64,000 nt of DNA. It comes from an uncultured Candidatus Entotheonella sp. (GTDB lineage Bacteria; Tectomicrobia; Entotheonellia; Entotheonellales; Entotheonellaceae). The stretch covers positions 3,397,300 to 3,461,299 of the forward strand of contig OX639990.1 in assembly GCA_951828535.1 (NCBI GenBank), given 5' to 3'. The notes under the pieces were generated by a model, which was given only the letters and a program-made list of their open reading frames with translations, had not been told where the DNA came from and did no database searches. The position numbers were made by a program, and so were the translations under genes. Below, one piece after another: positions 1-64,000 of the stretch (its first letter is position 1; every line of letters begins with the position of its first letter).

Positions 1-2
1 CC

Positions 3-536
3 AACAACGGCTATTCCGTCTCCACGGCGATCGAGCAGGGCCGCCGGCTGGAGTCATTTGGCGTGGCGCACTTCGAGGAGCCGCTGCCGCAGTACGACCT
101 GCGCGGCCTTCGACAGGTTGTGGACGCGCTGGATTGCGCCGTTTCCACCGGTGAGCAGGAGACCTCGTCGTGGCGCTTCCGGGACTTGATGGACCTGGCG
201 AATCCCGACATCCTGCAGCCGGACATTCTGAACGTCGGCGGCCTCACCGAGATGCTGCGGGTGTATGACATGGCGGTGGCCAGCAATAAGGTCATCATGC
301 CGCACAGCCCCAACGTCGGCGTCAACTCGGTCGCCAGCCTGCACGCTTACGGCACCGTTACCAACGCCGTCAGACCGCACGAATTCTCAGAGGAATTTAC
401 CGGTCCCACCGAGCGTGTGGCGGAACTGTTCGTGGACCCGATCATTCCCGAAAACGGCGTCATCAAGTTGCCGGACAGACCCGGCTTTGGGCTGGAGTTT
501 GACGACAAGGTCCTGGAAAAGGCGATTGTTGCCTGA
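3..536 (+). CDS. Enolase-superfamily (mandelate racemase/muconate lactonizing type) enzyme, 3' part
   Basis: The frame is open from the window edge, so only the C-terminal ~177 residues are present and the start lies outside. The visible part is the C-terminal TIM-barrel half of an enolase-superfamily enzyme. FEEPLPQYDL carries an acidic metal ligand, TGEQE a further metal-site acid, and MPHSPN resembles the His-containing strand of the His-Asp dyad in mandelate racemases. NVGGLTEM is the typical strand before it. Such enzymes abstract a proton alpha to a carboxylate in sugar-acid dehydration or racemization. The substrate cannot be read from this fragment. It converges on the alpha/beta hydrolase gene with a gap of about 12 bp. 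Confidence 0.85.
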   Translation, partial: NNGYSVSTAIEQGRRLESFGVAHFEEPLPQYDLRGLRQVVDALDCAVSTGEQETSSWRFRDLMDLANPDILQPDILNVGGLTEMLRVYDMAVASNKVIMPHSPNVGVNSVASLHAYGTVTNAVRPHEFSEEFTGPTERVAELFVDPIIPENGVIKLPDRPGFGLEFDDKVLEKAIVA

Positions 537-548
537 GCAGGATGCGGA

Positions 549-1355
549 TCAGGAGACAGCGCCGAGGAAGCGCAGGGTTTCGTGGGCGCATTCTTCGCTG
601 CGGGTCAGGAAGACGTGATGGCTGGAATCATAGAACATCACCAGGCGGGCGTTGGGAATGGCCTCGCACATCGCCCGCGCGTCTTCCACCGGGACGATCG
701 GCGACTGGCCGGGATGCAAAATGAGGGCCGGCACCTGTACCCTGGGGCAGGTAGATGACATGTCAACGCTCGGCAGGAAGCGCGAAATGGCACGGATGAC
801 GTCCACGTCCGTGCGTCCTACCAGATCCGCAAACCACTGAATCATCTGTTGATCGTCTTTATCGGGGTCGAACCGCGTGGCGGTGTCGTACAGGTACCAC
901 TCCTTGACGGTCATTTGCTGGAGTTGTTTCGACCACTGCCGCACCTTGTCCTGCACCGCACCGGGATAGCGATACGGCGTGGAGCACAGCGTCAGGCTGG
1001 CAAGGCGGTCCGGATAATCGAGGGCAAACTGAATCCCCACGTTCCCCCCCAGCGACTCACCCACCCAGTGAATGCGGCGGACTGCCAGGCGATCGAGCAG
1101 CAACTTGGCCTCGCGCGCCAGGGTCTCCAGGGACCACGGATAACCCACCCGCGGCGGTGCCGAACGGCCATGCCCGCGGTAGTCCGTTCGCAGCACGCGA
1201 TAATGCCTTGCCAAGATGGGCACCCAGCCGTACCACACATCGACGGTGCGTCCCAGACCGTGGTAGAGTAGCACCATTTCCGGCTCTTTCCAGGGGTCCG
1301 TGAAGTCGTCGATTTCGTAGTACGTCAAATAACCGTCAATCTCACCGGTGAGCAT
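549..1355 (-). CDS. Alpha/beta hydrolase
   Basis: 268 residues with an alpha/beta-hydrolase fold. LLYHGLGRT near residue 31 is the oxyanion-hole HG region. GESLGG near residue 100 is the nucleophile elbow with the catalytic Ser, and the terminal His is likely in SSHHVF near residue 247. The length and overall pattern fit the esterase, 3-oxoadipate enol-lactonase or haloperoxidase-like branch, but the substrate is not readable. ATG has a strong upstream GGAGGAG. The gene diverges from an SDR gene across ~137 bp, so both may belong to one small catabolic locus with the enolase-family enzyme; that grouping is inference. Confidence 0.85.
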   Translation of the reverse strand: MLTGEIDGYLTYYEIDDFTDPWKEPEMVLLYHGLGRTVDVWYGWVPILARHYRVLRTDYRGHGRSAPPRVGYPWSLETLAREAKLLLDRLAVRRIHWVGESLGGNVGIQFALDYPDRLASLTLCSTPYRYPGAVQDKVRQWSKQLQQMTVKEWYLYDTATRFDPDKDDQQMIQWFADLVGRTDVDVIRAISRFLPSVDMSSTCPRVQVPALILHPGQSPIVPVEDARAMCEAIPNARLVMFYDSSHHVFLTRSEECAHETLRFLGAVS

Positions 1356-1492
1356 CGTTAACTCCTCCCGCCACCATCATTTTCTCGCCCGGCTAAGCGT
1401 ATTATTTTGAGGCCTTGGGGGCGAGATGCGCAGGGGTGCGTTGTAGGGGAGATTGGCATCGTTGTCAAGTGCCGACAGAGGGAGAGCAGGTG

Positions 1493-2263
1493 ATGGATTT
1501 GTTTGATTTGCGGGGTAAAGCGGCAATCGTGACCGGGGGTAACGGCGGCCTGGGGCGCGGCATGGCGCTGGGTTTGGCGGCGGCCGGTGCGAATTTGGTG
1601 ATCGCGGCTCGCGATCAGGCCAAAACGGCCGAGACGGCGGCGGAATTGCGGCAGATGTACGGCGTCGAGGTATTGGAGGTGCAGGTCGACGTGTGCGACG
1701 AATCCTCCGTGCACGCCATGGTGGAGCAGACGCTGACTACATTCGGTCGGTTGAATATCCTGATCAACAACGCAGGTACCAACATCCGCAGGCCGCCCGA
1801 AGAGCTGAGCATGGACGATTGGCGCACCATCATGGACACCAACCTGACCAGCACCTTCCTCTGCTCGCAGGCTGTGTACGACGCAATGGTGCAGGGCGGC
1901 GGCGGCAAGATCATCAACAACGGCTCGATGTTTTCCATCTTCGGCGGCAGCCACGTATTGGCGTACGGCGCCAGCAAGGGCGGCGTGGTGCAGTTCACCA
2001 AGAGCCTGGCGGTGGCGTGGGCCAAGGACAACATCCAGGTCAACGCCATTCTGCCGGGCTGGCTGTACACCACGTTGACCAATCAGGCCATCCGGGACCT
2101 GCCCGGCCTGCACGAGCGGGTGCTGTCGCGCAGCCCGCAAGCGCGCTGGGGCGAGCCGGAGGATTTGGCGGGGGTGGCGGTATTTCTGGCCAGCAAGGCG
2201 TCGGATTTCATTACCGGTGTGGCGTTACCGGTGGACGGCGGCTATTCGGTCATGGCGCCGTAA
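1493..2263 (+). CDS. Short-chain dehydrogenase/reductase (FabG/KduD-like)
   Basis: 256-residue classical SDR. The Rossmann nucleotide motif TGGNGGLG lies at residues 14-21, NNAG is present, and the catalytic Ser...YxxxK is seen as SMFS...YGASK. The C-terminal DGGYSV is typical of the family. It should reduce or oxidize a carbonyl/alcohol with NAD(P)H; resemblance to gluconate or 2-deoxy-gluconate dehydrogenases fits a sugar-acid role beside the enolase-family gene, but that is inference. I chose the ATG preceded by AGGGAGAGCAGG over an earlier in-frame ATG at 1415, because family members begin with a short lead-in to the Rossmann strand. Confidence 0.88.
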   Translation: MDLFDLRGKAAIVTGGNGGLGRGMALGLAAAGANLVIAARDQAKTAETAAELRQMYGVEVLEVQVDVCDESSVHAMVEQTLTTFGRLNILINNAGTNIRRPPEELSMDDWRTIMDTNLTSTFLCSQAVYDAMVQGGGGKIINNGSMFSIFGGSHVLAYGASKGGVVQFTKSLAVAWAKDNIQVNAILPGWLYTTLTNQAIRDLPGLHERVLSRSPQARWGEPEDLAGVAVFLASKASDFITGVALPVDGGYSVMAP

Positions 2264-2273
2264 GGCGGGCGGT

Positions 2274-2867
2274 TCAGGCGCGGGTCAGGCCCTGCAGGGC
2301 GATTTTGGTGAACACGTCCGCGACTTCCTGGGGCGAAAGCCGTCCGGAGGGGTTGTACCAGCGGTAGGCCCAGTTGCACATGCCGAGAAGGGCGTAGCCG
2401 GCCATGGTGACATCCACGTCGTCGCGTATTTCCCCGGCGTCGATGCCCTGGCGCAGCAAGGTGTCCCACAGGCGCTGATACTGCTTGGGGGTTTCGATGA
2501 CGTTCTGTTCCAGCTTGTCCATGAGGTGGCGGTAGTCGTGCAGGTACACGGCGATGTGCGGGTAATGCAGATGGAAAACCGTCATGTGGTTGGCAATGGC
2601 CCGGGCGATCTTCTCGGTGAACGGCAGGTCGGCGGCGACAATGGCTTCGAGTTCGCTATACACCTCGCGGATGGGGTCGCGGACAACCAGATAGAGCAAC
2701 TCTTCCTTACTGCGAATGTAGTAATACAGACTCCCCTTGAGCATCCCCACCGCTGCGGCGATATCTTCCAGGGTCGTCGCCCGATACCCCTTCTCCTTGA
2801 ACAACCGGGCGGCCGTGGCGACGATGTCGCGCTCGCGCGAAGCCGATTCGTTTCTCGCTTTACTCAT
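2274..2867 (-). CDS. TetR/AcrR-family transcriptional regulator
   Basis: 197 residues. The N-terminal TetR helix-turn-helix runs at about residues 14-58: an AARLFKEKGY helix, then TTLEDIAAAVGM, then the recognition region GSLYYYIRSKEELL. The rest is an all-helical ligand and dimerization domain of the usual length. DNA binding and a small-molecule or acyl-CoA ligand follow from the family; the ligand is unknown. It converges on the SDR gene with only 10 bp between stops and lies upstream of the rhomboid gene on the same strand. Target genes are not evident, although the SDR/hydrolase locus is an obvious candidate. Confidence 0.9.
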   Translation of the reverse strand: MSKARNESASRERDIVATAARLFKEKGYRATTLEDIAAAVGMLKGSLYYYIRSKEELLYLVVRDPIREVYSELEAIVAADLPFTEKIARAIANHMTVFHLHYPHIAVYLHDYRHLMDKLEQNVIETPKQYQRLWDTLLRQGIDAGEIRDDVDVTMAGYALLGMCNWAYRWYNPSGRLSPQEVADVFTKIALQGLTRA

Positions 2868-2950
2868 GGCTGTGTACGCCCCTCACGCGATTGTCGGTTG
2901 CGGCGCACATTCGCATAGGGCTTGGCTGCGACGTAACCTTTTCCGAGGGA

Positions 2951-3799
2951 TCAGCCCAGGACGTAGGGCCAAATACTACTCAGCAGCATCCAGGCCAGGA
3001 CGAGTCCCGTCGCCGCCATGCAGACGGCAGCCAGCATCGTATGCCAGGGCTGCTCGTCGCCGCGTTCGCGGTAGCCCACCAAAAAGCCGAGCAGGGCGCC
3101 CGCCACCATGCCGCCGCCGTGCCCCCAGTTGTTGATACCGGGAATCAGCAGCCCAATGACGAAAATGCCGATTGCCCAACCGCCGATCTGGCGGTATATG
3201 GCCTCTCCGAACAGGCCGCCGCGGCTCTTGCCGTAATACAGCGTTGCCCCGATCAACCCGCACAACGCCGCCGAGGCGCCGATGGTGAACGGAACACCCG
3301 CCACGTATGACACCCAGAATCCGGCGACGCCGGTCAGCGTGTAGAGCACGATCAGACGGTTGATGCCGTAGAGATGCCCCACTAAGGGTATGAGCTGCCG
3401 CAATGCGAGCATGTTGAACAGGATGTGCAGAATGCCGCCATGCAGGTAGTTGGCCGACAACAGCGTCCACCAGCGTTGCAGATGGTCGATGGGAATGGTG
3501 CCGGTGGCGCCAAGTTGCAACAGGCTCTGGTTGCTTGGCGACAGCGTGGTCAGCAGGTCGAATGAGACCTGCAAAGACCGCGGAGAAACCAGCAACGAGA
3601 TGACGTACATGCCGGCGTTGATGCCGATGAGAACCTTGACGACCTGATTGGGATCTTGCAGCCACCCTCGCAGGGCGAGGCGCTTCCACCAGGCACCCGG
3701 TCGCTGAATGCCGCAGTGCGGGCAGAATGGCGCTTCCCTGTTCAGCAGCTTGCGGCAACCGGGGCACAGCATCGACGGGGTTTGGCGCTGCCTCATCAT
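2951..3799 (-). CDS. Rhomboid-family intramembrane serine protease with N-terminal zinc ribbon
   Basis: 282 residues. The cytoplasmic lead carries a CPGC...CPHC zinc ribbon (Cys 12, 15, 26, 29). At least six hydrophobic segments follow, with HILFNM in the second conserved helix, the catalytic Ser in GASAALCG, and the partner His in NNWGHGGG. The family cleaves transmembrane substrates inside the bilayer. The usual GxSG is GxSA here, which occurs in some members and need not abolish activity. Two adjacent ATGs (3799 and 3796) sit just after CGAGGGAG; the second has the better spacing. No partner gene suggests a substrate. Confidence 0.88.
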   Translation of the reverse strand: MMRQRQTPSMLCPGCRKLLNREAPFCPHCGIQRPGAWWKRLALRGWLQDPNQVVKVLIGINAGMYVISLLVSPRSLQVSFDLLTTLSPSNQSLLQLGATGTIPIDHLQRWWTLLSANYLHGGILHILFNMLALRQLIPLVGHLYGINRLIVLYTLTGVAGFWVSYVAGVPFTIGASAALCGLIGATLYYGKSRGGLFGEAIYRQIGGWAIGIFVIGLLIPGINNWGHGGGMVAGALLGFLVGYRERGDEQPWHTMLAAVCMAATGLVLAWMLLSSIWPYVLG

Positions 3800-3849
3800 C
3801 TCCCTCGTAATGGTGGATTATGGGTCGGAAAGACGGCAGGGGTGGCGGA

Positions 3850-5772
3850 TCAGTGCGCTTCGAGGTACGTGTAACTAGCCAGCCCCGATTCGTAGATGCC
3901 CAACAGATGGCGGGACGCCTCAAGGGGCATGCGCCCGGCCCGCAGGGCGCGCTCGATCGACCGGCGCAAGCGGGCAACAAGGTCGTCGCGCGAATAGTTG
4001 GCGTAGTTCAGCACGTCCGTCACCGTGTCGCCGGCCACGACGTGGTCCAGATGGTACTCGCCGTTGGGGCCGATGAAGACGTGCACCGTGTTGGTATCGC
4101 CGAACAAGTTGTGCAGGTCGCCAAGAATTTCCTGATAAGCGCCGACCAGAAAGAAGCCGAGGTAATAATCCTCGCCGGTGGGGGAGTGCAGTCGGATCAC
4201 CTGTTTTACGTCGCGCCGGTCAATAAACTCGTCGATTTTGCCGTCCGAGTCGCACGTGATGTCCGCCAGCACGGCGCGGCGCGTCGGCTCTTCCTGCAGG
4301 CGGTGAATGGGCATGATGGGGAAGAGTTGCTTGACCGCCCAGAAGTCGGGGATCGACTGAAACAGCGAGAAATTGCAGAAGTACGTATCCGCCAGCAGCC
4401 GCTCCAAGGCCTCGAGTTCCTCGGGGATTTCGTCCAGGTCGCGGATGAAGCGCAGGATCTTCTGGCAGATGCCCCAGAAATACTCCTCCGCCAGCACCCG
4501 CTGCTGCAGTTGCAAGTGACCGAGGGCGAACAGGGTCAGTGTCTCGTCCTTGTATTGCAGGGCGTCGTGGTAGGCTTCCAGCAAATTCTTGCGGGTCAAT
4601 TCGCGGTACGTGTCGTACATGTTCCACACCACGGCCGCGGCGTCCTCCGGCGGCTCGCTGGCCAGCGAGGCGGTGCCGAATTCACTGACCCCGAGGATGT
4701 CGGCGACCAGTACGCAATGATGCGCCACCGTGGCACGGCCGGATTCGCTGACCAGAATCGGGGTCGGCACCGAGGCTTCCTCGCACATTTCCAGAACGGC
4801 GTAGACCACGTCGTTGGCGTATTCCTGAAGGGTGTAGTTGATGGAGGAATGAAAGTTCGTCTGCGAGCCGTCGTAATCGACCCCGAGACCGCCGCCGACG
4901 TCAAGGTAGCGCAGCGGCACGCCCATTCTGACCAACTCGCAGTAATAACGGCCGGCTTCCCGCAAGCCGTCCTTGATGTTGCGAATGTTCGAGATCTGGC
5001 TGCCCAGGTGGAAGTGAAGCAATTCAAACGTGTCAAGAAGATCGTGCTGACGCAGCAGGTCGATGGATTCCAGTAGTTCGCGCGCCGAAAGGCCGAATTT
5101 GGAATGATCCCCGCCCGACGCCTCCCAGCGGCCGCTGCCGCGGGTTGACAACCGCAGGCGTACGCCGATGCGGGGGCGAACGTTCGTTTTTGTGGCCAGG
5201 CGGGCGATCAGGGGCAATTCGCTGAGCTTTTCCACCACCAGAATGATGGTGCGGCCCATGGTGCTGCCGAGCAGGGCGGTTTCGACGTATTCCTCATCCT
5301 TATAGCCGTTGCAAATGATCAGGGCTTCCTCGTCTTCCAGCATGGCCAGCACGGCCAGCAGCTCCGGCTTCGAGCCCGCTTCGAGGCCGTGGTGATAGGG
5401 CCGTCCGAAGCGCACCACCTCTTCGACCACCTGGCGCTGCGGGTTGACCTTCACCGGATACACGCCGCGGTACGCGCCCTGATACCCGTATTCTTCAATA
5501 GCGTTCTGAAAGGCGTGGTTGAGCTCGTCGATGCGGCTGCGCAGGAGGTCTGAGAAGCGTAGCAGGAGCGGCAGTCCGACGCCGCGCTGCCGAACCTCAT
5601 CGACCAGGGCTTTCAAATCAATGGCGTGACCCGCCTGATCCGGCGGCGTTACCAATACGTGGCCGGCGTCGCTGATGCAGAAGTGGCCCCTTCCCCAATC
5701 GCCGATACCATAGGTCTCGACCGCATCAGCCACCGACCAGGGCCTGGGAAGGGTCCCCACTGTTTTTGACAT
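3850..5772 (-). CDS. speA: Biosynthetic arginine decarboxylase
   Basis: 640 residues from the ATG at 5772, which follows AAGGAG. An in-frame start 22 codons earlier lacks such a site. The protein should decarboxylate L-arginine to agmatine with PLP, the first step of the agmatine route to putrescine. The PLP lysine is in GVYPVKVNPQ, GSKPELL follows, DVGGGLGVDY is the glycine-rich phosphate loop, and ADITCDSDGK near the C-terminus carries the catalytic Cys/Asp region contributed across the dimer. Length agrees with the SpeA family. No agmatinase or agmatine deiminase gene is beside it. Confidence 0.96.
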   Translation of the reverse strand: MSKTVGTLPRPWSVADAVETYGIGDWGRGHFCISDAGHVLVTPPDQAGHAIDLKALVDEVRQRGVGLPLLLRFSDLLRSRIDELNHAFQNAIEEYGYQGAYRGVYPVKVNPQRQVVEEVVRFGRPYHHGLEAGSKPELLAVLAMLEDEEALIICNGYKDEEYVETALLGSTMGRTIILVVEKLSELPLIARLATKTNVRPRIGVRLRLSTRGSGRWEASGGDHSKFGLSARELLESIDLLRQHDLLDTFELLHFHLGSQISNIRNIKDGLREAGRYYCELVRMGVPLRYLDVGGGLGVDYDGSQTNFHSSINYTLQEYANDVVYAVLEMCEEASVPTPILVSESGRATVAHHCVLVADILGVSEFGTASLASEPPEDAAAVVWNMYDTYRELTRKNLLEAYHDALQYKDETLTLFALGHLQLQQRVLAEEYFWGICQKILRFIRDLDEIPEELEALERLLADTYFCNFSLFQSIPDFWAVKQLFPIMPIHRLQEEPTRRAVLADITCDSDGKIDEFIDRRDVKQVIRLHSPTGEDYYLGFFLVGAYQEILGDLHNLFGDTNTVHVFIGPNGEYHLDHVVAGDTVTDVLNYANYSRDDLVARLRRSIERALRAGRMPLEASRHLLGIYESGLASYTYLEAH

Positions 5773-6089
5773 GCAGTCAACTCCTTCTGCCGCCGCCGCG
5801 ACGTGCAGGCTCGTCAGGGAAAGACAGGGGTCGGGCATCGACCGGAAAGCACACTGCGCAACTGGTTCTTGGACGGCGGAATGGTAGCATGTTCAATAAC
5901 AAAGCGCATGGCCGGGGGCGGCACGCCGAGCATGAAAGGGTTCCGAAGCGGCGCCCCGCGTCCGGGTGAAGAAGGTTGAATCCCGCCGGAACCGCGTTTA
6001 CATTGGCGCCCCGGAGGGTGGCGCTACGGCCTTTATCCCCAAACCGAGCCTCCTCCCGCCATAACCTCTTTTGAGACAGGAACATAGAC
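5773..6089. other. Intergenic region between speA and the LON-domain gene
   Basis: This 317-bp stretch separates two divergent genes. I see no coding frame that resembles a protein. It holds the speA ribosome-binding site at its left edge and a candidate sigma-70 promoter for the rightward gene at 5976-6004 (listed separately). Confidence 0.5.
5976..6004 (+). promoter_or_regulatory. Candidate sigma-70 promoter of the LON-domain protein gene
   Basis: TTGAAT at 5976-5981 and TACATT at 5999-6004 are separated by 17 bp, about 85 bp before the ATG at 6090. Found by eye only. Confidence 0.45.
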
Positions 6090-6749
6090 ATGGCCAATAT
6101 CCCGGGAGACGATCCGATTTTCGAAGATCGATCGCAGTTGCCTGATCCGCTACCCATTTTCCCCTTGCCCAACGTCGTCTTGATGCCCAACGCGAGCCTG
6201 CCGCTGTACATTTTTGAGGACCGTTACAAGGAGATGGTGCGGGATTGCCTGGAGAGCCAGCCGTATTTGTCGGTGGCGTTGCTCCAAAAAGGCTGGGAGC
6301 AGCAGCCGGGAACGCCGCGGCCCTATCCCATTGCGGGATTCGGACGCATCACGCGGGCGGTGCGGCGCCCCAACGACTGCATGGACATCGTTATCCAGGG
6401 CATGGGACGCATCGAGATGCTCGATTTCAACGAGGACCGCGCTTACTTGCGCGCCTCCGTGCGAACACTGGACCCTGATCTGGCGGATCAAGCGCTGATA
6501 ACCCAGCAGGCCGAGGCCATGCGGCAGCAGTTTCTCGACCTGTTGGACCGCAAGGGCGTCGCTGCCGACCAGTTTCGCACCCAAGTGAAGCTGCTCGCCA
6601 GCCCGATCGACATGGTCTTCTTTGTCGCCTCACACCTGCCCCTTGACCCGCACGCGCAGCAGGAGGTGCTGCAGACGCTGTCGGTCGAGGAACAGATCGC
6701 GCGGCTCACGCGGGTGTTGGGCATGATGCGGGGCGCGAAACTCAATTGA
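6090..6749 (+). CDS. LON peptidase substrate-binding-domain protein
   Basis: 219 residues corresponding to only the N-terminal (PUA-like) substrate-recognition domain of Lon, with no ATPase or protease domain. LPIFPLPNVVLMP near the start and the EDRYKEMVRDCLE stretch are the family signature. Proteins of this kind (YcaP/COG2802 type) are widespread and of uncertain function; a role in substrate delivery or binding is inferred from the domain. The full-length Lon in this window is more than 10 kb away, so there is no operon link. It converges on proA with ~20 bp between stops. Confidence 0.88.
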   Translation: MANIPGDDPIFEDRSQLPDPLPIFPLPNVVLMPNASLPLYIFEDRYKEMVRDCLESQPYLSVALLQKGWEQQPGTPRPYPIAGFGRITRAVRRPNDCMDIVIQGMGRIEMLDFNEDRAYLRASVRTLDPDLADQALITQQAEAMRQQFLDLLDRKGVAADQFRTQVKLLASPIDMVFFVASHLPLDPHAQQEVLQTLSVEEQIARLTRVLGMMRGAKLN

Positions 6750-6770
6750 GTCAGGCGAGGAGGGGAAGCG

Positions 6771-8081
6771 TCAGTCCGTGGACAGGCGGCGGTGGGTGAA
6801 CGGCTTGGCTTGCGGCCCAACATAGTCCGCTACCACGTGGCCGCGTCCGCTGAGGCGGTATTTGTAGAGCACCAGACCCTCCAGCCCGACCGGGCCGCGG
6901 GCGTGGGTTTTGTTGGTGCTGATGCCGATCTCGGCACCCTTGCCAAAACGGAAGCCGTCGGCAAAACGGGTGGAGGCGTTGTGCATGACGGTGGCGGCGT
7001 CAACACCGTCGAGGAAGCGTTCGGCGGCTTGCCGATCCTCCGTGACGATGGTGTCGGTGTGGCCCGATCCGTGACGATTGACGTGGGCAATCGCCGCTTC
7101 CAGGTCGCCCACCAAGCGGATCGAGACGATCAGGTCAAGGTACTCGGTATCCCAGTCGACATCCGTTGCCGGCACGATGTTCGGCAGCAGCGCCTGCGTG
7201 GCGTCGCAACCGCGCATTTCGACACCCGCCTGTTTGTAAGCCTTGGCCAACAGAGGCAGGAAAGCCGGCGCAATCTGCCGATGCACCAACACCGTTTCGA
7301 TGGCGTTGCACACCGCTGGATACTGCACCTTGGCGTCGTAGCAGACGGCGACGGCCTGTGCAACGTCGGCGTGTTGGTCCACGTAGGCGTGGCAGATGCC
7401 GTCGGCGTGCCCGAGCACCGGCACGCGGGTGTTATCCTGGATGTAGCGAACAAAGTCGTTGCTGCCGCGCGGCACGAACAGGTCGATGTGGTCCTCAAGT
7501 TGCAATAGGGCGCGCACGTCCTCACGTGTTTCGATCATTTGTACCGCGTCTGCCAGATCGGGGTCGATAGCGGCGACGCCACAGCGCAGCAGGTTCACCA
7601 GCATTCGGTTGGATGCCTGTGCCTCGGTGCCGCCCTTCAGGATGACCGCATTGCCGGACTTCCAGCACAGCGAGGCGATTTGCGGCACCGCGTCCGGGCG
7701 GGATTCGAAAATCGCCCCGATAACGCCGATGGGGCAACTCACCTGACGCAATTCCAGGCCGTCATCCAATTCTGCCGCTGATAGCGTCTGGCCCACCGGA
7801 TCGGGCAATTGCGCGACGCTTTCCACCCCTTGCGCCATGCCCAGCACCTTGTCTTCGCTCAGCTTCAGGCGGTCCAGAAGCGGCTTCGACAACGCCCCGC
7901 TCGCCACCAGCTCGGTGGCGAGCTGTACGTCTTGTTGATTAGCCGCCAGAATGTCCGCCCGCCGGTCCCTCAACAAGTCCGCCATTCCCTGCAAGGCGCG
8001 ATTCTTCACTTGCGTCGACAGCCCGGCAAGCCTCAGCGCAGCGTCCTTGGCACGTCCGGCGATTTCTTCCATGGGGGTCAC
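6771..8081 (-). CDS. proA: Gamma-glutamyl phosphate reductase (glutamate-5-semialdehyde dehydrogenase)
   Basis: 436 residues, usual length for ProA. It reduces gamma-glutamyl phosphate to glutamate-5-semialdehyde with NADPH in proline biosynthesis. The catalytic Cys is in QYPAVCNAIET, the nucleotide-binding stretch includes KGGTEAQASNRM, and the C-terminal FADGFRFGKGAEIGIST is diagnostic. The GTG at 8081 is well spaced from AAGGAAG; an in-frame ATG three codons later (8072) is possible. proB, the partner kinase, is not adjacent. Confidence 0.96.
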   Translation of the reverse strand: MTPMEEIAGRAKDAALRLAGLSTQVKNRALQGMADLLRDRRADILAANQQDVQLATELVASGALSKPLLDRLKLSEDKVLGMAQGVESVAQLPDPVGQTLSAAELDDGLELRQVSCPIGVIGAIFESRPDAVPQIASLCWKSGNAVILKGGTEAQASNRMLVNLLRCGVAAIDPDLADAVQMIETREDVRALLQLEDHIDLFVPRGSNDFVRYIQDNTRVPVLGHADGICHAYVDQHADVAQAVAVCYDAKVQYPAVCNAIETVLVHRQIAPAFLPLLAKAYKQAGVEMRGCDATQALLPNIVPATDVDWDTEYLDLIVSIRLVGDLEAAIAHVNRHGSGHTDTIVTEDRQAAERFLDGVDAATVMHNASTRFADGFRFGKGAEIGISTNKTHARGPVGLEGLVLYKYRLSGRGHVVADYVGPQAKPFTHRRLSTD

Positions 8082-8133
8082 GACAACTTCCTTATCAATC
8101 CGCCAACCTAACGAGGGGTCAAGAGCGGCACGG

Positions 8134-8646
8134 CTACCGGTCCGGGCAATAATCCTCGTTCACGGCAATGGGGATGTCACCCTTTATCGCGCGGAAGCTC
8201 ATGACTTCGGCCATGTTCGCCCTGACGCCGCAGTATAGGCCCACCGGATGCAGCGCGAGGCAAATGCGGTCCTCGTCATGCGTCGGGGCGTCATCGTTCA
8301 GACGCACGTCGTTCGATATCCACTGGCTCATCCTACTCCCCCCCAGTTTCGTACCGAGCCCACAGATTTCCGCGAAGTCGTCCTTGGCTGCCAGTGCTTT
8401 GCCGCTGACATCGACGTCGGCGGGCCGCCCGGTTGCCGCAAATTTGGCCCCGTGCCGGCAGACCAACGGGAACCAGCCGCTAGGGCCTGCCTTGCCGTCT
8501 TCGGCAGTTTGCCCGTGGGGCTCAATGGTCAGCACCGCGACGCGCAGGCAGCGGTGTTGTGCTGCGGCAGCGGGTGCCGTGCTCAGCGGGTCAATCACTA
8601 TCACGGCCAGCGCCGCCAGAAACATCAACGCCGTCATCCTGCTCAT
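8134..8646 (-). CDS. Secreted protein of unknown function
   Basis: 170 residues with a clear signal peptide (MSRMTALMFLAALAVIVI..., cleavage likely after the Ala run near residue 29). The mature part contains five cysteines, suggesting disulfides in the periplasm, and motifs I do not recognise (GWFPLVCRHG, DDFAEICGLG, DRICLALHPVG). ATG follows AGAGGT. It is just downstream (45 bp) of another small exported protein on the same strand, so the two may be co-transcribed. No function can be assigned. Confidence 0.65.
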   Translation of the reverse strand: MSRMTALMFLAALAVIVIDPLSTAPAAAAQHRCLRVAVLTIEPHGQTAEDGKAGPSGWFPLVCRHGAKFAATGRPADVDVSGKALAAKDDFAEICGLGTKLGGSRMSQWISNDVRLNDDAPTHDEDRICLALHPVGLYCGVRANMAEVMSFRAIKGDIPIAVNEDYCPDR

Positions 8647-8691
8647 GTTTACCTCTTTGTATGGGGTGAGGACACCGCCCGTCAGCGCTGC

Positions 8692-9198
8692 TTAACGGTT
8701 ATACCGATCGGTGGTCCCAGACGGCTGATTCTGTTCGCGGATCAGGTCGAGGGCTTCCTGCAGCGCCTTCAGGCGTTCTTCCTGCGAGGACCGGCGGGTG
8801 GAGACCAATAGCACCTGCAACGGGAATCCCCTAAAGCCTTGCGAGGCGGCCTGACCGTCGCTGTCGGTCACCTCGATGTAGTATTCCAGTCCCGAACCGG
8901 CCAACAGCCAGTCGGGCACCACGGCTCGGTACCGCTCACCCTCGATGTGTGACATCGGCAGGGCCATGAAATCGCCGCCGCCTGCAGAGCGGCAAAAGAC
9001 TTGCGCCTTGCGGACACCGGCCGCAGCGGTAATCGTGGCTTCGATGGCCAGCGGCTTGCCGCGCGCTTGAGGCCGGGAGAAACCCTGATGGGTGATGGAA
9101 AGCGCTCCGTTCTGCTGACCCTGAACCACGGTGGCGAACAGCAGAGCGGAAAGCCCCATGAAGGCCATACAGCGGCCGATTTTACGTTGCCGAACCAT
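8692..9198 (-). CDS. Secreted protein with Ig/fibronectin-like fold, unknown function
   Basis: 168 residues. A signal peptide covers about residues 1-27, ending near VVQGQQ. The mature part looks like one beta-sandwich: alternating hydrophobic strands and GLEYYIEVTDSDGQ, a phrase typical of Ig-like or FnIII-like domains in exported proteins. A charged helical tail follows (SSQEERLKALQEALDLIREQ). ATG follows AAGGGAG. It is probably the first gene of a two-gene unit with the next small exported protein. The function is unknown. Confidence 0.65.
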   Translation of the reverse strand: MVRQRKIGRCMAFMGLSALLFATVVQGQQNGALSITHQGFSRPQARGKPLAIEATITAAAGVRKAQVFCRSAGGGDFMALPMSHIEGERYRAVVPDWLLAGSGLEYYIEVTDSDGQAASQGFRGFPLQVLLVSTRRSSQEERLKALQEALDLIREQNQPSGTTDRYNR

Positions 9199-9575
9199 GC
9201 TCGCACTCCCTTGCGTAGACGGGTGCCGGGAATTCGGCCCAGAAGCCGCGAAAGCGGCATGTTACCTTTCGCTATCGTGCCGTGTCCAGGGCCTACTTGT
9301 ATCTTGACAGCCCTTATACCCGCACGCATAATGCTGCGTTTTATTTGATCCCTCTATTTCCATGTTAATCGCAAGCCCCGGCCTTCCCTGCATGAGAGGT
9401 CCGGCCAGCCAAATTCCATCCTTACTGACGAGGGCGTAAGAGGTATCGAATCTGAGGCCAGCCAGTATGGCCTCGCAGCCCGCCTGAGTAGGTGGTTCCC
9501 AATTACACGCGCCATCTTGCGTTGCGAACGCTCCCGCTGGTCCGTAGCGCTGCCGTACCGAAGAAGGGCAACCCC
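9199..9575. other. Intergenic region and long gltB leader
   Basis: This 377-bp stretch has no convincing gene. It holds a near-consensus sigma-70 promoter (9304-9332) and ~237 nt of presumed gltB leader. A stem CTGAGGCC/GGCCTCGCAG sits at about 9452-9478. An alternative GTG at 9492 would add 28 residues to GltB, but it lacks a ribosome-binding site and is less likely than 9576. Confidence 0.5.
9304..9332 (+). promoter_or_regulatory. Strong sigma-70 promoter upstream of gltBD
   Basis: TTGACA at 9304-9309 and CATAAT at 9327-9332 with a 17-bp spacer: one mismatch in twelve. Predicted start of transcription is near 9339. Confidence 0.7.
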
Positions 9576-12500
9576 ATGACCAAACCCGGCATTCCTCCCA
9601 AGCAAGGGCTTTACGATCCGCGTTACGAGCATGACGCTTGCGGCATCGGTTTTGTGGTCAACGTGAAAGGCAGGAAATCCCGCGAAATCGTCGATCAGGC
9701 ACTCACCGTGTTGGAGAATCTCGACCATCGCGGCGCCTGCGGATGCGAGCCCAACACGGGGGACGGCGCCGGGATTTTGCTGCAAGTGCCGCATGCCTTC
9801 TTCCGGGACGCCTGTGCCGACATTGGATTGGCGCTGCCGTCGCCGGGGCAGTACGGCGTCGGCATGATCTTCCTGCCACCCGATGCGCAGCAGCAACGGC
9901 AGTGCATGGCGCAATTGGAAAGCGTTGTGGAGCGGGAAGGCCAGACGGTATTGGGCTGGCGCGACGTGCCCACCGTCAACGCGGACCTCGGCGCCACCGC
10001 CTTGTCGTGCGAGCCGGCCATCAAACAGATATTCATCGGCCGTGACCCAAACCTTTCAGATGACCCCGGATCGAGTCCGGGGCAGGCTCTCGCCTTCGAG
10101 CGCAAACTATACGTCATCCGCCGCAGCGCGGAGAACGCCATCCGCTACGGCAACGTGCCGGGCGGCGATTTCTTCTACATCGCCAGCCTTTCATATAAGA
10201 CTTTTATCTACAAGGGAATGCTGACGCCGCGGCAGGTCACCAGCTACTTCCCCGATTTGTCTGACCCGCGCGTCGAAACCACCCTGGCGGTGGTCCACTC
10301 CCGCTTCAGCACCAACACCTTCCCGAGCTGGGAGCGCTCGCAGCCCTTCCGCTACCTGATTCACAACGGCGAAATCAACACCCTGCGGGGCAACGAAAAC
10401 TGGATGTACGCCCGCCAAGCCATGCTGGCTTCGGAGCTGTTCGGCGACGACCTGCCCAAGCTCTTCCCGGTTCTCCAGGGCGACGGCAGCGACTCCGCCA
10501 TCTTCGACAATTGCCTGGAATTTTTGGCCTTAGGCGGCCGGCCGCTATCTCAGTCCATGATGATGATGATCCCGGAGCCGTGGGAAAATCACGAGAGCAT
10601 GCCGGACGAGAAGAAGGCGTTCTACGAGTACCACAGCAGCCTGATGGAGCCGTGGGACGGCCCCGCCTCGATTGCTTTCACCGACGGTGTGCGGGTCGGC
10701 GCCGTGCTTGACCGCAATGGCCTGCGGCCGTCGCGCTATTACGTCACCAAGGACGATCTGGTCATCATGGCCTCCGAAGTTGGCGTCCTCGAGGTGGAGC
10801 CGGAGCGGGTCTTGCTGAAGCAGCGGTTGCAGCCGGGGCGCATGTTCCTGGTGGACACCGAACAGGGACGCATCATCAGCGACGAGGAAATCAAGCATAC
10901 CGCCGCCATGGAGCACCCGTACCGCCAGTGGCTGGACGAGCATCTGGTGCACTTCGACAAACTGCCCGACGTGCCCGAACAGCCGCCCGTGCACGACCAC
11001 GCGGCGACGCTGCAGCGGCAGCAGGCGTTTGGCTACAGTTTTGAGGATCTGCGTGTCAACATCGGACCCATGGCGGTGAACCAGATTCAGCCGGTGGGCT
11101 CGATGGGCACGGATACGCCGTTGGCTGTGCTGTCCGACAAGCCCCAACTCTTGTACAACTACTTTAAGCAACTCTTCGCCCAGGTTACCAACCCGCCACT
11201 CGATCCCATCCGCGAAGAGCTGATCACCGCCACGACGCTGACCCTCGGCCCGGAGCGTAACCTGCTGCGCCCGGCGCCGGAAAACTGCCGGCAGATTCGC
11301 CTCAAGCTCCCCATCCTGACGAACGGCGAGATGGAGAAACTGCGCCGCTGCGGTGACATCGGATTTCCCGCCGCCACCCTGCCCATCGTCTTCAAGGCAA
11401 CGGACGGCAAGGCTGGCCTGGAAACGGCCCTGCAGGCTCTCTACCAAGCAGCAGACCAGGCAATCGCAGACGGCGCCACGATGCTGATTCTCACCGACAA
11501 GGAGGTGGACCGCGAACACGCACCGATTCCGGCGTTGCTGGCGTCGGCAGGTCTGCATCACCACCTGATCCGGGAGGGCACACGGCGGCGCGTCGGACTG
11601 GTCCTCGAATCCGGCGAGCCGCGCGAGGTGCATCATTTCTGCCTGCTGCTCGGCTACGGCGTGCAGGCGATCAATCCGTACATGGCCTATGAATCCCTCA
11701 ACGACATGATCGGTGAGGGTATGCTCAAGGACATCACGTACGAAAAAGCGGTCAGCGGCTATATCAAGGGCGCCGTCAAGGGTGTCGTCAAGGTGATGTC
11801 CAAGATGGGCATTTCGACGATCCAGTCTTACTGCGGCGCGCAGATTTTCGAGGCGGTCGGTCTCAGCCAGGAACTCGTCGACCGGTATTTCACCTGGACG
11901 GCCTCGCGCGTCGGCGGCATCGACCTGGAGCAGATCGCCGATGAGGCGCAGCGGCAGCACGCCAAGGCGTTCCCGGCCATCCCGGTCAACGGCCACACGC
12001 TGGACGTGCATGGCCAGTACCAATACCGCAGGGACGGCGAACTGCACCTGTTCAATCCCAAGACCATCCACTTGTTGCAAAAGGCCTGCCGCAACGAGGA
12101 TTACGAGGTGTTCAAGTCCTACACGGCGCTGATCGACGATCAATCGGAGCAGCTTGCCACCCTGCGCGGCCTGATGGAATTGAAGTTTGCCGGCGAGCCG
12201 ATCCCGCTGGACGAGGTCGAGTCGGTGGAAGACATCACCAAGCGCTTCAAGACCGGCGCCATGTCGTACGGCTCGATCAGCAAGGAGGCGCACGAGGCGC
12301 TGGCCATTGCCATGAATCGCATCGGCGGCAAAAGCAACACCGGCGAAGGCGGCGAGGACCCGGCGCGCTACGTGCCGGACGCGTCCGGCGATTCCCGCAA
12401 CAGCGCCATCAAGCAGGTCGCCTCGGGGCGCTTTGGGGTGACCAGCTACTACCTGACGCAGGCCAAGGAACTGCAGATCAAAATGGCGCAAGGCGCCAAG

Positions 12501-14201
12501 CCCGGCGAGGGCGGCGAGTTGCCCGGACGCAAGGTCTATCCGTGGATCGCCAAGGTGCGGCTGTCGACCCCCGGCGTCGGTCTGATTTCGCCGCCGCCGC
12601 ATCACGACATTTATTCCATCGAGGATCTGGCGCAACTGATCCACGACCTGAAGAACGCCAACCATCACGCGCGCATCAGCGTCAAGCTGGTCTCCGAGGT
12701 GGGGGTCGGCACCATCGCCGCCGGGGTTGCCAAAGGCCACGCCGACGTGGTGCTGATCAGCGGTCACGACGGCGGCACCGGCGCCTCGCCGCAGACCAGT
12801 ATCAAGCACGCCGGGCTACCGTGGGAACTTGGGCTCGCCGAGACGCACCAGACGCTGGTGCTGAACGACTTGCGCAGTCGCATCGCGGTCGAAACGGATG
12901 GGCAACTGAAAACCGGGCGCGACGTGGTGGTTGCCGCCCTGCTCGGCGCCGAAGAATTCGGTTTCGCCACCACGGCGCTGGTTTCCCTCGGCTGCATCAT
13001 GATGCGGGTGTGTCACCTCGATACCTGCCCGGTGGGCGTCGCCACGCAGAACCCGGCGCTGCGCGAGAAATTTACCGGCGACCCGTCGCACGCCGTCAAT
13101 TTCATGCGCTTTGTCGCCCAGGAAATGCGTGAGTTGATGGCCAAGCTCGGCTTTCGCACCGTCAACGAGATGATCGGGCGTACGGACAAGATCGAAATGC
13201 GGCGTGCCTTGGAGCACTGGAAGGCAAGGGGGCTGGACTACTCCAGCATCTTGCATCGGCCGGAAGTGGGGCCGGAAGTGGGCCGCTATTGCCAGATTCC
13301 CCAAGACCACGGCCTGGACATCGCCCTCGACAATCAGGTGCTCCTGGGGTTGGCCGAGCCCGCCCTGGAACGCGGCGAGCGGATCAAGGCCACGCTGCCC
13401 ATCCGCAATATCAACCGAGCCACGGGCACCATTCTCGGCAGCGAAGTTACCCGCCGTTATGGCCCGGACGGTCTGCCCGAGGACACCATCCATCTGCATT
13501 TTCAGGGTTCGGCCGGTCAGAGCTTCGGCGCCTTCGTGCCGCCGGGCATGACCTTGGAACTCGAGGGCGACGCCAACGACTACTTCGGCAAGGGCCTGTC
13601 CGGTGGCAAGCTCATCCTCTACCCGCCCAAGGGGTCTACCTTTGCCGCTGAGGACAGCATCATCGTCGGCAACGTGGCATTTTACGGGGCGACAGCCGGC
13701 GAGGTGTACATCCGCGGCATGGCGGGTGAGCGCTTTTGCGTGCGTAACAGCGGCGTGCGCGCCGTCATCGAGGCGGTCGGCGATCACGGCTGCGAATACA
13801 TGACGGGCGGGCGGGTCGTCGTTCTCGGCGCCACCGGCCGCAACTTCGGCGCCGGCATGTCGGGTGGCGTCGCCTACGTGCTCGACGAGGCCGGCGACTT
13901 TGAGTCCCGCTGCAACCCGGAAACCGTTGCCCTCGAAAGTCTTGACGATGCTGACGAACGTGTCGAGGTCGAGGCGATGATCCGCCGCCACGCCGAGTAC
14001 ACCAAGAGCGAGCGCGCCTGGAAAATTCTGGCCTCCTGGGAAGACTACGTGCCGAAATTCGTCAGGGTCATGCCGAAGGATTACCAGCGCATGCTCGACG
14101 CCATTCGCCGTGCCGAGTCGGAGGGGCTCAGCGGTGAAGCGGCCGTCATGGAAGCGTTTGAAGCAAATAAAAACGACTTGGCCCGCGTCAGCGGAAATTA
14201 A
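9576..14201 (+). CDS. gltB: Glutamate synthase (NADPH) large subunit
   Basis: 1541 residues from the ATG at 9576. GltB transfers the amide of glutamine to 2-oxoglutarate. The Ntn-hydrolase nucleophile is Cys22 in [10 protein letters not shown], to be exposed by removal of a short propeptide. The central domain, the FMN-binding synthase barrel ([23 protein letters not shown]) and the 3Fe-4S cysteines ([15 protein letters not shown], about residues 1138-1153) are all present. The C-terminal GXGXG beta-helix ([21 protein letters not shown]) closes the protein. Between KQIFIGRD and [10 protein letters not shown] lies a short segment ([13 protein letters not shown]) encoded by a palindrome and not typical of the family. 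gltD follows after 32 bp. Confidence 0.97.
10064..10082. repeat. Palindromic element inside gltB
   Basis: CCCCGGA at 10064-10070 and TCCGGGG at 10076-10082 form a perfect 7-bp stem with a 5-nt loop. It encodes part of an apparent in-frame insertion in the glutaminase half of GltB. Confidence 0.6.
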
Positions 14202-14233
14202 ATGCAGGGCAGTGGATTGCTGAAGGAGACGTA

Positions 14234-15718
14234 GTGGGTAAGCCGACCGGATTCATGGAATATCAACGCGAATTGCCTGTGGATCGCTCGCCGCGCGAAC
14301 GGGTCAAGGATTGGCAGGAATTCCACGAACACTTCCCGATCGGGAAGCTGGGGGATCAGGCCAGCCGCTGCATGGATTGCGGCATTCCCTTCTGCCACAC
14401 CGGCACCTTGATTAGCGGCATGGCGTCGGGGTGTCCGATCAACAACCTGATCCCGGAATGGAACGACCTGGTTTACCGCGGCCTGTGGCGGGAGGCGCTG
14501 GAACGTCTTCACAAGACCAACAATTTCCCGGAGTTCACGGGCCGCGTGTGCCCGGCGCCCTGCGAGGGGTCCTGCGTGTTGGGGATTACCGATCCGCCGG
14601 TGACGATCAAAAACATTGAGTGCCAGATTATCGACAGGGGCTTTGAAGAAGGCTGGGTGACGCCGCAGCCGCCCGAGAAACGCACCGGCAAGCGGGTCGC
14701 CGTGATCGGCTCGGGGCCCTCGGGGCTGTCGTGCGCCGCGCAGTTGAACCGCGCCGGCCACCTGGTCACCGTGTACGAACGCGCCGACCGCATTGGCGGG
14801 CTCCTAATGTACGGCATTCCGAACATGAAGCTGGACAAGAACATCGTGCAGCGTCGTGTTGATCTGCTGGCCCAGGAGGGCATCACGTTCGTCACCAACA
14901 CCGCCGTTGGCGTCGATATCCCGGCGACGGCCATCCTCCAGGATTCGGACGCGATGGTGCTGTGCTGCGGCGCGACAAAACCGCGCGACCTGCCGATTCC
15001 AGGCCGCGACCTGAAGGGCATCCACTTCGCCATGGACTTCCTGCACGCCAACACCAAGAGCCTGCTCGATTCCGACCACGCCGATCACGACTACATCTCG
15101 GCCCGTGACAAGCACGTCATCGTCATCGGCGGCGGCGACACCGGCACGGACTGTGTGGGTACTTCGCTGCGCCACCAATGCATGAGTCTGGAGCAGTTCG
15201 AGATCCTGTCGCGCCCGCCGGACGAGCGCCCGTCGAACAACCCGTGGCCGGAATGGCCGCGCATTTATCGGGTGGATTACGGGCAGGAAGAGGCCGCTGC
15301 ACGCTTCGGCAATGACCCGCGCACGTTCGACATCATGACGGAGAAATTCGTCGGCGATGCGGACGGCAACGTCAAGGAGTTGCACACCGCGCAGGTCACC
15401 TGGGGCACCGATGCCAACGGTCGCTTCGGTCCGCAGAAGGTTCCCGGCACCGAGCAAGTCTGGCCGGCGGATCTCGTGCTGTTGGCCCTGGGCTTTCTGG
15501 GCCCGGAGGATAAGATCGTCGAGGAACTCGAACTCGACCGCGACGAACGCTCGAACGTCAAGGCCGAATACGGCAAGTATGCCACCAGCGTCGAGGGCGT
15601 TTTCAGCGCTGGCGACATGCGCCGCGGGCAAAGCTTGGTGGTGTGGGCGTTCAACGAAGGACGCGGCGCCGCCAGAGCGTGCGACGAATATCTGATGAAG
15701 ACGACGAATCTGCCGTAG
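14234..15718 (+). CDS. gltD: Glutamate synthase (NADPH) small subunit
   Basis: 494 residues starting at GTG after AAGGAGACGTA. It supplies electrons from NAD(P)H to GltB. The N-terminal domain carries two 4Fe-4S cysteine groups (CMDCGIPFC... and CPAPCEGSC). The FAD-binding Rossmann motif is [15 protein letters not shown], the NADPH-binding motif is [14 protein letters not shown], and [16 protein letters not shown] is the conserved C-terminal FAD contact. Length and order match beta-subunit family members. It forms an operon with gltB, expressed from the promoter at 9304. Confidence 0.97.
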
Positions 15719-15736
15719 GTTAAAACCCAGTGGCCC

Positions 15737-15798
15737 GTGGTTAGTGGGGTGTGAAGAGCAAAGGCAGAACCCGCCACTAGTCACTATCCACTAACCAC
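15737..15798. repeat. Intergenic inverted repeat
   Basis: GTGGTTAGTGG at 15737-15747 is matched by CCACTAACCAC at 15788-15798, an 11-bp perfect inverted repeat enclosing 40 bp that also contains related CCACTAGTCACTA units. It lies between gltD and the next gene and could act as a transcript stem; it resembles dispersed intergenic repeats. Confidence 0.6.
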
Positions 15799-15814
15799 TA
15801 AAGGAAGGGAAACG

Positions 15815-16909
15815 ATGCGCAGGGCCAAGATTCTAGCCACGGGCATGTATGTGCCGGACGACGTGGTAACCAACGACCTGCTCGCTCAGGTCATGGACAC
15901 CAGCGACGAATGGATCACCCAGCGCAGCGGCATCAAGGAGCGCCGGGTCATCCCCGATACGTACCGGATGCTGACGCAATTGGCCGCCGCCCCCGACAAG
16001 GAGGCGTACCTGCAAACCCTGTACGACACCGGCATCGACGGCAGAATCGGCGCGCAAATGTCCACCGCGGACCTCGCCTTCAACGCCACTCAGATAGCCC
16101 TCCGGCAAGCCAACATGAAGCCGCAGGACCTCGACCTGATCATCCAGACCAGTGTGATGTCGGATTACGTCTTCCCAGGCAGCGCCTGTGTGCTGGCCGA
16201 CAAGCTGGGCCTCACCTCGACGCCGACGTTCAGCCTCAACCAGGGCTGCGCCGGGTTTGTCTACGCGCTGTCCATGGCGGATCAGTACATCAAGACCGGC
16301 ATGTATGACACGGTGCTCGTGCTGGGCGCCGAGGTGCTGTCGTCGCTTTTCGAGTACAGCGACCGCGGTCGTGACATGTCCGTGCTGTTTGCCGACGGCG
16401 CCGGGGCGGCAATCGTGGTGCCGGCCGAGGACGACGAGCCCAGCGGCCTGCTGTCGCACCACCTGCACACCGACGGCACGCTGCTCGACAAGCTGTATGC
16501 CGACAGCTTCGGCAGTTCGACCTTCCCGCCTGCGGCCAAGGCCCGCATCGATACCGACCGCGCCCGTCCGCGCATGGCAGGGCGAGCGGTATTTGCCCAG
16601 GCCGTGCGGCGCTTCCGAGAGGTCATCCGCGAATGCCTGGAAGCCAACAAGATGCAGCTTGATGAGGTTGATCATTTCCTGTTTCACCAGGCCAACCAGC
16701 GCATCATCGACGCCATCGCCGATAGCCTCGGCATTCCCTCCGAAAAGGCCTATACCAACATCCGCAAGTATGGCAACACCTCTGCCGCTTCCGTGCCGAT
16801 TCTGCTCCACGAAACCCTGCAGGAGGGCCGCATCCAACGCGGCGACCTGTGCCTGCTGGCCGCCTTTGGAACCGGCTTCAACTGGGGTGCGTCGCTCCTG
16901 TATTGGTAG
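15815..16909 (+). CDS. 3-oxoacyl-ACP synthase III family (FabH-like) enzyme
   Basis: 364 residues, about 40 longer than ordinary FabH. The KAS III triad is complete: Cys in NQGCAGFVYAL, His in FHQANQR, Asn in YGNTSAAS. The N-terminal region TSDEWITQRSGIKERR is diagnostic. Between KERR and STADLAFNAT is an extra segment (about residues 48-86) absent from FabH. The enzyme should perform Claisen condensation of an acyl-CoA/ACP. The insertion suggests a specialised KAS III (hydrocarbon, quinolone or secondary-metabolite type) rather than housekeeping FabH, and no fatty-acid genes are nearby. ATG follows AAGGAAGG. Confidence 0.88.
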   Translation: MRRAKILATGMYVPDDVVTNDLLAQVMDTSDEWITQRSGIKERRVIPDTYRMLTQLAAAPDKEAYLQTLYDTGIDGRIGAQMSTADLAFNATQIALRQANMKPQDLDLIIQTSVMSDYVFPGSACVLADKLGLTSTPTFSLNQGCAGFVYALSMADQYIKTGMYDTVLVLGAEVLSSLFEYSDRGRDMSVLFADGAGAAIVVPAEDDEPSGLLSHHLHTDGTLLDKLYADSFGSSTFPPAAKARIDTDRARPRMAGRAVFAQAVRRFREVIRECLEANKMQLDEVDHFLFHQANQRIIDAIADSLGIPSEKAYTNIRKYGNTSAASVPILLHETLQEGRIQRGDLCLLAAFGTGFNWGASLLYW

Positions 16910-17003
16910 CAATGCATTGATTCGGGATGCGTAGGCCGCGCTGACGGGTTATTCTCCGTATGCATCGCTGATATTCGTGACTGCATTCAGGGAGAACCCA
17001 CGC

Positions 17004-19376
17004 ATGCCGGATGACAGCCCCACATACCCTGTTTTGCTTCTCAAAAGCACCGTCCTGTTTCCCCACATCCTGCTACCCGTCGCTGTCGGTCGGCCCATGT
17101 CGGTAGCCGCTGCCGAAGCCACCCTGGCCTCGGAAGACAAGCGGTTGGTGGCCGCCGTGCAACGCGAAGCCCAGACTCAGACGCCTGAGTTCGCGGACCT
17201 GTATTCCACGGCGACCCTGGCGGTGGTCAAGCGCGTCATCCAGCGTAACGAAAACGTTCTGCAACTCGTCCTACAAGGCGTCGAGCGTGTCGAACTGCTT
17301 CACGAGGTCGAATCCAGCGACTACATGCGTGTTGCCGTGCGTCCGCTGGCCGAGCCCGAGGACAATTCCACCGAAGTGACCGCCCTGTTCCGCAACACCC
17401 AGGACTTGGTTCGGCAGGCGGTCCAGTACCTGGATACGATTCCCGAGGACATGGCGAACCTGCTCATCAACACGGTGGAACCCGTCAAGCTGGCTTACCT
17501 GATTGCCACCGTGCTCAACATCGACACCCAGCAGGAAATCGAGTTGTTGATGACGGACAACCTGCGGCCCCTGTTGGAGCAGATTGCGGAACACCTGTCG
17601 CGCGAGGTGCAAATCCTCAGTCTGCGCCGCAAGATCGCCGGTGAGACGCAAGTGGAGCTCGACAAGGCACAGCGGGAGTACGTGTTGCGGCAGCAACTCA
17701 GGCAGATCAAAAAGGAACTCGGGGAGGATGAGGACCAAGGCGACGTTGACGTGCTGCGTGAACGCCTGGCGGAGACGGAACTTCCGGACGAGGTGCGCAA
17801 GGAGCTCGATCGTGAGGTGTCGCGGTTGCAGCGGTTGACGCCGATGGCGCCGGATCACCAGTTGCTGCGCAGCTACCTCGAGTTTGCTCTGGAATTGCCG
17901 TGGACCGCGGCGACGGTTGATCAGCTCGACCTGAAACGCGCCCAGAATATTCTGAACGAAGACCACTTCGGGCTGGACGACATCAAGGATCGCATCATCG
18001 AGCACTTGGCCGTGATGCAGCTTAAGCCGGGAGGCCCCAGCCCGATTCTGTGCTTCGTGGGACCACCGGGCGTTGGCAAGACCAGCCTGGGGCACTCCAT
18101 CGCGCGGGCGCTGGGGCGGCGCTTCGAGCGGTTTTCTCTCGGCGGCGTGCACGATGAAGCCGAACTGCGGGGGCACCGCCGCACCTACATCGGCTCACTG
18201 CCCGGCCGCATCCTGCAGGCCATCCGGCGCTCAGAGGTGCGCAATCCGGTTCTCATGCTTGATGAAGTCGACAAGCTCGGGCGAGATTTTCGCGGCGACC
18301 CGGCGGCAGCCCTGCTGGAGATTCTCGACCCCGCCCAGAATCACACGTTCCGAGATCACTACCTCGACCTGCCGTTTGACCTGTCGAACGTTTTTTTCAT
18401 CTGTACAGCAAATACCCTGGAAACAATACCCGCGGCGCTCATCGACCGCCTGGAAATCATGACGCTGGCGGGCTACAGCGCCGAGGAAAAACTGGAAATC
18501 GCCTGGCGCTATCTCCTGCCGCGGCAGGTGGATCGAAGCGGTCTGTCGGCTGATCAGTTACCACTGAGTGAGGCGGCGCTGCAAACCATCATCAACCACT
18601 ACACGCACGAGGCCGGGGTGCGCCAACTCGAGCGCATGATCGGCCAGGTGGCACGCAAAATCGCTCGCCAAGTGGCCGCGCAGGAGACGTTACGCGAAAG
18701 CCTGGAGGTGGACGATCTAGATGACCTGTTGGGGCCGGAGACACACCTGCTGGAGGAAGCCCGCCAGAACTTGGCGCCCGGCGTCGCCGCCGGCTTGGCG
18801 GTTACCCCGGCAGGGGGAGACGTGTTGTATATCGAGGCGCAGTTGCTCCCAGGGGGTAAGGGGCTGACGCTGACCGGGCAGCTCGGCGAGGTGATGCGGG
18901 AATCGGCAGAGATCGCCCGCGATCTTCTCTGGTCGGCCGCCGGACGCCTGGACATTCAGGCCAAAAACTTTGAGACCAACGGCATGCACGTGCACGTGCC
19001 CGCCGGCGCTATTCCCAAGGACGGCCCTTCGGCGGGCATCGCCGTGGCTGCCGCGCTGACGTCGCTGCTGACCCATACACCGGTGCGTTCGGATACCGCC
19101 ATGACTGGCGAGATCACCCTCGCCGGCTTGGTGTTGCCGGTCGGCGGGGTGAAGGAAAAGGTCCTGGCGGCGCGCCGTGCCGGCTTTCGGCGAGTCATCC
19201 TGCCCAAGGCCAATGCCAAGGACCTGCGCAAACTTCCCGATGCAGTACGTGACGAAATGGAATTTCTTCTGGCCGAGCAATTCGACGACATCATTCGCAA
19301 CGCCATCCCCGACCTGGAACTGGCCGATTTTTCCAAGGATCTGCCGGCATGGATACCAGAACAGGCAGGCCGATGA
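17004..19376 (+). CDS. lon: ATP-dependent Lon protease
   Basis: 790 residues, the length of LonA. The order is an N-terminal substrate domain (about 1-200), a coiled-coil linker, an AAA+ module with Walker A GPPGVGKTS (about 352-360) and Walker B VLMLDEVDK, then the protease domain with catalytic Ser676 in KDGPSAG and Lys719 in GGVKEKVL. It degrades misfolded and regulatory proteins in the cytoplasm. I prefer the ATG at 17004, which follows AGGGAGA, over a GTG nine codons upstream. No clpX or hupB neighbour, so this may be a second, non-canonical lon locus. Confidence 0.96.
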   Translation: MPDDSPTYPVLLLKSTVLFPHILLPVAVGRPMSVAAAEATLASEDKRLVAAVQREAQTQTPEFADLYSTATLAVVKRVIQRNENVLQLVLQGVERVELLHEVESSDYMRVAVRPLAEPEDNSTEVTALFRNTQDLVRQAVQYLDTIPEDMANLLINTVEPVKLAYLIATVLNIDTQQEIELLMTDNLRPLLEQIAEHLSREVQILSLRRKIAGETQVELDKAQREYVLRQQLRQIKKELGEDEDQGDVDVLRERLAETELPDEVRKELDREVSRLQRLTPMAPDHQLLRSYLEFALELPWTAATVDQLDLKRAQNILNEDHFGLDDIKDRIIEHLAVMQLKPGGPSPILCFVGPPGVGKTSLGHSIARALGRRFERFSLGGVHDEAELRGHRRTYIGSLPGRILQAIRRSEVRNPVLMLDEVDKLGRDFRGDPAAALLEILDPAQNHTFRDHYLDLPFDLSNVFFICTANTLETIPAALIDRLEIMTLAGYSAEEKLEIAWRYLLPRQVDRSGLSADQLPLSEAALQTIINHYTHEAGVRQLERMIGQVARKIARQVAAQETLRESLEVDDLDDLLGPETHLLEEARQNLAPGVAAGLAVTPAGGDVLYIEAQLLPGGKGLTLTGQLGEVMRESAEIARDLLWSAAGRLDIQAKNFETNGMHVHVPAGAIPKDGPSAGIAVAAALTSLLTHTPVRSDTAMTGEITLAGLVLPVGGVKEKVLAARRAGFRRVILPKANAKDLRKLPDAVRDEMEFLLAEQFDDIIRNAIPDLELADFSKDLPAWIPEQAGR

Positions 19377-19565
19377 CGAGCACCTGACCGGCCCTTCGCC
19401 GCTCCACCCTGTCGCACGGGATGTCAAGGGTTCGTGATTTGCCACTCGAAAAAGACGGCGATGCGGCTGCTCACACGATAAAGGATGAAAGGCAGCATTG
19501 AACAGCGACCTGTCCTACGTCATTACAGGCCAAAGATACCCATCGAATTGCCAGGAGGCGTTGAA

Positions 19566-19979
19566 ATGGGAGAAATCGTTGTCACTATCGGGCTGGAGAA
19601 TCCCATCGATCGCGGTATTGCCAGAAGAGGGATTGGCAGCCAGGACCCTGTTCGCCGCACCCACATCGACGGCATCGTGGACACCGGCGCTGTCCCTCTC
19701 GTGTTGCCCCAGAACGTCGTTGAGCGACTCGGGCTGGAGCAGTTCCGCACCGTGGTTGTGACGTATGCGGATGAGCGCAAGGAGGAAAGGCCTGTGGCCG
19801 GTCCGGTTACCATCGAGGTGTGCGACCGCTCCATGACGACGGATTGCGTGGTTGGTCCGCCACTGAGCGAGCCATGGATAGGACAGGTCGTCCTCGCATC
19901 TCTCGACCTGATCGCCGACTGCACGAACCGCACGCTGACACCCCGCATGCCGGACTACCCGCTGCTCAATCTGAAGTGA
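19566..19979 (+). CDS. Retropepsin-like (clan AA) aspartic protease family protein
   Basis: 137 residues from the ATG at 19566, preceded by a strong CAGGAGG; an earlier in-frame ATG at 19485 is less well supported. The single active-site motif is VDTGAVPLVLP, and the later hydrophobic-Gly element falls in IGQVVLASLDL. The protein would need to dimerize to form the two-Asp active centre, as in retropepsins. Very similar short proteins (beginning MGEIxVxVxL and containing ADERKEE, VAGPV and TLTPR) are common in environmental bacteria and sometimes sit in toxin-antitoxin-like settings; their role is not known. It follows lon by ~190 bp. Confidence 0.8.
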   Translation: MGEIVVTIGLENPIDRGIARRGIGSQDPVRRTHIDGIVDTGAVPLVLPQNVVERLGLEQFRTVVVTYADERKEERPVAGPVTIEVCDRSMTTDCVVGPPLSEPWIGQVVLASLDLIADCTNRTLTPRMPDYPLLNLK

Positions 19980-19991
19980 CGAAGACAGGTC

Positions 19992-21626
19992 TCACCGTTT
20001 CACGACGTAACCCGCGGCCTCGCGGTCCCAAGTTGCCGGGGTGACGCCCGCCTCGCGCAGGATGTGTTTTCGCAGTTTTTCCGTGGGGGTCTTCGGCATG
20101 TCACTGATGAACTCCACGTACCGCGGCACCGCGAAGTAGGGCATGCGTTCCTGGCAGTAATCGAGCAGTTCTTCCGGTTGGAGCTGCATGCCGAGGCGCA
20201 GCAACACGCAGGCTTTGACCTCGTCTTCGCCGCCGGCAACGCTGGACTTGACCGCCACGGCGGCAGACTCGGCAATGGCGGGGTGGTCGTTCAGAACCTG
20301 CTCGATTTCGTAGGATGAAATGTTCTCTCCCCGCCGACGAATACAATCCTTCATGCGATCCACGAAGTAGAAATAACCTTCCGCGTCGCGCGTTCCGGCG
20401 TCTCCGGTATGGAACCAGAAATTACGCCAGGCCTCCACCGTTTTTTCCGGCATGGCGTGGTAGCCGGCCATGAACGTCCACGGTTCCTTGGGGCGCACCA
20501 CCATCTCGCCCACCGTATCGGGCGGCAACTTCTCATCCGTATCGGGATCGACGATGGCCATCTCGAACCACTCGTCCAGCACCTTGCCGCAAGAATTGGC
20601 CCGCAGCCCCTCGTCGTAGGGCATGTAGGTGGGGATGTTCACCTCGGTCATGCCGTAGACTTCCAGCAGTTTGGTGTTGAAGCGTTGTTGGAACGCCTCC
20701 CCCCATTCAGGGGCGATCGGCACAGCGACGACGACGCGCAGGCGGTGGTCGCGGTCCTCGGCACGAGCGGGCTGCCGGTAGATGAACTCGGTCATCACGC
20801 CGAGGGTGTTGGTGACGGTTGCCCCGCATCGACGCACGTCGTCGAGCCATCGGCTGGCGCTGAATGAGCGCGCCAGAACGAGCCTGCAGCCGACGATCAG
20901 GGTACTGTACACCTGCATGAGCAGGGCGTTGGCGTGAAACAGCGGCATGCAGCAGTAATACACGTCGTCCGGGGTGAGACGAATGGCCTCGATCTTGGCG
21001 TGCCCGTATAAATAGAGGTGGGCGTGGGGCATGAGCACGCCTTTGGAAGGGCCGGTGGTGCCGGAGGTATACATGATGGCGCCGATATCGTGGTAGGCAA
21101 CGGGCACGTTCACGGGGGTGGCCGGGGCGTTGAGCAGCGTATCGAAGGAAATCGCGCGAAGCCGTGAGAAGGTCGGCAGGTCCATCTCCGAACCCTCGGC
21201 GTCCCTGACGACAACGGTTTCGAGATGCGGTACGCGATCCTCACTGGCTTGCAGCATGGGCACGAATTCGCGGCCGATGATCATCACGCGGGCGCTCCCG
21301 TGGATGGCGGCGTTGTTAATCACGTGTTCGAGGAAGCCGCCCTTGTAGGCGGTGTTGATCGGCACCATGCAGGCGCCCAGGCGGTTGATGCCGAACCAGC
21401 CGTCGAGGAAAGCGATGCTGTTGGGCATCATCAGCAAAACCCGTTCGTCGCGCTGCACACCCATGGCCGCCAAGCCGTTGGCCACCCGGTTGGCCCGCGC
21501 GTCCATGTCGCCAAACGTATAGGGCGGGTTGTCCTGGAACTGCACAAACGGCTTGTCGCGCAAGGCCGCCCCTTGCTTGGCCAGGACCGTACCCAGTATC
21601 CAGCCGGTTTTGTCGACCGCCCCCAT
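19992..21626 (-). CDS. AMP-binding acyl-CoA synthetase
   Basis: 544 residues from the ATG at 21626 after GGGAGGAG. The P-loop-like motif YTSGTTGPSKGV, the YGMTEVN motif, and FHTGDAG plus DRMKDCIRRRGENIS (hinge and adenylation) are all present, as is the C-terminal Lys in TPTEKLRK. The enzyme activates a carboxylic acid to acyl-AMP and then acyl-CoA. The closest family resemblance is to crotonobetaine/carnitine-CoA ligase (CaiC-like) and medium-chain ligases, but the substrate is not readable. It diverges from hisC. Three more in-frame start codons lie upstream without a ribosome-binding site. Confidence 0.9.
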   Translation of the reverse strand: MGAVDKTGWILGTVLAKQGAALRDKPFVQFQDNPPYTFGDMDARANRVANGLAAMGVQRDERVLLMMPNSIAFLDGWFGINRLGACMVPINTAYKGGFLEHVINNAAIHGSARVMIIGREFVPMLQASEDRVPHLETVVVRDAEGSEMDLPTFSRLRAISFDTLLNAPATPVNVPVAYHDIGAIMYTSGTTGPSKGVLMPHAHLYLYGHAKIEAIRLTPDDVYYCCMPLFHANALLMQVYSTLIVGCRLVLARSFSASRWLDDVRRCGATVTNTLGVMTEFIYRQPARAEDRDHRLRVVVAVPIAPEWGEAFQQRFNTKLLEVYGMTEVNIPTYMPYDEGLRANSCGKVLDEWFEMAIVDPDTDEKLPPDTVGEMVVRPKEPWTFMAGYHAMPEKTVEAWRNFWFHTGDAGTRDAEGYFYFVDRMKDCIRRRGENISSYEIEQVLNDHPAIAESAAVAVKSSVAGGEDEVKACVLLRLGMQLQPEELLDYCQERMPYFAVPRYVEFISDMPKTPTEKLRKHILREAGVTPATWDREAAGYVVKR

Positions 21627-21724
21627 TTTTCTCCTCCCCGTCTGAGTTCCCATGCCGGTGACGCCGACGCGTAACGCAAGGCGAGTGATAACGCCACGCA
21701 TCAGGCATCCTGATCCTGTACGTC

Positions 21725-21733
21725 TGCTATAAT
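21725..21733 (+). promoter_or_regulatory. Extended -10 promoter element upstream of hisC
   Basis: TGCTATAAT gives a perfect TATAAT with the TG extension. No good -35 hexamer is present at 16-18 bp, consistent with an extended -10 promoter. hisC begins ~95 bp downstream. Confidence 0.5.
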
Positions 21734-21828
21734 ACCGCGCCCTGAACAGCAAGAAAAATCACGCTGCCAGCTGCAAACGCAGGCGGCCTGGTGCGGCTTG
21801 GGACGGTTTCATAGAAGAGGACAGACAG

Positions 21829-22887
21829 ATGCACATTGACTCGGTGCTCGGGCGGGTTCGCGGCTGCATTCGGACGATGCACGGGTACGTTCCGGGCAAG
21901 CAGCCCGCACAAGGGCAGTACGTCAAGCTGAACACCAACGAAAATCCGTATCCGCCGTCACCCGCGGTGCTCAAGGCGCTGCGCGAGGCAGTCAACGCGG
22001 ACCTGCGGTTTTACAGCGATCCGCTGGCCACGCCGCTGCGCGAGCAGGCCGCCCAACACTACGGCTGCGCGGTGGATGAGGTCATCGTTGGCAACGGCTC
22101 CGACGACGTGCTGACGATGATTTTCCGTACCTTTCTGGACGCCGGGGACATCCTGGCCACGCCGGCGCCGAGCTACTCGCTGTACCAAGTGCTCGGGGCG
22201 TTGCAGGATGCCGACTACCGGGAAATCCCCATGGGCCCCGATTACACCCTGCCAGACGGCCTCGACGCCTGCGGCGCCAAACTCGTTTTCATCGTCAATC
22301 CCAACGCCCCTACCGGCGTGTTGCATCCCGGCAGCGCGCTGCGCGATTTCCTGGCGCGCAGCGACAGCATGGTCGTGCTGGACGAAGCCTATGCCGATTT
22401 TGCCGGTGAGAGCGCCATCGACCTTCTGCCCGAGCTTCCCAATTTGATCGTGGTGCGGACATTCTCGAAATCGTACGCGCTGGCGGGCATGCGCTTGGGG
22501 CTGGGTTTTGCGCGCCGCGAAGTCATTGCGCAGATGATGAAGGTGAAGGATTCGTACAACCTCGACCGCCTGGCGATTGTGGCCGGTTGCGCGGCGCTGC
22601 AGGATCAGGCGTGGCTGCGTGAGACGACGAGCCGCATCGTCGACACGCGCACAAAGGTCCTGGAGGCATTGACGGCCATGGGGCTGCACGTGCCGCCTTC
22701 ACGGAGCAACTTCGTGTTCCCACGCATCCCGGATGGGCGCGCCGCCGAGGTCTATCGAGCCCTCGAAACGCGCCGCATCCTGGTGCGCTACTTCACCGCT
22801 CCGCTGGTCGCCGATTCCTTGCGCGTGACGGTGGGAACGGACGACGACATGGCCGCTTTTGTCGAGGCGCTAGGCTCTCTGCTGTAG
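21829..22887 (+). CDS. hisC: Histidinol-phosphate aminotransferase
   Basis: 352 residues, fold-type I PLP aminotransferase. The PLP lysine is in RTFSKSYALAGMRLG, the NPNAPTG motif binds PLP, and LNTNENPYPPS at the N-terminus is typical of HisC. It converts imidazole-acetol phosphate and glutamate to histidinol phosphate; some homologues act on aromatic amino acids. It stands alone, not within a his operon, which leaves an aromatic or broad-specificity role open. ATG follows AGAGGACAGAC. Confidence 0.93.
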   Translation: MHIDSVLGRVRGCIRTMHGYVPGKQPAQGQYVKLNTNENPYPPSPAVLKALREAVNADLRFYSDPLATPLREQAAQHYGCAVDEVIVGNGSDDVLTMIFRTFLDAGDILATPAPSYSLYQVLGALQDADYREIPMGPDYTLPDGLDACGAKLVFIVNPNAPTGVLHPGSALRDFLARSDSMVVLDEAYADFAGESAIDLLPELPNLIVVRTFSKSYALAGMRLGLGFARREVIAQMMKVKDSYNLDRLAIVAGCAALQDQAWLRETTSRIVDTRTKVLEALTAMGLHVPPSRSNFVFPRIPDGRAAEVYRALETRRILVRYFTAPLVADSLRVTVGTDDDMAAFVEALGSLL

Positions 22888-22904
22888 GAGGGTCAAATGA
22901 GCGA

Positions 22905-22941
22905 TGGCGAGTGAACGGCAGACGGCACCGGCCACTCGCCA
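22905..22941. terminator. Stem-loop between convergent hisC and amtB
   Basis: TGGCGAGTG at 22905-22913 pairs perfectly with CACTCGCCA at 22933-22941 (19-nt loop) between two convergent genes. There is no T-tract, so it may be a Rho-assisted or weak bidirectional terminator. Confidence 0.45.
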
Positions 22942-22958
22942 ACAAATCCACTGCCCCT

Positions 22959-24335
22959 TTAGCGGGAGCTGGTGGCGGAAACGAAATCGCTGTATGCCGG
23001 CATGCCGTGCTCGCCTTGATCCAGCCCTTCCACTTCCTCTTCCTCCGACACCCGCAGACCGATCACGGCTTTGATGATGCCGAAGAATACCAGGGAGGCC
23101 ACCACGCAGACGACGCCGTAGGAGACGATACCGACGATCTGCGTGACCAGTTGTCCGGCCCCGGCCTTGGCCCCGAAGATGCCCACGGCCAGGGTTCCCC
23201 AGATGCCGCAGACGAGGTGGACGGACACCGCGCCCACCGGGTCATCCACCCGGATGCGGTCGAAGAAGACAACGGAGAAATACACGATCACACCGGCGAT
23301 CAGGCCGATGAAGAAGGCCGAGTGCAGCCCCATAAGATCGGCGCCGGCGGTGATGCCCACCAGTCCGGCCAGAATGCCGTTCAGGCCCATCGACAGGTCC
23401 GGCTTCTTGGAGAAAATCCAGGAGGTGTACATGGCGCCCAGGCCACCGGCAGCGGCGGCGATGCACGTGGTCATCAGGGTCAGTGAGGTGGCGCCCGGGT
23501 CGGCGCTCAGGACAGAGCCGCCGTTAAACCCGAACCAGCCGAGCCACAGCAGAAAGACGCCGATGGTAGCCAGCGGCATGTTGTGGCCGGGAAGGGCGCG
23601 AATCCTGTCGCCCACATATTTGCCCCGTCGGGCGCCCAGCATGATGGCGCCGATAAGCGCCGCCCAGCCGCCGACGCTATGCACCAGCGTGGAGCCGGCG
23701 AAGTCATAGAAGCCCATGGCGTCCAGCCAGCCGCCGCCCCATTTCCAGGAGCCGGCCCAGGGGTAGATCAGGCTCACGTACAGCACCGTGAAGATCATGA
23801 ACGAGCTCAGCTTGATGCGTTCGGCCACGGCGCCGGAAACGATGGTGGCCGCGGTGGCCGCGAACATGGCCTGGAACAGGAAGTCCGTCCAATACGTGTA
23901 GCCCTCGTTGTAAGCCTGCGTGACGCCCGCCCCGTCGGTGCCCAGCCCGAATCCCGCGAAGCCCAGGAAGCCGTTGAAGTCGCCCGGATACATCAAGTTA
24001 AAGCCGATGTAGGCGTAACTGATAATGCCGAAACAGATGATAAACGTGTTCTTGAACAGAATGTTGACGGTGTTTTTCTGCTGCGTCAGCCCGCTTTCCA
24101 GCGTCGCGAAGCCCAGATGCATGAGGAAGACCAAGCCGGTGCAGAGCATCATCCACAGGTTGTTGGCCGTGAAAACGCCCATGGACACGGTGTCCTCGGC
24201 CGGTGCCGCTGCCTCGGCTGCCCCCTGTGCGGGAGTGGTGTCCTGGGCCAGCGCCGCCGCCGTCGTGAACGCGACCGCGAACGCGACGAGAAGCAACAAG
24301 GTTGGAAGCCATTTCGGAGCGCGTCGGGTGTACAT
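22959..24335 (-). CDS. amtB: Ammonium transporter
   Basis: 458 residues from the ATG at 24335 after ACAGGAGGCAATC. A signal peptide (ending near AAALAQ) and a short Ala/Pro/Thr linker precede eleven predicted membrane helices. MHLGFATLESG matches the Amt selectivity-vestibule helix, and the pore twin histidines sit in LVHSVGGWAALIG and VSVHLVCGIWG. It conducts ammonium across the inner membrane. No glnK/PII gene is adjacent, unlike the usual glnK-amtB pair. A sigma-54 promoter at 24406-24422 and palindromes further upstream, plus the divergent NifA/NtrC-like gene, point to nitrogen control. Confidence 0.96.
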   Translation of the reverse strand: MYTRRAPKWLPTLLLLVAFAVAFTTAAALAQDTTPAQGAAEAAAPAEDTVSMGVFTANNLWMMLCTGLVFLMHLGFATLESGLTQQKNTVNILFKNTFIICFGIISYAYIGFNLMYPGDFNGFLGFAGFGLGTDGAGVTQAYNEGYTYWTDFLFQAMFAATAATIVSGAVAERIKLSSFMIFTVLYVSLIYPWAGSWKWGGGWLDAMGFYDFAGSTLVHSVGGWAALIGAIMLGARRGKYVGDRIRALPGHNMPLATIGVFLLWLGWFGFNGGSVLSADPGATSLTLMTTCIAAAAGGLGAMYTSWIFSKKPDLSMGLNGILAGLVGITAGADLMGLHSAFFIGLIAGVIVYFSVVFFDRIRVDDPVGAVSVHLVCGIWGTLAVGIFGAKAGAGQLVTQIVGIVSYGVVCVVASLVFFGIIKAVIGLRVSEEEEVEGLDQGEHGMPAYSDFVSATSSR

Positions 24336-24405
24336 GATTGCCTCCTGTACAGGTGGATCGTGTCGGGTTGAGATGCCGTCCTCGGAGTTGGCTGTTCCGT
24401 GGTAG

Positions 24406-24422
24406 AGCAATTCTTATGCCAG
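24406..24422 (-). promoter_or_regulatory. Sigma-54 promoter of amtB
   Basis: Read on the minus strand the site is CTGGCATAAGAATTGCT: GG (24420-24419) and GC (24408-24407) are exactly 10 bp apart, the spacing required by sigma-54. The predicted start is near 24396, about 60 bp before the amtB ATG. Confidence 0.75.
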
Positions 24423-24529
24423 CCGGCGCGGGTCCGGCCATCGGATCGCTGAAGCGACGCGGAGTCAATGATTTATGTGCTTCCGTGTGTCGAATCGGAA
24501 CCGCGCGAGGCCGGCCCGACGGGTCATGC

Positions 24530-24581
24530 CCGACAGTTTTGTCGGAAAGACAACATTGTTGTGTCCGGGCACAACAATGTT
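24530..24581. promoter_or_regulatory. Palindrome cluster, putative upstream activator sites
   Basis: Three overlapping or adjacent inverted repeats: CCGACA-N4-TGTCGG (24530-24545), TTGTC-N5-GACAA (24539-24553) and the 12-bp perfect AACATTGTTGTG-N6-CACAACAATGTT (24552-24581). They lie ~135-190 bp upstream of both divergent sigma-54 promoters, where enhancer-binding activators normally bind. The half-site does not match the classic NtrC or NifA consensus. Confidence 0.6.
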
Positions 24582-24693
24582 CGGCTTTTTGTCGTTGATT
24601 GATCGGTGGTAGGAACCGGCGGTTGGGTATGTGGGTCTTCAAGGATCGCGGGTTTACGTTGGCCACAGCGCATATTTCGCGATTTTTCGGGCG

Positions 24694-24710
24694 TTGGCAT
24701 ACAACTTGCT
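24694..24710 (+). promoter_or_regulatory. Sigma-54 promoter of the activator gene
   Basis: TTGGCATACAACTTGCT on the plus strand, with GG at 24696-24697 and GC at 24708-24709 spaced by 10 bp. The predicted start is near 24720, about 85 bp before the chosen ATG at 24806. The site lies inside the reading frame that a longer N-terminus would need, which supports the shorter start. Confidence 0.7.
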
Positions 24711-24805
24711 CCATTAACGCAATCAAAAGTCGTATTCGATTACCCGGCACCGGCCGTCCTCTCCCGGCCGGTGCCGGGCGGAGCCGAACCCAGGAACCCG
24801 CCAAC

Positions 24806-26341
24806 ATGCCAGCACCCGTTGCCGAAAAAACGCAGCTCACCACGCTTGTGGCGGTGAGTCAGGCTCTGGCCAGCACTCTGCACCTGGAAGCCGCCCTGCA
24901 CCGGGTGTTGGAATTGCTCGAGCGTCACCACGCCATGTTTCCGAGCATCGTTACCCTGTTCAAGGGCAAGTCGGCGGAGCTGACGATCGCCGCGGCGCAT
25001 GGCCTGACACCGCGGGGCAAGCAGGCGCGTTATCGCTTGGGGGAAGGCATCACCGGGCGGGTGACCGAAAGCGGCAAGCCGATCATCGTGCCGCGCATCA
25101 GCCACGAGCCGATGTTCCTCAACCGCGCCGGCGAGCGCAAGAATCTGCACAAGCAGGACCGGACGTTCATCTGCGTGCCGGTGGTTATCAATCGCCGGGC
25201 GGTGGGGTCGCTGGGGGTGGATTTACGCTTCAAGGACGACCGCGACTACGACCGCGAGTTGCACTTCCTACAGGTCGTTGCGTCCATGATCGCCCAGGCG
25301 ATCAACATCTCGCACCTGGTCGAAAGCGAGAACGATCGCCTGCGAGACGAGAACGAGCATCTGCGCGGGGAACTTCGGGAGCGCTACGATTTTTCCAACA
25401 TTATCGGCCACAGCAACCGCATGCGGCAGGTTTACGAGCAGATCACCCAGGTAGCGCCGGCCAATACCAACGTGCTGATTCGCGGCGAATCGGGTACCGG
25501 CAAGGAACTGATTGCCCACGCCATACACTACAATTCGGTGCGCGCCAAGCGGCCGTTCGTCAAGGTGAGTTGCGCCGCGCTGCCCGAAACCCTGATCGAA
25601 GCCGAGCTGTTCGGACATGAAAAAGGGGCCTTCACCGGGGCGGACGCCCGCAAGAAGGGACGCTTCGAGCTCGCCGACGGCGGCACCCTGTTCCTCGACG
25701 AAATCGGCGACCTCAGCCTCGCCACCCAGGTGAAACTGCTGCGCGTTCTGCAAGAGCGCGAATTCGAGCGGCTGGGCGGCACCGCCACGATCAAGGCCAA
25801 CGTGCGGCTACTCACCGCCACCAACCGCGACCTCGAGAAAGCCATCGCCGACGGGTCGTTCCGTGAGGACCTCTACTATCGCCTGAACGTCTTCAGCATT
25901 TTCGTGCCGCCGCTGCGTGAGCGCCGCGACGATGTGCTGCTGCTGGCCGATTACTTTTCGGAGAAGTACGCCCGGGAGAACCACAAGCCGATCAGGCGCA
26001 TTTCGACGCCGGCAATCGACATGCTGGCCAGCTACCACTGGCCGGGCAACGTGCGGGAGTTGGAAAACGCCATCGAGCGGGCCGTGCTGGTGTGCGAAGG
26101 GCAGGTCATCCACGGCTACCATCTGCCGCCCACGCTGCAAACGGCGGAAGCCTCCGGCACCCTGGCGCGCGTGTCGCTCAGCGAGGCGGTGGACAGCTTC
26201 GAGAAGGATATGCTGATGGATGCTCTGAAAACCGCGCGCGGCAATCGCGCCAAGGCTGCCAAGCTCCTCGGCACCACCGAGCGCATCATGCGCTACAAGG
26301 TGAAAAAGTACGCCATCGACTGCAATCGCTTTCGCAATTGA
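24806..26341 (+). CDS. NifA/NtrC-type sigma-54-dependent activator with GAF domain
   Basis: 512 residues from the ATG at 24806. A GAF sensory domain (about 20-165) and a short coiled-coil linker lead to the AAA+ module with Walker A GESGTGKE (about 227), GAFTGA (274-279, the sigma-54 contact loop) and Walker B TLFLDEIGD. The C-terminal Fis-type helix-turn-helix RGNRAKAAKLLGTTERIMRY is characteristic of NifA-like proteins. It should drive sigma-54 promoters in response to nitrogen or redox signals. It has its own sigma-54 promoter and shares upstream sites with amtB. Its last ~70 bp are duplicated at 28832-28935. Confidence 0.93.
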   Translation: MPAPVAEKTQLTTLVAVSQALASTLHLEAALHRVLELLERHHAMFPSIVTLFKGKSAELTIAAAHGLTPRGKQARYRLGEGITGRVTESGKPIIVPRISHEPMFLNRAGERKNLHKQDRTFICVPVVINRRAVGSLGVDLRFKDDRDYDRELHFLQVVASMIAQAINISHLVESENDRLRDENEHLRGELRERYDFSNIIGHSNRMRQVYEQITQVAPANTNVLIRGESGTGKELIAHAIHYNSVRAKRPFVKVSCAALPETLIEAELFGHEKGAFTGADARKKGRFELADGGTLFLDEIGDLSLATQVKLLRVLQEREFERLGGTATIKANVRLLTATNRDLEKAIADGSFREDLYYRLNVFSIFVPPLRERRDDVLLLADYFSEKYARENHKPIRRISTPAIDMLASYHWPGNVRELENAIERAVLVCEGQVIHGYHLPPTLQTAEASGTLARVSLSEAVDSFEKDMLMDALKTARGNRAKAAKLLGTTERIMRYKVKKYAIDCNRFRN

Positions 26342-26372
26342 GCCGGGCGTCAACACGCCACTAGAGCAGCGG
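26268..26372. repeat. Direct repeat A (activator 3' end), left copy
   Basis: 105 bp covering the last 25 codons of the activator, its stop and the following 31 bp, including a GGCGT-N4-ACGCC stem. It is repeated nearly exactly at 28832-28935 (a few substitutions and one deleted base). The two copies flank the accessory island. Confidence 0.85.
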
Positions 26373-26383
26373 ACCTGCCGCCA

Positions 26384-26475
26384 TGGCCTAGCCCAACGAT
26401 ATACCAGTTACGAGTTGCCAGCGACAAGCAAAAGGAACACGCAAGCACTCAATCCTATGCGATCGTTCATGAGGA
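26384..26475. repeat. Direct repeat B, left copy
   Basis: Sequence starting TGGCCTAGCCCAAC, related to 28637-28757 at the other end of the island, with scattered differences and a small tandem duplication in the right copy. In both places it is followed by an IS3 left-end sequence. Confidence 0.7.
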
Positions 26476-27145
26476 TGAACCTGGCCCCCGTGTTGATCGG
26501 GCACTTGGCATCGCTGGGCAGACTTGGGGATATCCTCAGGGACAGGCTGATGGCGGATGACTAGCAACGGAGCGAGGGCATCACGGCAACGCCGCGCCGG
26601 CCTCGGTAGACGGCCAAAGCAGACGCTGCGCATGGTCGAAGAGAGCCAAGAAAGTGGCAAGCGCATCTCGGCACTGGCGCGCCGTCGGCGGTGTAGCAGC
26701 CAATCTTGCGGATACTTGGCGCCGACTGATGGCAGTGGGAGGGGTTACTGCGTTGAATGCCTGGCGAGTGCGTGGCGAGCATCTCTGACCGCGAGAGCAC
26801 CGCCCTGGCGCGCTACCGGAATCAGCGGTTCGGAGGAGCGTGACGGGATACTTGAGACCGTCGAGACACGCTTTGGCGCTTGTCGAGGGACTCTACAACA
26901 ATGGCTCGCCTTATCCTGCCGAGGGCTCACGGCACTTCGCCACCCAACTCATTCTGGGGCCGTGCTGCACGCCGGTCAAAAGTCCCGAAGCAGGCGGCAT
27001 GACGGAAGCCTGCCTACGCACCTTCAAGCGGGACTAGGCGCGACTCAATCCACCCACCCACACGCAGGGCTCGCCATACCCTCGCCCCGCCAGTTCATCA
27101 GAGCCCAATAACCCACCCAATGTGTCCAGATAAACGGGGGCAACA
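26476..27145 (+). mobile_element. Decayed, internally deleted IS3-family (IS2-type) element
   Basis: This ~670-bp stretch matches both ends of the complete IS3-family element at 41894-43210, but lacks the middle. The left part is homologous to orfA (including EESQESGKRISALARR), now broken by stops. The right part is homologous to the end of orfB (NNGSPYPAEGSRHFATQL). The ends TGAACCTGGCCCCC and CGGGGGCAACA match the intact copy's terminal repeats. No functional transposase can be made. The divergence from the intact copy shows it is an old insertion. Confidence 0.8.
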
Positions 27146-27299
27146 AGATGGCTGAGCGGTGCAGACCTCTGCCGCGGCATGCCTCGGCAACATGGACGAG
27201 TTCGCGTGCCATTTTCAGAATACTCAGGCGATGGGCGGCGAACTGGTTTGCGGCTTCGCGTTTTCGACGGTTTTGAACCTGTCGTGTAGGAGGTGCCAT
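27146..27299 (-). pseudogene. N-terminal fragment of an IS481-like transposase
   Basis: Read leftward from 27299, about 50 residues resemble the N-terminal helix-turn-helix of IS481-type transposases: a lead-in QNRRKREAANQF, then HRLSILKMARELVHVAEACR. The similarity ends where the IS3 remnant begins at 27145, so that element appears to have inserted into this gene; the rest of the transposase is missing. The call comes from motif memory and needs a database search. Confidence 0.5.
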
Positions 27300-27396
27300 G
27301 ACAATCTACCTTCGCCGCTTGATAGCACGGAAAGAAGGTGAAGATGACACCTCAACAAACTTGGGCCTCACGATACATGTGGCAGCAATTCACTGC

Positions 27397-28578
27397 TTAT
27401 GAGTAATCCCCATCCGAGAGAACGGTATCGCCGGCGATATCAGCATCCCCATGGACATGAGCATTCCCATAGACCCAAGCATAGCCATAGACCCGAGCAT
27501 TCTCATAGACCCGAGCATGTTCATAGATCAGAGCATTCCCGTAGATATGAGCGCCCTGCTTAACCTCACCACTGCCATAAATCAGAGCATTCCCATAGAT
27601 CCTGGTATGCCCATGGACCCGAGCATTCTCATAGACCCGAGCATTCTCATAGATCCAAGCCTTCCAACGGACATAAGCATTCCCATAGACTCGAGCATTC
27701 CCATAAACCTTCACGTTCCCCAGTCCAGAATCCCCATTGAGCTGAGCCTCGTCATAGACCTGTGCATTCCCGTACACCAGGGCATTCCCATAGACCTGAG
27801 CATCGCCATAGACCTGAGCATTCCCATAGACCCGAGCATCCTCATAGACCCGAGCATGCCCGTAGACCTGAGCATTCTCATAGACCTGGGCATCCCCATA
27901 GACCCGAGCCTTGTATGAAATCTGAGCATTGTTATAGATCCGAGCGCCCCCAGAGACCCGGGCACTGCTGAAGACCTGAGCATCATCATAGACCTGAGCA
28001 TGCCCATAGACCTTAGCCTTGTGATAGACCCGAGCATTCCCATAAATCTGAGCCTTCCAAGAGATCTTAGCCTTTCCGTAGATCCGAGCATTCCCATAAA
28101 CCTTCACGTTCCCCAGTCCAGAATCCCCATTGAGCTGAGCCTCGTCATAGACCTGTGCATTCCCGTACACCAGGGCATTCCCATAGACCTGAGCATTGTC
28201 AAGGACCCGAGCATCTCCGTAGACCCTAGTATCGTCAAGGATCCAAGCATCCCCATAGACCCGAGCATTTCCATAGATCCGCGTATTCCCATCAAGCCTT
28301 ACGTTCCCAGGGCCTGAATCCCCAAAGACCTGGGCATTCCTATATACCTCAGCATTGCCAGAGACCCTAGCAAAGTCGCTGACACGAGCAGCGTTACAGA
28401 CCTCAGCGTCCGGGCCGACATAGGCAGTCGCACTCACAGTCGCCGTGCCCGCCACAAAGCCGCCGCCGTTGGCGTGAGCGGCGCCGCCTCCACCACCACA
28501 AGGAGCTGATAAGGCAAAGGATGCGTACACGCATATGACTGCAAGCTGAATCAAAAACCCGGTGATCATTCGTCTCAT
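27397..28578 (-). CDS. Secreted hexapeptide-repeat (beta-helix) protein
   Basis: 393 residues. A signal peptide (about 1-24, ending FALSA) and a Gly/Ala-rich spacer precede roughly 55 tandem hexapeptides of the type VYGNAR, VYGDAQ, IYGNAL, which run nearly to the C-terminus. The period of six with a small aliphatic residue at the first position and Gly/Asn/Ala after it predicts a left-handed parallel beta-helix of about 18 coils. No catalytic or acyltransferase motif is visible. A 112-bp block is repeated exactly inside the gene (131 codons apart). It is the only intact gene of the accessory island; an exported or surface structural role is inference. Confidence 0.75.
   Translation of the reverse strand: MRRMITGFLIQLAVICVYASFALSAPCGGGGGAAHANGGGFVAGTATVSATAYVGPDAEVCNAARVSDFARVSGNAEVYRNAQVFGDSGPGNVRLDGNTRIYGNARVYGDAWILDDTRVYGDARVLDNAQVYGNALVYGNAQVYDEAQLNGDSGLGNVKVYGNARIYGKAKISWKAQIYGNARVYHKAKVYGHAQVYDDAQVFSSARVSGGARIYNNAQISYKARVYGDAQVYENAQVYGHARVYEDARVYGNAQVYGDAQVYGNALVYGNAQVYDEAQLNGDSGLGNVKVYGNARVYGNAYVRWKAWIYENARVYENARVHGHTRIYGNALIYGSGEVKQGAHIYGNALIYEHARVYENARVYGYAWVYGNAHVHGDADIAGDTVLSDGDYS
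27692..27803. repeat. Exact 112-bp internal duplication, copy 1
   Basis: Identical to 28085-28196, offset 393 bp (131 codons), within the hexapeptide-repeat gene. Both copies encode the irregular block with AQLNGDSGLGNVKVYGN, so the repeat array grew by segmental duplication. Confidence 0.9.
28085..28196. repeat. Exact 112-bp internal duplication, copy 2
   Basis: Second copy of 27692-27803 within the hexapeptide-repeat gene; the match breaks immediately outside these limits. Confidence 0.9.
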
Positions 28579-28636
28579 CTCAAATCCCCTTGCTTCGATG
28601 GTGTAGGCATGAAAGGCCCGTCAGCGATCATCACGT

Positions 28637-28831
28637 TGGCCTAGCCCAACAATATATCAGTTACGAGTTCCCGGTTACGAGTTCCCGGCGACAAGCAAAA
28701 ACAACACGCAACCATGAAATCCCATGCGATCGTTCATGACGATGCGTCAGGACAACCGTGACCTGGTCCTCATCATGACCGGACACTTAGCAGCGCTAGG
28801 CGGGCTTGGGGATATCCCCGGGTACAGACTG
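28637..28831. repeat. Direct repeat B, right copy, with IS3 left-end fragment
   Basis: Begins TGGCCTAGCCCAAC as at 26384 and ends with ~75 bp related to the IS3 left end (GGGGATATCCCCGG region). It is joined directly to the second copy of the activator 3' end at 28832. No gene is seen in 28579-28923. Confidence 0.65.
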
Positions 28832-28935
28832 TCGGCACCACCGAGGGCATCAGCGCTACAAGGTGACAAAGTACGCCATCGACTGCAATCGCTTTCGCAA
28901 CTGAGCCGGGCGTCAACACGCCACTAGAGCAGCGG
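28832..28935. repeat. Direct repeat A, right copy (duplicated activator 3' end)
   Basis: 104 bp nearly identical to 26268-26372. It includes the last codons of the activator (with one base deleted) and its stop, but no body of the gene, and it overlaps the 3' end of the SGNH hydrolase gene. The native join of activator and hydrolase is therefore at this copy. Confidence 0.85.
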
Positions 28936-29559
28936 GGCTGCCGCTTTGGCCATGGCCTCTCCGAGCGTCGCATGCTGGTCGGCGTCCAGATGAACGCCGT
29001 CCACCTGGCTGGAGGTGGTCACGGTGGCGGCGTCGAAGAAAGCGCAGTCAAGGCTGTCGGCAACCTCACGGTACGCCTCGGCCAGATCCGCACATTTTTC
29101 GTCACCGCCAACGAATTTGCCGGCGATAGGCCCTTTGGGCGTGCGAATGGGCGGCGGCGCGGCCACCAACACCGGCGGCACCGCCATGCCCGGCTCGATG
29201 GGGGCTTGGCGAATGGCGGTGATCAGGGCGGCAATCCCCTGGGCCGAGTGCCAGGCGTTGTGCGGGTGCATGGACTGAAAATCGTTGGTGCCCAGCATCA
29301 GAATCACCAAGGCCAAGGGCGAGTGGATTTCAATGCGCTGCGCCAGCCCCTGCAAGCCGTTGCGCCCCGGCTTGTATGGATCCTCCCACACCGTGCGCCG
29401 TCCGTTGAGACAGTCCTCGTGCACCCGCACGTTCCGGCCTTCGGCGTTCAAATTGGTCTCCATCACCCCTGGCCAGCGCGCCTCAAACGCCAGCCGCTGG
29501 CGCGTCAGCGGAATGATGCCCCACGAGAGTGAATCGGCGTAAACCAAGATGTGCTGCAC
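28924..29559 (-). CDS. SGNH/GDSL-family hydrolase
   Basis: 211 residues. Block I is YADSLSWG (GDS-like, with the nucleophile Ser), block III is LGTNDF, and block V is DGVHLDADQH with the Asp and His of the triad. Proteins of this arylesterase-like type hydrolyse short esters or act as carbohydrate deacetylases. There is no signal peptide, so it is probably cytoplasmic. Its 3' end overlaps the right copy of repeat A. Before the island inserted, it must have converged directly on the activator gene. Upstream is a YdjM-like gene on the same strand. Confidence 0.88.
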   Translation of the reverse strand: MQHILVYADSLSWGIIPLTRQRLAFEARWPGVMETNLNAEGRNVRVHEDCLNGRRTVWEDPYKPGRNGLQGLAQRIEIHSPLALVILMLGTNDFQSMHPHNAWHSAQGIAALITAIRQAPIEPGMAVPPVLVAAPPPIRTPKGPIAGKFVGGDEKCADLAEAYREVADSLDCAFFDAATVTTSSQVDGVHLDADQHATLGEAMAKAAAPLL

Positions 29560-29625
29560 ACCATTTCTCCTTGTTTTGATAACCTCCCCGCTCGACCAGG
29601 TTTTCCTGCGATCAAAACCCGTCGG

Positions 29626-30339
29626 TCAGAAACCGAACCATCCCTCTTGTGGCAGCAGGCTTTGTCTGAGGGCGTCGTACAGCTTGACATCGCCTATCTC
29701 CTGGATAAAACTCGCTACCTCCGGTATGAAGAAGTACAGGACGAGCGTGGCGGTGATCAGTGCGATGGATGCCTTCGGATACGTGAAACTGATCGGTTTC
29801 AGCGCCGTGCCAAACGACTTCTTCAAGCGGACGCCCATCATGTCCACGCTGTACAACTCATCGAGAAGCAAGTGAATCAAATAGCCGACCACGATGAAAC
29901 AGCCTGAGAGCCACGCCAGAGCGCCGGGCAGCGCAAAGACATCGTGCAACACAATGGCGCTCAGAAAGCAGAAGAACACCGCCGCGAGCAGGGAGTGAAA
30001 GACGCCGCGGTGCACGGTGAATCGTTTGAATAACTGGAAGACGAGATAGCGCACGATGACGAACACGACGATCCACAGAAGAATCGCTTCGGCTATCGAG
30101 TAGACGCCGATTTTGCTGAAGACGCTGAAGAACGCCGCCAGGGTGGCCAGACAACTGAACAGGATGTTGACGGGAATGGAGTGGTCGGAATCGATGTCGG
30201 GCAGGATGCCGCCGACCGTTCCCATGGCGAAGAACAGCAGCGCGTCTTTCGGCTCTGCCAGGCCCGTCTGCAAGCATCCTACCGCCAGGACGCCGCTGAG
30301 GGTTCCGGCCACCGACAGATGGGTTTTGAAGTCTGCCAT
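29626..30339 (-). CDS. YdjM/DUF457-family membrane-bound metal-dependent hydrolase-like protein
   Basis: 237 residues. GGILPDIDSDHS (metal-ligand DxD/H pattern), HRGVFHSLL (His pair) and a third cluster HLLLDELYSVDMMG are the signature of the YdjM family, and four to six membrane helices surround them. E. coli YdjM is SOS-regulated, but the biochemical activity of the family is not established. The C-terminal part LKPISFTYPKASIAL is typical. It is codirectional with the SGNH hydrolase, 66 bp downstream, and diverges from the PLP lyase gene. Confidence 0.82.
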   Translation of the reverse strand: MADFKTHLSVAGTLSGVLAVGCLQTGLAEPKDALLFFAMGTVGGILPDIDSDHSIPVNILFSCLATLAAFFSVFSKIGVYSIAEAILLWIVVFVIVRYLVFQLFKRFTVHRGVFHSLLAAVFFCFLSAIVLHDVFALPGALAWLSGCFIVVGYLIHLLLDELYSVDMMGVRLKKSFGTALKPISFTYPKASIALITATLVLYFFIPEVASFIQEIGDVKLYDALRQSLLPQEGWFGF

Positions 30340-30473
30340 TTATGGGATCGTCCTTGAATTTGGGGGAAAGTCCGTGCTGAGGGCGACTTCCGCAAGGATG
30401 CGGCCAGCGTGTGGCGGCATTGTATACCGCGTGGTTTTCGGCGCGCAAACCATGCCGGGCTTGGAGACAATAG

Positions 30474-31439
30474 ATGACAGCCGTCCCAACATTTGACGAC
30501 GTTCAAGAAGCAGCCGCCCGCCTTAAGGGTCTCGTGCACCACACCCCGGTGCTGACCTGCTCCAGCCTGGATGACCGGGTCGGCGCGCGCATCTTCTGCA
30601 AGTGCGAGAATTTCCAGAAGGCGGGCGCCTTCAAATTTCGCGGCGCCTGCAATGCCGTCATGTCGCTGTCGGACGTTGAGGCGAGGCGAGGCGTCGCCAC
30701 GCATTCGTCGGGCAATCACGGCGCTGCCCTGGCCTTGGCTGCGCGCTTGCGCGGCGTGTCGGCTCGTATCGTGATGCCCACCAATGCGCCGGCGAGCAAG
30801 AAGGCGGCCGTGGCCGGTTACGGCGGCACGATTGTGTATTGCGAACCGACCCAGGAGGCGCGGGAGGCTAGCCTGGAAGCGGTGGTTCGTGAGACCGGCG
30901 CCGCCTTCGTGCATCCCTACAACAACGCCAAGGTTATTGCCGGCCAGGGCACCGCGGCCCTAGAGTTCTGTGCCGAGGTGCCGCAGCTCGACGTGATTCT
31001 GGCGCCCGTGGGCGGCGGCGGCCTGCTCAGCGGCACGGCGCTGACCGCTGCGGCGCACACCCCCGGCACCCAGGTGGTGGGGACGGAGCCCGCGGCGGCG
31101 GACGATGCCTGCCGGTCGCTGGCGGCCGGCAAGATCCTGCAGGCGAATGATCCGACCACGATCGCCGACGGCTTGCGTACCTCGCTCGGCGAACTCACCT
31201 TCGCCATTCTGCAACGCCATGTCGCGCAGATCGTCACCGTGAGCGAGGAAGCCATCATCGCGGCGATGCGCTACGTGTGGGAGCGCATGAAGATCATCAT
31301 CGAGCCGTCGTCCGCGGTGCCCATCGCCGCCCTGCTCGACAACCGCCTGGAGGTGTCCGGCAAGCGCGTCGGCGTCATACTGACCGGCGGCAACGTCGAC
31401 CTGGAGCGGCTGCCCTGGATCGCCCCGCCGTCCTCGTAA
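30474..31439 (+). CDS. PLP-dependent threonine/serine dehydratase-like enzyme (fold type II)
   Basis: 321 residues. The PLP lysine is in AGAFKFRGACNA, SSGNHGAALA binds the substrate carboxylate, and GGGGLLSG cradles the PLP phosphate. There is no C-terminal ACT-like regulatory domain, so it belongs to the short catabolic dehydratase or serine-racemase branch. It should deaminate threonine or serine to 2-oxobutyrate/pyruvate, or racemize serine, or act on hydroxyaspartate. ATG at 30474. The flavoprotein gene follows on the same strand after ~360 bp of repeats, so co-transcription is uncertain. Confidence 0.9.
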   Translation: MTAVPTFDDVQEAAARLKGLVHHTPVLTCSSLDDRVGARIFCKCENFQKAGAFKFRGACNAVMSLSDVEARRGVATHSSGNHGAALALAARLRGVSARIVMPTNAPASKKAAVAGYGGTIVYCEPTQEAREASLEAVVRETGAAFVHPYNNAKVIAGQGTAALEFCAEVPQLDVILAPVGGGGLLSGTALTAAAHTPGTQVVGTEPAAADDACRSLAAGKILQANDPTTIADGLRTSLGELTFAILQRHVAQIVTVSEEAIIAAMRYVWERMKIIIEPSSAVPIAALLDNRLEVSGKRVGVILTGGNVDLERLPWIAPPSS

Positions 31440-31798
31440 TCCCGGAATCACGATGGCCCCCGTTCAAGCCGGGGGCAGGCTTTGCTGAGGCCGCATAAGG
31501 GTGATGAAAATGGTTTCCGGAGTGGAGCCCTACTCTGGATTCTGGCTTGTGTTCGAGTCCCGTCGTTCCGGCGGAGTCCGGCAGGCTTCCGGGGCAAAAG
31601 GTCGCTGGATTCCGGGTCGACTGCCCCCCTGACAAGGGGGGTTGGGGGGTTACATGTTTCCCCCAGGCGGGCCTCGTGCCCGCCCTGTGGATTCCAGCCT
31701 GTACGGTGACAATGGGCACCCGCAAGGGGTGCCCCTACGACGGTGGGGGCGTTGCGCCGGCTATTTTCACAGAAACACCGTTTACGACGAGGAGTGCC
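31440..31798. repeat. Intergenic array of dispersed palindromic repeats
   Basis: No gene seen. Three stem-loops: CCCCCCT-gaca-AGGGGGG (31624-31641), CAGGCGGGC/GCCCGCCCTG (about 31665-31687) and GGGCACCC-gcaa-GGGGTGCCC (31714-31734). The phrase GCTGGATTCCGGGTC recurs at about 41117. These look like repetitive extragenic elements. They could separate transcription of the PLP lyase from the flavoprotein operon. Confidence 0.7.
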
Positions 31799-33286
31799 GT
31801 GAGCAAGCAGCACGATATCATCATCATTGGCGCTGGCAACGCCGCCCTGTGCGCAGCCATCGCGGCGCGTGAGCAGGGCGCCAGCGTTGTGGCCCTGGAA
31901 AAGGCGCCCGAGTATTTTCGCGGCGGCAACACCTACTTCACCGGCGGCATCATCCGCTGTGCATACAACGGCCTCGACGACCTCAAGCAGCTTATTCCCG
32001 ACATGTCGCCGCAGGAGGCAGCCTCGGTCGAGGTTGGACAGTACACCGAGGACGATTTTTACGACGACCTGATGCGGGTTTCCAACGGCCTCGCCGATCC
32101 CGAGCTGGCACAGATTCTGGTAAGCGAGTCGTTCCCGACCCTCAAGTGGTTGCAAGAACACGGTGTGCGGTTTGTGCTCGCCTTCGGGCGCCAGGCATTC
32201 AAGCGCGGCGATAAATACCACTTCTGGGGCGGCCTGCTGGTGGAAGCGGTGGGGGCGGGCAAGGGCCTGTCGGACCAGCAATTCGACGTGGCGGAGCGCA
32301 TGGGCGTCGAAACCCGCTACGCCACCAAAGGCGTACGGCTGTTGCAGGATCAACGGGGCAGGGTGATCGGCGCGACGGTTCAAGGGCCGCAGGGGTTTGA
32401 GGACCTGCACGCCAAGGCCGTCATCCTGGCCTGCGGCGGCTTCGAGTCAAACGCCGAGATGCGCACGCGCTACCTCGGCCCTGGCTGGGAGTTGGCCAAG
32501 GTGCGGGGCATCCCCTACAACACCGGCGACGGCATTCGCATGGCGCTGGACATCGGCGCCCAGCCGTACGGCCACTGGAGCGGCTGTCACGCCGTCGCCT
32601 GGGACCTGAACGCGCCGCCAACCGGCGACCGCACCATTACCGAGCTGTATCAAAAGCATTCCTACCCGTTCGGCATCATCGTCAACGCCGAGGGCCAGCG
32701 CTTCGTCGATGAGGGCGCGGATTTTCGCAACTACACGTATGCCAAATACGGACGCGAAATCCTGCGCCAGCCGCTGGGCATGGCGGTGCAGATCTTCGAC
32801 GACAAGGTCAAACACCTGCTGCGCGACGAGTACCACATCCCCCAGGTGTCCAAGGCGGAGGCCGCCACGATTGCCGACCTGGCGGATCAATTGGGCATCG
32901 ACCGCGACGGGTTGGAGCAGACCGTCGCGGCGTTCAACGGCGCGGTGCAATCGGGCGACTACAATCCGACCGAACTCGACGGCAAGGCGACCCGGGGCAT
33001 TACGCCGCCCAAGTCCAACTGGGCCTTGCCCATCGACACGCCGCCGTTCGTCGGCTACGCGGTGACATGCGGCATCACCTTCACCTTCGGCGGGCTGCGC
33101 ATCGACACGCGCGGACAGGTGGTCGACACCGAAGGCAATCCCATTGCCAACCTGTACGCCGCCGGCGAGCTGGTCGGCGGCGTCTTTTATCACAACTACC
33201 CCGGCGGCTCCGGGCTGACGTCCGGCGCCGTGTTCGGCCGCCTGGCGGGCACCAGTGCCGCCGCGGACGTCGCCGGTCAGGAGTAA
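31799..33286 (+). CDS. FAD-dependent dehydrogenase (tricarballylate dehydrogenase/fumarate reductase flavoprotein family)
   Basis: 495 residues starting at GTG after GAGGAGTGCC. The N-terminal dinucleotide motif IIIGAGNAALCAAIAAREQG is followed by LEKAPEYFRGGN, as in TcuA-type proteins, and the C-terminal FAD contact is AAGELVGGVFYHNYPGGSG. The family oxidizes or reduces C=C bonds next to carboxylates using bound FAD. etfB begins 5 bp after its stop and etfA follows, so this dehydrogenase probably passes electrons to ETF; the operon context, not the family, suggests this. The substrate is unknown. No TcuB-type iron-sulfur/heme partner is present. Confidence 0.9.
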   Translation: MSKQHDIIIIGAGNAALCAAIAAREQGASVVALEKAPEYFRGGNTYFTGGIIRCAYNGLDDLKQLIPDMSPQEAASVEVGQYTEDDFYDDLMRVSNGLADPELAQILVSESFPTLKWLQEHGVRFVLAFGRQAFKRGDKYHFWGGLLVEAVGAGKGLSDQQFDVAERMGVETRYATKGVRLLQDQRGRVIGATVQGPQGFEDLHAKAVILACGGFESNAEMRTRYLGPGWELAKVRGIPYNTGDGIRMALDIGAQPYGHWSGCHAVAWDLNAPPTGDRTITELYQKHSYPFGIIVNAEGQRFVDEGADFRNYTYAKYGREILRQPLGMAVQIFDDKVKHLLRDEYHIPQVSKAEAATIADLADQLGIDRDGLEQTVAAFNGAVQSGDYNPTELDGKATRGITPPKSNWALPIDTPPFVGYAVTCGITFTFGGLRIDTRGQVVDTEGNPIANLYAAGELVGGVFYHNYPGGSGLTSGAVFGRLAGTSAAADVAGQE

Positions 33287-33291
33287 GGGGT

Positions 33292-34092
33292 ATGGCACTG
33301 CACGTGATCGTGACGGCCAAACAGGTGATCGATCCCGACATGCCGTTGTCGGCCATGCGCATTGGCGACGATGCCCGTCAGGTGGTGACGCCCGCCGCGC
33401 TGCCCCCGGTGGTGAACGGTTTTGACGAGGTTGCGGTGGAGGCGGCGCTGCGGCTCAAGGACGGCCACGGCGCCAAGGTCACCGTGGTTTCCGTGGGCGG
33501 TCAATTCAACCTGGAAATCATCAAAAAGCCGCTGGCCATGGGCGCCGACGCCCTGGTTCTGTGCCAGGATGCGGCCTTCCCCGATCTGTCGGACAGTATG
33601 GTCACCGCCCGGCTGCTGACGGCGGCGGTCCGCAAGATCGGCGCCTTTGACCTGTTGCTGTGCGGGCGCCAGGCCTCGGATTGGGACAATGCCCAGGTAC
33701 CCCTATTGCTCGCCGAAATGCTTGATATTCCTTGTATCCCGTTGGCGCAGAAGGTGGAAGTCGAACAGGATCGGGTGGTCGTCGAGCAGTTGGTAGCCGA
33801 TGGCTACGACGTGGTTGACGCCGCGCTGCCGGCCCTGGTGACGGTGAGCAACGAGCTCGGCGCGCCGCGCTATCCGAACATGCGGAACCTGATGGCGGCA
33901 AAGCGCAAGCGCCCGGTGGTATGGACGCGCGCCGATTTGAGCCTGGATGCGGCCGCTCTGTCCGCTTGCGTGGAGGTCGTCGAGCTGCTATTGCCGCAGC
34001 GCTCCCAGGCATGTGAATTCATCGCTGCTGAAGATGGCGCCGCCGCAGGGGAAAAGCTGGCCGCGACGCTTCACGAGGCCGGCCTCATCTGA
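33292..34092 (+). CDS. etfB: Electron transfer flavoprotein beta subunit
   Basis: 266 residues. VTAKQVIDPD at the N-terminus, NGFDEVAVEAALRLKDG and CGRQASDWDNAQVPLLLAEML are characteristic of EtfB, which binds AMP in ordinary ETF. The ATG lies 5 bp after the flavoprotein stop and is preceded by AGGAGTAAGGGG, indicating translational coupling. The C-terminal recognition loop region reads LMAAKRKRPVVW. With EtfA it forms the heterodimer that carries electrons from acyl-CoA-type dehydrogenases to ETF:quinone oxidoreductase, which is not in this window. Confidence 0.94.
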   Translation: MALHVIVTAKQVIDPDMPLSAMRIGDDARQVVTPAALPPVVNGFDEVAVEAALRLKDGHGAKVTVVSVGGQFNLEIIKKPLAMGADALVLCQDAAFPDLSDSMVTARLLTAAVRKIGAFDLLLCGRQASDWDNAQVPLLLAEMLDIPCIPLAQKVEVEQDRVVVEQLVADGYDVVDAALPALVTVSNELGAPRYPNMRNLMAAKRKRPVVWTRADLSLDAAALSACVEVVELLLPQRSQACEFIAAEDGAAAGEKLAATLHEAGLI

Positions 34093-34115
34093 GTGACCGC
34101 AAAGGGGCAACGCGC

Positions 34116-35105
34116 ATGCAGGCGGGACGAGGGGTGCTGATTGTTGGGGAAGCCAGTAACGGGGGCCTCGGTCCGACGACGGCTGAGCTCCTGGCGGCTG
34201 GACGAGCATTACTGCGGGACCTCGAAGGCGAGCTGACGGTTGGACTGGTCGGGCACAACCTGGCGATGGCCGCGGAGACGGCAATACAAGCCGGCGCCGA
34301 CCGGGTCTACACCGTCGATGACGCGCTGTTGCAGGACTTGCCGGCTGACCTGTGTTTAAGTGCATTGGCCGAGCTTTACCAGACCGTGACACCGGAAGTC
34401 ATTCTCATTGCCCGCACAGCCTGGGGCCGTGAGGTGGCCCCGCGCCTGGCGGGCCGATTGGGTGTTGGCCTGCTGCAGGATTGCCTGGAAGTGGGCATCG
34501 AGGCCGACAGCGGGCGCTTGACGGCGCTGCGGCCGGTGTGCGGCGGCAATTTTCTGGCCCGTGTGCGGTGCACCGGCTCGCCGCAGATGGCTGCGTTGCG
34601 CCCGCAGACGTACGCGCCTCTGACACCAGAGCCGGGCCGGCGGGGTGAGGTGGTGGCCGTGCCAGTGGCCCTCGATGCCTCGCAGGTTCGCGCGCGGGTG
34701 GTGCGGCGTGTCCGGCACGAGCATTCCGGCGTCAGCCTGACGGAAGCCCGCGTCGTCATTTCCGGGGGCCGCGGGTTGGGCGGCCCGGAGCCCTTCCGCG
34801 ACCTGGAAGAACTGGCCGGCACACTCGGGGCCGCGGTTGGCGCCTCGCGCGCTGCCGTGGACGCCGGCTGGGTTCCCGGCTACTGGCAGATCGGCCTCAC
34901 GGGCGCCACGATTGCCCCGGAACTCTACATCACGGTCGGCATTTCAGGCGCCAGCCAGCACATGGCCGGGTGCTCGGGCGCCAAGGTGATTGTGGCAATC
35001 AACACGGACGCCGAGGCGCCGATCTTTCGAGAAGCGCGTTACGGTGTGGTTGCGGATTGGCAGGCGGTGCTGCCGGCCTTTATGGAAGCTGTACGCAGCT
35101 TGTAA
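34116..35105 (+). CDS. etfA: Electron transfer flavoprotein alpha subunit
   Basis: 329 residues. The C-terminal FAD-binding domain is clear: [51 protein letters not shown], then [12 protein letters not shown]. The FAD of the heterodimer is bound here. The gene starts 23 bp after etfB and lies in the same operon as the FAD dehydrogenase and comB. The N-terminal third is less conserved than in housekeeping EtfA, suggesting a dedicated ETF for this operon's dehydrogenase; that is inference. Confidence 0.94.
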
Positions 35106-35129
35106 GAGCCCTGGGGGAGGTGTCACAAG

Positions 35130-35822
35130 GTGGAGATTCGCATCGGCAGCCTGTTGCGGGGCGCCCAGGAAGCCGCGGGGACCACGATTATTATTGACGT
35201 CTTTCGTGCCTTCACGACCGCGGCGGTGGCTTTTGCGCGCGGCGCCGAGAAAATCGTCCTGGTGGCTGAAGTCGAGGAGGCCCTCGCCTTGCGTCACCAG
35301 GGCGTCGGACATCTCTGTATGGGCGAGGTCGCCGGCGTCAAACCTGACGCTTTCGACTACGGCAATTCGCCCTACGAACTGGAAAACGTTGATCTGACGG
35401 GCAAAACGGTCATTCAATCGACCCGCGCCGGCACCGTCGGCGCCACCGCGGCATCGGCGGCGGAGAAACTTTACCTGGGATCGTTCGTCACCGCCGCGGC
35501 GACGGTGCGGACCATTCAGCAGCAGCAACCGGCCCTGGTCAGCATCGTTGCGATGGGTTATGCCTCCAAGCAGCGCGCCGATGAAGATGAGCAGTGCGCT
35601 CTGTACCTGCGCAACTGCTTGCAGGGCCGACAACCCAACCCCGATGCGGTCCGCCAACTGGTGCTCGTGGGCCACGAAGCCCAGAAGTACGACGACCCAA
35701 CCCAGCCGCAATTCCATCCCCAGGACAAAGACCTCGCCCTGCACATCGACCGCTATTCTTTTGCCATTCCCGTCAGCCGCGATAATGGCTTGCTGGTTGC
35801 CCGCCCGCAGCCGACGCCGTGA
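35130..35822 (+). CDS. comB: 2-phosphosulfolactate phosphatase family protein (ComB)
   Basis: 230 residues starting at GTG after GGGGGAGG. TTIIIDVFRAFTTAAVAF and TVIQSTRAGTVGA are ComB signatures. The archaeal enzyme hydrolyses 2-phosphosulfolactate to sulfolactate with Mg2+ in coenzyme M synthesis. In bacteria without coenzyme M the natural substrate is uncertain and may be another phosphorylated hydroxyacid. It follows etfA by 24 bp in the same direction, so a hydroxyacid or sulfonate connection with the dehydrogenase operon is possible but unproven. Confidence 0.86.
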   Translation: MEIRIGSLLRGAQEAAGTTIIIDVFRAFTTAAVAFARGAEKIVLVAEVEEALALRHQGVGHLCMGEVAGVKPDAFDYGNSPYELENVDLTGKTVIQSTRAGTVGATAASAAEKLYLGSFVTAAATVRTIQQQQPALVSIVAMGYASKQRADEDEQCALYLRNCLQGRQPNPDAVRQLVLVGHEAQKYDDPTQPQFHPQDKDLALHIDRYSFAIPVSRDNGLLVARPQPTP

Positions 35823-36132
35823 GACGACCGGGCTCGGCCAACCAAGCCATGTATCGCCGGGGAACCTTCGCAGGTAGGCGGTACGGGGCTGGCCCGCTTG
35901 CGCCGTGTGTGGGAGGCGACCCGTTTTGATCTGTGGCATCCGGCCAACTGGAGTAGACAGGCCCCCGCGGCGCGTCCGTCGCCGTGTCTATTGGCTGGTC
36001 GTGGCCTGTTTTCTTCCAGATGGGTCAACACGGACTTCTCTGAGCGCACTCGCAGCCAGCCGCAGGGGCGGAGGGCCTTCCGGCGCCGTGCACAGGGGCC
36101 CTGCAGGCGCCGGAAGGCCCCGCTGGCCCGCG
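35823..36132. other. Intergenic region with a 15-bp stem-loop
   Basis: This 310-bp stretch between comB and the convergent repeat-protein gene holds no gene I can support. Its main feature is the long perfect hairpin at 36073-36120. Confidence 0.5.
36073..36120 (-). terminator. Perfect 15-bp stem-loop 3' of the beta-roll protein gene
   Basis: GGGCCTTCCGGCGCC (36073-36087) and GGCGCCGGAAGGCCC (36106-36120) pair perfectly; the 18-nt loop contains a second small stem CAGGG/CCCTG. It starts 13 bp after the stop of the minus-strand gene. No T-run follows, so termination is likely but not certain. Confidence 0.6.
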
Positions 36133-37005
36133 TTACTGGTTCTGGAAGAGTCCGCCGGCCCTCCAGTCGTGCTGACCCGAAGCCGTCCGGTTGTTGCCGC
36201 CGCTGACGCTGGCATAATCGCCGCTGGCCTCATTGTATCTGCCGCCGCTGACGCTGGCAGCAAGGCCGCTGGCCTCGTTGTCCCGACCGCCGCTGACGCT
36301 GGCAGCAGTATCGCTGGCGTCGTTGCCGGAACCGCCGCTGACGCTGGCATGATAGTCGCTGGCTTCGTTGTCGACACCGCCGCTGACGCTGGCATAATAG
36401 TTGCTAGCCGTGTTGTTATAACCGCCGCTGACGCTGGACCGAGAGCCGCTGGCCTCATTGTTTTTGCCGCCGCTGACGCTGGCAAAAGTGCCGCTGGCCT
36501 CGTTGTTGTTACCGCCGCTGACGCTGGCATAAAGACCACTCACCGTGTTGCCGTAGCCCGCCACCAGACCGCCATAACTCGAATAGCTGTGCTGAGGACC
36601 AATCACCACGTTATGCGAGCCACCGCGGGCAGGAGAGCCAGCACCACTCTCATTGTAGCCAATGATCAGATTGCCAACGCCATTGCTGCTAGCGGTGCTT
36701 CCACTGCCGTTTTGCACATGCACGTTGCAGCCTCTAAAAACCACGTCATCGACTGCTTGCCCCGAAACAGAAACGATATCCATACAGTCCGAAAGCGCAG
36801 GCAAAGCTGCAATGTTGGTTGTATTGGTCGCAGTGTCCGATGCCACGGCGGCGAGCTGGCTTTCCAGCGCAAGAACCCGGACCGCTAGCTGGGCAATCTG
36901 GGCTTGCAACTGGGCGTGGGTCTGCGCCGTAGCTGGCGGAGCGGCCTTGAGGACAAGACCACCGCACACCACCATCAGTACCAGGGTCTTCATGAGTGGG
37001 GTCAT
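36133..37005 (-). CDS. Secreted beta-roll repeat protein (YadA-head-like repeats)
   Basis: 290 residues from the ATG at 37005 after AAGGAGGGAATTGAAG. A signal peptide (ending near PPATAQ) leads to a short coiled coil (THAQLQAQIAQLAVRVLALE) and a Cys-containing linker. Eight tandem 15-residue units of the form SVSGGxxNxASGxxA follow, ending in a short tail WRAGGLFQNQ. Such repeats build the beta-roll heads of trimeric autotransporter adhesins, and the coiled coil could trimerize it. There is no C-terminal membrane anchor, so it would be released or bound by other means. The tail QHDWRAGGLF is known from other anchorless repeat proteins. The function is unknown. Confidence 0.75.
   Translation of the reverse strand: MTPLMKTLVLMVVCGGLVLKAAPPATAQTHAQLQAQIAQLAVRVLALESQLAAVASDTATNTTNIAALPALSDCMDIVSVSGQAVDDVVFRGCNVHVQNGSGSTASSNGVGNLIIGYNESGAGSPARGGSHNVVIGPQHSYSSYGGLVAGYGNTVSGLYASVSGGNNNEASGTFASVSGGKNNEASGSRSSVSGGYNNTASNYYASVSGGVDNEASDYHASVSGGSGNDASDTAASVSGGRDNEASGLAASVSGGRYNEASGDYASVSGGNNRTASGQHDWRAGGLFQNQ
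36189..36535. repeat. 45-bp tandem repeats in the beta-roll gene
   Basis: Eight near-identical 45-bp units, each containing GCCGCTGACGCTGGC and a variable centre, in frame with the protein repeat. They are coding repeats, not CRISPR. Confidence 0.9.
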
Positions 37006-37209
37006 CTTCAATTCCCTCCTTACACTATCGTGTCTGTGTTGGTCATCCGAATTGGAGACGGTACATTTAACAGGAGGGGTCTGAAAAGGCAAGCGGCGTC
37101 ACAATCTGACATTGAACCGGGGGATTTGGAAGGCTCAGGGAGATGCAACAGCGGACAGGCGCGGAATTGGCACGGCGACATCAGACCTGCAAGCGAAGCA
37201 TCCCGGAAA

Positions 37210-37503
37210 TCAGGCCTCGGTGTTGTCCAGCGTGGCAATGCGGGGCCTGGAGATGACTTCGCCGTGCCCGGAAGCCTCCAGGGTGGAGAGATGAACATCG
37301 AGGAAGCTGCTGCTGATGCTGGCGAAGGAAATGCCCAGCGAATCGCCAGCGCCCGTTTCAACCTGGGCGGGCAAGTCCAGAATGAAATTGCCGGCTACCT
37401 CGGAGCCTGCGCGGTGCCAGCCCCGAAGATCGTTATGGCGCTGGAGAATGGGGCGTTGGTTATTGCCTCGCCGCGACTGCACGGTCAAATTTATCCCTGC
37501 GGC
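37210..37503 (-). pseudogene. pilQ: Remnant of a PilQ-type secretin gene
   Basis: The open frame, with no good start or ribosome-binding site, encodes a short piece resembling the PilQ secretin just before the secretin domain core: NFILDLPAQ, a Ser-rich SFASISSSFLD, then LSTLEASGHGEVISRPRIATLDN. In PilQ the last phrase (E-x-x-G-x-G-x-(I/V)-(I/V)-S-x-P-(R/K)) is highly conserved. The frame stops right after DNTEA, where a true PilQ would go on for ~200 residues to form the outer-membrane channel. Both ends are missing. It is flanked by the beta-roll protein and a dehydrogenase, not by pil genes. Confidence 0.6.
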
Positions 37504-37518
37504 TCACAGCTCTCCTCC

Positions 37519-38415
37519 TTATTGCCCCGAGGAATGCTCCACAAATTCAACGCCGCACCACTGCTCCCACAGCGTGGCCAGCGAGGCATAATCCAGATTC
37601 TCCAGCCCGCTGGCGGCAGCAATCTCGTACGGCGTGTGCGATGCCTGAATGGCGTAAAGCGGCACGCCCAACTGCTGGGCGATTTCGATTGCCAAGGTGG
37701 AATCCTTGCGGGCATTGAGGACCGACATGCCGCCGTCGTATTGCCCATGCATCATGCGCTCGCAAACCCGGTGGGTCAGCGGGCGCTTCAGACCCTCCTC
37801 GCCTGCCAGCAGATCGACCAGGGTGGGCATGGGGATGTCCAGCTTGGCGGCCAGGGCAGCGGCTTCGATCAATACCACCATGACGGCGTGCATGACGGCG
37901 TTGTTTACCACCTTGGCGCCCATGCCGGCGCCGACCGGGCCCAGGTGCATGATGTTCCTGGCCATGGGCGCGAGCACGGGCCGCGCCTGCTCCACGTCCG
38001 CCGATTCGCCGCCGACCAGGAAGGTGACTTGGCCCGCGGCCATGGCCGCCACGCCGCTGGCGATCGCCGCGTCTACGAAACGCACCTGGCGTGCGCGGCA
38101 CATGCCGTCCAGGGTCTGCGCCGCCATGGGCGTGACCGTACTCGTTTCGATGATGAGCACGGGCGCGAGCTCAGCCGCCAGCAACTCGGCCACTACGGCC
38201 TGGGAAATATCCGGCGCCGGCAGCGACAGGATGATCCGCTTGGCGCGGGCCGCTAATTCTGCCACCGACTCGACGCACTCCACAGCCAGCCCCGCCACCG
38301 CCTGCCGGCGGTTGGAGTCGCGGTCGTAACCGACCAGCGGCAATTTTCCCGACAGGGCAGCGGCAAGCGCAGAACCGGCATTGCCGAGGCCGATGATGCC
38401 GATCGCATCTGACAT
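37519..38415 (-). CDS. 3-hydroxyisobutyrate dehydrogenase family (beta-hydroxyacid dehydrogenase)
   Basis: 298 residues from the ATG at 38415 after GGAAAGGAG. The NAD(P) Rossmann motif is IGIIGLGNAGSALA; the substrate motif normally DAPVSGG appears as DAAIASGVAAM, and the catalytic Lys lies in GPVGAGMGAKVVNN. The family oxidizes beta-hydroxyacids such as 3-hydroxyisobutyrate or tartronate semialdehyde. The altered substrate motif means the specific reaction should not be assumed. It stands alone on this strand, diverging from the amidohydrolase gene. Confidence 0.88.
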   Translation of the reverse strand: MSDAIGIIGLGNAGSALAAALSGKLPLVGYDRDSNRRQAVAGLAVECVESVAELAARAKRIILSLPAPDISQAVVAELLAAELAPVLIIETSTVTPMAAQTLDGMCRARQVRFVDAAIASGVAAMAAGQVTFLVGGESADVEQARPVLAPMARNIMHLGPVGAGMGAKVVNNAVMHAVMVVLIEAAALAAKLDIPMPTLVDLLAGEEGLKRPLTHRVCERMMHGQYDGGMSVLNARKDSTLAIEIAQQLGVPLYAIQASHTPYEIAAASGLENLDYASLATLWEQWCGVEFVEHSSGQ

Positions 38416-38821
38416 GACGTGCTCCTTTCCTGGTACGGGATCATCCCCTTTTCGGCGCTGCGTCAGGCGTTGTGCCGTCCGGTGCATCGTGTCTCTGCTT
38501 CAATTTTCCTCTTTGCACCAACCCTCCCCCCCTCTCCCTAGCCCTCGCCAGCGGAGGGGGGAGGGGACCCGGACTGGGAATCTCACCCCTGGCGGGAGAG
38601 GGCCGGGTGAGGGGGAAACCGGCGCTGAACGACCGAATGTGCAACCCGTCTGGGCACATCAGCCGGTCCTTGCAAAGTGAGCAACTACCCGCCGCGCCGC
38701 CGCGTTGACTGCCTGCCAGGCATTGTTTATCATACCCCGCCAGTTTTTTGAAACTCGGCGCCTTGGACGCCGACCTGTGGAAGGCCGGCCTGGCAGTTAC
38801 TTGTGCGCACAGGAGAGAGCG
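38416..38821. other. Intergenic region with G/C-rich repeats
   Basis: 406 bp between divergent genes with no supported gene. The part 38522-38612 is rich in CCCTCTCCC and GGGAGGGG tracts capable of pairing (for example CCCCCCTCTCCC with GGGGGGAGGGG), as in common dispersed intergenic repeats. Confidence 0.55.
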
Positions 38822-39964
38822 ATGGCCGCCTACAGTGTCATCTCAGCCGATTCCCATATCGTTGAGCCACCCGATCTTTACGCCACCCGAATCGAGCCGA
38901 AATTCAGGGACGCCGCGCCGCGTCTGGAGCGCCATCGCACGCGCCAGGGCCGAGAATACGACGCCTGGTATCTCGACGGCATGCGCTGCGGCACGGTGGG
39001 CTCCGTCATTCAGGCCGGCAAGCGCTTCGAGGAACCCGGCTCGCTGGACTTCCTGGGTATATGGGAGGACGTGAAGAAGGCGGCTTACGAGCCCCACGCG
39101 ATGATCGAGGAACTGGAAGTCGACGGGGTATGGGGCGCCTGCCTGCAACCGAGTCAGGGGCTCTTCTGGTACCGCATTGACGACAGTATCCTGTTGACGG
39201 CTCTGTGCCGCGCCTACAACGACTGGATCGCCGACTTTTGCAACGCCGATCCCAAACGCCTCAAGGGCATCGCCATGCTGAACGTCGACGATGTCGACGA
39301 GGCCTGCTACGAGCTGGAGCGGTGCGCCAAGATGGGCCTGGTCGGCGCCTTCATCCCCGTTTATCCGCTGCCGGACCGGCCGTACCGGCACGCTATTTAC
39401 GACCGCCTTTGGTGGACTGCGCAGGACGTCAACCTGCCTTTGATGCTGCATATCGGTACCAACCGGGGCGGCATTCCCGGCTGTGAATTCACCATCGACA
39501 TCAACGCGCTCACGGCGGCGGGGTTTGCGACCATGGACCATTGGGTGCGTTACTCGCTAACGGCCATGATCTTCGCGGGCGTTTTCGAGCGCTACCCGCG
39601 CCTGAAGGTCGGCTCGGTGGAACACGAAACCGCCTGGGTGCCCCACTGGTTGCAGCAGATGGATTTTACCTACCGCGAACGGCCCCTCATCAACCAGCGC
39701 TGGCGCTCACGCGAGGGCATGTTGCCCAGCGATTACTGGCAGCGCAACATGTTTGTGGAGTTCATGGAGGACGAGATCGGCATTCGGCTGCGCGACCTGA
39801 TCGGCACGGACAACATGTTGTGGGGGAATGACTTTCCGCACGCGGAATCGACATGGCCGCGCTCGCAGCAGTTTCTGGATCGTATCTTTGCGCAGGCGCC
39901 CGACGAGGCGCGGCGCAAGATCACGGCCGATAATGCCGTCAGGATGTTCGGTTTCGACGTCTAA
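38822..39964 (+). CDS. Amidohydrolase (COG2159/ACMSD-like)
   Basis: 380 residues from the ATG after AGGAGAGAGCG. The N-terminal metal motif is VISADSHIVEPP (DxH-like with H), a barrel-strand His is in LMLHIGTNRG, and the C-terminal Asp is in GNDFPHAESTWP. These place it in the metal-dependent amidohydrolase_2 family with aminocarboxymuconate-semialdehyde decarboxylase and related decarboxylases or hydrolases. The substrate is unknown. It shares an upstream region with the divergent hydroxyacid dehydrogenase, which may indicate a shared catabolic route, but no pathway genes confirm this. Confidence 0.87.
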   Translation: MAAYSVISADSHIVEPPDLYATRIEPKFRDAAPRLERHRTRQGREYDAWYLDGMRCGTVGSVIQAGKRFEEPGSLDFLGIWEDVKKAAYEPHAMIEELEVDGVWGACLQPSQGLFWYRIDDSILLTALCRAYNDWIADFCNADPKRLKGIAMLNVDDVDEACYELERCAKMGLVGAFIPVYPLPDRPYRHAIYDRLWWTAQDVNLPLMLHIGTNRGGIPGCEFTIDINALTAAGFATMDHWVRYSLTAMIFAGVFERYPRLKVGSVEHETAWVPHWLQQMDFTYRERPLINQRWRSREGMLPSDYWQRNMFVEFMEDEIGIRLRDLIGTDNMLWGNDFPHAESTWPRSQQFLDRIFAQAPDEARRKITADNAVRMFGFDV

Positions 39965-39997
39965 ACGGTGGGACGAAGGCGCCGTGAGGAGATGGCA

Positions 39998-40029
39998 TGT
40001 CGGATTACGCTTCGCTAATCCGACCTACA
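39998..40029. repeat. REP-like palindrome
   Basis: GTCGGATTA (39999-40007), loop CGCTTCGC, TAATCCGAC (40016-40024), followed by CTACA. The same type of palindrome recurs at 50971-50996. It lies between convergent genes. Confidence 0.75.
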
Positions 40030-40032
40030 GCT

Positions 40033-40451
40033 TTAGAGTAGATTAAAACTGCGCATCGCCTTGGCTAAGGCTTCATCCTCCTGAGCCGCCGTGCGGAGGG
40101 CTTGGAGCATCCGGCGGGTCATCCCTTCCTGCTCGATGAATTCGACCCCTTCCTTTCGCGCCTGCCGGATGATGATGCGCCGGTCCCAGAAGGCGAAACC
40201 GATGTTCGCCGCCATGATGGTCGTAAAGATGCCGGTCAGGATATAGAAGTAGTTGAACATGTCAGCGAAACGATTGTTGACCTGCTCGAAGCGCTTGTCG
40301 ACTTGTTCAAAACGCTCATCCATCCGCTTTTCGAATTGAGCAACGCGTATCTTCAATTCGATCAACAGGTCCCGATCCTGCTGGGTAAAGCCGTCGGCCG
40401 CCAAGGCCGGGGCGCTGCCAGGATCAGGACCAAAATCACTAGGCATTTCAT
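40033..40451 (-). CDS. Small membrane protein with coiled coil, apparent frameshift in signal peptide
   Basis: A protein of about 140 residues: a heptad coiled coil (RMDERFEQVDKRFEQVNNRF), one membrane segment (FYILTGIFTTIMAANIGFAF) and a charged tail. The best start, ATG at 40451 after AAGGAACGGCG, opens a perfect signal peptide (MKCLVILVLILAAP), but this frame leaves the coiled-coil frame near 40412. One missing base in the GCGCCCC run would restore ...APALAADGFTQQ. As given, the only in-frame starts are 40446 or 40521, which lose the signal peptide. The gene starts 22 bp after the DUF4864-like gene, so they probably form a pair. Function unknown. Confidence 0.65.
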
Positions 40452-40472
40452 CGCCGTTCCTTGCTCCCGGCT

Positions 40473-40952
40473 CTACGCTTCCCGCAAGTCGATGCGCCAC
40501 ACGCCGTCCGTCATCCAGCACGCTTTACACGGGGCGCCCCGCTGCTTGGAAAGGCGGAAGACGTAGCCTACCCGCTGGCCCTCGGCCGTTGTCAGAATCA
40601 CGGTTTGGGTCGCCTCGGAACCCTCGATGTCAACCTGACCGAAGTGCGCGACTTTGTGGAGTAAAAACGGTCGGTACGTGGGGTCGTAAAGCAGCCGGAT
40701 GAAGCGCCACAGGGGGCCGGTAACCCGTTTGTTCGCCGGGGAAGCAAACCGGAACGCCACTTCGATGCCGGCGTTTCGATATGGCACGTCGTTATTGCTA
40801 AGGGCTTGAACCTGTATGCGGACAACGTCCGCGGGGCCGTATTCGGGGCCGGGAAACGCGCCGTGGCTTGTTGACTGTGCCGGTGCCGCAGTGAACAAAG
40901 CCAAAAAGACGGCCGCCACTGTGAATACCAGCCCAGGTTGTCTTCCCAGCAT
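40473..40952 (-). CDS. Secreted DUF4864-like protein
   Basis: 159 residues. A signal peptide covers about residues 1-26 (VAAVFLALFTAAPAQS). The mature part starts DVVRIQVQALSNND, followed by VAFRFASPANKR and LLYDPTYRPFL, a pattern I associate with DUF4864 (NTF2-like) proteins, and ends GVWRIDLREA. It has one CKAC pair near residues 142-145. No function is established. It is first in a probable two-gene unit with the coiled-coil membrane protein. Confidence 0.6.
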   Translation of the reverse strand: MLGRQPGLVFTVAAVFLALFTAAPAQSTSHGAFPGPEYGPADVVRIQVQALSNNDVPYRNAGIEVAFRFASPANKRVTGPLWRFIRLLYDPTYRPFLLHKVAHFGQVDIEGSEATQTVILTTAEGQRVGYVFRLSKQRGAPCKACWMTDGVWRIDLREA

Positions 40953-41264
40953 GATCGGGCCTCCTTTAACGTGCCCTGAAGCGAAGATTCTGTATATATC
41001 CTAAACACCGGCGCTTATGCAAACGCCACTGGCTAGAGTATTTTCGGGTCATAATGGCTTGACATTATGTCCATGTCACTCTGGCGAAAGCCGGGGTCCA
41101 GAGGTTTTCGGGGGCCGCTGGATTCCGGGTCAAGCCCGCAATGACCGCCTTTGGAGCATTGAGAGATTCAATCAGAACCAAGAATGCTCTAGGCTCAGGA
41201 CCTATAAAAGGTTTATGATCGGGCATCACTGATTCAAGACCCTAAGACCATCAGGAGATTCGTC

Positions 41265-41684
41265 ATGCCCAAGCACTATTTCTGGCTATCCGAGGCGCAG
41301 TTTGCCCGCCTTCAGCCCCTGCTGCCCAACAAGGTGCGCGGCGTCCCACGCGTCGATGACCGAAAGGTCATCAGCGGCATCATCCATGTCATCCGATATG
41401 GGCTGATGTGGCGCGACGCGCCCGCCTGCTACGGGCCGCACAAGACCCTCTACAACCGCTTCGTGCGTTGGAGCAAGGCCGGTGTGTTCAACCGTATCTT
41501 CCAAGCCCTGGCCGCCGAAAGCACGGCCACCGGGACCGTCATGATCGATAGCACACATCTCAAGGCGCATCGCACCGCAGCCAGCCTGCTTAAAAAGGGG
41601 TGCTTTCGCGCTGCATCGGACGTAGCCGAGGTGGACTCAACTCCAAACTCCACGCCGTCTGCGACGGCGACGGCAAGCCCTTGA
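41265..41684 (+). CDS. IS5-family transposase, OrfA
   Basis: 139 residues as read, of which about the first 111 are transposase: an N-terminal DUF4096-like region (YFWLSEAQFARLQPLLP, YGLMWRDAPACYGPHKTLY) and VMIDSTHLKAHRTA carrying the first Asp of the DDE triad. Downstream of TTAAAAAGGGG (41590-41600) the frame runs out of similarity, while OrfB continues in the -1 frame. This is the usual layout for a programmed -1 shift. Because the OrfB part is interrupted, the copy cannot make a full transposase. Confidence 0.88.
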   Translation: MPKHYFWLSEAQFARLQPLLPNKVRGVPRVDDRKVISGIIHVIRYGLMWRDAPACYGPHKTLYNRFVRWSKAGVFNRIFQALAAESTATGTVMIDSTHLKAHRTAASLLKKGCFRAASDVAEVDSTPNSTPSATATASP

Positions 41685-41893
41685 TCTTGCTGTTGACGGC
41701 GGGTCAAGTCAGCGACTACCTTGGCGCTGATGCGGTGTTGCCTGCACTCCCGAATGCCGAGGTTTTGATTGCCGACAAGGACTATGACAGTGACGGGTTG
41801 CGCAAGGCTTTTGCCGAGCGCGGCATCAAGCCTTGTATTCCAGGCCGCGCCAACCGTAAAGAGCCGATTGTCTACGACACGAAGCTTTACAAG
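41600..41893 (+). pseudogene. IS5-family transposase, OrfB, 5' part
   Basis: The -1 frame continuation of OrfA: GVLSRCIGRSRGGLNSKLHAV, then LIADKDYDSDGLR with the second catalytic Asp. It is interrupted after KLYK by the IS3-family element; the remaining ~44 residues lie at 43216-43347. Removing the element plus one copy of the 5-bp duplication restores the frame exactly. Confidence 0.88.
41889..41893. repeat. Target-site duplication ACAAG, left
   Basis: ACAAG here and at 43211-43215 flank the IS3-family element; 5 bp is usual for the IS2-type subgroup. Confidence 0.8.
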
Positions 41894-41967
41894 TGAACTG
41901 GCCCCCATTTCGACCGGACCACCTGGCATAGCTTTGGAGGCTTGAGGATATCCTCAAGGACAGGCTC

Positions 41968-42357
41968 ATGTCGGATGACTATCAACGCGTCGAGATCATC
42001 ACCGGAACGCCGCGTCGGCGTCGGTGGACTGCTGAACAAAAACTACGCATTGTTGAAGAGAGCCACCAGAGTGGCGAGAGCATCTCGGCAGTGGCACGCC
42101 GCCGGGGTGTAGCTGCCAACCTGTTGTATCGTTGGCGCCGACTGACTGCAGAGGGAGGAGTGGCTGCCTTGAGTGCTGACGAGGGTGTGGTGAGCGTCTC
42201 TGAGGTGCGCCGCCTTGAAGAGCGCGTGCGCGAGCTTGAACGTCTGCTCGGACGCAAGACCATGGAAGCCGAGATTCTCAAAGAGGCGCTTGAGCGGTCG
42301 CGAGTAAAAAAACCGACCTTGCTCGGTGCCTCGCCAATCAAGGACGTTACCCGGTGA
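41968..42357 (+). CDS. IS3-family OrfA (helix-turn-helix protein)
   Basis: 129 residues. RRRWTAEQKLRIVEESHQSG and ISAVARRRGVAANLLYRWRR form the HTH that recognises the element's ends. A leucine-zipper-like stretch (VRRLEERVRELERLLGRK) gives dimerization and ends in the usual ILKEALE. The downstream orfB follows in another frame. Confidence 0.9.
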   Translation: MSDDYQRVEIITGTPRRRRWTAEQKLRIVEESHQSGESISAVARRRGVAANLLYRWRRLTAEGGVAALSADEGVVSVSEVRRLEERVRELERLLGRKTMEAEILKEALERSRVKKPTLLGASPIKDVTR

Positions 42358-43195
42358 GGCGCATTGCGAAGGCACTCGGCGTCTCGCGCTCTCAGCTGCA
42401 CGCCCGTCTGCTGGTAGATGCCAAGCGCGTCGGCGCTATCAAAAAGCGCAGGACGCGGCGCTGCTGCCAGTAATTCGCCGCTTGGTGGATACGCGGCCGA
42501 CCTACGGCGACCGCCGCATCACGGCACAGCTGAGACGAGAGCTTGCCAAGGAAGACAAGCCCCGTGTCAATCACAAGCGCGTGTATCGGATCATGAAGCA
42601 CAACGGCCTGTTGCTGGCACGCCACAGCGCTCAGCGCCCAGGACGGCTCCATGACGGCAAGGTCATAGTGATGCGCTCCAACCTGCGCTGGTGCTCGGAC
42701 GTCCTGGAGTTGCTCTGCTGGAGCGGAGAGACCGTGCGTATCGCCTTCGTGATTGACGCGCATGACCGCGAGATCATCGCCTGGCGGGCTGTCGTCGGCA
42801 TGGGAATCAGCGGCTCGCAGGTCCGTGACCTGATGCTTGAGACGGTCGAGAAACGGTTCGGAACTCTGAGGGCGCCAATGCCTGTCGAGTGGCTCTCTGA
42901 CAACGGGTCTCCTTATACGGCCAAGGACACTCGCGATTTCGCTACCCAGCTCAATCTGGTTCCGTGCTTCACGCCAGTCGCAAGTCCAGAATCCAACGGC
43001 CTGGCGGAGGCCTTTGTGCGCACCTTCAAGCGCGACTATGCGCGCCTTAATCCCTTGCCCGACGCCGGCACTGTGCTCGGGCAGCTTGGCGGGTGGTTTG
43101 ACGACTACAATCACAATCACCCACACTCGGGTCTCGGCATGCGCTCGCCCAGCGAGTTCATCAGGGCCCAATTACCTGCCAAGGTGTCTGGTTAA
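42354..43195 (+). pseudogene. IS3-family OrfB (DDE integrase), probably frameshifted
   Basis: The integrase core is intact from about 42440: YQKAQDAALLPVIRRLVDTRPTYGDRRI, FVIDAHDREIIAW (Asp), LSDNGSPYTAKDT (Asp) and SPESNGLAEAF (Glu), then the GxRSP-type end. The proper N-terminus begins with GTG at 42354 (RRIAKALGVSRSQLHARL) in a different frame, which runs into the core only if one base is added near 42438. An alternative in-frame start at 42326 would give an unrelated N-terminus. The copy is therefore probably inactive unless this is a sequencing error. Confidence 0.8.
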
Positions 43196-43210
43196 ACGGG
43201 GGCAACAACA

Positions 43211-43215
43211 ACAAG
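43211..43215. repeat. Target-site duplication ACAAG, right
   Basis: Pairs with 41889-41893. Confidence 0.8.
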
Positions 43216-43347
43216 AGCCGTAATCTCATTGAGCGCCTGTTTGGCAGGCTGAAGGATTGGCGCCGCATCGCCACGCGATACGACCGCTGTGCGCACACCT
43301 TTTACAGCGCCATCTGTATTGCTGCCACGGTTATCTTCTGGTTATGA
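43216..43347 (+). pseudogene. IS5-family transposase, 3' part
   Basis: Encodes NLIERLFGRLKDWRRIATRY with the third catalytic residue (Glu in IERLF), then the end HTFYSAICIAATVIFWL. It is the continuation of 41600-41893 after the nested element. Confidence 0.88.
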
Positions 43348-43360
43348 GTCCTGAGCCTAG

Positions 43361-43805
43361 TCTTCTCGACGTAACCCTCAATCGTCTTGACGTGAGCCTC
43401 AGCTTCCCTCCTAATTTCCTCGAACCTGCGATATCCAAAATAGCCGGCGACGGCAATAACGATAGCGAAGAATGTTAGGACCAGGGCATTTGCTGCCAGC
43501 CACCAGTCAATGGCATTTGCCCGGTCGTCCAGAAGCTCCCGTCGAAGCTGGTTGAAGCGGCTTTGGATTTCAAGGTCGACTTCGGTGGGGATCGCTGGCT
43601 TGGTTGTTGGGAGGGCTTGCACCAATGTGGCGGTTTCCACGTTGTTATCACCGCTGGTCGAATTGGCATCGGCAACCACCGCCTTGGTCCTTGGAAGCAC
43701 GTGCTCAGTTGCAGTTTCGGTGGTCTGCGCGAGCACGATGATCGGAATGATCACCGTCATCGCGGCAGCGGCAAGCCCAACCCCGTCCACAAGTAAGCGT
43801 ATCAT
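43361..43805 (-). pseudogene. Truncated membrane protein gene, 5' part only
   Basis: About 148 residues before the IS5 boundary: a signal or first membrane segment (AAAAMTVIIPIIVLAQ), a variable linker, then DWWLAANALVLTFFAIVIAVAGYFGYRRF as a second membrane segment, and a start of coiled coil (EEIRREAEAHVKTIEGYVEK). This arrangement is typical of environmental TPR-containing membrane proteins, whose repeats would come next. At 43360 the gene is cut by the IS5-family element, and the missing 3' part is not found on its other side. Confidence 0.6.
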
Positions 43806-43948
43806 TCCGATTTCATTCCCTGATGGGCAGTTCTTGCACGCTCCATCACGACAGATAACTTCCGATAAGAACGCATATTACAAACTCCCGAAGGTGCTAA
43901 AACCCGTACCGTTACTGGACTTACGACAACCCACCGCCACCCCGTCCC

Positions 43949-44365
43949 TCACAGCGTCCTCGCCATCCAGCGCACCTCGCCGATCACCTCGGCGTCGGTG
44001 GGCCACGGTACTGACCCCCAGGCCGGATGATCGCTCACCAGCAGCCATTCTCCAGCCTCGTTCTTGCCCGTCCGCTTCACGAGCAGCCCATCATGGGTTC
44101 TGAGCACGAAGATTCGGTTGCGGCGGCGCCTGTGCCGCGCCCGATTGACCAGAATCGAGCATCCGTTGGGCACCGTCGGCTCCATGGATTCACCGACGAC
44201 GCGGATGACGGAGCACTGATCGGCAGTAAGGCCCTGCTTTTGGAGCCACGAGCGGCGGATTCGATTTCCATAACGTTGACGGGCCATCCGTGTCGGAGGC
44301 AACGGCAAACTGGGCTGCCAGTATGGGATTGTCAGTCAGACCGTAAAGATAATCAACGGATACCT
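43949..44365 (-). pseudogene. XRE/S24 phage-type repressor, truncated and frameshifted
   Basis: The C-terminal part is a LexA/CI-like S24 peptidase: SVIRVVGESMEP with the catalytic Ser, VNRARHRRRR, and LLVKRTG with the catalytic Lys. Immediately upstream on the minus strand, in a frame shifted by one, is VDYLYGLTDNP, a typical end of an XRE helix-turn-helix domain. The DNA-binding part is cut off at 44366 by the small IS5 derivative. The intact ancestor would have been a self-cleaving repressor of a prophage or mobile element. Confidence 0.65.
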
Positions 44366-44790
44366 CTAGGCTCAGGATCTATAAAAGGCTTATCCTTGGG
44401 CATGTAGGATTCAAGACCCTGATTCCATAATGGGGTTCATCATGCCCGATCACTACTTCTGGCTACCCGAGGCGCAGTTTGCCCAACTTCAACCCTTGCT
44501 ACCCAACAAGGTGCGCGGCGTCCCACGAGTCGATGACCGAAAGGTCATCAGCGGCACCATTCATGTCATCCGCTATGGGCTGATGTGGCGCGACGCGCCC
44601 GCCTGTTACGGTCCGCACAAGACGCTCTACAACCGCTTCGTGCGCTGGAGCAAGGGCGGTGTTGACTGTATCTTCCAAGCCCTGGCCGCCGACAGCATCG
44701 CCACCCGATATGATCGCTGTGCGCACACCTTCTACAGCGCCATCTGTATTGCTGCCACGGTTATCTTCTGGTTATGAGTCCTGAGCCTAG
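44366..44790 (+). mobile_element. 425-bp internally deleted IS5-family derivative
   Basis: It has the same terminal repeats and flanking CTAG as the element at 41189-43360, but the middle is deleted between the two GCCAC-type sequences. It cannot move by itself but keeps both ends, like a MITE. Confidence 0.88.
44442..44777 (+). pseudogene. IS5 transposase N- and C-terminal in-frame fusion
   Basis: From the ATG at 44442 (MPDHYFWLPEAQF) the frame joins the OrfA N-terminus, up to FQALAADSIAT, directly to the OrfB end RYDRCAHTFYSAICIAAT. The internal deletion removed all three catalytic acidic residues but kept one continuous reading frame of about 111 residues. It may bind the element's ends without catalysis; this is speculation. 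Confidence 0.8.
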
Positions 44791-44805
44791 CAAGCTTTGA
44801 TGCCT

Positions 44806-44811
44806 TATAAT
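44806..44811 (+). promoter_or_regulatory. Candidate -10 element upstream of hisS
   Basis: Perfect TATAAT 49 bp before the hisS ATG, just outside the IS5 derivative. The matching -35 region would fall on the IS end and is poor. Confidence 0.3.
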
Positions 44812-44859
44812 GCAGCCTTGCCAACCAAGTCCAGCCGTCCAATCCAAAAGGGAAAATTC

Positions 44860-46218
44860 ATGGTTAGCACCAAGCCGCCAAGCGGCATGCGGGATTATCT
44901 GCCGGAGGTCGTCCGCAAGCGTCGTTACGTCATGGAAAAGGCCGAACGGATCTTCCAGCGGTACGGATTCCTACCCCTGGAAACCCCCACAATGGAGAAT
45001 CTGACGACGCTGCTCGGCAAGTACGGAGCCGAGGGGGACCAGTTGCTGTACCGCATTCTGCATCGTGGCGACAAGCTGAACCGCGCCTTGGCCCAAGATG
45101 GGGTGCAGCAGGCCGACCTGGCGGAGTTGGGATTGCGCTACGACCTGACCGTGCCGCTGGCGCGGGTCGTGGCCCAATACGGACACCAGCTTCCGCGTTT
45201 CTTCAAACGCTATCAAATCCAGCCGGTGTGGCGCGCCGACCGTCCCGCCAAGGGCCGTTTCCGTGAGTTTTATCAGTGTGACGTGGACGTCACCGGCACC
45301 CAGTCCTTGGTCGCCGAAGCCGAGGTGCTGAACGCCATCAGCGACGTGCTGCAGGACCTTGGCTTTCGCAACTGCACGATCGCCATCAACCACCGCGTCC
45401 TGCTCCGCAGCATGATTGAGGTCGCCGGACTGGCGCCGGATCAGGAAGAAACCGCCTTGGTGGCCATCGACAAGCTGGACAAAATCGGCGTGGACGGGGT
45501 GCAGGATGAACTCGTCGAGCGCGGCATCCCGGCGACGGCAGCGCGCCACCTGCTGGATTGTACCGTCGTGTCCGAGGGAAGCGACAATGCCCAGCGGCTC
45601 AAGGCGTTGCGTGATCTTCTCCCCTTGACTTCCGCTCAACAGGCCCTCGATGACTTGGATAACCTCTTCTGTCTCACCGCCGAAGCACCCAGCGCCCCCC
45701 TGCTGCAATTGACGCCGGGATTGGCGCGTGGTTTGAGCTATTACACGGGGCCTATCTTCGAAATCGTCTCCAGCGACTTCAGCGGCTCGCTGGGCGGTGG
45801 CGGGCGATACGACAATCTGGTTGGCATGTTCAGCGGTAAGCAGGTCCCGGCGGTCGGCTTCTCACTCGGCCTCGAGCGCATCCTTCTGCTCATGGACGAA
45901 AAGGGCCTGTTTCCGGCCTTGCCCATGTCCGCCGAAGTCATGATCTGTCCATTGCCCGAGACGCCGTTAGCACCCGTTGTCGGACTGGCGTCGCGGCTGC
46001 GCCAAGGTGGCGTCAGGGTTGAATTGTATCCGGAACAATCCAAGTTGGGCCGCCAACTCGCCACGGTGGACGATTTGCAGATACCTTATGCGCTGATCAT
46101 CGGTTCCGATGAGCTCGCCCAGCAGAAATACACCCTGAAGCATCTGGCTTCCGGCATGCAGCAGCAACTCGATGAAACCGGCTTGCTTGATCTGCTTTCC
46201 GGCAGTCCCACCCCGTAA
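44860..46218 (+). CDS. hisS: Histidyl-tRNA synthetase
   Basis: 452 residues from the ATG at 44860 after AAGGGAAA. The class II motifs are present: motif 1 around FLPLETPTMENL, motif 2 FREFYQCDVDVTG, and motif 3 GFSLGLERILLL. The His-specific loops RYDLTVPLARVVA and LARGLSYYTGPIFEI are also there, followed by the anticodon-binding domain (LRQGGVRVELYPEQSKLGRQL). It charges tRNA-His. The IS5 derivative ends 69 bp upstream, so its native promoter may have been displaced. Confidence 0.95.
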   Translation: MVSTKPPSGMRDYLPEVVRKRRYVMEKAERIFQRYGFLPLETPTMENLTTLLGKYGAEGDQLLYRILHRGDKLNRALAQDGVQQADLAELGLRYDLTVPLARVVAQYGHQLPRFFKRYQIQPVWRADRPAKGRFREFYQCDVDVTGTQSLVAEAEVLNAISDVLQDLGFRNCTIAINHRVLLRSMIEVAGLAPDQEETALVAIDKLDKIGVDGVQDELVERGIPATAARHLLDCTVVSEGSDNAQRLKALRDLLPLTSAQQALDDLDNLFCLTAEAPSAPLLQLTPGLARGLSYYTGPIFEIVSSDFSGSLGGGGRYDNLVGMFSGKQVPAVGFSLGLERILLLMDEKGLFPALPMSAEVMICPLPETPLAPVVGLASRLRQGGVRVELYPEQSKLGRQLATVDDLQIPYALIIGSDELAQQKYTLKHLASGMQQQLDETGLLDLLSGSPTP

Positions 46219-46242
46219 TCCGAGGTACTGTCGACAAGCGCC

Positions 46243-47784
46243 CTACGCCTCGCCCTTGGCGTTCTGCCTCCACCAGCGCCAGCCCAGGGTCAAGCCGAAC
46301 ACCAGCAGAACCACGTTGATCAGGGTTAGAAGGTAAGCCACGCGCGGCATCGGTATACCGGCGATAAACTCGAAGCTGCCGGGCGGCATGGGCGCCGGGC
46401 TCGGTTGTGCGGACGGTTCGGGAGATGGCGGCGCTCCCCCTTGGGTGACCAGCTGCTCAACCCGTCGAGTGAGACGGCTTTCCAAATCCTGCAGCGATAC
46501 TTGAAGCTCCATCGGACTCACGAACGGGGCTGTTCCGCGGGGTTCCTGCACGGGCGCCAGACGGCGCAACAGGCGATCTTCCAGATTTCCCAGGAGCAAT
46601 TTCAACTCCTGCGTGCTGACAAAAGACGATCCCTCATCAGTGGGCAGCCGCACAACCTGCGGGGGTGCAACCGCGGCGGTGCTGTCATCGGGAACGGGTT
46701 CCTCGGGCGGGGGAGCCACTTCAGCCACTGAGGGCACCGCGGGGGATTGCTGGGGTGCAATGGAAGCGGCGCTGTCGTCGGGGGCGGGCTCCTCGGGCGG
46801 GATTTCCAGCTCGGCTATCTGGGTTGTTGCAACGGGTTGCGGGACCTGGTCGCCGACGGGTTCTTCATGAGTCTCCGCAGCAGGTTCTGGTTTCTCTACG
46901 GCTAGTTCCGCCGTCATAGCGAGCACCTGCGCGGCGGTGGTCACGCGTCGTCGTCGCCAAGCCTGCCACTGGTCATGAATGAGTTGCTGGGACCCTTCCT
47001 TATTCATACCGCCCAGCCGCTCGCCAAGATCCCCCGGTACTTCCAGGTAGGCTCCGAGCCGCAAACCATGCAGGTTTCCGCGCACAAACTCCCCGTGATT
47101 GAAAGACCAGAGCAGCACCACCGCTTGCCAGATCTGCTCCCTGGGCACGTCGAGCTCGCCGACGATGTTGTACATCGTTTCGCCCTGCCGGATCGGTCCG
47201 TAGAGATCGGGCAAATCGGCTTGCGCTCCAACGCGCGGCAGCGTAGGCGGCGTGACGGGTTCGGGCGCCGTTGCAGGCGGTGGGGAAGGAGCGGGTGGCT
47301 GCGGGGATGGGGTTGGGTCAACGTTAGCCTGGCGGACGACCGGCCCCACGACGGTGGTCTGTTGCGCCTCTGGGGCCGCCGCCTCGGTCAACTCGACGTG
47401 GTAATTGCGCACGAAGGTCAGCTTTCCCGAGCGCACCAGCACGATCAGGTCAAAGACTTCGTCCGTCATGGGCACGTTCGAGAAAATCCGGACCGTGTCC
47501 CGCTTGTCCGGGGCCAGTATGACGTGCATGTGTTCGAGGATGGGCGCCCGCTGGAGTTTCTCAAGCTGGTAATCCTGTGGCGTTCCGAGCAGTACTTCGA
47601 GGTCCCTGTCGCGTTCGTGGGTCTCCAGAACGAAAGGCACTTCGGCGCGGAACGGCTCATTTGCGGCGCTCTGCACATCAATTTCTCCGACCGAGAACGC
47701 CAACAAGTCGCCAGCCAAGCCAACGCAGGCGGCAATCACGGCGAGTCCCGCCCAGAAGCGCCTTGTCATCCAGTATTCCTTCAC
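46243..47784 (-). CDS. FimV-like inner-membrane/periplasmic protein
   Basis: 513 residues. A signal segment (about 6-29) is followed by the FimV N-terminal domain: FSVGEIDVQSAANEPFRAEVP, DYQLEKLQRAP, and VRSGKLTFVRNYHVEL. A Pro-rich linker leads to a LysM-like segment (GPIRQGETMYNIVGEL...QIWQAVVLLWSFN), then a long acidic Pro/Glu region with two QELKLLLGNLEDRL-type helices. A C-terminal membrane helix (VAYLLTLINVVLLVFGLTLGW) is last. FimV organises type IV pili, polarity and peptidoglycan contacts in gammaproteobacteria. This one lacks the TPR/cytoplasmic C-terminal part. It converges on hisS. Confidence 0.8.
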   Translation of the reverse strand: MKEYWMTRRFWAGLAVIAACVGLAGDLLAFSVGEIDVQSAANEPFRAEVPFVLETHERDRDLEVLLGTPQDYQLEKLQRAPILEHMHVILAPDKRDTVRIFSNVPMTDEVFDLIVLVRSGKLTFVRNYHVELTEAAAPEAQQTTVVGPVVRQANVDPTPSPQPPAPSPPPATAPEPVTPPTLPRVGAQADLPDLYGPIRQGETMYNIVGELDVPREQIWQAVVLLWSFNHGEFVRGNLHGLRLGAYLEVPGDLGERLGGMNKEGSQQLIHDQWQAWRRRRVTTAAQVLAMTAELAVEKPEPAAETHEEPVGDQVPQPVATTQIAELEIPPEEPAPDDSAASIAPQQSPAVPSVAEVAPPPEEPVPDDSTAAVAPPQVVRLPTDEGSSFVSTQELKLLLGNLEDRLLRRLAPVQEPRGTAPFVSPMELQVSLQDLESRLTRRVEQLVTQGGAPPSPEPSAQPSPAPMPPGSFEFIAGIPMPRVAYLLTLINVVLLVFGLTLGWRWWRQNAKGEA

Positions 47785-47942
47785 GTCATCACACCTTTCT
47801 GTGGCCCGATAGCGATCGCGGCCTTGCTGCGCCAGCCCCGCACGGCGTAAGCTAGGCCGCTTTGCCCATCAGAGACGACCAACCGGCCCGGAATCTTGCC
47901 CTCGGCGCATATCCGGGGGGCCGCCGCACTGCTGGAGTTACC

Positions 47943-49709
47943 ATGCTCAACGCACCCGAACCACTGCACTATACGTTGCAATTCCCGGCCCCGCATACCC
48001 ACTATGCCGAGGTGGCCATGACGATTCCCACGGACGGGCGGCCCACCGTCGACCTCCGCATGGCCGTGTGGACGCCCGGCTCCTATCTTGTTCGGGAATA
48101 CGCCCGCCACGTCGAAGCCGTGGAAGCCGAGGCCGTTGACGGCCAACCGCTACCCGTTGAGAAAATCAGCAAGAACCGCTGGCGCGTCGACACTGGGGGC
48201 GCCGATCCGGTGCGCGTGACCTACCGCGTCTACTGCCGCGAAATGTCCGTTCGCACCAACTGGGTCGAGGCGGATTTCGCCCTGCTCAATGGCGCCCCGA
48301 CGTTCCTGACCCTCGTGGAGGACGGGCCCAGACCCCATGACGTGCAAGTGATCCCGCCGCCAAGCTGGGCAACGATCATGACCGGCCTGCCCGCCAGGCA
48401 CGAGCTCGGTGAGCACGGCTACCGAGCTACCGATTTCGACACGCTCGTCGATACGCCCATCCTCGCCGGCAACCCTGCCGTTCACACGTTCGAGGTTGAC
48501 GGCAAGCCGCACTATCTGGTCAACGAGGGCGAAGCCGGTGTATGGGACGGCCCGTGTTCGGCCACGGACACGGAAAAAATCGTGCACGCCCATTGGCGCA
48601 TGTGGGGCGGGCGCCTGCCTTATGACCAATACCTCTTCCTGAATCTGCTCACGCAGGCCGGCGGCGGTCTCGAACACCATAATTCCACCGTACTGATGAC
48701 CAATCGCTGGAACACCCGCGGTCGCGAGCCCTATCTCAATTGGCTGCGATTGGTGAGCCACGAATACTTCCATGTCTGGAACGTCAAGCGGCTGCGTCCG
48801 GTGGAATTGGGGCCTTTTGATTATGAGCGCGAAGTATATACCAAAAACCTATGGATCGCCGAAGGCGTCACGGCCTATTACACCGAGCTGGGCGTGCGGC
48901 GCGCCGGGCTGTGCAGCGATGCGGAATTCCTCGACGGCCTTTCCGGCCTGATCCGGCGCTTGCAGACCACCCCCGGGCGGCTCGTCCACCCCTTGGAGAT
49001 GGCCTCGTACGACGCCTGGGTCAAGCTCTATCGCAGTGACGAGAATTCCCCCAACACCACCATCAGTTACTACACCAAGGGTGCCGTCGTCGCCTTCCTG
49101 CTGGACGCCAAAATCCGCGCCGCCACGGACGATGCCAATAACCTCGACGACGTGCTGCGACTGGCTTACGCGCGTTATTCGGGGGTACGGGGTTTTACCC
49201 GTGAAGAATTCCGCACCGTGGCCCAAGAAGTAGCGGGAATACCGTTGCACGACTGGTTCGTCAGCACGTTGGAAACCACGGCGGAATTGGACTACACGGA
49301 GGCCTTGAATTGGCTGGGGCTGCGCTTCGCCTCGGATAAGGCGTCTTGCGTAGCGGGAGGCTGGACCGGCCTGGAGACGCGCGTCGTTCGGGGCCGCCTG
49401 CTGGTTTCGCAGGTGCGGCGCGAAACGCCAGGCTGGCACGCCGGCTTTAACGTTGACGACGAAATCCTGGCCATTGACGACGACCGTGTACTGCCGGATC
49501 AGTGGAAAGCGCGGCTCAAGCAGTACCGACCCGGCGAGTGCGTTTCCGTGCTCATCGCCCGCCGCGACCGCCTGCGGCGGCTTGACATCACCCTTGAATC
49601 CGAACCGCCGAATGTCTGGAAACTGGAGCCGCATCCCGACGCCGGCGACGCTCAGTTGGCTCGCAGGGCTGCCTGGCTGGCGGGTCCGGCTGTGCCGCTT
49701 CCTGCCTGA
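47943..49709 (+). CDS. M61-family metallopeptidase with PDZ domain
   Basis: 588 residues from the ATG at 47943. A beta-rich N-terminal domain (TPGSYLVREYARHVE) is followed by a zinc protease domain with HEYFHVWNVKRLRP (HExxH with His at about 273 and 277) and NLWIAEGVTAYY supplying the Glu. A PDZ domain (GWHAGFNVDDEILAIDDDRV) closes the protein at about 495-560. The family cleaves N-terminal glycine or alanine residues (glycyl aminopeptidase). No signal peptide is evident. It diverges from the FimV-like gene. Confidence 0.92.
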   Translation: MLNAPEPLHYTLQFPAPHTHYAEVAMTIPTDGRPTVDLRMAVWTPGSYLVREYARHVEAVEAEAVDGQPLPVEKISKNRWRVDTGGADPVRVTYRVYCREMSVRTNWVEADFALLNGAPTFLTLVEDGPRPHDVQVIPPPSWATIMTGLPARHELGEHGYRATDFDTLVDTPILAGNPAVHTFEVDGKPHYLVNEGEAGVWDGPCSATDTEKIVHAHWRMWGGRLPYDQYLFLNLLTQAGGGLEHHNSTVLMTNRWNTRGREPYLNWLRLVSHEYFHVWNVKRLRPVELGPFDYEREVYTKNLWIAEGVTAYYTELGVRRAGLCSDAEFLDGLSGLIRRLQTTPGRLVHPLEMASYDAWVKLYRSDENSPNTTISYYTKGAVVAFLLDAKIRAATDDANNLDDVLRLAYARYSGVRGFTREEFRTVAQEVAGIPLHDWFVSTLETTAELDYTEALNWLGLRFASDKASCVAGGWTGLETRVVRGRLLVSQVRRETPGWHAGFNVDDEILAIDDDRVLPDQWKARLKQYRPGECVSVLIARRDRLRRLDITLESEPPNVWKLEPHPDAGDAQLARRAAWLAGPAVPLPA

Positions 49710-49934
49710 AGGACAAGTCCGGCTGTCTCCTTCGAGCAAATGCCGTGGTATGGCACCCTTCCGGGGGGATGAGTTCTGCCGTGCCATTCGTGAGGCGCCC
49801 ACTGGACCCTCGTCGCTGTAGCCATCCTTACGGCCTCTCTACAAGCTCAGGCATCCGTCGAGTCAGATTGTATCCGACCCGTTCTCCCATCCTTACAAAA
49901 CGCATTTATGGGATGCTTCTTCCAAGGAACTGGC

Positions 49935-50864
49935 ATGACATTTGGCATTATCCCGTTTCGATCCTTCAGCGTCTTGCTCCTGTTCATCGCCAGCCATGCG
50001 GCCATCGCGCAACCGGCCGGGCGTCCCGGCACGGGGGAGAAACCGCGGCTGTGGGAGATACACACCACGCAGCGCTACCGGACAGCAAGTGATTTTCGAG
50101 ACCGGGATGGCAGCCTCGCATGGTACGAAAACAGGGTCGGCATCACCGGCACCATCTTCCTCCCAGGGCCGGGGCTGCTGAGAGCGGGTGTGGATTACGC
50201 TCACACCCGGTTTGCGTTCGCTTCGGATACCCGGTTGGGCGCGGCGGGGTCAGACCCCTTCCGACACGTTCAGGAAGTCCGACTGTCCGCACAGCTTCTC
50301 ACCCCGTTGTCGAAAATGTGGAACAGTCAATTGTTCGGCGCCGTGATCAGCGCCTTCGAGCCCGGGGCCGCGCCGGACGACGCCCTCAGCGGCGTTGCGG
50401 GACTGGGGGTGGTGTACCGCTCTTCCAAGCGCTTATCCATCGGCCTCGGCGCGCTCCTGCTGCGCCCGTTGGGCAACCGAGAGATCACCTTTGTGCCCAT
50501 TGTGCTGGTCGATTGGCAGATGACAGATCGCCTGGTGCTGCGCAGCCGCCAGGATATCACGCTCACCTACCTGCTTGATGCGCGGCGACGCCTGTCGGTG
50601 GCAGCCGTGGCATCGTTTTTTGGCCGCAAGCAATTTCGGCTCGATGAAAGGGGAATGATTCCGGACGGCGTCGCCGATCTCAAGGGCTTCGAGGTTGGCG
50701 GCCGGGTTACCTGGAAACCGTTCCCGGCACTCACGGTGCACGCAGAGGCTGAAGCGGCGCTCGGTCAGAATCTGCACTTGCAGAACAATGCCGGGGAAGA
50801 GGTTGTCGATCTTGATCTGCAAGACGCACTGCGGTTGAGCCTTGCAGTGGGCTACCGCTTCTAA
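49935..50864 (+). CDS. Outer-membrane-type protein of unknown function
   Basis: 309 residues from the ATG at 49935, after AAGGAACTGGC; a second in-frame ATG is 27 bp upstream. The signal peptide (about 1-26, FSVLLLFIASHAAIAQ) is clear. The mature part has many alternating hydrophobic strands (RAGVDYAHTRFAFAS, RLSIGLGALLLRPLG, RLVLRSRQDITLTYLL) and ends in aromatic phenylalanine (LAVGYRF), the usual outer-membrane beta-barrel signal. It resembles DUF6268-type barrels by eye only. It stands alone; the function is unknown. Confidence 0.7.
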   Translation: MTFGIIPFRSFSVLLLFIASHAAIAQPAGRPGTGEKPRLWEIHTTQRYRTASDFRDRDGSLAWYENRVGITGTIFLPGPGLLRAGVDYAHTRFAFASDTRLGAAGSDPFRHVQEVRLSAQLLTPLSKMWNSQLFGAVISAFEPGAAPDDALSGVAGLGVVYRSSKRLSIGLGALLLRPLGNREITFVPIVLVDWQMTDRLVLRSRQDITLTYLLDARRRLSVAAVASFFGRKQFRLDERGMIPDGVADLKGFEVGGRVTWKPFPALTVHAEAEAALGQNLHLQNNAGEEVVDLDLQDALRLSLAVGYRF

Positions 50865-50914
50865 AGCATTTCCGGGTCGGATTGAATGACGTGTGGACTG
50901 GCGCCTTCAAGTAG

Positions 50915-50996
50915 GTCGGGTCAGCCGTAGGCGTAACCCGACAGCAGAAGTTCGCTTAGCGTAGCGGAATGTCGGATTATGCTTCGCTAACCCGAC
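50915..50996. repeat. Two REP-like palindromes
   Basis: GTCGGGT/ACCCGAC (50915-50942) and GTCGGATTATGCTTCGCTAACCCGAC (imperfect stem, 50971-50996) lie between two convergent genes. They belong to the same repeat type as 39998-40029. Confidence 0.75.
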
Positions 50997-51019
50997 CTGT
51001 GGCTTGATGCGGCAACGCT

Positions 51020-52585
51020 CTAGCCCTGCTGCGACGCCCGCCGGAAGAATACCGCCAACACGATACCGGCCAGCGAAATCACGACGAACACCGAGAAGCA
51101 ATCGTTGAAGGCCAACAACAGCGCCTCCTGGTTGACGAAACGGCCCAGCAGGAATTTGGCTTGGGTTGCCGGCGCCGACGCGCCGTCGAGTTGCGTGGCG
51201 AGCGCTTCAAACACCCGAAGCCCGTGCTGCGTCCCGACTGCCGGCAACGCCTGCGTCTCGGCCAGCAACGCCTGATGGATCTGATACCGCTGATCCAGCA
51301 GGGCTGCCAACAGCGACACCACCAGCGCGCCGCCGAGCACGATGCACAGGTTGAGGATCGTGGTCGCCGTTTTCCCCTGCGCCGCCGGCAGGCCGCTGAT
51401 GCCGACCGGGTAGAGGACGGGATAGGACAGCCCCAGCCCCAGCCCGCGGCCAAAGTAAATCAGCAAGATGGCCAGCAGCGACAGCCTCAGATCGGCGAAC
51501 ATCATCAGCGCGCCGAAGGTGCCGTAGCACAGGTAGCCCAGCACCATCAGCACGCGCGTGTCAATGCGGTCGCTGGCCCAGCCGGTCACCGAGGTCAACA
51601 GGACCATGGACGCCGAGCTCGGGAACATGATCAACGCCGTGTGCCACACCGACAGGTCGTACGCCTGCTGCAGGAACAGCGACAGCAGAAACGGTCCGCC
51701 GTTGAACATCGCCCCGGCAATCAGGCCGAGGACAATCGCGATGGCGTAGGGCCGGCTGCGAAACGTGCTGAGGTCGATCAACGGCACGCTGACGTGCGAC
51801 TCAAGCAGCAAGAACGCCAGCGAGGCCAAGCCGCAGATGGCGAATAACGTGACGATATACGTGCTGTCCCATCCCAGGCGTTGGCCGTCGCTCAGCGCCA
51901 GGAGCAGGGTTACCAGGGCGGTGGACAGCGTCAGAAATCCCCACCAGTCAAGCGGTACGCTCGCCTGGCGCGGCGACCGGCGCATGATGAAGATGGCGAT
52001 CAGCAGCGCCACAATTCCCGCCGGCAGGTTGATGAAGAACGCGGCGCGCCAGTTCAGCCATTCGGTGACGAGGCCCCCCAGCGGAATGCCCGTGAGCGCG
52101 CCGCACGACGCCCCCATGCCCCAGATGGCCGTGCCCAGGCCGCGTTTTTCCGCCGGGAAGAGGTCCAGCATCAATAGCATGGTTACCGGCATGATGACGC
52201 CGCCGCCGAGCCCCTGCACGACGCGCAGGCCGACCAGTACCCAGACGTTGCCCACCAGGCTGCACAGCACCGCGCTGCCGGTGAATACCGCCAGCCCAAC
52301 GATGTACAATTCGCGGGTACCCAGCGTCCGGCTGATCCAGCCGACGAGCGGAATTACCACCGCGTTGGCCAGCATAAATGCCGTGACCACCCAGCGGATG
52401 GTCACCACGTCGGTGCTCAAATCGCTCATCATGTTGGGGATGATGATGTTGATCACGTGTACATTGAGGACACTGATATAGCCGCCCAGGACGATGGACG
52501 TCATGGACCAGAAAACGTAGCCGGAAGGATAAGGCGGGGCGCTTTCGGTGGTGGGTGGAACAACTGCTCGGGAGCTTGTTTGCAT
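51020..52585 (-). CDS. MFS drug exporter, DHA2 (EmrB/QacA) family
   Basis: 521 residues with 14 predicted membrane helices. Motif A-like GWISRTLGTRELYIVG follows helix 2. GLGGGVIMPVTMLLMLDLFP in helix 4 and GASCGALTGIPLGGLVTEWLNWRAAFFINLP (shown here as split motifs: helix 5 motif C then NWRAAFFINLPAG) are typical of the DHA2 group. It should export drugs or metabolites by proton antiport. No EmrA-like membrane fusion protein gene is adjacent, so it may act alone. The gene diverges from tldD with ~100 bp between. Confidence 0.9.
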   Translation of the reverse strand: MQTSSRAVVPPTTESAPPYPSGYVFWSMTSIVLGGYISVLNVHVINIIIPNMMSDLSTDVVTIRWVVTAFMLANAVVIPLVGWISRTLGTRELYIVGLAVFTGSAVLCSLVGNVWVLVGLRVVQGLGGGVIMPVTMLLMLDLFPAEKRGLGTAIWGMGASCGALTGIPLGGLVTEWLNWRAAFFINLPAGIVALLIAIFIMRRSPRQASVPLDWWGFLTLSTALVTLLLALSDGQRLGWDSTYIVTLFAICGLASLAFLLLESHVSVPLIDLSTFRSRPYAIAIVLGLIAGAMFNGGPFLLSLFLQQAYDLSVWHTALIMFPSSASMVLLTSVTGWASDRIDTRVLMVLGYLCYGTFGALMMFADLRLSLLAILLIYFGRGLGLGLSYPVLYPVGISGLPAAQGKTATTILNLCIVLGGALVVSLLAALLDQRYQIHQALLAETQALPAVGTQHGLRVFEALATQLDGASAPATQAKFLLGRFVNQEALLLAFNDCFSVFVVISLAGIVLAVFFRRASQQG

Positions 52586-52684
52586 GCTACAATGGTTTCT
52601 AATTCAAGGTGTTGACCTGCCCTCAGTCTACTAGGCGCCGCAGCGGCGGACAAGTTGAACCCTGCGCCGCAGAGGAGTCGTGTC

Positions 52685-54118
52685 ATGTCTGATCCCATCG
52701 AAGCGCACTTTCGTCAGGTCGTTCCGGCCGTTGATTTCTGCTCCCTGCGCCTGGTCAGCGAGCGCTCCGAGCTTCTCGCGGTGCGCCAGGACGTGCTGCA
52801 GCCGGTCGTCACTTCTGAGGACCGCGGCGCCATGCTCACCGTGTGGGACGGCGGCGGCATGGGCTACGCCGCCACCTGCGATCTGAGCCCGAGCGGCCTG
52901 CGCCAGGCGGTTGACGAGGCGCGTCAGTTGGCCCGCGAAAGTGCCGCCCACAGCGTGGTGGACTTTTCGAAAATTGTCATGGAGCCGCCCAAGGGCGACT
53001 ACGCCAGCCCGGAGGTCGAACCCTGGCAAAATATCCCGCTGGCGAACAAGATCGACCTGCTGCAACGCGAGTGTGCCCGCCTTAACATCGACCCGCGCAT
53101 CGTCGATTGGGACGCTTCGCTGTGGCACACCGACGTTGAGTCCCTCTACCTCACTGCCGACGGCGGGCGCGTGCACCAATCCTTCCGCACCCTCGTGCCC
53201 TCGCTCAGCGCCACTGCCAATGACGGCCCGGAAACGCAGACCCGCAGCTTCGGCGGACGCGGCTATTGCCGCCAAGGCGGCCTTGAGGTCCTCGACCATC
53301 TCGGCTTCCGTCAAGCCGCGCCGCGTATTGCCGAGGAAGCCATCCAACTCCTTCTGGCGCCCAATTGCCCCTCCGGCACCATGGACGTGCTGCTGGCGCC
53401 TGACCAGATGATTCTGCAAATCCACGAGTCGATCGGTCACCCGCTCGAACTCGACCGCATCCTCGGCGACGAGAGAAACTACGCTGGCACCAGCTTCGTC
53501 ACCCCCGACATGTTTGGCACTTACCGCTACGGCTCCGACCTCCTGAACGTCACCTTCGATCCCACGCAGCCGGAAGCGTTCGCCAGTTACGGCTTCGACG
53601 ACGACGGCCAGCCGGCGCAGCACGCCTACCTCATCCGAAACGGCATCCTGCAGCGTGCTCTCGGCGGCCTCACCTCGCAGGTGCGCGCCGATGTGCCGGG
53701 GGTGGCGACTTCTCGCGCCTGTAGCTGGAACCGGCCGCCGATTGACCGCATGGCGAACCTCAACCTCGAGCCGGGCGACGCCAGCCTCGACGCCATGATC
53801 GCCGCCATGCAGCGTGGCATTTTGATGCGCACGAACTGCTCCTGGTCCATCGACGACTCGCGCAACAAATTCCAGTTCGGCTGCGAGTGGGGGCAGTTGA
53901 TCGAGGACGGGCGCCTCACCACGGTGGTGAAGAAGCCGAACTACCGCGGCATTTCAGCGACCTTCTGGCGCAATCTGGCGATGGTGGGCGACCGGAGCAC
54001 CTTGGAAATCATGGGGACGCCGTTCTGCGGCAAGGGCGAGCCCAATCAGATGATCCGCGTCGGGCACGCCTCCCCGGCCTGCCTGTTCACCAACGTTGAG
54101 GTTTTCGGGGGAGAATAG
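52685..54118 (+). CDS. tldD: TldD metalloprotease subunit
   Basis: 477 residues from the ATG at 52685 after GAGGAGTCGTGTC. The zinc motif is HESIGH (about 247-252), followed by PLELDRILGDERNYAGTSF and the C-terminal Cys-containing LEIMGTPFCGKGEP. TldD with TldE forms a heterodimeric processive protease that degrades unfolded peptides and matures some RiPPs (microcin B17) and CcdA. The partner gene follows after 6 bp. The start at 52655 is less likely for lack of a ribosome-binding site. Confidence 0.94.
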   Translation: MSDPIEAHFRQVVPAVDFCSLRLVSERSELLAVRQDVLQPVVTSEDRGAMLTVWDGGGMGYAATCDLSPSGLRQAVDEARQLARESAAHSVVDFSKIVMEPPKGDYASPEVEPWQNIPLANKIDLLQRECARLNIDPRIVDWDASLWHTDVESLYLTADGGRVHQSFRTLVPSLSATANDGPETQTRSFGGRGYCRQGGLEVLDHLGFRQAAPRIAEEAIQLLLAPNCPSGTMDVLLAPDQMILQIHESIGHPLELDRILGDERNYAGTSFVTPDMFGTYRYGSDLLNVTFDPTQPEAFASYGFDDDGQPAQHAYLIRNGILQRALGGLTSQVRADVPGVATSRACSWNRPPIDRMANLNLEPGDASLDAMIAAMQRGILMRTNCSWSIDDSRNKFQFGCEWGQLIEDGRLTTVVKKPNYRGISATFWRNLAMVGDRSTLEIMGTPFCGKGEPNQMIRVGHASPACLFTNVEVFGGE

Positions 54119-54124
54119 GACGCC

Positions 54125-55447
54125 ATGCAGGACTATTTTCACGCCTTGGCGGACATCATTACCGCCCACTTGCACGACCGGGAAGTGTATACCTGCACCT
54201 TTCGCGGCGAGGATTCCGACTTCGTGCGCTTCAACCGCAGCGCCGTGCGGCAGGCCGGCACCGTGCGCCAACGCGCCTTGAGTCTTGACCTCATCGAGGG
54301 GGAACGGCACGCCGCCGGCAATGTGGTCCTGTCGGGCGACCTGCAACAGGACGGCGTCCGCGTCACCCGATTGCTGGAGGGGCTGCGCGAGCAATTGCCG
54401 TTTCTCCCCGAAGACCCGCACCTGCTCTACGCCACCGAGGTGCGCTCCAGCACCGCGGCGGGTCGCAGCGAGTTGCCGGAACGCGCCGAGGCGGTGGATG
54501 CCATTCTGCGGGCCGGGCGTGGACGCGACCTCGTTGGTCTGTACGCCGCCGGGGGGATTTACGTCGGGTTTGCCAATGCCTTCGGACAGCGTAACTGGTT
54601 CGCCAGCTACAATTTCAACTGCGATTGGAGCTTTTATTTTCAGGGCGACAAGGCCGTCAAAACCGCCTATGCCGGTTTGCGCTGGGAAGCCGATGCCTTC
54701 GATCGCCAAGTGGACGCCGCGGCGGCGCAACTGGAAGCCCTGGGCCGACCGCCACAGACCGTCCCGCCGGGAAACTATCGGGTCTATCTGGCGCCGGCCG
54801 CGGTCGCCGACATCCTCGACATGCTGGCCTGGGGCGGCTTCGGCCTCAAGGCGCATCGCACCAAGAAGACCGCCTTGTTAAAAATGACGGAATCGAACCA
54901 GCGCCTGCACCCGGAGGTCACGCTGCGCGAGAATACCCGCGAGGGTGTGGCGCCGAATTTCGACGCCGCCGGCTTTATCAAGCCCGACGAAGTTACCCTG
55001 ATAGACGCCGGCGGATTGGGCGATTGCTTGGTCTCCGCGCGCTCGGCCAAGGAATACGGCGTGCCCACCAACGGCGCCGGCAGCGGCGAGGCGCCCGAAT
55101 CCATGGACATGGCGGCTGGCCAAGTGCCGGCGCAGCAGGTCCTGGCCCAGCTCGATACCGGCCTCTACGTCAATAACGTCTGGTACCTCAACTACTCCGA
55201 CCGCGTTTCGGCCCGCATCACCGGCATGACCCGCTTTGCCACCTTCTGGGTCGAAAACGGCGTGATCCAGGCGCCCCTGAACGTCATGCGCTTCGACGAA
55301 TCCATCTATCGAATGTTCGGGGACAACCTGTTGGGGCTGACGGACGAGCGAGCCCTCCTGCTGGACGGCAGCACCTATCGCCGCCGCTCCACCGGCAGCA
55401 GCCGGGTTCCCGGCGTCCTGATGCGGGATTTTACCTTCACGTTGTGA
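54125..55447 (+). CDS. pmbA: TldE/PmbA metalloprotease subunit
   Basis: 440 residues, shorter relative of TldD without the HExxxH motif, as expected for TldE. VNNVWYLNYSDRVSARITGMTR (given as two conserved pieces: NVWYLNYSD and RITGMTRFATF) and the conserved TGSSRVPG near the end are typical. It completes the TldD/E heterodimer. The gene starts 7 bp after tldD. No RiPP precursor or toxin gene is seen nearby, so general peptide turnover is the safest role. Confidence 0.92.
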   Translation: MQDYFHALADIITAHLHDREVYTCTFRGEDSDFVRFNRSAVRQAGTVRQRALSLDLIEGERHAAGNVVLSGDLQQDGVRVTRLLEGLREQLPFLPEDPHLLYATEVRSSTAAGRSELPERAEAVDAILRAGRGRDLVGLYAAGGIYVGFANAFGQRNWFASYNFNCDWSFYFQGDKAVKTAYAGLRWEADAFDRQVDAAAAQLEALGRPPQTVPPGNYRVYLAPAAVADILDMLAWGGFGLKAHRTKKTALLKMTESNQRLHPEVTLRENTREGVAPNFDAAGFIKPDEVTLIDAGGLGDCLVSARSAKEYGVPTNGAGSGEAPESMDMAAGQVPAQQVLAQLDTGLYVNNVWYLNYSDRVSARITGMTRFATFWVENGVIQAPLNVMRFDESIYRMFGDNLLGLTDERALLLDGSTYRRRSTGSSRVPGVLMRDFTFTL

Positions 55448-55490
55448 GCACAGGCTCGGTTAACCTCCTTCAACGGGGGGGCGCAACGGC

Positions 55491-56162
55491 ATGGCGAAGG
55501 TCAAACAGGTGCGGGTCTTGCGCAACCTTATCGGCTTCGGGCTGCTGTGCGCCGGCCTCATCTGGCTGCTTGGCGACCGCCCTTGGCAGACGCCCGACGC
55601 CCTGGCTTGGGGCGCGGCGTTGGCCATTCCGGGCGCGCTGCTGCACTGGCGCTACCTGGCCCGGCGCATCACGCGGCGCCACCGGCGTTACGAGCGCAAC
55701 AAAATCCCTGTCAACTATCTCGGCGCCTTCGAAGTCCTCGCCGCAATGTTCGTCTACAGCTATTATCTGGCCATCCCCGTGGCCCTCGTTGTCGTGGTGA
55801 TCGTCTTGACCGTGAGTCTGTCAGGTCACTGGTGGACGGTGTTGGGTGGGAGTTGCGGGCTGGCGTGGGCAGTGGTTCTGGCCGGCAGCATCCTGGTCTA
55901 CGAATGGCGGTACGGGGCGCTGTATTATCAGTACGACAACAGCAACTGGACCGGCGCCGAGGGCATGCTCTATCAATCCGGCACGGTGGTGGATCCGCTT
56001 ACCCCCGCAGGGAAGGTGAACATGCCGGGTGGCGTGCTGTGGAATGCGGTCTCGCAAAGCGGCGAGACGATTGACAGCGGTGAAGCGGTGGAGGTCATTG
56101 ACGTGCAGCGCCTGACGCTGTATGTCGACCGGCTGCCCGACCTGACCGGTGCCGACGGGTAA
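55491..56162 (+). CDS. Membrane protein of unknown function
   Basis: 223 residues. Two close membrane segments at about 10-25 and 35-52 precede a basic cytoplasmic stretch (RRITRRHRRYERNKIP), then two or three further segments from about residue 78 to 130. A C-terminal soluble part (about 135-223) contains NWTGAEGMLYQSGTVVDPLT and VEVIDVQRLTLYV, compatible with an NfeD/OB-like fold, but I do not recognise the family firmly. It sits between tldDE and a CorC/HlyC gene in the same direction, probably one operon. Confidence 0.65.
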   Translation: MAKVKQVRVLRNLIGFGLLCAGLIWLLGDRPWQTPDALAWGAALAIPGALLHWRYLARRITRRHRRYERNKIPVNYLGAFEVLAAMFVYSYYLAIPVALVVVVIVLTVSLSGHWWTVLGGSCGLAWAVVLAGSILVYEWRYGALYYQYDNSNWTGAEGMLYQSGTVVDPLTPAGKVNMPGGVLWNAVSQSGETIDSGEAVEVIDVQRLTLYVDRLPDLTGADG

Positions 56163-56208
56163 GGAGAATTAACCGGCAGGCCGCGCGGCTTGCACAGGAG
56201 AAGGTGTC

Positions 56209-57576
56209 ATGGGTTCCGAGTCGATATGGGGCAAGCTCATCCCGATCGGGATAGCCATGCTCCTGTATGGGGCGTTTCACGGCATCGAGGCGGCGATCCT
56301 TGCGGCCCAGAAAAACCGTCTGCAGCAAATGCTGGAGGCCGGCATGCCGGGGGCGGCAACGGCGTTGCTGATCCGCGAAAGCCCGGAGCGTCATCTCACC
56401 ACATTGCGCCTCTTTATGACCCTCATGGGCATCTTCGCCGCCGTGCTGGCCGGCTGGCTGACGGTGCGCGACGTATCGCCCTGGATGGGTGCCCGCTGGC
56501 CGTTCTCCGCCGCCGGTTCCTGGGTGCTCGCCTGCGCCCTTGGCCTGGCTACCGCGGCGCTGACGTATGTCGCTCTGGTGGTAGGCCAGATCGTGCCTAG
56601 AGCACTTGCCCAGCAGCACCCGGAGCGCGTCGTACGTGCGGCCGCCTGGCCGCTTCACGTCCTGACGCGATGTTGCGGCGCGGCGCACGCCATCGTGGCG
56701 TTGTCGTCGTCCGTCGTCCTCCGCTTGCTGGGCCAGCGGGGAACCTCGGAAGCCGCGCCAAGAATCCCCATGGTGACCGAGGAAGACGTGACCAGCCTGG
56801 TGCGCGAGGGGGCCGAGCGGGGCATTTTTGAGGAAGTCGAGCAGGAGCTCATTGAAGGTGTTTTCGAGTTCACCGATACCGCGGCGCGGGAGGTGATGGT
56901 GCCGCGGGTGCGCATGCAGGCGATGGAGGTCACGACGCCGCCCGAGGAAGTCACCCGCAGGCTCGTCGACATCGGGCACACACGGGTGCCGGTCTACCGC
57001 GGCGACCTCGACCACATCGTCGGCGTGCTCTATTTCAAGGACGTTCTGCGCATGGTCATCGAGAGCCAGCCCTGGACCGTGGAAAGCCTGCTGCACCCGC
57101 CGCTGTACGTGCCGGAAACGGTGCAGATCAGCCGTGTGCTGCGCACCTTGCAGCAGCGTCATCTGAATATGGCCATTGTGGTGGACGAACACGGCGGCAT
57201 AGCGGGACTGATCACCATCGAGGACCTGCTGGAACAACTGGTGGGGGACCTGCCGGACGAGGCGCAGCCGGAGGCCAATGCCGCGGTGGCGCGCTTGCCC
57301 GACGGCGCGCTGGTGGTTCAGGGTAACACGCCGTTGTGGGACCTGCGAGAGCAGTACGACTTGCCGGTTGAAGAGGGCCCGGATTACCAGACCTTGGCGG
57401 GTATGCTGCTGACGCGCCTGGGACACATTCCGCAGGGGGGCGAGTCGATCACCGAGCATGGCCACACGTTCACCGTGGTCGACATGCACGGTCCCCGAAT
57501 CGCGCGCATCAAGGTTGAGAAACGCGCTTCAGGCGAGGCCCCCCCGACGCCCGTGCCGCAGACCCCAGAGCCGTAA
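56209..57576 (+). CDS. CNNM/CorC (HlyC)-family transporter-like protein
   Basis: 455 residues. The N-terminal DUF21 region has four membrane helices and the HGIEAAILAAQKNRLQQM element. A linker precedes two CBS domains (from EVMVPRVRMQAMEV, HTRVPVYRGDLDHIVGVLY and NMAIVVDEHGGIAGLITIEDLLEQLVG), and a C-terminal CorC_HlyC domain follows. The family takes part in Mg2+/Co2+ transport or efflux. MVPR and DEHGG are the strongest signatures. It is the last gene of the rightward tldD-tldE operon. Confidence 0.9.
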   Translation: MGSESIWGKLIPIGIAMLLYGAFHGIEAAILAAQKNRLQQMLEAGMPGAATALLIRESPERHLTTLRLFMTLMGIFAAVLAGWLTVRDVSPWMGARWPFSAAGSWVLACALGLATAALTYVALVVGQIVPRALAQQHPERVVRAAAWPLHVLTRCCGAAHAIVALSSSVVLRLLGQRGTSEAAPRIPMVTEEDVTSLVREGAERGIFEEVEQELIEGVFEFTDTAAREVMVPRVRMQAMEVTTPPEEVTRRLVDIGHTRVPVYRGDLDHIVGVLYFKDVLRMVIESQPWTVESLLHPPLYVPETVQISRVLRTLQQRHLNMAIVVDEHGGIAGLITIEDLLEQLVGDLPDEAQPEANAAVARLPDGALVVQGNTPLWDLREQYDLPVEEGPDYQTLAGMLLTRLGHIPQGGESITEHGHTFTVVDMHGPRIARIKVEKRASGEAPPTPVPQTPEP

Positions 57577-57595
57577 GCCAGCGCGCCGCCAGCCG

Positions 57596-58396
57596 TCAAC
57601 GCCCGATGAAGCGCGGTTGGCGTTTTTCCAGGAACGCCGCGACGCCCTCGGCGCGATCCTGCGAGCGCCCGGCAATCGCCTGATTGCGCGACTCCACGTT
57701 GAGCACGTCCTCCAGCGACATCTCCAGTCCCTGATACACGGCGGATTTGGCCATGCCGTAGGCTAGGGTCGGTCCCTGCGCGAGGCGCTCAGCCAGCTTG
57801 TCGGTTTCCGCTTGCAGTTCGTGCACCGGTTTGACCCAATTGACTAAGCCGATGCGCAGGGCTTCATCGGCGTCGATGATGTCGGCTAGCATGATGAGCT
57901 CCATCGCCTTAGCAACGCCGACCAAGCGGGGCAAGAAATAGCTGCCGCCGCCGTCCGGCACCAGCCCTCTGAGGCTGAACACCTCGCCGAATCGGGCGTT
58001 GTCCGCGGCGATGCGCAAGTCGGCGGCCAGGGCCAGATTGCAACCGGCGCCGACGGCAATGCCGTTGACGCTAGCGATCACCGGCTTGGGCATCCGCTGC
58101 AGTTGGAGGATGCAGCGATGCAGCCGCTCCACCACGCCGCCCCCGAGGTCGTCGTCGAAAAGCTTGCGCTCGGCCTCCTGGCCGCGGTCGCGCTTTTGAT
58201 CACCGCCCGACGAAAAGGCCCGCCCCGTCCCCGTCAGCACCACGGCCCGCACCGTGGCATCGGCCGCAATGTCCGGCAACAAGCGCTCGAATTCCGCCAT
58301 CATCGCCTCATTCATGGCATTGAGCGTTTCGGGGCGATTCAGCCGCAGGGTCACGACGCCGCCGCGCCGTTCATAGACCAACGGACCCTCTGTCAT
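57596..58396 (-). CDS. Enoyl-CoA hydratase/isomerase family protein
   Basis: 266 residues from the ATG at 58396 after GGGAAAGGAG. The crotonase oxyanion-hole motifs are AFSSGGDQKRD and GIAVGAGCNLALAADLRIA; GEVFSLRGLVPDGGGSYFLPRLVG contains the catalytic-loop region. One of the two crotonase glutamates is replaced by Asp (VPDGGG), as in many non-hydratase members. It may hydrate, isomerize or hydrolyse an acyl-CoA. The open frame continues far upstream, but that part is antisense to the next gene and not coding. Confidence 0.9.
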   Translation of the reverse strand: MTEGPLVYERRGGVVTLRLNRPETLNAMNEAMMAEFERLLPDIAADATVRAVVLTGTGRAFSSGGDQKRDRGQEAERKLFDDDLGGGVVERLHRCILQLQRMPKPVIASVNGIAVGAGCNLALAADLRIAADNARFGEVFSLRGLVPDGGGSYFLPRLVGVAKAMELIMLADIIDADEALRIGLVNWVKPVHELQAETDKLAERLAQGPTLAYGMAKSAVYQGLEMSLEDVLNVESRNQAIAGRSQDRAEGVAAFLEKRQPRFIGR

Positions 58397-58422
58397 CTCG
58401 ACTCCTTTCCCGGTCTCCGCCG

Positions 58423-59586
58423 TTACGCGATCGCGGGGCTCTCCAGGGTGTGCAAAAGGGTGAAAAACAGTTGCTTCACGCCGCCCAGGACCGGGCCGCA
58501 TTCGATGTATTCCTTGACGGTGTGCGCCAAGCCGCCGCGCGTAATGCCCAGGCACACCGAGGGAACCCCCAGGCTGAGCGGTAAATTGGCATCGGTGCTG
58601 GAGGCGCTGAAGACCGCCGGCCGCATGCGTAGACGTCTCCGAATGTCCAAGATGCTCTTGCACAGCGGATGCGAGACCGGCAACGCCGCCGCCGGGCGCC
58701 GACCGACAACGTTGCTTTCCACACTGACCTCGGTGTGGCGCTCGACGTCCTTCAGCAGGTGGGCTACGCGCGCTTCCAGTTGCTCCAGGTGGCGCGCCGA
58801 CACCGAGCGTAGGTCCACCAGCATGGTGGCGCGCGGCGCGATGGTATTGACGCTGGCGCCGCCATCGACAAGCCCGACGTTGAAGGTGGTCCTGGGATTG
58901 GCGGACATCTTGAATTGCGACAGCTTGTGAATGACCGTGCCCATGGCGTGGATGGCGCTGGGGGTACCGAAGGCGCCCCAACTGTGGCCGCCGGGACCGC
59001 TGAAGGTTACCTTCAACCGCGTGCTGCCGATGCCGGCGTGACGGATTTCGTCGACGCCGTGCCCCTCGACTGCGATGACCGTATCCACATCGTGCCCCCA
59101 GGTTTCCATCAGCCCTCGAATGCCGCACAGATTGCCCAAGCCTTCCTCGCCGACGCTGGCGGCAAAGATGACCCGTCCGCCCGTCTCGGGCCGAAAACGC
59201 TGCATGGCCGCCGCCACGTTGAGCATCGCCGCCACCGCCAGAGAGTTGTCGCCGATGCCGGGTCCGTAGAGGCGCTGCCTGGTGCGCCGCACGTGCAGGG
59301 GGGTGGCGCGCGGAAACACGGTGTCGAGGTGGGCCACCACCAGCGTCGTCGGCCCCGTACCGCCATAGTTCAGCACGCCGCTGACGTTGTGAATGGCGTC
59401 GACTTGCACGTCGCTCAGCGCGATGGTTCGCATGCGCTCGGCCACGTAAACGGCGCGCTCGGCCTCGTCGAACGTCGGCGCCGGTATGCGGCACAAATGC
59501 AACGTTTCTTCCAACAACTGTTCGTGGGTGTCCGCAAACCAGGACATGCTGTCGGCGACTGCCGCCAACGGAGCTTCTGCCGTCAT
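58423..59586 (-). CDS. M20-family metallopeptidase (dipeptidase/deacylase)
   Basis: 387 residues. Metal ligands: HLDTVFP (His/Asp), YGPGIGDNSLAVA (bridging Asp), SVGEEGLGN (catalytic Glu pair), then GHG and a terminal His in GLAHTVKE. The middle dimerization domain (VTFSGPGGHSWGAFG) is of the M20 type. The protein hydrolyses peptides or N-acyl amino acids with two zinc ions. It precedes the enoyl-CoA hydratase gene by 26 bp on the same strand, so they are likely co-transcribed. Confidence 0.92.
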   Translation of the reverse strand: MTAEAPLAAVADSMSWFADTHEQLLEETLHLCRIPAPTFDEAERAVYVAERMRTIALSDVQVDAIHNVSGVLNYGGTGPTTLVVAHLDTVFPRATPLHVRRTRQRLYGPGIGDNSLAVAAMLNVAAAMQRFRPETGGRVIFAASVGEEGLGNLCGIRGLMETWGHDVDTVIAVEGHGVDEIRHAGIGSTRLKVTFSGPGGHSWGAFGTPSAIHAMGTVIHKLSQFKMSANPRTTFNVGLVDGGASVNTIAPRATMLVDLRSVSARHLEQLEARVAHLLKDVERHTEVSVESNVVGRRPAAALPVSHPLCKSILDIRRRLRMRPAVFSASSTDANLPLSLGVPSVCLGITRGGLAHTVKEYIECGPVLGGVKQLFFTLLHTLESPAIA

Positions 59587-59652
59587 GCCTTTCTCCCAAT
59601 GGCCGAAGTCCCGTACCTCCGGCTATCCCAACAATCCACTCGCCCCGTGACG

Positions 59653-60084
59653 TTAGGGCAGCAGGATAAACCCCATCACGGCGACCCCGAGCGAGACGAA
59701 CAGCCCCAGGTACGCCAGAAAGCCGTGCACGTCCCGCACATCCGCGTAACGGGGCGTGCCGCGTAGCAGCCGCCAGCCCATGTAGCCGCCGCCCAGAAAC
59801 AGCAGCAACGCCAGCGTTCCGAAGAAGAAGTGCGCCGAACGAAACAGCGCCTGCTCACGAAACAGCCACATGCTGACCAGCCCGAACGCGTAACCGGCCG
59901 CCAGGCACCCAAGGAATAGCCATCCCAGTTGCGTATGCCGCCGCATCACGCCATACCGCTGCTCCAAGCGCCGCGGCCCCAGGCGATCTTTCTTTAACGC
60001 CAGACCCAAACGGAAGGCTGCAACGGCGATCGCCAGCACGACCACCTGCATGACAGGGTGAAGGTACGCAAGCAGGTCGTCCAT
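59653..60084 (-). CDS. DUF4079-like four-helix membrane protein
   Basis: 143 residues with four membrane helices. Conserved histidines, one per helix (YLHPVMQ, RRHTQLGW, RSAHFFFG, DVHGFLAY), are spaced as in cytochrome b561-type heme proteins and DUF4079. Heme binding is inferred from the histidine pattern only. The gene is upstream of the M20 peptidase and diverges from the aldo/keto reductase across 174 bp. Confidence 0.7.
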   Translation of the reverse strand: MDDLLAYLHPVMQVVVLAIAVAAFRLGLALKKDRLGPRRLEQRYGVMRRHTQLGWLFLGCLAAGYAFGLVSMWLFREQALFRSAHFFFGTLALLLFLGGGYMGWRLLRGTPRYADVRDVHGFLAYLGLFVSLGVAVMGFILLP

Positions 60085-60258
60085 GTGCCCCTATGCCAGG
60101 AGTGGGAATCTCCGTTCCAGAAAGTGGCTCGGCTTTTGCGGCGCGCTACTATACTATCTGGTTTATGCTCCTGTCACCTGTTGCAAAATTGGCGGTGCAG
60201 GCGGGCGAGGAGTGGTGACAATGGCGCGACAGGCGTTCAGTAATGGGAGGAGGATCAG

Positions 60259-61212
60259 GTGCGCTACCGGCGGTTGGGACGGACGGAATTGCAGGTATCG
60301 GAGGTGGGGTTTGGTGCCTGGGCGATTGGCGGCAACGCTCACGGCCACAGTTACGGCCCGACCGACAACACAGAATCGCTGCGCGCCGTCGCTCGTGCCT
60401 TCGATCTGGGCTGCACATTTTTCGACACCGCTGACGTGTACGGCCACGGCCTCAGCGAAAAGCTGCTCGGCCAGGCCCTGGCGAAGCACCGCTCGGCCTG
60501 CGTCATTGCCACCAAGGTGGGATCCGATTTCTACCATGGGCCGTTCCGCAAGAACTTCGATCCCGGCTACATCCGGGAGGCGCTAGACAAGAGTCTGCAA
60601 CGCCTGCGCATGGACTGCGTCGATCTGTACCAACTGCACAACCCGCCGCTGATGATGCTGGAGCGCGGCGAGCACTACGAGGTGCTGGACGATCTGAAGC
60701 AGCAGGGCAAGATTCGCCATTACGGCGTCTCGGTGCACGACGCCTACGAGGGCATCATGGCCATCCATACCGGCAAGCCGGATGCCCTGCAAGTGGAGTA
60801 CAACCTGCTGCGGCAGGACCCGCGCGAGGAGCTTTTCCCGGAGGCGCGGGACAACGACGTTGGCCTGATTATCCGTTCGCCCCTGTGCAGCGGTATGCTG
60901 AGCGGCAACTACACGGCTGACACCACGTTCGACCCCAGCGACGTGCGAGCTTCCTGGCCGCCGGGTTATCTCGCCCTGCAAGCTGATGTGGCCAACGGGG
61001 TGGGTTTTCTGGCCGCGGAGCAGCGCTCGCTGGCGCAGGCAGCGTTGCGGTTCGTTCTGGACGCGCCGGAAATTTCGGTGGTCATTCCCGGCATCAAAAC
61101 GGCAGCGCAGGCGGCGGAAAACCTGGCCGTGAGCGACATGCCGGAACTCACCGCCGAGGAGCGGGAAGCGATTCGAGACGGGCTGCAAGGGATTGGCGAG
61201 GATTTTCTGTAG
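60259..61212 (+). CDS. Aldo/keto reductase
   Basis: 317 residues starting at GTG after GGGAGGAGGATCAG. The catalytic tetrad is readable: Asp in FFDTADVYGHG, Tyr in DVYGHG, Lys in VIATKVG, His in YQLHNPP. The C-terminal NADP-binding element is VVIPGIKTAAQAAENL. It reduces an aldehyde or ketone with NADPH. The FxGxxxIGGNAHG lead and the overall length match the YajO/Tas-like group of AKRs. The substrate is unknown. Confidence 0.92.
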   Translation: MRYRRLGRTELQVSEVGFGAWAIGGNAHGHSYGPTDNTESLRAVARAFDLGCTFFDTADVYGHGLSEKLLGQALAKHRSACVIATKVGSDFYHGPFRKNFDPGYIREALDKSLQRLRMDCVDLYQLHNPPLMMLERGEHYEVLDDLKQQGKIRHYGVSVHDAYEGIMAIHTGKPDALQVEYNLLRQDPREELFPEARDNDVGLIIRSPLCSGMLSGNYTADTTFDPSDVRASWPPGYLALQADVANGVGFLAAEQRSLAQAALRFVLDAPEISVVIPGIKTAAQAAENLAVSDMPELTAEEREAIRDGLQGIGEDFL

Positions 61213-61240
61213 CCGGCCGTTAACGAGGCGTACTCTGCCT

Positions 61241-61268
61241 TTGTCATAGTCCCCAACGATGTCATAAT
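61241..61268 (+). promoter_or_regulatory. Sigma-70 promoter upstream of the GPP34 gene
   Basis: TTGTCA at 61241-61246 and CATAAT at 61263-61268, spacer 16 bp. This sits directly before an upstream ATG at 61269, so the ATG at 61386 is the likely start, with a ~110-nt leader. Confidence 0.55.
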
Positions 61269-61385
61269 ATGGGCCAATACCGAAACAGCCTTGGCGGAAG
61301 GGGCCGCTTCCAGGCTTGGTTTCGTCCATTCCGCGCCGCCACGACACACGTGCCAATTGGGCCCTCAGATCAGGAGACTGCGCCT

Positions 61386-62036
61386 ATGTTGAGATTTTCG
61401 GAGGAGCTGCTGCTGCTTCTGCTTGATGACAAGGGTAGGGAATTCGCCGACATACCCATGCTGTCGTTCAAATACGCGCTTGCCGGCGCGGTTCTGATGG
61501 ACCTGGCGATAGAGGGCCGCATCGATACCGATGAGAACCACCTCTTCGTCACCGATACGACACCGATTGGGGATGATTTGCTGGATCCGGCGTTTGCCCG
61601 CATCGTGGAATCGGCGGAGACGCACGACACCCGCTACTGGGTCGAGCAGACAAGCGCCCAGGCGGTTGAGATTCGCGAGCGCTCGCTGGCGCGTCTTGTC
61701 CAGCGCGGCATTCTCCACCGAGAGGACGATTATTTCCTGTGGGTGTTCCAGACGCGGCGCTACCCGGTCATTGACAACCAGTCCATCCAGGAAGTGAAGC
61801 TGCGGATCATGGAGGTCCTGTTCAGCAATGGAATCCCGGATGTGCGCGATATCATCATCATTTCCCTTGCCGACGTCTGCGACATCTTCAGAACCCTGCT
61901 CTCCAGGCGGGAGTTGCAGGGCGTCACCCAACGCATTGATCAGGTCCGCAGGATGGACCTGATCGGCCGGGAGGTCTCGAGAGCGGTGCGGGACATCGAG
62001 TCGTCCCTCGCCGTCGCCATGTGGCCCATGCACTGA
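61386..62036 (+). CDS. GPP34 (Golgi phosphoprotein 3)-family protein
   Basis: 216 residues from the ATG at 61386 after AGGAGA. The N-terminus LRFSEELLLLLLDDKGREFAD and FKYALAGAVLMDLAIEGRIDTD are the hallmark of the GPP34 fold, an all-helical lipid-binding protein. In eukaryotes GOLPH3 binds phosphatidylinositol-4-phosphate on the Golgi; bacterial members are mostly uncharacterised, with some in actinomycetes near secondary metabolism. There are no membrane segments. It is a single-gene unit with its own promoter and a terminator. Confidence 0.8.
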   Translation: MLRFSEELLLLLLDDKGREFADIPMLSFKYALAGAVLMDLAIEGRIDTDENHLFVTDTTPIGDDLLDPAFARIVESAETHDTRYWVEQTSAQAVEIRERSLARLVQRGILHREDDYFLWVFQTRRYPVIDNQSIQEVKLRIMEVLFSNGIPDVRDIIIISLADVCDIFRTLLSRRELQGVTQRIDQVRRMDLIGREVSRAVRDIESSLAVAMWPMH

Positions 62037-62048
62037 TCGGTGGGGCAG

Positions 62049-62072
62049 CCCCTCTACCATTTGGAAGAGGGG
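62049..62072. terminator. Bidirectional stem-loop between convergent genes
   Basis: CCCCTCT (62049-62055) pairs with AGAGGGG (62066-62072), a perfect 7-bp stem with a 10-nt loop, between the stops at 62036 and 62082. No long T-run. Confidence 0.5.
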
Positions 62073-62081
62073 AGGATCAAT

Positions 62082-62417
62082 CTACATGGACTTTGACTGG
62101 AATTGGGTCATCAGCCGCTCGACGTATTCCGGCTTCTTCTTGTCGACCTCGAAAACCACCGTCTTGCCTTGCGGTCCGCCGCCGATAACGGTGCGGGTGT
62201 ATGGCAGGCGCCCGCTGCCGATGACGTAGTACCGGCCGTCGTGGTCGCAGACGTAGAATTCTCCACCGATCTGATTTACCAGCGTGGGCAGGCCTTCCAT
62301 CGAGGCCATCTCGTCGGCGTCGGGCATGGCCTTGCCCGACGCCGCATTCTGCTGAGCCGCGCAACCCAGCAGGGCCAGAACGGAGATGCCGATCACCAAT
62401 CCTTTGAGATGCCGCAT
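62082..62417 (-). CDS. Small lipoprotein of unknown function
   Basis: 111 residues from the ATG at 62417. The signal peptide ends in a lipobox ISVLALLGCAAQQ (Cys at about residue 19), so it is predicted to be lipid-anchored. The mature part has EFYVCDHDGRYYVIGSGRLPYTR and then KTVVFEVDKKKPEYVERL, a short beta-type domain I do not recognise. GxGRLPYT and CDHDGRYY recur in proteins of unknown function. The start at 62525 is rejected because it would bury the signal peptide. Confidence 0.7.
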   Translation of the reverse strand: MRHLKGLVIGISVLALLGCAAQQNAASGKAMPDADEMASMEGLPTLVNQIGGEFYVCDHDGRYYVIGSGRLPYTRTVIGGGPQGKTVVFEVDKKKPEYVERLMTQFQSKSM

Positions 62418-62653
62418 AGGTCGTGTTTCCTCTTTGTAAACGTTAAAGTGCCACCGGCGCACCTCGGCTCCGGTGGTGAAGACTAACCAATAGGAACCTT
62501 CTACAAAGCCAATGTAAGCACGCAATTAAGGCGGCGTTAATAAGTTTCTTGTGGCTATCTTGGCGGGCAGCGGGAATCGCTCGGGGGAACGTAGAAGGAA
62601 GATCCCATCGGTTGTCGTACGCGCGGTGCAAGGGCGTTCAATTGGGAGACAAC

Positions 62654-63448
62654 ATGAAGGAGTTCTTACCGGAGGTCCGGCGTATCGCTGATGAAGCGGC
62701 TGACGCCATCCTGGAGGTTTATCAGTCGGCGGATTTTCGGGTGGCCGTCAAGGAAGATTTCTCACCGCTGACGCAGGCTGATTTGGCGTCGCACCGGCAC
62801 ATCGTGGCGGGGCTGGAGGGCTTGGTGCCGGAGTTGCCGGTGCTGTCGGAGGAGTCGCAGGGCATTACCTACGACATGCGGCGGCATTGGGACACGTTCT
62901 GGCTGGTCGATCCGCTGGACGGCACGAAGGAGTTTCTGCGCCGCAACGGCGAGTTTACTATCAACATTGCCTTGATCAGCGATCACCGGCCGATTCTGGG
63001 GGTGGTGCACCTGCCGGTGTCGGGCCAGACATACTGGGCGGCTGAAGGGCAGGGCGCGTTCAGATCAGCCAACGGCAAGACCGTCCGGCTGCAGGCCGCG
63101 CAAACCGTCGGCCAGCCCGTGAAGGTGGTGGCCAGCCGTTCGCATGCGTTGACGCCGACCGTGGTGTTTCTGGACCGCATGGCGCAAGAACACGACTTGG
63201 CGGTGGTATCCCGGGGCAGCGCGCTGAAGCTCTGCATGGTGGCAGAGGGGGAGGCCGATCTGTACCCCCGCCTGGCTCCGACCATGGAATGGGACACCGC
63301 AGCGGCACAATGCGTCGTCGAGCAGGCCGGCGGCCGCGTCACCACGCTGGGCAATGAGCCGTTGCGCTACAACAAGGAAGACCTGCTGAACCCGTTCTTC
63401 ATGGTCGCCAGTCCTGCCGTTGCACCGCTCTGGCCGGCGTATTTGTGA
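62654..63448 (+). CDS. cysQ: 3'(2'),5'-bisphosphate nucleotidase
   Basis: 264 residues from the ATG at 62654 after TGGGAGACAAC. The inositol-monophosphatase family metal motifs are VLSEES, WLVDPLDGTKEF and the late EWDTAAAQCVVE. FWLVDPLDGTKEFLRRNGEF is diagnostic of CysQ. It removes the 3'-phosphate from PAP/PAPS in sulfur assimilation or removes inhibitory PAP. No cys genes are adjacent. Length agrees with E. coli CysQ. Confidence 0.92.
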   Translation: MKEFLPEVRRIADEAADAILEVYQSADFRVAVKEDFSPLTQADLASHRHIVAGLEGLVPELPVLSEESQGITYDMRRHWDTFWLVDPLDGTKEFLRRNGEFTINIALISDHRPILGVVHLPVSGQTYWAAEGQGAFRSANGKTVRLQAAQTVGQPVKVVASRSHALTPTVVFLDRMAQEHDLAVVSRGSALKLCMVAEGEADLYPRLAPTMEWDTAAAQCVVEQAGGRVTTLGNEPLRYNKEDLLNPFFMVASPAVAPLWPAYL

Positions 63449-63462
63449 AATGATAGGGGCTC

Positions 63463-63828
63463 TTAACCGTCTCTCTGTTTAACCGCCAAGGCAATAGCTG
63501 CATCTTTTGTTTGCGCTTCGACGATATCCAATTTTTCAAATCCGTGCTTAACTAATTTGCGTTTTCTCCAATCATTCCCTTTTGCGCCAAAGATGACCAT
63601 TAATACGACATTACCTACTCCAGTTACTGCCTCGGCATCAGATCCTGCGGCAAAAGCAAGGCCTAGAAGAATACTGATACCCAGGAATAAAGAAAAAATC
63701 CCCCACATCTTTTTCACAAGAGCCCAAAAGATGTTGAAAAAGAACGCTGGCCATGAGAATCCTTGTTTTACTGCCTCATACCTCTGAGCCGGGTGCCCAT
63801 AGACGTGAAAAGTTTTTATTAGCAGCAC
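63463..63828 (-). CDS. DUF2628-family membrane protein, AT-rich
   Basis: 121 residues. YEAVKQGFSWPAFFFNIFWALVKKMW (quoted here as EAVKQGFSWPAFF and WALVKKMW) is the DUF2628 signature, followed by two membrane segments and a charged cytoplasmic tail. The gene is much richer in A and T than its neighbours, suggesting recent transfer. DUF2628 function is unknown. It converges on cysQ. Confidence 0.75.
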   Translation of the reverse strand: MLLIKTFHVYGHPAQRYEAVKQGFSWPAFFFNIFWALVKKMWGIFSLFLGISILLGLAFAAGSDAEAVTGVGNVVLMVIFGAKGNDWRKRKLVKHGFEKLDIVEAQTKDAAIALAVKQRDG

Positions 63829-63873
63829 CTTTGATCGGGGTTTTGTCAGGAAGACAAGTGTTCCAACTTGACG

Positions 63874-63999
63874 TTAGCCCGCGGGCATCAACTCGTCATT
63901 CGTGTCCCGCTCTTTGCGGTGCAGCATCAGCGTCACGGCCGTCAGGATAATCAGGATGATGGGCGCCATGGCCTCTTTGAATGTGTCGAAGACGAGATG
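63874..63999 (-). CDS. Membrane protein C-terminus, partial
   Basis: The frame is open to the right edge and ends with TAA at 63874-63876. The ~41 visible residues show a hydrophobic helix (MAPIILIILTAVTLML) and a charged tail HRKERDTNDELMPAG, so this is the end of an integral membrane protein. The rest lies outside the window; the family cannot be named. Confidence 0.55.
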   Translation of the reverse strand, partial: HLVFDTFKEAMAPIILIILTAVTLMLHRKERDTNDELMPAG

Positions 64000-64000
64000 C

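Follow-up and report, generated by a model that had tools for sequence, protein, structure and literature searches.

The window analysed here, 64,000 nucleotides from an uncultured Candidatus Entotheonella genome, holds an ammonium transporter gene, amtB, and an activator gene that diverge from a 470-bp region; judged from sequence, this locus appears to be the hub of a nitrogen regulon. In the reading that we consider probable, a one-component, NifA-like nitrogen-starvation activator would work through operators of the form ACA-N4-TGT to drive amtB, its own gene, glnB-glnA and urtABC. Computation directly gave the promoters and operators with their conservation and spacing, the activator's clade and the target genes; that the activator itself binds the sites, that it acts positively and that it activates its own gene we infer. 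The features of the locus are:

22962-24335, minus strand: amtB-type ammonium transporter gene, 458 aa (PF00909, E 3.9e-117; TIGR00836 above cut-off)
24406-24421, minus strand: sigma-54 promoter of amtB, TGGCATAAGAATTGCT, perfect consensus match
24533-24542, no strand: candidate operator site 1, ACAGTTTTGT, ACA-N4-TGT
24553-24562, no strand: candidate operator site 2, ACATTGTTGT, overlapped by a further match, ACAACATTGT, from 24550
24571-24580, no strand: candidate operator site 3, ACAACAATGT, ACA-N4-TGT
24695-24710, plus strand: sigma-54 promoter of the activator gene, TGGCATACAACTTGCT, perfect consensus match
24743-24778, plus strand: hairpin in the activator 5' leader, perfect 14-bp arms and 8-nt loop
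24806-26341, plus strand: GAF-AAA+-Fis enhancer-binding activator gene, 511 aa (PF00158, PF25601, PF02954, PF13185)

A sigma-54 promoter had been predicted for both genes, and both are indeed present, matching TGGCAY-N5-TTGCW with zero mismatches. Since the whole 3.6-Mb genome has 13 perfect matches against 8 for a reversed control pattern, a lone perfect match proves little; computed from these 13 matches, however, the expectation is ∼0.002 sites per 470-bp divergent region, and two correctly oriented promoters in one such region are far beyond chance. Sigma-54 itself is encoded in the genome. The window's third perfect match, at 36390, was rejected as a promoter because it sits inside a GCTGACGCTGGCA tandem repeat (36345-36405) and is thus a look-alike. 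No glnK adjoins the pair, as the original prediction had noted; the genome's two P-II genes are located elsewhere.

Between the promoters, a CCGACA/TGTCGG palindrome and a 12-bp perfect inverted repeat had been described. Both exist (CCGACAGTTTTGTCGG at 24530-24545; arms at 24552-24563 and 24570-24581), and all the palindromes so named contain a 10-bp unit, ACA-N4-TGT, that had been missed. The cluster consists of three copies of this unit, beginning at 24533, 24553 and 24571, 20 and 18 bp apart, or roughly two turns of the helix. They lie upstream of both promoters, as expected, although at distances somewhat shorter than the ∼135-190 bp first given: their starts are 121-159 bp from the amtB promoter and 124-162 bp from that of the activator. 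The half-sites had been said to follow neither the NtrC nor the NifA consensus, and this was supported, both consensus sites having been tried as operator and rejected; the closest NtrC-like match of the region, with three mismatches, falls outside the cluster, and the NifA site TGT-N10-ACA occurs once, at 24540, and has a z of 2.5 upstream of homologues. Counted end to start, operator pairs with a gap of 6-24 bp are confined to four places in this genome; of these four, only the window's intergenic region has several.

A second genome of the same genus (G001), whose amtB is 95% identical, separates what is conserved in this region from what is not. Positions 24533-24562, spanning sites 1 and 2, are identical at 28/30 positions, with flanks at 56-63%, and the amtB promoter is identical at 15/16 and still perfect. 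Site 1 reads ACAACTTTGT in place of ACAGTTTTGT, with one base inserted, and is still ACA-N4-TGT; site 2 is identical at 10/10 positions and site 3 has one core mismatch (ACGACAATGT). The activator promoter is weakened to TGGCATACAATTCGCC in G001, where the gene is broken. The proposed check of conservation in related genomes thus came out in favour of the amtB promoter and of ACA-N4-TGT at sites 1 and 2, and against the 12-bp repeat, which is no longer perfect in this genome. For this reason the AACATTGTTGTG inverted repeat was rejected as the recognition unit, which on the sequence is better read as ACA-N4-TGT repeated on one helix face. It is scarcely credible that the inverted repeat is instead an intrinsic terminator: a consensus scan does score 24552-24581 and the following CGGCTTTTTG as terminator-like, but amtB and the activator are both transcribed away from it, so that no known transcript ends there, and G001 conserves neither its arms nor the T-run, although it does keep ACA-N4-TGT at sites 1 and 2. 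The terminator reading was therefore dropped.

The activator gene of G001 is a remnant, with deletions near its 5' end and internally, and is then cut at an IS5-like transposase gene (identified by eye from reading frames). This remnant occupies L133:3340-4200, and the DNA up to an SGNH-hydrolase gene (window about 28924) is missing. No other orthologue of the window's activator was found in G001, yet its amtB, glnB and urtA promoters retain their sites, which would mean either that the loss is recent or that another protein is able to use the sites.

The original prediction had also called the pair a self-contained module, and this did not hold. A pattern-only search of the genome for further sites at sigma-54 promoters, suggested at the time as a check, found ACA-N4-TGT at glnB and urtA as well; perfect sigma-54 sites with an operator 100-160 bp upstream precede amtB, the activator gene, glnB and urtA. 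Downstream of glnB, a P-II gene, comes glnA (TIGR00653), and urtA-urtB-urtC were identified by TIGR03407, TIGR03409 and TIGR03408. Operators are again paired, ACATTTTTGT with ACAAAAATGc 20 bp on at glnB, and ACAAAGATGT with ACAAAAATGg 18 bp on at urtA, the second member of each pair having one core mismatch. The promoter of a nitrate/nitrite (NarK-type) transporter was not counted as a target because it has a single exact site, at -314. Relatives show the same architecture at nitrogen genes. In a genome of the same family (G003), operator and sigma-54 promoter precede ureD-ureA, three ABC transporters, of which one is a urea transporter (TIGR03427), and the activator gene; elsewhere they stand before amt (Spirochaetota and Verrucomicrobiota), a PII-uridylyltransferase gene (L049), a glutamine synthetase III (GS-III) gene (L059) and a P-II gene (G049). 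It is these additional sites that make the amtB/activator pair look like a hub.

The ACA-N4-TGT unit was first noticed by visual inspection of the window and four relatives and was then tested on all loci. In the 400 bp upstream of 44 full-length homologues it was counted 26 times, compared with 2.4 in shuffled sequence (z 14.7), and every other ACA/TGT spacing between 0 and 16 stays at or below z 3.1. Clade loci have 22 sites 60-260 bp upstream of sigma-54 promoters against 0.9 expected, a density of 4.0/kb compared with 0.16/kb elsewhere (25 times background); at sigma-54 promoters in the control loci of other activators there are none in 6.8 kb. Without the five seed loci that had first revealed the unit, there are still 10 sites against 0.7 expected (P about 3e-9). 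Exact pairs are 18, 20, 29, 30, 30, 30, 29, 29, 30, 41, 31 and 46 bp apart, that is, mostly ∼20, 30 or 40 bp and so mostly on one helix face (Rayleigh P about 0.001, an approximate value because some pairs share one locus). Only 12 of the 31 clade members have an exact site in the 400 bp preceding the activator gene, and a strict operator-plus-promoter pattern gave one match (G049, P-II/amt) in six other, distant genomes, so the operator sequence probably varies within the clade. Labels for the motif upstream of the activator are not clustered on the tree, and no single gain or loss can therefore be read from it.

It is conceivable, though we think it very unlikely, that the operator is real while the activator is chiefly autoregulatory, or in some lineages even represses a sigma-70 promoter of its own, with amtB activation secondary. 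In three loci (L065, L020, L060) the sites lie 48-119 bp before the activator frame and a sigma-54 promoter of its own was not found. Against this, both the window and G003 show a perfect sigma-54 promoter belonging to the activator gene, with sites upstream of it, and no sigma-70-like promoter was found in 24300-24850. Probable autoregulation, as in the original prediction, is supported.

The activator has GAF, AAA+, lid and Fis-type helix-turn-helix (HTH) domains. The GAFTGA motif of the AAA+ domain (in EKGAFTGADARKK), the Fis-type HTH, the genomic sigma-54 gene and the -24/-12 target promoters place it among sigma-54-dependent enhancer-binding proteins. Against the NifA model TIGR01817 it scores 527.3 bits, ∼1.5 bits short of the curated cut-off of 528.85, and its HTH reads RGNRAKAAKLLGTTERIMRYKVKK rather than the NifA-type GWVQAKAARLL-TPRQ. 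In a maximum-likelihood tree it belongs to a clade of 31 homologues (support 100/99) whose HTH is mostly GN..AA..L..T.R; nine proteobacterial proteins with the NifA-type HTH fall outside. Nor is it an NtrC, since a GAF domain takes the place of the receiver and an NtrC-type operator is lacking. One divergent sigma-54 pair from Lentisphaerota (L071:5829-5974), between an activator and a glutamate dehydrogenase gene, is without ACA-N4-TGT; the HTH of that activator differs, so its operator may differ too.

There are four true activators in the genome. Three were scored on NCBIfam and none is an NtrC by curated cut-off; the fourth (L238) was judged by eye only. The 600 bp upstream of each of the other three activator genes contain no ACA-N4-TGT, and no nifH above cut-off was found in this genome, G001 or G003. 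With neither nifH nor a bona fide NtrC found, the activator probably runs general nitrogen scavenging, a label that fits it better than nif control; a few members of the clade do, however, adjoin nifH. Relatives with nifH near the activator are L089, L056, L063 and L066; in L089, a Bacteroidota diazotroph, one ACA-N4-TGT site lies between the two genes. A second GAF activator in this genome, which has no detected nifH (L237:2139-3704; G000:C1 about 1,766,140-1,767,700; 521 aa), has a NifA-type HTH and scores 497 bits to TIGR01817.

This second GAF activator is the most plausible alternative owner of the sites, should they belong to another of the genome's enhancer-binding proteins, an explanation that we regard as unlikely. 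It would read the TGT-N10-ACA that forms where two ACA-N4-TGT units sit 20 bp apart: one is created at 24540, at the junction of sites 1 and 2, another arises at glnB, and the protein's HTH reads GGVQTRAAMLLGITPRQLGYKLKK. Moreover G001, lacking the window's activator, keeps the sites and has an activator that best matches this one. However, the one-base insertion in G001 turns the amtB junction into TGT-N11-ACA while both ACA-N4-TGT units are kept; the urtA pair gives an N8 junction; most pairs in the family are 29-31 bp apart and so have no N10 junction; and TGT-N10-ACA is hardly enriched in the family, with 2 sites upstream of sigma-54 promoters in clade loci.

Under the one-component activator model that we prefer, nitrogen shortage would be the trigger, perhaps sensed through the GAF domain as 2-oxoglutarate or a P-II protein, a signal carried over by analogy with NifA. 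Activator dimers would occupy the operators on one DNA face (24533-24580) and loop both ways to sigma-54 RNA polymerase, turning on amtB and their own gene, and the same operator pairs would bring two distant operons, glnB-glnA and urtABC (urea uptake), into the regulon.

The leader hairpin of the activator is strong and had been missed by the original prediction. The leader has a folding z of -3.95, and the hairpin can still form in G001, where both sides of its stem have changed; it may tune translation of the activator or stability of its mRNA. No Rfam match was found in 22000-27500. Just downstream of the activator, short frames at 26557-27111 resemble transposase remnants, and a 393-aa frame of VYGNARVYGNAQVYGDA-type repeats (27397-28578, minus strand) perhaps encodes a beta-helix surface or exported protein.

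Among known systems, NifA (TIGR01817) shares the GAF-AAA+-Fis architecture, sigma-54 dependence and TGT/ACA half-sites. The present activator differs in its sub-threshold score, its HTH and its separate clade; in the opposite arrangement of the half-sites, ACA-N4-TGT as against the TGT-N10-ACA documented for NifA, for example in PMC7294313 and PMC4999443; and in its targets, which are nitrogen-assimilation genes. With NtrC it shares its apparent role and targets (amtB, glnB-glnA) under sigma-54, but not the receiver domain or operator. Another is the EbpA-RpoN pathway of Leptospira interrogans, where, according to PMC12655853, a GAF-type enhancer-binding protein and sigma-54 control amtB, likewise outside proteobacteria; by that description EbpA differs in having two GAF domains and in being FhlA-like. 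Comparative genomics of Desulfovibrio vulgaris has likewise given TGT/ACA half-site operators upstream of sigma-54 promoters, but with TGT and ACA 9, 11 or 12 bp apart, unlike ACA-N4-TGT, in the main text of PMC4641369, which contains neither 'ammonium' nor 'amt'. Judged by title and abstract, the papers found on 'ACA-N4-TGT' deal with two-component systems (copper or antimicrobial-peptide resistance), and none deals with sigma-54. We did not find ACA-N4-TGT described in the open literature as an enhancer for sigma-54 activators; subscription papers lay largely outside this search, so the novelty of the operator is provisional. Provisionally, then, the system is of a known kind but its operator is apparently new, a conserved and seemingly undescribed element through which a NifA-like regulator probably exerts control.

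Most of what is understood about nitrogen control comes from NtrC, NifA and a few regulators of Gram-positive bacteria or cyanobacteria. We propose, tentatively, that a NifA-like clade reading ACA-N4-TGT might run a nitrogen regulon across phyla (Spirochaetota, Verrucomicrobiota, Myxococcota, Thermodesulfobacteriota, Bacteroidota and the window's lineage), from which nif control in proteobacteria may have branched by re-spacing of the operator. As NifA and the clade share the TGT half-site in opposite arrangement, nif control may derive from a general nitrogen-scavenging regulator, which would be a concrete case of sister regulators differing in operator geometry. The predicted operator and promoter together would make the nitrogen regulons of many uncultivated bacteria readable from sequence, and would suggest a means by which ammonium and urea uptake may be controlled where NtrC is absent.
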